From NCBI GenBank assembly GCA_902796875.1, contig CADBQT010000004.1, positions 1 to 10,442 of the forward strand: DNA of 10,442 bases, in the 5' to 3' direction. The stretch's first letter is position 1, and the number at the start of each line of letters is the position of its first letter. Source of the DNA: an uncultured Eubacteriales bacterium (GTDB taxonomy: Bacteria > Bacillota > Clostridia > Peptostreptococcales > Anaerovoracaceae). Position numbers and translations under genes: made by a program. The notes beneath the pieces were generated by a model. The model ran no database searches. It was not told where the DNA came from and saw only the letters and a list, made by a program, of their open reading frames with translations. Below are positions 1-10,442 of the stretch, piece by piece.

Positions 1-1130
1 CTCAGGAGGACTTCGAGAAGCTGCCTTTCTCCGAGAAGGCGGACCTGCGGGACGCCTATCCCCTTGGCCTTTCCGCGGTCCCCGAGGAAGAGATCGTCCG
101 AATCCACTCCTCCAGCGGAACCACGGGAACCCCCTGCATCATCCCCTATACCCAAAAGGACGTGGATGACTGGGCGGAGCTCTTCCGGCGCTGTTACGAG
201 ATCGCCGGGATCACGAAAGAGGACCGGATCCACATCACCCCGGGCTACGGGCTTTGGACGGCGGGCATCGGTTTTCAGCTGGGCGCCGAAAAACTGGGCG
301 CCATGACCATCCCCATGGGACCGGGAAATACGGATAAGCAGATCCGCTTCATGGAGGACATGAAGTCCACGGTCCTCTGCGCCACATCCTCCTATGCTCT
401 TCTCCTCGCGGAGGAGATCGACAAGCGGGGCTGCGGGGATAAGATCCATCTCCGCAAAGGCGTTATCGGCTCGGAGCGGTGGGGCCCGAAGATGCGGGCC
501 CGGATCGCCAACGAGCTGGGTGTGGAACTCTACGATATCTACGGCCTGACCGAAGTCTACGGACCGGGCATCGCCATCAACTGCGAATACGAAACGGGCA
601 TGCACTACTTCGACGACTTCCTCTACTTCGAGGTCATCGATCCGAAGACGGGCAAAGTCCTTCCCGACGGTGAACTGGGGGAACTGGTCATCACCACTCT
701 GGAGAAGGAAGGCGCTCCCCTGATCCGCTACCGGACCCACGATCTGACCCGGATCATTCCGGACGACGTGCCCTGCCCCTGCGGACGCAACCTTCCCCGG
801 ATCGACGTGATCCTGGGCCGGACCGACGACATGGTCAAGGTCAAGGGGGTCAACATCTTCCCGGGACAGGTGGAGGAGGTGCTCAAAGACATCGAGGGCG
901 CCAGCAGCGAATACCAGATCTTCATCGACCACGAGGACGGCAAGGACAAGATCACCCTCTTCGTGGAAACTCCTCTGAAGACGAAAAAGGATCGCCAGGC
1001 CCTGGAGAAGTCCATCAAGAATCACATCAAGTCCGTGATCAACGTTGGCGTGATCCCCAAGGCGGTGGAGATCGGGGATCTGCCCCGCAGCGAGAAGAAA
1101 TCCACCCGGGTGTTCGACTATCGGTATTGA
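1..1130 (+). CDS. paaK: Phenylacetate-CoA ligase (5' end missing)
   Basis: This adenylate-forming enzyme would activate phenylacetate or a related aryl acid with ATP and CoA to the aryl-acetyl-CoA in the cytoplasm. The reading frame is open from base 3, so the gene begins left of the window; 375 residues are visible against roughly 430 usual for the family, so about 55 N-terminal residues are missing. Visible motifs are the phosphate-binding loop SSSGTTGTP at 108-134, the YGLTE adenylate motif at 540-554, the YRTHDLTRI stretch near 729-755, a CPCG segment near 774, and the hinge/C-terminal motif GRTDDMVKVKG with NIFPGQVEEVL near 819-884. The C-terminal tail has the PRSEKKSTRV stretch carrying the expected catalytic lysine region. 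The aminotransferase follows 14 bp downstream. In anaerobes PaaK-like genes often lie beside indolepyruvate ferredoxin oxidoreductase genes, which could be just off the left edge. The exact aryl substrate cannot be read from sequence. Confidence 0.93.
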   Translation, partial: QEDFEKLPFSEKADLRDAYPLGLSAVPEEEIVRIHSSSGTTGTPCIIPYTQKDVDDWAELFRRCYEIAGITKEDRIHITPGYGLWTAGIGFQLGAEKLGAMTIPMGPGNTDKQIRFMEDMKSTVLCATSSYALLLAEEIDKRGCGDKIHLRKGVIGSERWGPKMRARIANELGVELYDIYGLTEVYGPGIAINCEYETGMHYFDDFLYFEVIDPKTGKVLPDGELGELVITTLEKEGAPLIRYRTHDLTRIIPDDVPCPCGRNLPRIDVILGRTDDMVKVKGVNIFPGQVEEVLKDIEGASSEYQIFIDHEDGKDKITLFVETPLKTKKDRQALEKSIKNHIKSVINVGVIPKAVEIGDLPRSEKKSTRVFDYRY

Positions 1131-1131
1131 T

Positions 1132-1138
1132 AAAGGAG
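1132..1138 (+). promoter_or_regulatory. Ribosome binding site of the aminotransferase
   Basis: AAAGGAG lies 6 bases before the ATG at 1145, inside the 14-bp gap after the ligase stop codon. It fixes the start and implies translation from a shared mRNA. Confidence 0.8.
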
Positions 1139-1144
1139 TAAACC

Positions 1145-2332
1145 ATGACAGCAAAGAGCATGATGCCTTATGTGGAAGGCAATTCCGCCATCCGCGCCAT
1201 GTTTGAAGAGGGGGCCCGCATGGCCGCCCAGTTTGGAAGCGAGAACGTCTACGACTTCAGCCTGGGCAACCCCAGTGTTCCCGCTCCCAAAGAAGTGGAC
1301 CAGGCGATCCGGGACATCCTGGACGAGGAAGATCCCCTGCTGATCCACGGATACAACAAGAGCAACAGCGGATACGAAGATGTGCGTCAGACTGTGGCGG
1401 ACCACCTGAACCGGCTTCACGGAACGGCCTTCACTTCAGAGAATATCCTGATGACCGTAGGCGCCGCCAGCGGTCTGAACATCGCCATGAAGACTTTGCT
1501 GGATCCCGGGGACGAGGTCCTGGCCTTTGCGCCCTACTTCGTGGAATACGGTAACTACGCCAAAAACCACGGAGCCTTCGTCACCGCCATCCCGGCAAAT
1601 CCCCCCACCTTCCAACCGGATCTTGAGGGCCTGGAAAAGGCTATTTCCGAAAAGACCCGGGCGGTCATCATCAACTCTCCCAACAACCCCACCGGCGTCG
1701 TCTATTCCGAGGACACCCTGAAGGAGATGGCGAAGATCCTGACCCGGGGATCTGCGCGGATCGGTCATCCCATTTTCATCATTTCCGATGAGCCCTACCG
1801 GGAGCTGGCATACGACGGAGTCGACGTTCCCTACGTGACCAAGTACTACGCCAACACCATCGTGGGCTATTCCTGGAGCAAGTCCCTCTCCCTTCCCGGA
1901 GAGCGGATCGGCTATCTGGTCATTCCTTCGGAGATCGACGATTTCGAGAACGCCATTCAGGCAGCCAACATCGCCGGACGGGTGCTGGGCTACGTCAACG
2001 CACCCACCCTGATCCAGCGGGTCGCCGCCAGATGCATCGAATGTTCGACGGATATCGATGCCTACGATCGGAACCGCCGGACCATCTACGAGGGTCTGAC
2101 GGAGATCGGTTATGAGTGCACCAAGCCGGAGGGCGCCTTCTATCTCTTCGTCAAGACCCCCATCGAAGACGATGTGGAATTCTGCGCCATGGCGAAGAAG
2201 CATCGCATCCTCATCGTTCCCGGCAGGTCCTTCGCCTGCCCGGGCTATGTGCGCCTGGCCTACAGCGTGGACCACGGGACCATCCAGCGGTCCCTGCCCC
2301 ACTTCAAAGATCTTCTGGCGGAAACGGTATAG
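1145..2332 (+). CDS. PLP-dependent class I/II aminotransferase
   Basis: A 395-residue fold-type I aminotransferase, the usual length of the aspartate/aromatic aminotransferase family. Visible signatures are NNPTG at residues 180-184, the cofactor aspartate in SDEPYRELAYDG (Asp215), the Schiff-base lysine in SWSKSLSLPGERIGY (Lys246), and YVRLAYS near the C-terminus, whose Arg370 should bind the substrate carboxylate. It likely moves an amino group between an amino acid and a 2-oxo acid in the cytoplasm. Its position right behind an arylacetate-CoA ligase suggests aromatic amino acids as substrates: transamination to arylpyruvate, then oxidation to arylacetyl-CoA. That assignment is from context only; aspartate or alanine remain possible. 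The last 29 bp overlap the convergent Uma2 gene. No convincing U-tailed terminator follows; a GGAGGA/TCCTCC pair (2332-2355) lacks a T run. Confidence 0.92.
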   Translation: MTAKSMMPYVEGNSAIRAMFEEGARMAAQFGSENVYDFSLGNPSVPAPKEVDQAIRDILDEEDPLLIHGYNKSNSGYEDVRQTVADHLNRLHGTAFTSENILMTVGAASGLNIAMKTLLDPGDEVLAFAPYFVEYGNYAKNHGAFVTAIPANPPTFQPDLEGLEKAISEKTRAVIINSPNNPTGVVYSEDTLKEMAKILTRGSARIGHPIFIISDEPYRELAYDGVDVPYVTKYYANTIVGYSWSKSLSLPGERIGYLVIPSEIDDFENAIQAANIAGRVLGYVNAPTLIQRVAARCIECSTDIDAYDRNRRTIYEGLTEIGYECTKPEGAFYLFVKTPIEDDVEFCAMAKKHRILIVPGRSFACPGYVRLAYSVDHGTIQRSLPHFKDLLAETV

Positions 2333-3236
2333 GAGGAAGAGGCGGCAGATCCTCCACATTTCTCGACGGCCCCATCCACTCCTGACTTTCGTCGGTCACG
2401 TCCTCCAGTTCGTCCAGTTCGTCCTTGAGCTGGCGAAGATCCAGGGCGCATTCCTCGTTCCATAGTTTGACGGTAATCTCCTCCTGGAAGGAGTAGATCC
2501 TCATGACATCATCTTCGTCGAAGCGATAGGCGATGACCCGCTCGTACTCCAGGTCCACCATCCAATACTCCTTCACCCCGGCTTTACGGTATTTTTCCGA
2601 TTTGATGGTGATGTCCTTTTTTCGCGTGGACGGAGACAGGACTTCGATCACCAGATCGGGGCAGCCCCAAAGGCCCCGCTTTCTCAGTTTATTGTCATCG
2701 CAGGTCACCACCAGGTCCGGCTCCACCAGGGTCCGGTTGTCACAGCCCAGCTGAACGCCGATGGGCAGGAACAGCCGGCAGGGTGCTTTTCTCGCCCGGA
2801 GGAAGGACTTCATCTCGAAATAGAACCAGCCTACGGCCAGCTGATGGCCGTTGAGTGGGGACGCCAGATCGTAGATCACTCCGTCGATCAGTTCACCCCG
2901 CCACTCTTCGGGCATGTCCTCCAGATCTTCCACCGTGTACTCCCCCTGGCGCTTGCTCTTGTAAGCGATAGCGCCGTCTCTCACCGTGCCGTCTTCCCGA
3001 CGGTCGTCGGGATGGAAGTAGTACTCACACTGATTTCCCAAAGGATCCCCGAAGGGATCGTTCTTCTTCGGCGTCAGCACTCCTTCCAGGGCGACCATCG
3101 TCTCGTATCGTGGCGATCTCGTCTGGCCGGCCATGAGTTTCTGCACCGTGCTGAGTGGCAGACCGGCCCGCCGGGCCAACTCCTCATTGGTCAGCTTCAT
3201 CGCCTTTTTCCTCAGTTTCATTTCTTTCAGATCCAT
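2304..3236 (-). CDS. XRE helix-turn-helix / Uma2 family (PD-(D/E)XK-like) protein
   Basis: A 310-residue two-domain protein. Residues about 2-55 form a small XRE-like helix-turn-helix (NEELARRAGLPLSTVQKLMAG). Residues about 100-265 match the Uma2 (DUF820) restriction-endonuclease-like fold: ELIDG around Glu115, VEPDLVV (Asp174), PDLVIEVLSPST (Glu198), KSEKYRKAGVKEYWMVD (Lys212). These are the acidic and lysine positions of a PD-(D/E)XK active site, so nuclease activity is plausible, but the biological role of Uma2 proteins is poorly established. The tail (about 285-310) is acidic, then proline-rich. A longer frame opens at 3314, but ATG 3236 is chosen because AAGGAGA sits 8 bases upstream and because the longer version would cover the promoter. 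The gene is monocistronic, with its own promoter and a terminator just upstream. The HTH may direct autoregulation or target binding; this is inference. Confidence 0.85.
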   Translation of the reverse strand: MDLKEMKLRKKAMKLTNEELARRAGLPLSTVQKLMAGQTRSPRYETMVALEGVLTPKKNDPFGDPLGNQCEYYFHPDDRREDGTVRDGAIAYKSKRQGEYTVEDLEDMPEEWRGELIDGVIYDLASPLNGHQLAVGWFYFEMKSFLRARKAPCRLFLPIGVQLGCDNRTLVEPDLVVTCDDNKLRKRGLWGCPDLVIEVLSPSTRKKDITIKSEKYRKAGVKEYWMVDLEYERVIAYRFDEDDVMRIYSFQEEITVKLWNEECALDLRQLKDELDELEDVTDESQEWMGPSRNVEDLPPLPPIPFPPEDL

Positions 3237-3242
3237 CTCTGT

Positions 3243-3267
3243 CTCTCCTTTCTGCTGGTCGCAGCAG
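3243..3267 (-). promoter_or_regulatory. Hairpin next to the Uma2 ribosome binding site
   Basis: In the leader, CTGCTG (3267-3262) pairs with CAGCAG (3257-3252) across a 4-base loop, ending one base before the AAAGGAG ribosome binding site. The stem does not cover the site itself, so its effect on translation is uncertain. Confidence 0.4.
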
Positions 3268-3285
3268 CCCCTTTTCGCTGGGTTT

Positions 3286-3314
3286 ATTCTATTCCGAACG
3301 GGGCGTTTTGGCAA
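3286..3314 (-). promoter_or_regulatory. Sigma-A promoter of the XRE-Uma2 gene
   Basis: TTGCCA (3314-3309) and TAGAAT (3291-3286) are separated by exactly 17 bp; each matches its consensus hexamer at 5 of 6 positions. The predicted start is near 3279, giving a leader of about 43 nt. The -35 box coincides with a copy of the ATTGCC hexamer that is repeated upstream. Confidence 0.7.
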
Positions 3315-3379
3315 TAAAAAATTGCCCTGCAGGGCAATTTTCTCGGCATTTCTTCGAATAAATTGCCATTATCGGCAAT
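3310..3379. repeat. Repeated ATTGCC-N6-GGCAAT palindromes
   Basis: Two 18-bp elements with identical arms, ATTGCC and GGCAAT, and different 6-bp centres lie at 3321-3338 and 3362-3379. A fifth copy of the hexamer (3310-3315) overlaps the -35 box of the Uma2 promoter. The two palindromes are 41 bp apart. The right one is also followed by TTTATT on the minus strand, so the pair may be tandem terminators. An operator array for the XRE protein is the alternative. Confidence 0.55.
3313..3341 (-). terminator. Intrinsic terminator after the Crp/Fnr gene
   Basis: Bases 3318-3341 form a perfect 24-bp palindrome. Read on the minus strand it is a 10-bp stem around a TGCA loop, and the run TTTTTTATT follows the GC core. 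This is a good rho-independent terminator for the regulator gene that ends at 3390, and it may also act on transcription from the other side. Confidence 0.7.
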
Positions 3380-3389
3380 CGGCGATGGG

Positions 3390-4133
3390 TCAGATGAGCA
3401 GATCCTCCGCCAGGGCGTAGAGCCCTTCGTAGTCGGTGATCCGGATCTTGCCCCGGCCGGTGGCGATGAGGCCGTCATCGATGAACCGGCGGACGATCCT
3501 GGCCACCACTTCCCGTGCGGTGTTGATCTCCTGTGCGATCTGCTCGTGGGTCACCTTGATCTCCGGACAGGATCCTCCCGGCCGATCCGCCGGAGTCATG
3601 CCGGCGCCGGCGCCCTTTCTCTCGGGGATGCACCCCATCTCCTCCGCTGTATTGATGAGGTAGGCGGCGATCCGCTGGTCGATCCCGTAAAAGAGGATCT
3701 GCTGGATCGTCCACATGACATCGGAAAAACGCTCCGTCAGCGTCTCGTAGATGAAGCTGCGGACGAAGATGTTCTCTTCTTTCAGACGTGCCAGTACCGA
3801 TGTGGGGATGATGAGGATCCGGCTCTCCTCCTCGATGATCATCTGGGTGTCGAAGGTGATCTGGTACATGATGCAGGAGGCGGTCAACACGTCGCACTCC
3901 TCTTCCCGGATGTGGTACAGGGTGATCTCCCTTCCTTCCTCGGACATCATGTAGGCCCGCACGGATCCGCTGATGACGGTCACCAGACCCAGGCAGTCCC
4001 CTTCCGTGGCATGAAGGATGTTCCCGACTTCGTAATCCCGGATCACGGCCAGGGCTTCCACCCGTTCTTTTTCATCCGTCGACAGGTGTTTCCAGAAAGG
4101 CAGTTCCCTTAATCTCTCCTTTAATTCGGTCAT
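3390..4133 (-). CDS. Crp/Fnr family transcriptional regulator
   Basis: A 247-residue protein with an N-terminal cyclic-nucleotide-binding-type beta roll (about 20-115), a long dimer helix (about 120-165) and a C-terminal winged helix (about 190-247). The helix-turn-helix is THEQIAQEINTAREVVARIVRRF; Arg207, Glu208 and Arg212 reproduce the R-E-x-x-x-R recognition helix of E. coli CRP, not the E-x-x-S-R of FNR. There is no N-terminal Fe-S cysteine cluster. The phosphate-binding cassette region is replaced by ECDVLTASC (Cys80 and Cys87), so cAMP binding is unlikely and thiol or redox sensing is plausible. A loop of about 20 residues between Cys168 and Cys189 precedes the DNA-binding domain. Start: ATG 4133 has the 9-base Shine-Dalgarno GGAGGTGAT. 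It follows the sulfur-handling fusion gene on the same strand and is its likely regulator (inference from matched promoter sites). Confidence 0.9.
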   Translation of the reverse strand: MTELKERLRELPFWKHLSTDEKERVEALAVIRDYEVGNILHATEGDCLGLVTVISGSVRAYMMSEEGREITLYHIREEECDVLTASCIMYQITFDTQMIIEEESRILIIPTSVLARLKEENIFVRSFIYETLTERFSDVMWTIQQILFYGIDQRIAAYLINTAEEMGCIPERKGAGAGMTPADRPGGSCPEIKVTHEQIAQEINTAREVVARIVRRFIDDGLIATGRGKIRITDYEGLYALAEDLLI

Positions 4134-4137
4134 GAAA

Positions 4138-4173
4138 AATCACCTCCAAGCAGATTGTACTTTGGAGGTGATT
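4138..4173 (-). promoter_or_regulatory. 12-bp inverted repeat over the regulator promoter and ribosome binding site
   Basis: AATCACCTCCAA (4138-4149, plus strand) and TTGGAGGTGATT (4162-4173) are perfect inverted repeats separated by 12 bp. The dyad centre lies in the -10 box. One arm, on the minus strand, contains the Shine-Dalgarno GGAGGTGAT; the other equals its complement. It could be a DNA operator or, in transcripts coming from upstream, an RNA hairpin hiding the ribosome binding site. Confidence 0.75.
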
Positions 4174-4182
4174 CTTTGTCAA
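4154..4182 (-). promoter_or_regulatory. Near-consensus sigma-A promoter of the Crp/Fnr gene
   Basis: TTGACA (4182-4177, 6 of 6) and TACAAT (4159-4154, 5 of 6) are separated by 17 bp. The predicted start is near 4147, the first G of GGAGGTGAT, so the mRNA would begin almost at its Shine-Dalgarno sequence with a leader of about 14 nt. Confidence 0.8.
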
Positions 4183-4186
4183 TGCG

Positions 4187-4225
4187 GCCGGAGCGGCTGA
4201 GGAGGGTGAGTTCAGATGCTCCGGC
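4187..4225 (-). other. Hairpin downstream of the fusion gene
   Basis: GCCGGAGC (4187-4194) and GCTCCGGC (4218-4225) form an 8-bp GC-rich stem with a 23-nt loop holding a further CTGA/TCAG pairing. No T run follows on the minus strand, so termination would be weak and read-through into the regulator gene is expected. Confidence 0.4.
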
Positions 4226-4238
4226 AGAGCAGGCTTCT

Positions 4239-6815
4239 TTAGATGAACAGGTTGACGTTGGACTCTTCGGCCTCGCCCAGGTAGGTGCCGACGCCGCCGA
4301 TCTCCACGCCGTCGATAAGCTCCTCTTCCCGGATCCCCATGACGTCCATGCTCATGGAGCAGGCGATGATCTTCACGCCCATGTCCATGGCCTTCTTCAT
4401 CAGGTCTTCCAGGGAATCGATGTTCTTGTCTTTCATGATCCTCTTCATCATGGCGGTGCCCATGCCGCCCATGTTCATCTTGCTCAGTTTCAGTTTCCCC
4501 GGGCCTCTGGGGAGCATCTTGTCGAACATGCCCTCCATGAAGCTCTTCTTGATGGGAAGCTTCTTGGGCTTACGCAGGGCGGTCAGTCCCCAGAAGGTGA
4601 AGAACATGGTCACCGGCCTTCCCATGGCCAAGGCGCCGTTGGCGATGATGAAGGAGGCCAGGACCTTGTCCATGTCTCCGTCGAAGACGATGATGGTCTT
4701 GCCCTGGGGCGTATCGACTGCCCGGCAGCCTCCCTCCCCTTCCGGGACAAAGGGCACGGTGCCGCCCTGGCTGCCATCCTCTGCCGGCAGGCTCTCCGCC
4801 TGACCCTTGACGATGGTGGCCACGTAATCGGTCCCGGATTTCTCGTTGCCCACAAGAGTGTTCCCTGTCCTGCGGCACCAGGAGACGATGTCCTTGGCGA
4901 ATCCCGGATCGGAGGCGCTCACTTCCAGTACCTCTCCATTGGCCATGTCGTTCATGGTGTTGAAGACTTCCATAATGGGACCGGGGCACTGCATGCCGCA
5001 GCAGTCGAGGGCGATGCGCCGGGCGCCCTCAGGCGCCCCGGTGCTCCCGGCGGGAGCACGGCCGCCGGCGGCGGCTGCATCGCCGGTCCCGGAGCTTCCT
5101 GCAGGCGATGCTCCCGGAGCATCACCGGTCTTCCCGGCTGCCTCTGCCTTTGCAGACTCCAGGTCCCGGTGGATGGATGCGTAGAACCGCACACCACCCG
5201 GGTAGACCTGGACTTTATCGAAACCGTTCTGCATGAGGATCCGGGCCCCATTGTAGGAGCGGACGCCTACCGCGCAGAAGGTGATGTATGTCTTGCTCTT
5301 ATCCAGCTCGTCCAGCCGATCCCTCAGCTGGCCAAGGGGGATGTTCACGGCGCCGGGGATCTCGTAGGCCATCAGCTCCGCTTCCTCCCGCACGTCCAGG
5401 AGCACCGCATCCGGATCCTTGTCGGGAGCATCCCAGTCGCTCAGGGTCATCACGCCCCGCAGGATATTTTCCGCGGTGAAGCCGGCCATATTGACCGGAT
5501 CCTTAGCCGAAGAATAGGGGGGCGCATAGGCCAGCTCCAGATTCTTCAGATCAGCGACGCTGGCCTTCATTCGAAGGGCTGTGCCGATGGTGTCGATCCG
5601 CTTGTCCACTCCCTCGGTGCCCACGATCTGGGCGCCGAAGATCTTGCTTCCGTCCGCTGCAAAGATCAGTTTCAGGATCATGGGCTGGGCGCCGGGATAG
5701 TATCCCGCGTGGGAGTTCTGGGTGATGATCTGGGTCTCGTAGTCTTTGCCTTTGGCCAGGCCCCGCTTCATCAGCGCCTTTTCGTTGCTCCCCGTGGAGG
5801 CCGCCGTCAGATCGAACACCTTGGCCACGGACGACCCTTGGGTCCCCTGATAGGCTTCGTTTCCGCCGGCGATATTGTCCGCCACGATCCGGCCCATCTT
5901 GTTGGCCGGTCCCGCCAGAGGCACCATGGTCTTATCCCCGCTGACGATGTCCGTCACTTCGATGACGTCCCCGGCGGCGTAGATGTCCGGATCCTCCGTC
6001 CGCATGTACTCGTCGGTGACGATCCCGCCCCGTTCGTTCAGGGCAAGGCCGGCGTCTTTGGCGATCCCGCTGTTGGGTCTGACGCCGATGGAGAGGATCA
6101 CCAGATCCGCGGTGACCTTCTCCCCGCTCTTCAGAAGAACGCTTACCTGATCTCCCGTGTCTTCGAAGGCTTCCACTCCGTCGGAGAGGCGCAGGTCCAC
6201 GCCGTTATCTACAATGTTTTCGTGAAGGAGGGCGGCCATCTCCGGATCCAGGGGCGCCATGACCTGATCCATGGCTTCGATCAGGCTGACTTTCAGTCCG
6301 GCGTGCTTCAGGTTCTCCGCCGTCTCGAGACCGATGAACCCTCCGCCGATGACCGCGGCGCTCTTTGCTCCCTGCTCTCTGACCCAGTCCCGGATCTTGT
6401 CCGTATCCGGCACCGTCCAAAGGGTCGTGATCTTATCGGATTCGATCCCGGGAATCGGCGGTTTTAAAGGGGACGACCCCGTGGCGATCACCAGTTTGTC
6501 GTAAGGTTCCCGGTATTCTCTGTTCTCTTCCAGATCCCGGATGACCACTTCCTTGGCCTCCCGGTCGATGGACACCGCCTCGCTCATGGGCCGGACGTCA
6601 ACGTTGAACCGGCTCTCCATGGTCTCCCGCTTGGTGACCAAAAGAGCGTCCCGGGACTTGATCACGTCGCCGATGTGATAGGGCAGTCCGCAGTTGGCGT
6701 AAGAAATGTACGGGCCTCTCTCCAGCAGTACGATCTCCGCCGTCTCATCCAACCGGCGCAGTCTGGCCGCGCAGCTTGCTCCCGCTGCGACTCCTCCGAT
6801 AATGACCGTCTTCAT
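4239..6815 (-). CDS. CoA-disulfide reductase / rhodanese / TusA / DsrE fusion protein
   Basis: An 858-residue cytoplasmic protein with four domains. Residues 1-450 are a CoA-disulfide-reductase-type flavoprotein: FAD site IIGGVAAGASCAARLRR (5-21), active-site Cys42 in YANCGLPY, NAD(P)H site VIGGGFIGLETAE (155-167), second FAD motif IYAAGD (278-283), then a dimerisation domain. Residues about 455-555 are a rhodanese with Cys514 in CAVGVRS. A 45-residue Ala/Gly/Pro/Ser-rich linker (about 555-598) leads to a TusA-like domain (600-670) with CPGP (Cys610), then a DsrE2-type domain (about 705-858) with Cys819 in IIACSMSMD. All four cysteines expected to carry or reduce sulfane sulfur are present. 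Known CoADR-rhodanese proteins reduce CoA persulfides or polysulfide with NAD(P)H; here the product could be relayed along TusA and DsrE. ATG 6815 is chosen because AAGGAGG precedes it; starts at 6839 and 6959 lack this, and the latter would cover the promoter. Confidence 0.93.
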   Translation of the reverse strand: MKTVIIGGVAAGASCAARLRRLDETAEIVLLERGPYISYANCGLPYHIGDVIKSRDALLVTKRETMESRFNVDVRPMSEAVSIDREAKEVVIRDLEENREYREPYDKLVIATGSSPLKPPIPGIESDKITTLWTVPDTDKIRDWVREQGAKSAAVIGGGFIGLETAENLKHAGLKVSLIEAMDQVMAPLDPEMAALLHENIVDNGVDLRLSDGVEAFEDTGDQVSVLLKSGEKVTADLVILSIGVRPNSGIAKDAGLALNERGGIVTDEYMRTEDPDIYAAGDVIEVTDIVSGDKTMVPLAGPANKMGRIVADNIAGGNEAYQGTQGSSVAKVFDLTAASTGSNEKALMKRGLAKGKDYETQIITQNSHAGYYPGAQPMILKLIFAADGSKIFGAQIVGTEGVDKRIDTIGTALRMKASVADLKNLELAYAPPYSSAKDPVNMAGFTAENILRGVMTLSDWDAPDKDPDAVLLDVREEAELMAYEIPGAVNIPLGQLRDRLDELDKSKTYITFCAVGVRSYNGARILMQNGFDKVQVYPGGVRFYASIHRDLESAKAEAAGKTGDAPGASPAGSSGTGDAAAAGGRAPAGSTGAPEGARRIALDCCGMQCPGPIMEVFNTMNDMANGEVLEVSASDPGFAKDIVSWCRRTGNTLVGNEKSGTDYVATIVKGQAESLPAEDGSQGGTVPFVPEGEGGCRAVDTPQGKTIIVFDGDMDKVLASFIIANGALAMGRPVTMFFTFWGLTALRKPKKLPIKKSFMEGMFDKMLPRGPGKLKLSKMNMGGMGTAMMKRIMKDKNIDSLEDLMKKAMDMGVKIIACSMSMDVMGIREEELIDGVEIGGVGTYLGEAEESNVNLFI

Positions 6816-6820
6816 GTTTT

Positions 6821-6827
6821 CCTCCTT
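6821..6827 (-). promoter_or_regulatory. Ribosome binding site that fixes the fusion-gene start
   Basis: AAGGAGG lies 5 bases before ATG 6815. An in-frame ATG eight codons upstream has no comparable site. Confidence 0.8.
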
Positions 6828-6873
6828 GGTATGTTCCATGTTGTTTGTCTCTATGTTTCCCCTCTTGTCTGTT

Positions 6874-6879
6874 ATTTTA
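6874..6879 (-). promoter_or_regulatory. -10 box of the fusion gene, activator-dependent type
   Basis: TAAAAT matches 5 of 6 consensus bases and predicts a start near 6867, with a leader of about 51 nt. The hexamer 17 bp upstream (CGGAAG) is not a -35 box, as expected for a promoter needing an activator at about -41. Confidence 0.55.
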
Positions 6880-6900
6880 TTCACCAAGCCCGGTCTCTTC

Positions 6901-6915
6901 CGTGAGCATGTCACA
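6901..6915. promoter_or_regulatory. CRP-like operator upstream of the fusion gene
   Basis: On the minus strand TGTGA-CATGC-TCACG is a palindrome with one mismatch, centred at 6908, 41 bp upstream of the predicted start. It matches the site before thioredoxin at 13 of 16 positions when one preceding base is included. Confidence 0.65.
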
Positions 6916-6932
6916 CTACCGCAAAATTTTCT

Positions 6933-6966
6933 TCCTAAACCAAAACCGCCGGCTTTCACCGACGGT
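6933..6966 (-). terminator. Intrinsic terminator after thioredoxin
   Basis: On the minus strand ACCGTCGG pairs with CCGGCGGT (one G-U pair) around a TGAAAG loop, followed by TTTTGGTTT. It lies about 50 nt after the thioredoxin stop codon and separates it from the fusion gene. Confidence 0.6.
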
Positions 6967-7015
6967 CCTGGTTCGTTACCATTGTCATTTGTCTTGGAGG
7001 CGTTCCATGACTTGT

Positions 7016-7327
7016 TTATTTCAACATCGCTTCGATGCTTTCTTTCGGCTGTACGCCCATGGTCTGGTTGGCTACCTGACCATCCTTGAAGAGGATCAGG
7101 GTCGGGATGCTCATGATCCCATATCTCTGGGCCAGCTCCGGCTGTTCGTCGACGTTGACCTTGCCGACTTTGACTTTGCCCGCATATTCCTCAGCCAGCT
7201 GTTCTACGGTCGGTGCCAGCATCTGGCACGGTCCGCACCATACAGCCCAGAAGTCGACCAGAACCGGCAGATCCGAATTCATGACTTCCTGTTCAAAATT
7301 GTCTTTCGTAAGTGTGATCTCTGCCAT
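7016..7327 (-). CDS. trxA: Thioredoxin
   Basis: A complete 103-residue single-domain thioredoxin, the standard length. The redox motif WCGPC is at residues 30-34 (within [14 protein letters not shown]), Asp25 is the buried acid of VLVDFWA, and the cis-proline is Pro75 in SIPTLILF. It reduces protein disulfides in the cytoplasm with electrons from thioredoxin reductase, and can also reduce persulfides. ATG 7327 is chosen over an in-frame ATG 33 bases upstream because AAAGGAG lies just before it and the alignment with known thioredoxins begins there. It is on the same strand as the sulfur-handling fusion gene but separated from it by a terminator and a second promoter. Both genes carry the same operator, so they are probably co-regulated and not co-transcribed. 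Confidence 0.96.
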
Positions 7328-7397
7328 GAGAATCGCTCCTTTCTTATCTGTCATTTGCAATCATCTTTATTTGGTGGTGGTGTTCTATGGTGACTGC

Positions 7398-7405
7398 AGT
7401 ATAGC
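7398..7405 (-). promoter_or_regulatory. Extended -10 promoter element of thioredoxin
   Basis: TATACT (7403-7398) is 5 of 6 to consensus and preceded by the extended TGC motif. The predicted start is near 7391. No good -35 box is visible at 17 bp. Confidence 0.55.
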
Positions 7406-7424
7406 ACCCGCCGACCGCCCGTTC

Positions 7425-7439
7425 TGTGAGGAAGTCACA
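7425..7439. promoter_or_regulatory. Perfect CRP-like operator between thioredoxin and the GDSL hydrolase
   Basis: TGTGA-GGAAG-TCACA is a perfect 5-bp inverted repeat with a 5-bp spacer, centred at 7432. It is 41 bp upstream of the predicted thioredoxin start and about 39 bp upstream of the predicted hydrolase start on the other strand. Confidence 0.7.
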
Positions 7440-7442
7440 CAA

Positions 7443-7464
7443 ACCAAAATTTTTTTGGTATGAT
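7443..7464 (+). promoter_or_regulatory. Possible promoter of the GDSL hydrolase
   Basis: TATGAT (7459-7464) has an extended TGG before it and predicts a start near 7471. No clear -35 box is present. ACCAAAA/TTTTGGT (7443-7459) forms an AT-rich inverted repeat that overlaps the element. Confidence 0.4.
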
Positions 7465-7497
7465 ATGAATGACCCTTATAAAGAAAGGAAGAAAACC

Positions 7498-8163
7498 ATG
7501 ACACATAAGACCAAAACCATTCTCTGCTACGGCGATTCCAACACCTTCGGTTTCGACCCGTCCAACTGCCTGCGCTATCCGGAAGATATCCGCTGGCCCG
7601 GCGTCCTCCGGGAGATCCTGGGAGACGGCTACCGTATCATCGAGGAGGGCTGCAACGGACGGACCGTCGCCTACGCGCCTCTGGAGGAATCCTGGAAGGA
7701 CGGCCGCCCCTACCTTAAGGCGTGCTTAAACAGTCACAAGCCCCTGGACGCCATCGTGCTCATGCTGGGGAGCAACGATCTGAAGAAAGAGTTTAACGCC
7801 ACGCCCGAATCCATCGCAAAGGGGATCGGCGAGATGCTCCACACCATGGCGGACTTCCTGGAGGAAAAGCAGGGGAGCGTACCCTACATTCTCGTGGTCT
7901 CCCCGCCGGAGATCAAAGAGGGCGTCTTCTCCGCCGCCTTCGGTCCCGAATTCGACATGGACGGGGTGATCAAATCCAGAGCCCTGGGCGCCGCCATCGA
8001 AATGGCCGCCTTCGAGTATGCCCAGTCCACGGAAAATCCCTGCGGTTTTCTGGATGCCGCCCGGATCGTCCAGCCCTCGGCAGAGGACTCCCTCCATCTG
8101 AGCCCGGAGGGCCACCGGACCCTGGCCAACGCCATCGCCCAGACCCTGAAGGCTTTTCTCTGA
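7498..8163 (+). CDS. SGNH/GDSL family hydrolase
   Basis: A 221-residue cytoplasmic esterase-like protein with no signal peptide. The conserved blocks of the SGNH family are present: GDSN with nucleophile Ser14 (residues 12-15), the oxyanion-hole Gly near EEGCNGR (49-55), GSND (91-94) and the C-terminal D-x-x-H dyad in EDSLHLSPEGH (Asp197, His200). It likely cleaves an ester or acyl group of a small molecule; the family includes arylesterases, thioesterases and acetyl esterases, and nothing here separates these. ATG 7498 follows AAAGGAA and begins the family alignment; the frame upstream (from 7426) would run over the promoter region. The gene stands alone between divergent thioredoxin and convergent ADP-ribosylglycohydrolase, and shares the upstream CRP-like site. 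I see no U-tailed terminator on its own strand. Confidence 0.9.
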   Translation: MTHKTKTILCYGDSNTFGFDPSNCLRYPEDIRWPGVLREILGDGYRIIEEGCNGRTVAYAPLEESWKDGRPYLKACLNSHKPLDAIVLMLGSNDLKKEFNATPESIAKGIGEMLHTMADFLEEKQGSVPYILVVSPPEIKEGVFSAAFGPEFDMDGVIKSRALGAAIEMAAFEYAQSTENPCGFLDAARIVQPSAEDSLHLSPEGHRTLANAIAQTLKAFL

Positions 8164-8168
8164 TCACG

Positions 8169-8196
8169 AAAAAAGAAAACCGCGCCGAAGCGCGGT
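8169..8196 (-). terminator. Intrinsic terminator after the ADP-ribosylglycohydrolase
   Basis: On the minus strand ACCGCGC-TTCG-GCGCGGT is a perfect 7-bp stem with a stable TTCG tetraloop, followed by TTTCTTTTTT. It ends the leftward transcript from 8225. On the plus strand no T run follows the stem. Confidence 0.85.
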
Positions 8197-8224
8197 GTGT
8201 CATTCGATATGAGCTGGCTGCCGA

Positions 8225-9025
8225 TCACCCTTCCATGAAGGTCTCTGCGAATCGCGCAGCCACTTTTTTCATGTCCTCCGGCATGAACTCCTCTGCCTTT
8301 GCGCGAAGCTCCTCCGGCACCCCGAAGAAGGCCTCGGCGATGGACCCGGCGATGGCCGCCTGGGTGTCCGAATCCCCCCCAAAGGCAACGGCCTCCCGGA
8401 TCACATCCTCGTAGGACTCCCCATCCAGGAATGCGATGATGGCTTCCGGCACGGAACCCTGACAGGTCACGTCGAAGGAGTAGTCCGGCCGGATATCCTC
8501 GCAGGTCCGGTGCAGATCGTAGTCGAATTCCTTCTCGATGTAGTCCCGGATCTCTTCCCTGGAAGCTCCGGTCCTGGCCAGGAAGATGGCTGCGGCCACC
8601 GACTCGGCGCCCTTGATCCCTTCCGGATGATCGTGGCTTGGCATGGCAGAGAGCGCCGCCAGTCTCCGGGTTTCTTCCATATTATCCGCTACCCATCCGC
8701 AGGGGGATACCCGCATGGCCGAGCCGTTGCCGAAACTGTAGTAGGCCTCCGATTCCCGCTCATGGAGCCACTGAACGAACCGGCCGCCGTAACCCGCCCG
8801 GGGATAACGCAGGCCCCATGTCTGCATGGACTCCCGGAAGCTTTGGAGGATCTCTTCTTCTCCCGCGTCTTCCTGCATTTCCAACAGGGCTTCCGCCACC
8901 GCCGTCGTCATCACCGAATCATCCGTCACCCGGCAGTCCGGGGCGAACAGTTCAAAATCCTTATCCTTGGTCGGCTGCCACTCGAACCGGCTCCCGACGA
9001 TGTCTCCAATGATCGCTCCGTACAT
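8225..9025 (-). CDS. ADP-ribosylglycohydrolase family protein (DraG/ARH fold)
   Basis: A 266-residue all-helical protein of the ADP-ribosylglycohydrolase family, which removes ADP-ribose from proteins or small molecules using two bound Mg2+ ions. Metal-ligand motifs are visible: TDDSVMT (residues 34-40; Thr34, Asp35, Asp36), GNGSAMRVSP (99-108), SHDHPEGIKGAE (130-141) and GGDSDTQAAIAG (216-227). The start GAIIGDIVGSRFE at the N-terminus is typical, so the protein is complete, and GGAGGAA lies upstream of ATG 9025. It follows the Ltp-repeat gene by 38 bp on the same strand with no clear promoter between, so the two are probably co-transcribed. No ADP-ribosyltransferase partner or macrodomain gene is in the window, so the substrate is unknown; housekeeping or nucleotide-sugar related turnover is as likely as regulation. 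Confidence 0.92.
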   Translation of the reverse strand: MYGAIIGDIVGSRFEWQPTKDKDFELFAPDCRVTDDSVMTTAVAEALLEMQEDAGEEEILQSFRESMQTWGLRYPRAGYGGRFVQWLHERESEAYYSFGNGSAMRVSPCGWVADNMEETRRLAALSAMPSHDHPEGIKGAESVAAAIFLARTGASREEIRDYIEKEFDYDLHRTCEDIRPDYSFDVTCQGSVPEAIIAFLDGESYEDVIREAVAFGGDSDTQAAIAGSIAEAFFGVPEELRAKAEEFMPEDMKKVAARFAETFMEG

Positions 9026-9034
9026 AAAACTTCC

Positions 9035-9052
9035 TCCGATGATTCCATCGGA
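9035..9052 (-). promoter_or_regulatory. Hairpin touching the ADP-ribosylglycohydrolase ribosome binding site
   Basis: TCCGATG and CATCGGA form a perfect 7-bp stem with a 4-base loop. On the mRNA the last three bases of the stem are the first three of the GGAGGAA ribosome binding site, so the fold could limit initiation. Confidence 0.45.
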
Positions 9053-9063
9053 TCGAATGCCCC

Positions 9064-10011
9064 CTACTGGGAATCGTATACCGCTTCGACCCCATGGACC
9101 GCCTGTTCATGAGTAAATTTGTCGCCATACTCACTTTCCAACTGTTCGATCAGCCCGTCCTTGGAGAATGCCATGCTGTCCAGATAATTCTGTGCTGCCT
9201 TCTCGGCCTGTTCGTTCCAGTCAACATCTCCATCTTCTTCGATCTTGTTTACGGCAAATTCCGCGTCGGCCCGGTCATATCCGTCTCCGTACTCACTGGA
9301 CAGCTGGTCGATCAGACCTTCTTTTGAAAAGGCCATGAATTCGAGATAGTTCTTAGCGGCCTTGTACGCGTTCTTCTGACTTGGCGTCATCTCAGTCTCA
9401 GGCTTCGCTTTCGTGCTTTTTTCCGTCGTGTTTTCTGTCGTCGTGCTTTTCTCTACCGGTGCGGCCGTTTCTGTCTCTTCTTCCGTGGTCATTTCCGTAG
9501 TTACCGTGATGTCGCTGGTCTCCATATCGGAGTCGTCTCCACCCATGGAGATCCCGCCGATGATCATAAGCAAAAGCACTATTGCCGGAATGATGAGCAC
9601 CGGCCGCTTGTAAAAGGGCCTTTTTGCTCTTACCTGATAGGGTGTTCCGGTGTTCGAATACATCGTCTGCGGCTGATCAAACCCCTGGGCCGGTTGGGGA
9701 TCCAATGAAACGGGTTCTCCGCGCACGACAGTCTGTTCGTCCTGGGGGATCTCCAGCGCGTCGAACAGATCCTGCATTCCCTGCTCCTGGATCGCGTTCT
9801 TAATAAACGGTTCGATGATCTCACGCTCAGTGTCCATGTATGGGACCTTCATCCGGCGGCCATTATAAGTGAACTGCCATGACGGTACCTGGCCCGGCAC
9901 GATCCTGATATCTGTCATCTGATCGAACCGCACCGGTACATCGCCAAACCGGATCCCCTTATCCGTGTACACGATGGGCTTACCGTTTACCTTTCCTTCG
10001 TAGCTTTTCAT
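9064..10011 (-). CDS. Membrane-anchored protein with two Ltp-type repeats
   Basis: A 315-residue single-pass membrane protein. The N-terminal ~90 residues (GKPIVYTDKGIRFGDVPVRF and following) look beta-rich and may be a PH-like domain, which is a guess. One membrane segment covers about 137-156 and is preceded by the basic RAKRPFYKRP, so the N-terminus should be inside and the C-terminus outside. A Thr/Glu/Lys-rich stalk (about 160-209) follows. The outer part has two copies of a ~47-residue repeat (about 212-258 and 267-313) with the shared core KAA-NYL--MAFSK-GLI-QL-SEYGD, matching the Ltp (host cell surface-exposed lipoprotein, PF07553) repeat. Unlike Ltp lipoproteins it has no lipobox cysteine. 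Ltp in a Streptococcus phage blocks superinfection; most cellular members have unknown roles. The start has a modest GGGAG site. Confidence 0.8.
   Translation of the reverse strand: MKSYEGKVNGKPIVYTDKGIRFGDVPVRFDQMTDIRIVPGQVPSWQFTYNGRRMKVPYMDTEREIIEPFIKNAIQEQGMQDLFDALEIPQDEQTVVRGEPVSLDPQPAQGFDQPQTMYSNTGTPYQVRAKRPFYKRPVLIIPAIVLLLMIIGGISMGGDDSDMETSDITVTTEMTTEEETETAAPVEKSTTTENTTEKSTKAKPETEMTPSQKNAYKAAKNYLEFMAFSKEGLIDQLSSEYGDGYDRADAEFAVNKIEEDGDVDWNEQAEKAAQNYLDSMAFSKDGLIEQLESEYGDKFTHEQAVHGVEAVYDSQ
9073..9378 (-). repeat. Tandem Ltp repeats inside the membrane protein gene
   Basis: Two ~141-bp coding units (9378-9238 and 9213-9073) encode the same core with MAFSK(E/D)GLI(D/E)QL and SEYGD. They are a diverged internal duplication, conserved mainly at protein level. 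Confidence 0.75.
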
Positions 10012-10085
10012 ATTCCATCTCCCATTCTGAACATCCCTGCATTCTCCCCTATGGAAGCTGCGTCCTTTTCTATGGGATGCTTTTG

Positions 10086-10442
10086 TTATCGGGCGTACTT
10101 ACCGTTGATGAACGTGAGGTCCTCTTCCATTCCAAAAGCGCTGCCGTAGGCCTTGACCATGCCGATAATCCAGTCGACAAGATCCCAAACGCCGCAGCCA
10201 CCTAAGGTGACCAGCTTAAGTATCCCCAGTCCGATCTGTCCGCGCATGAACCGGTCGACGCCGAACGCGCCGAAGAAAAAGGTTCCCAGCCATACGAAGA
10301 GGTGTTTGTTGATCCGGTTGATCTTGCCCTGAAGAGGAACGCCCTGCTGGGTCTGATTTGCTTCCACGTGAACATGGGTGTTCATCACCGTCGGGGTGAC
10401 CGTTTCAGGCTGGGCGTAGGCCCTGGGCTGTGCATAGGTTTC
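10086..10442 (-). CDS. TM2 domain-containing membrane protein (5' end missing)
   Basis: The frame stays open to the right edge, so at least 118 residues are visible and the start lies outside the window. A GTG at 10388 could be read as a start but has no ribosome binding site, and the upstream codons give a Q/P/T-rich stretch (with YAQP twice) of the sort that often precedes TM2 domains. The TM2 domain spans about residues 46-97: a first hydrophobic helix ([13 protein letters not shown]), the DRFMRG turn (family consensus DRFYxG), a second helix ([26 protein letters not shown]). Two membrane helices with the Q/P-rich N-terminus facing the cytoplasm are likely. The function of bacterial TM2 proteins is unknown. 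The next gene, encoding the Ltp-repeat protein, begins 74 bp downstream on the same strand. Confidence 0.85.

Follow-up and report, generated by a model that had tools for sequence, protein, structure and literature searches.

CRP/FNR proteins are a textbook case of fixed half-site spacing. In class II activation by these proteins the site lies at about -41.5, overlapping or replacing the -35 element, and CRP of Escherichia coli shows this class II geometry with a site near -41. The heme ligands of CooA are Cys75 and His77, and the Rex consensus has TGTGA and TCACA half-sites in a 6-bp register. We know of no DNA site or function assigned to 3DV8, a Crp/Fnr protein of Eubacterium rectale. SdrP (TTHA1359) of Thermus thermophilus, a CRP/FNR activator, likely of class II, which responds to oxidative stress, has the consensus AWTGTRA-N6-TYACAWT, and no binding could be measured with a spacer of 5 or 7 bp; an older, asymmetric consensus, TTGTG-N9-CNC, is cited in the same paper (PMC8465061). 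The motifs of HcpR given in the accessible sections of PMC1274295 are TGTGA-N6-TCACA, TTGAC-N4-GTCAA and GTAAC-N4-GTTAC, while other motif types in three species are mentioned there without sequence. PgRsp of Porphyromonas gingivalis is described as a heme-binding Crp/Fnr redox-stress regulator modelled on 3DV8 (PMC6955866). This paper is the only one in the literature from 2015 on in which we found 3DV8 named, as a modelling template, and the words binding site, palindrom and consensus are absent from its text. The printed CRP/FNR palindromes that we found thus keep a 6-bp register (PMC1274295 and PMC8465061).

The locus considered here lies in a window (the whole stretch of DNA that was analysed) of 10,442 nucleotides, and its palindromes have a 5-bp spacer. 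The initial annotation had described a TGTGA-N5-TCACA site and a one-mismatch relative as the only two in the window, and a search allowing up to two mismatches returned both coordinates and no others: TGTGAGGAAGTCACA at 7425-7439, with no mismatch, and CGTGAGCATGTCACA at 6901-6915, with one. On the minus strand both 15-mers read TGTGAC-N4-TCACR, with a 5-bp spacer, and are followed, after exactly 21 nt, by a -10-like hexamer. The proposed centring of both sites 41 bp upstream, with TATACT and TAAAAT as -10 elements, therefore holds when the hexamer is taken as -12 to -7 (first base = -12), and so does the reported lack of a -35, since the promoter scan gave no -35/-10 pair at the predicted promoter of either trxA or the fusion gene. 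The features are as follows.

7446..7453, minus strand: A/T tract AAAATTTT, UP-element-like, upstream of the trxA operator
7425..7439, minus strand: predicted operator of trxA, TGTGACTTCCTCACA, 5-bp spacer, centre about -41; layout recurs in loci L032, L033 and L044
7398..7403, minus strand: predicted -10 of trxA, TATACT, 21 nt past the operator, without a paired -35
7016..7327, minus strand: trxA, thioredoxin, 103 aa (TIGR01068 134.9 bits, cut-off 96.8)
6923..6930, minus strand: A/T tract AAAATTTT, upstream of the operator at 6901-6915
6901..6915, minus strand: predicted operator of the fusion gene, TGTGACATGCTCACG, 5-bp spacer, centre about -41
6874..6879, minus strand: predicted -10 of the fusion gene, TAAAAT, 21 nt past the operator, without a paired -35
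4239..6812, minus strand: fusion protein, 857 aa, with CoA-disulfide-reductase-like Pyr_redox_2 and Pyr_redox_dim, rhodanese, TusA and DsrE2-like parts
4154..4182, minus strand: the regulator gene's own sigma-70-type promoter, TTGACA-17-TACAAT, 11/12 matches
3390..4133, minus strand: Crp/Fnr-family regulator, 247 aa, recognition helix T205-A-R207-E208-V-V-A-R212, cysteines C47 and C87

The fusion protein scores 490.2 bits against TIGR03385, below the cut-off of 578.8, and the promoter-like sites in 3350-8300 number 2, against a shuffle mean of 1.6. Judged from sequence comparison, the two palindromes are very probably operators of the Crp/Fnr protein encoded at 3390-4133, which would be a class II-type activator of thiol and oxidative-stress genes. 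The number of sites in the window does not bear on this: the count of two is by itself within chance, as 200 shuffles of the window (up to two mismatches) gave a mean of 3.13 matches and 157 of them had two or more, and we dropped it as evidence.

What the window cannot tell by its own count can be asked of the genome around it. In the assembly (1.39 Mb, 267 contigs, 91.6% complete), exact YGTGA-N5-TCACR is found at three places only, two of which are the window sites, and all three have a -10-like hexamer 21 nt away. The third, on the minus strand at C153:3060 (locus L074), reads TGTGACCTGATCACG, 21 nt, TATACT; downstream of it lie the gene of a 106-aa protein with a CSCC motif and then a desulfoferrodoxin (superoxide reductase) gene, and a flavodoxin gene lies near the site on the other strand. 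The 106-aa protein (L074:1097-1414, minus strand), first in the superoxide-reductase operon, is without a Pfam match. When one mismatch is allowed, there are 34 places in the whole genome, of which 3 are exact and 31 have one mismatch. The reversed pattern has 27, so near this number that the one-mismatch places carry no claim unless a -10 at 20-22 nt is present too. All 34 were inspected for such a hexamer. Among the 31, two have a -10 that starts with T-A and ends with T and a redox gene downstream: C46:2038, with TATGACCTCATCACA, 21 nt and TATACT upstream of ferritin, and C173:4368, with TGTGACCTGGTTACG, 22 nt and TATTCT upstream of a rhodanese gene and a CoA-disulfide-reductase/rhodanese paralogue. 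Because one-mismatch matches are near control level, we regard these two as candidates only. Another one-mismatch place, on C238, has TAGGAT at 20 nt, and three further passing hexamers, at C209 and C252, begin with C or G. Exact TGTGAC-N3-GTCACA is absent from the window's own genome. The initial annotation had proposed that the regulator activates trxA and the fusion gene as a local regulon. The link itself gains support from the conservation, enrichment and co-occurrence reported below and is, on such sequence comparisons, the probable reading; the word local has to go, since the third exact site precedes a superoxide-reductase operon and there are the weaker ferritin and CoA-disulfide-reductase candidates.

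The layout is also found in close relatives. One genome of the genus (G020) has two contigs (L032, L033) with the gene order trxA-fusion-regulator, and on each a perfect N5 site, 21 nt and TATAAT precede trxA; in a second (G024, locus L044) the regulator gene directly follows trxA, which is preceded by CGTGACGGCGTCACG, 21 nt and TAGAAT. A second site before the fusion gene is absent in G020, where fusion directly follows trxA, and the G024 contig is without the fusion. The suggestion to look for the palindrome upstream of orthologous genes was thus rewarded for trxA, in these two same-genus genomes, and not for the fusion, whose site is not repeated. Given the assembly-wide rarity of the site, the shared 21-nt/-10 layout and its recurrence before orthologous trxA, we take the two window sites to exceed chance. 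That both are chance palindromes, with trxA and the fusion gene using ordinary promoters, would fit the two window matches against a shuffle mean of 3.13, but the three exact sites in the assembly with their common 21-nt geometry, the site kept before trxA in two relatives and the enrichment of the motif around regulator family loci (see below) leave this explanation barely credible.

Across the genus (49 genomes), a search that included the -10 gave 17 places, spread over 13 genomes, and the reversed pattern gave 3; part of the 17 are not upstream of redox genes. In genome G002 (89% complete) an N5 site is followed by TATAAT at 21 nt, yet there is no regulator match. In G015 the regulator homologue and the fusion gene are split over two short contigs, with no N5 site there. 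Six loci (L037-L042) carry the fusion and lack a close regulator homologue in their vicinity; a search of these with up to one mismatch gave no N5 site. The G020 assembly (7% contamination) contains two diverged trxA-fusion-regulator clusters, each with its own perfect operator, which reflects either two strains in one bin or a duplication. Elsewhere, trxA and the fusion gene are divergent in L173, and the stretch between them contains two neighbouring N5 operators (L173:3456-3544), each with a -10 of its own 21 nt away.

The residues assigned earlier to the recognition helix of the regulator, Arg207, Glu208 and Arg212, are present. The C-terminal HTH_Crp_2 domain scores 55.9 bits (cut-off 27) and cNMP_binding 20.8 bits, below the Pfam cut-off of 27.5, and the predicted structure (mean pLDDT 84.9, pTM 0.60) matches CRP-fold structures in Foldseek. 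The best relative both in structure and in sequence is 3DV8 (E 3.7e-40, Foldseek rank 1), which shares cysteines aligned to C47 and C87. Relatives were fetched with an alignment of 16 sequences (relatives 29-72% identical to the window regulator), and the family set consists of 80 loci, the best 80 of 531 relatives, near-copies included. Most of these best 80 belong to Clostridia, cultured as well as uncultured (among them Gemmiger, Faecalibacterium, Oscillibacter, Christensenella and Clostridioides), and there are also records labelled Fibrobacter, Treponema and Collinsella; judging by these sequences, the subfamily is widespread, mostly in anaerobic Firmicutes. In the 81 rows formed by the window regulator and the best 80 of 531 relatives, R207, E208 and C87 are present in all 81, C47 in 80 and R212 in 79.

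Around the regulator genes of the best 80 of 531 relatives (837,199 bases), TGTGAC-N3-GTCACA with up to one mismatch occurs at 53 sites in 48 loci. The number depends sharply on the spacing: TGTGAC-Nk-GTCACA at k = 0-2 and 4-8 gives 1, 1, 0, 4, 0, 2, 2 and 2 sites in the same set, and the reversed control at k = 3 gives zero in these 837,199 bases. In a check that is independent of the motif, every 5-mer dyad with spacers of 0-12 (13,312 dyads) was counted in the 64 loci that remain of the best 80 of 531 once 13 near-copies and the three closest loci (L104-L106) are left out. GTGAC-N3-GTCAC ranks first of the 13,312, in 20/64 loci against 0.28 expected, followed by TGTGA-N5-TCACA and TGACT-N1-AGTCA, and the 6-bp GTGAC-N4-GTCAC comes fourth and far weaker (5/64 loci, 0.28 expected). 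The putative operator of the subfamily is accordingly written as AATGTGAC-N3-GTCACAGA, in which the CRP half-sites are separated by 5 bp where CRP has 6. The window and family operators are in a GT-N9-AC register, not in the GT-N10-AC register (6-bp spacer) usual for the CRP/FNR superfamily; this counts against a canonical operator and not against superfamily membership, because membership rests on the protein. By its sequence, the protein is a member of the CRP/FNR superfamily with a class II-like predicted promoter layout, and its operator register differs.

We searched freely for a -10, on both strands and at offsets of 8-35, around 56 sites (the 53 of the family, the two of the window and that of L074), and the best hexamer lay at 21 nt in 38 and at 20-22 nt in 45 of them. 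At site 7425 the plus-strand TATGAT (19 nt) outscored TATACT, and the site is scored as a miss because its top hexamer lies on the plus strand. Forty oriented sites, chosen for a -10 at 20-22 nt, have the consensus AATGTGACTTAGTCACAGA, and an A/T tract 8-17 bp upstream recurs in their base frequencies. The flanks of these 40 sites are asymmetric, with GA after the proximal half-site (90%, 72%) and AA before the distal one (68%, 70%), where a palindrome would give TT; a contact with polymerase or with a second protein is a possible cause. In a FastTree tree of the 81 rows, the site trait is found in 49, scattered over the whole tree, with 19 changes against about 25 for shuffled labels.

To relate site and regulator at the level of whole genomes, we compared 247 genomes taken from the order, of which 85 have a strong regulator match (E <=1e-60, a cut picked on the match list) and the other 162 include some with weaker Crp-type matches. 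Exact TGTGAC-N3-GTCACA is found in 23/85 strong-match genomes and 12/162 others (p 4.5e-5), and in 17/78 against 12/162 (p 0.0018) when one genome is kept of the over-represented genus g67. No such association is seen for the 6-bp version, which occurs in 5/85 strong-match genomes and 15/162 others; for the reversed pattern the counts are 3/85 and 9/162. The -10 was checked at 30 of the 39 exact N5 places: a -10-like hexamer lies at 20-22 nt in 16/20 places from strong-match genomes and in 1/10 from the others (p 0.0004), or, with the genus collapsed, in 10/14 and 1/10 (p 0.004). The effect is moderate. Exact TGTGAC-N3-GTCACA is missing in 62/85 strong-match genomes, a figure to be read with the test's restriction to exact 12-base sites, which makes it miss degenerate ones; at up to one mismatch, 32/80 loci of the best 80 of 531 relatives have no site within the stretches examined. 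Together these siteless loci and genomes indicate that many sites are degenerate or absent.

The 12 of 162 genomes with N5 palindromes but no strong Crp match could also suggest that another regulator, inherited together with the Crp/Fnr protein, uses the palindrome as its operator (a repressor of the Rex, Rrf2 or ArsR type, for instance) and that the Crp/Fnr protein binds elsewhere, and the site does cover the expected -35 position, as a repressor site might. We nevertheless judge this improbable. GTGA half-sites suit the R-E-x-x-x-R helix, whose R207 and E208 are kept in 81/81 rows and R212 in 79/81; of the 53 sites, 36 are no more than 500 bp from the regulator open frame (best 80 of 531 relatives); an activator would be expected to use just such a -41 spacing with no paired -35; and only one of ten N5 places from genomes without a strong Crp match has the -10-like hexamer at 20-22 nt. 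For Rex in particular, the consensus has a 6-bp and not a 5-bp register.

With the Crp/Fnr protein as the preferred regulator of these sites, the locus can be set beside the systems described at the outset. It resembles E. coli CRP in its GTGA half-sites, its R-E-x-x-x-R recognition helix and a site predicted to lie near -41, where a -35 would be, and differs from it in a spacer of 5 rather than 6 bp, a cNMP domain below cut-off, conserved cysteines, and stress rather than catabolic genes. The regulator is related to the SdrP structure 2zcw (E 1.7e-6), with an operator spacer of 5 bp against the 6 bp of SdrP. HcpR and HcpR2 are likewise CRP/FNR regulators of stress genes and present in Clostridia, but their motifs are one bp longer between the half-sites and their main target is hcp (PMC1274295, PMC12915319). 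An HcpR reading was rejected, as the family motif is N5 with TGTGAC half-sites and has neither the 6-bp register nor TTGAC or GTAAC half-sites; no hcp match was found among the 21 proteins scanned. A CooA reading was rejected as well, since alignment to 1ft9 puts V82 and T84 of the window regulator at the heme-ligand positions, and the SdrP and Rex readings were set aside on motif register, ligands or targets. PgRsp, as described, resembles the window regulator in being a Crp/Fnr protein linked to 3DV8, its modelling template, and differs in binding heme. Six literal spellings of the 5-bp motif, TGTGAN5TCACA, TGTGANNNNNTCACA and TGTGACNNNGTCACA among them, gave no match in the literature searched, outside which lie subscription journals and motifs printed only as logos, and a search for the Lactobacillus FLP motif turned up no spacing. 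Against the CRP/FNR palindromes that we found in print, the 5-bp operator is short by one bp, and we file it as a differing register because those palindromes keep 6 bp and the literal spellings went unmatched. The spacer had been called unusual, which is right against the printed 6-bp register, although it is a trait of the regulator subfamily rather than an oddity of this locus.

The genes that follow N5 sites encode thioredoxin, CoA-disulfide-reductase fusions, CcdA/DsbD-type membrane proteins, rubrerythrin, a small protein matching the ferredoxin-thioredoxin-reductase beta chain, a DUF134 protein, a C_GCAxxG_C_C redox protein and a ferredoxin, and in L139 the regulator gene itself stands after such a site. 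Others do not obviously fit with these: a peptidase M29 gene after the site in L201, with a similar frame in L200, and an ATP-cone protein as the next large frame after the site in L118. A membrane protein with a Fer4_5 domain after the site in L196, and a similar-looking frame in L183, fit poorly or loosely. The theme of thiol and oxygen defence suggests the signal, and the conserved cysteines suggest the sensor. At the window promoters, with their predicted -10 at 21 nt and no paired -35 as in the class II layout, a homodimer of the regulator would bind centred near -41 and contact RNA polymerase as a class II activator, so recruiting it to promoters that have no -35, and the upstream A/T tract might serve the polymerase alpha subunit. 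More tentatively, from conservation alone, C47 and C87 may sense oxidant, disulfide or persulfide stress, and trxA, the persulfide/CoA-disulfide fusion and superoxide reductase might, again more tentatively, be induced together.

The predicted TATGAT at 7459-7464 on the plus strand, 19 nt beyond the trxA operator and before the GDSL-hydrolase gene at 7498-8163, means that this operator may affect both directions. It is also what speaks, having outscored TATACT, for a regulator that binds and represses, or for a dual regulator that also affects the divergent hydrolase gene. The trxA-side spacing is, however, the common 21 nt, the lack of a paired -35 at either minus-strand promoter suggests that an activator is needed, and no hydrolase was noticed among the downstream frames that were looked over non-systematically; we hold repression or dual control to be unlikely, to about the same degree as a different regulator.

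Activation by the Crp/Fnr protein thus being preferred, we would lean, by a small margin over even chances, towards a broader statement: that a large Crp/Fnr subfamily in gut and rumen anaerobes, with a register one bp shorter than in the published palindromes, acts as a general activator under thiol, persulfide and oxygen stress and senses it through C47 and C87. If so, the dimer would have to bring its recognition helices nearer to each other and rotate them by roughly one tenth of a turn of the helix to suit the shorter register, and the 5-bp subfamily would be a natural experiment on the retuning of dimer geometry. One operator would then be predicted to mark thiol and oxygen-defence genes in many bacteria of these two habitats, for example in the Faecalibacterium, Gemmiger and Fibrobacter records.

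Two further observations concern the regulator gene of the window. A long inverted repeat, AATCACCTCCAA/TTGGAGGTGATT (4133-4182, minus strand), has the -10 of the gene's own promoter in its loop and the Shine-Dalgarno of the gene in its right arm. A terminator at this place was rejected, as the repeat extends into the start codon and holds the Shine-Dalgarno. As predicted from sequence, read-through RNA from the fusion gene could possibly mask this Shine-Dalgarno (z -4.79) while RNA from the gene's own promoter would not, and the repeat might allow the regulator to be expressed independently of its own operon; a visual comparison shows no such repeat before the regulator gene in L044. On its other side, the regulator gene is adjoined by a gene (2304-3314, minus strand) for a Uma2-family (PF05685) protein with an N-terminal HTH_3 domain.
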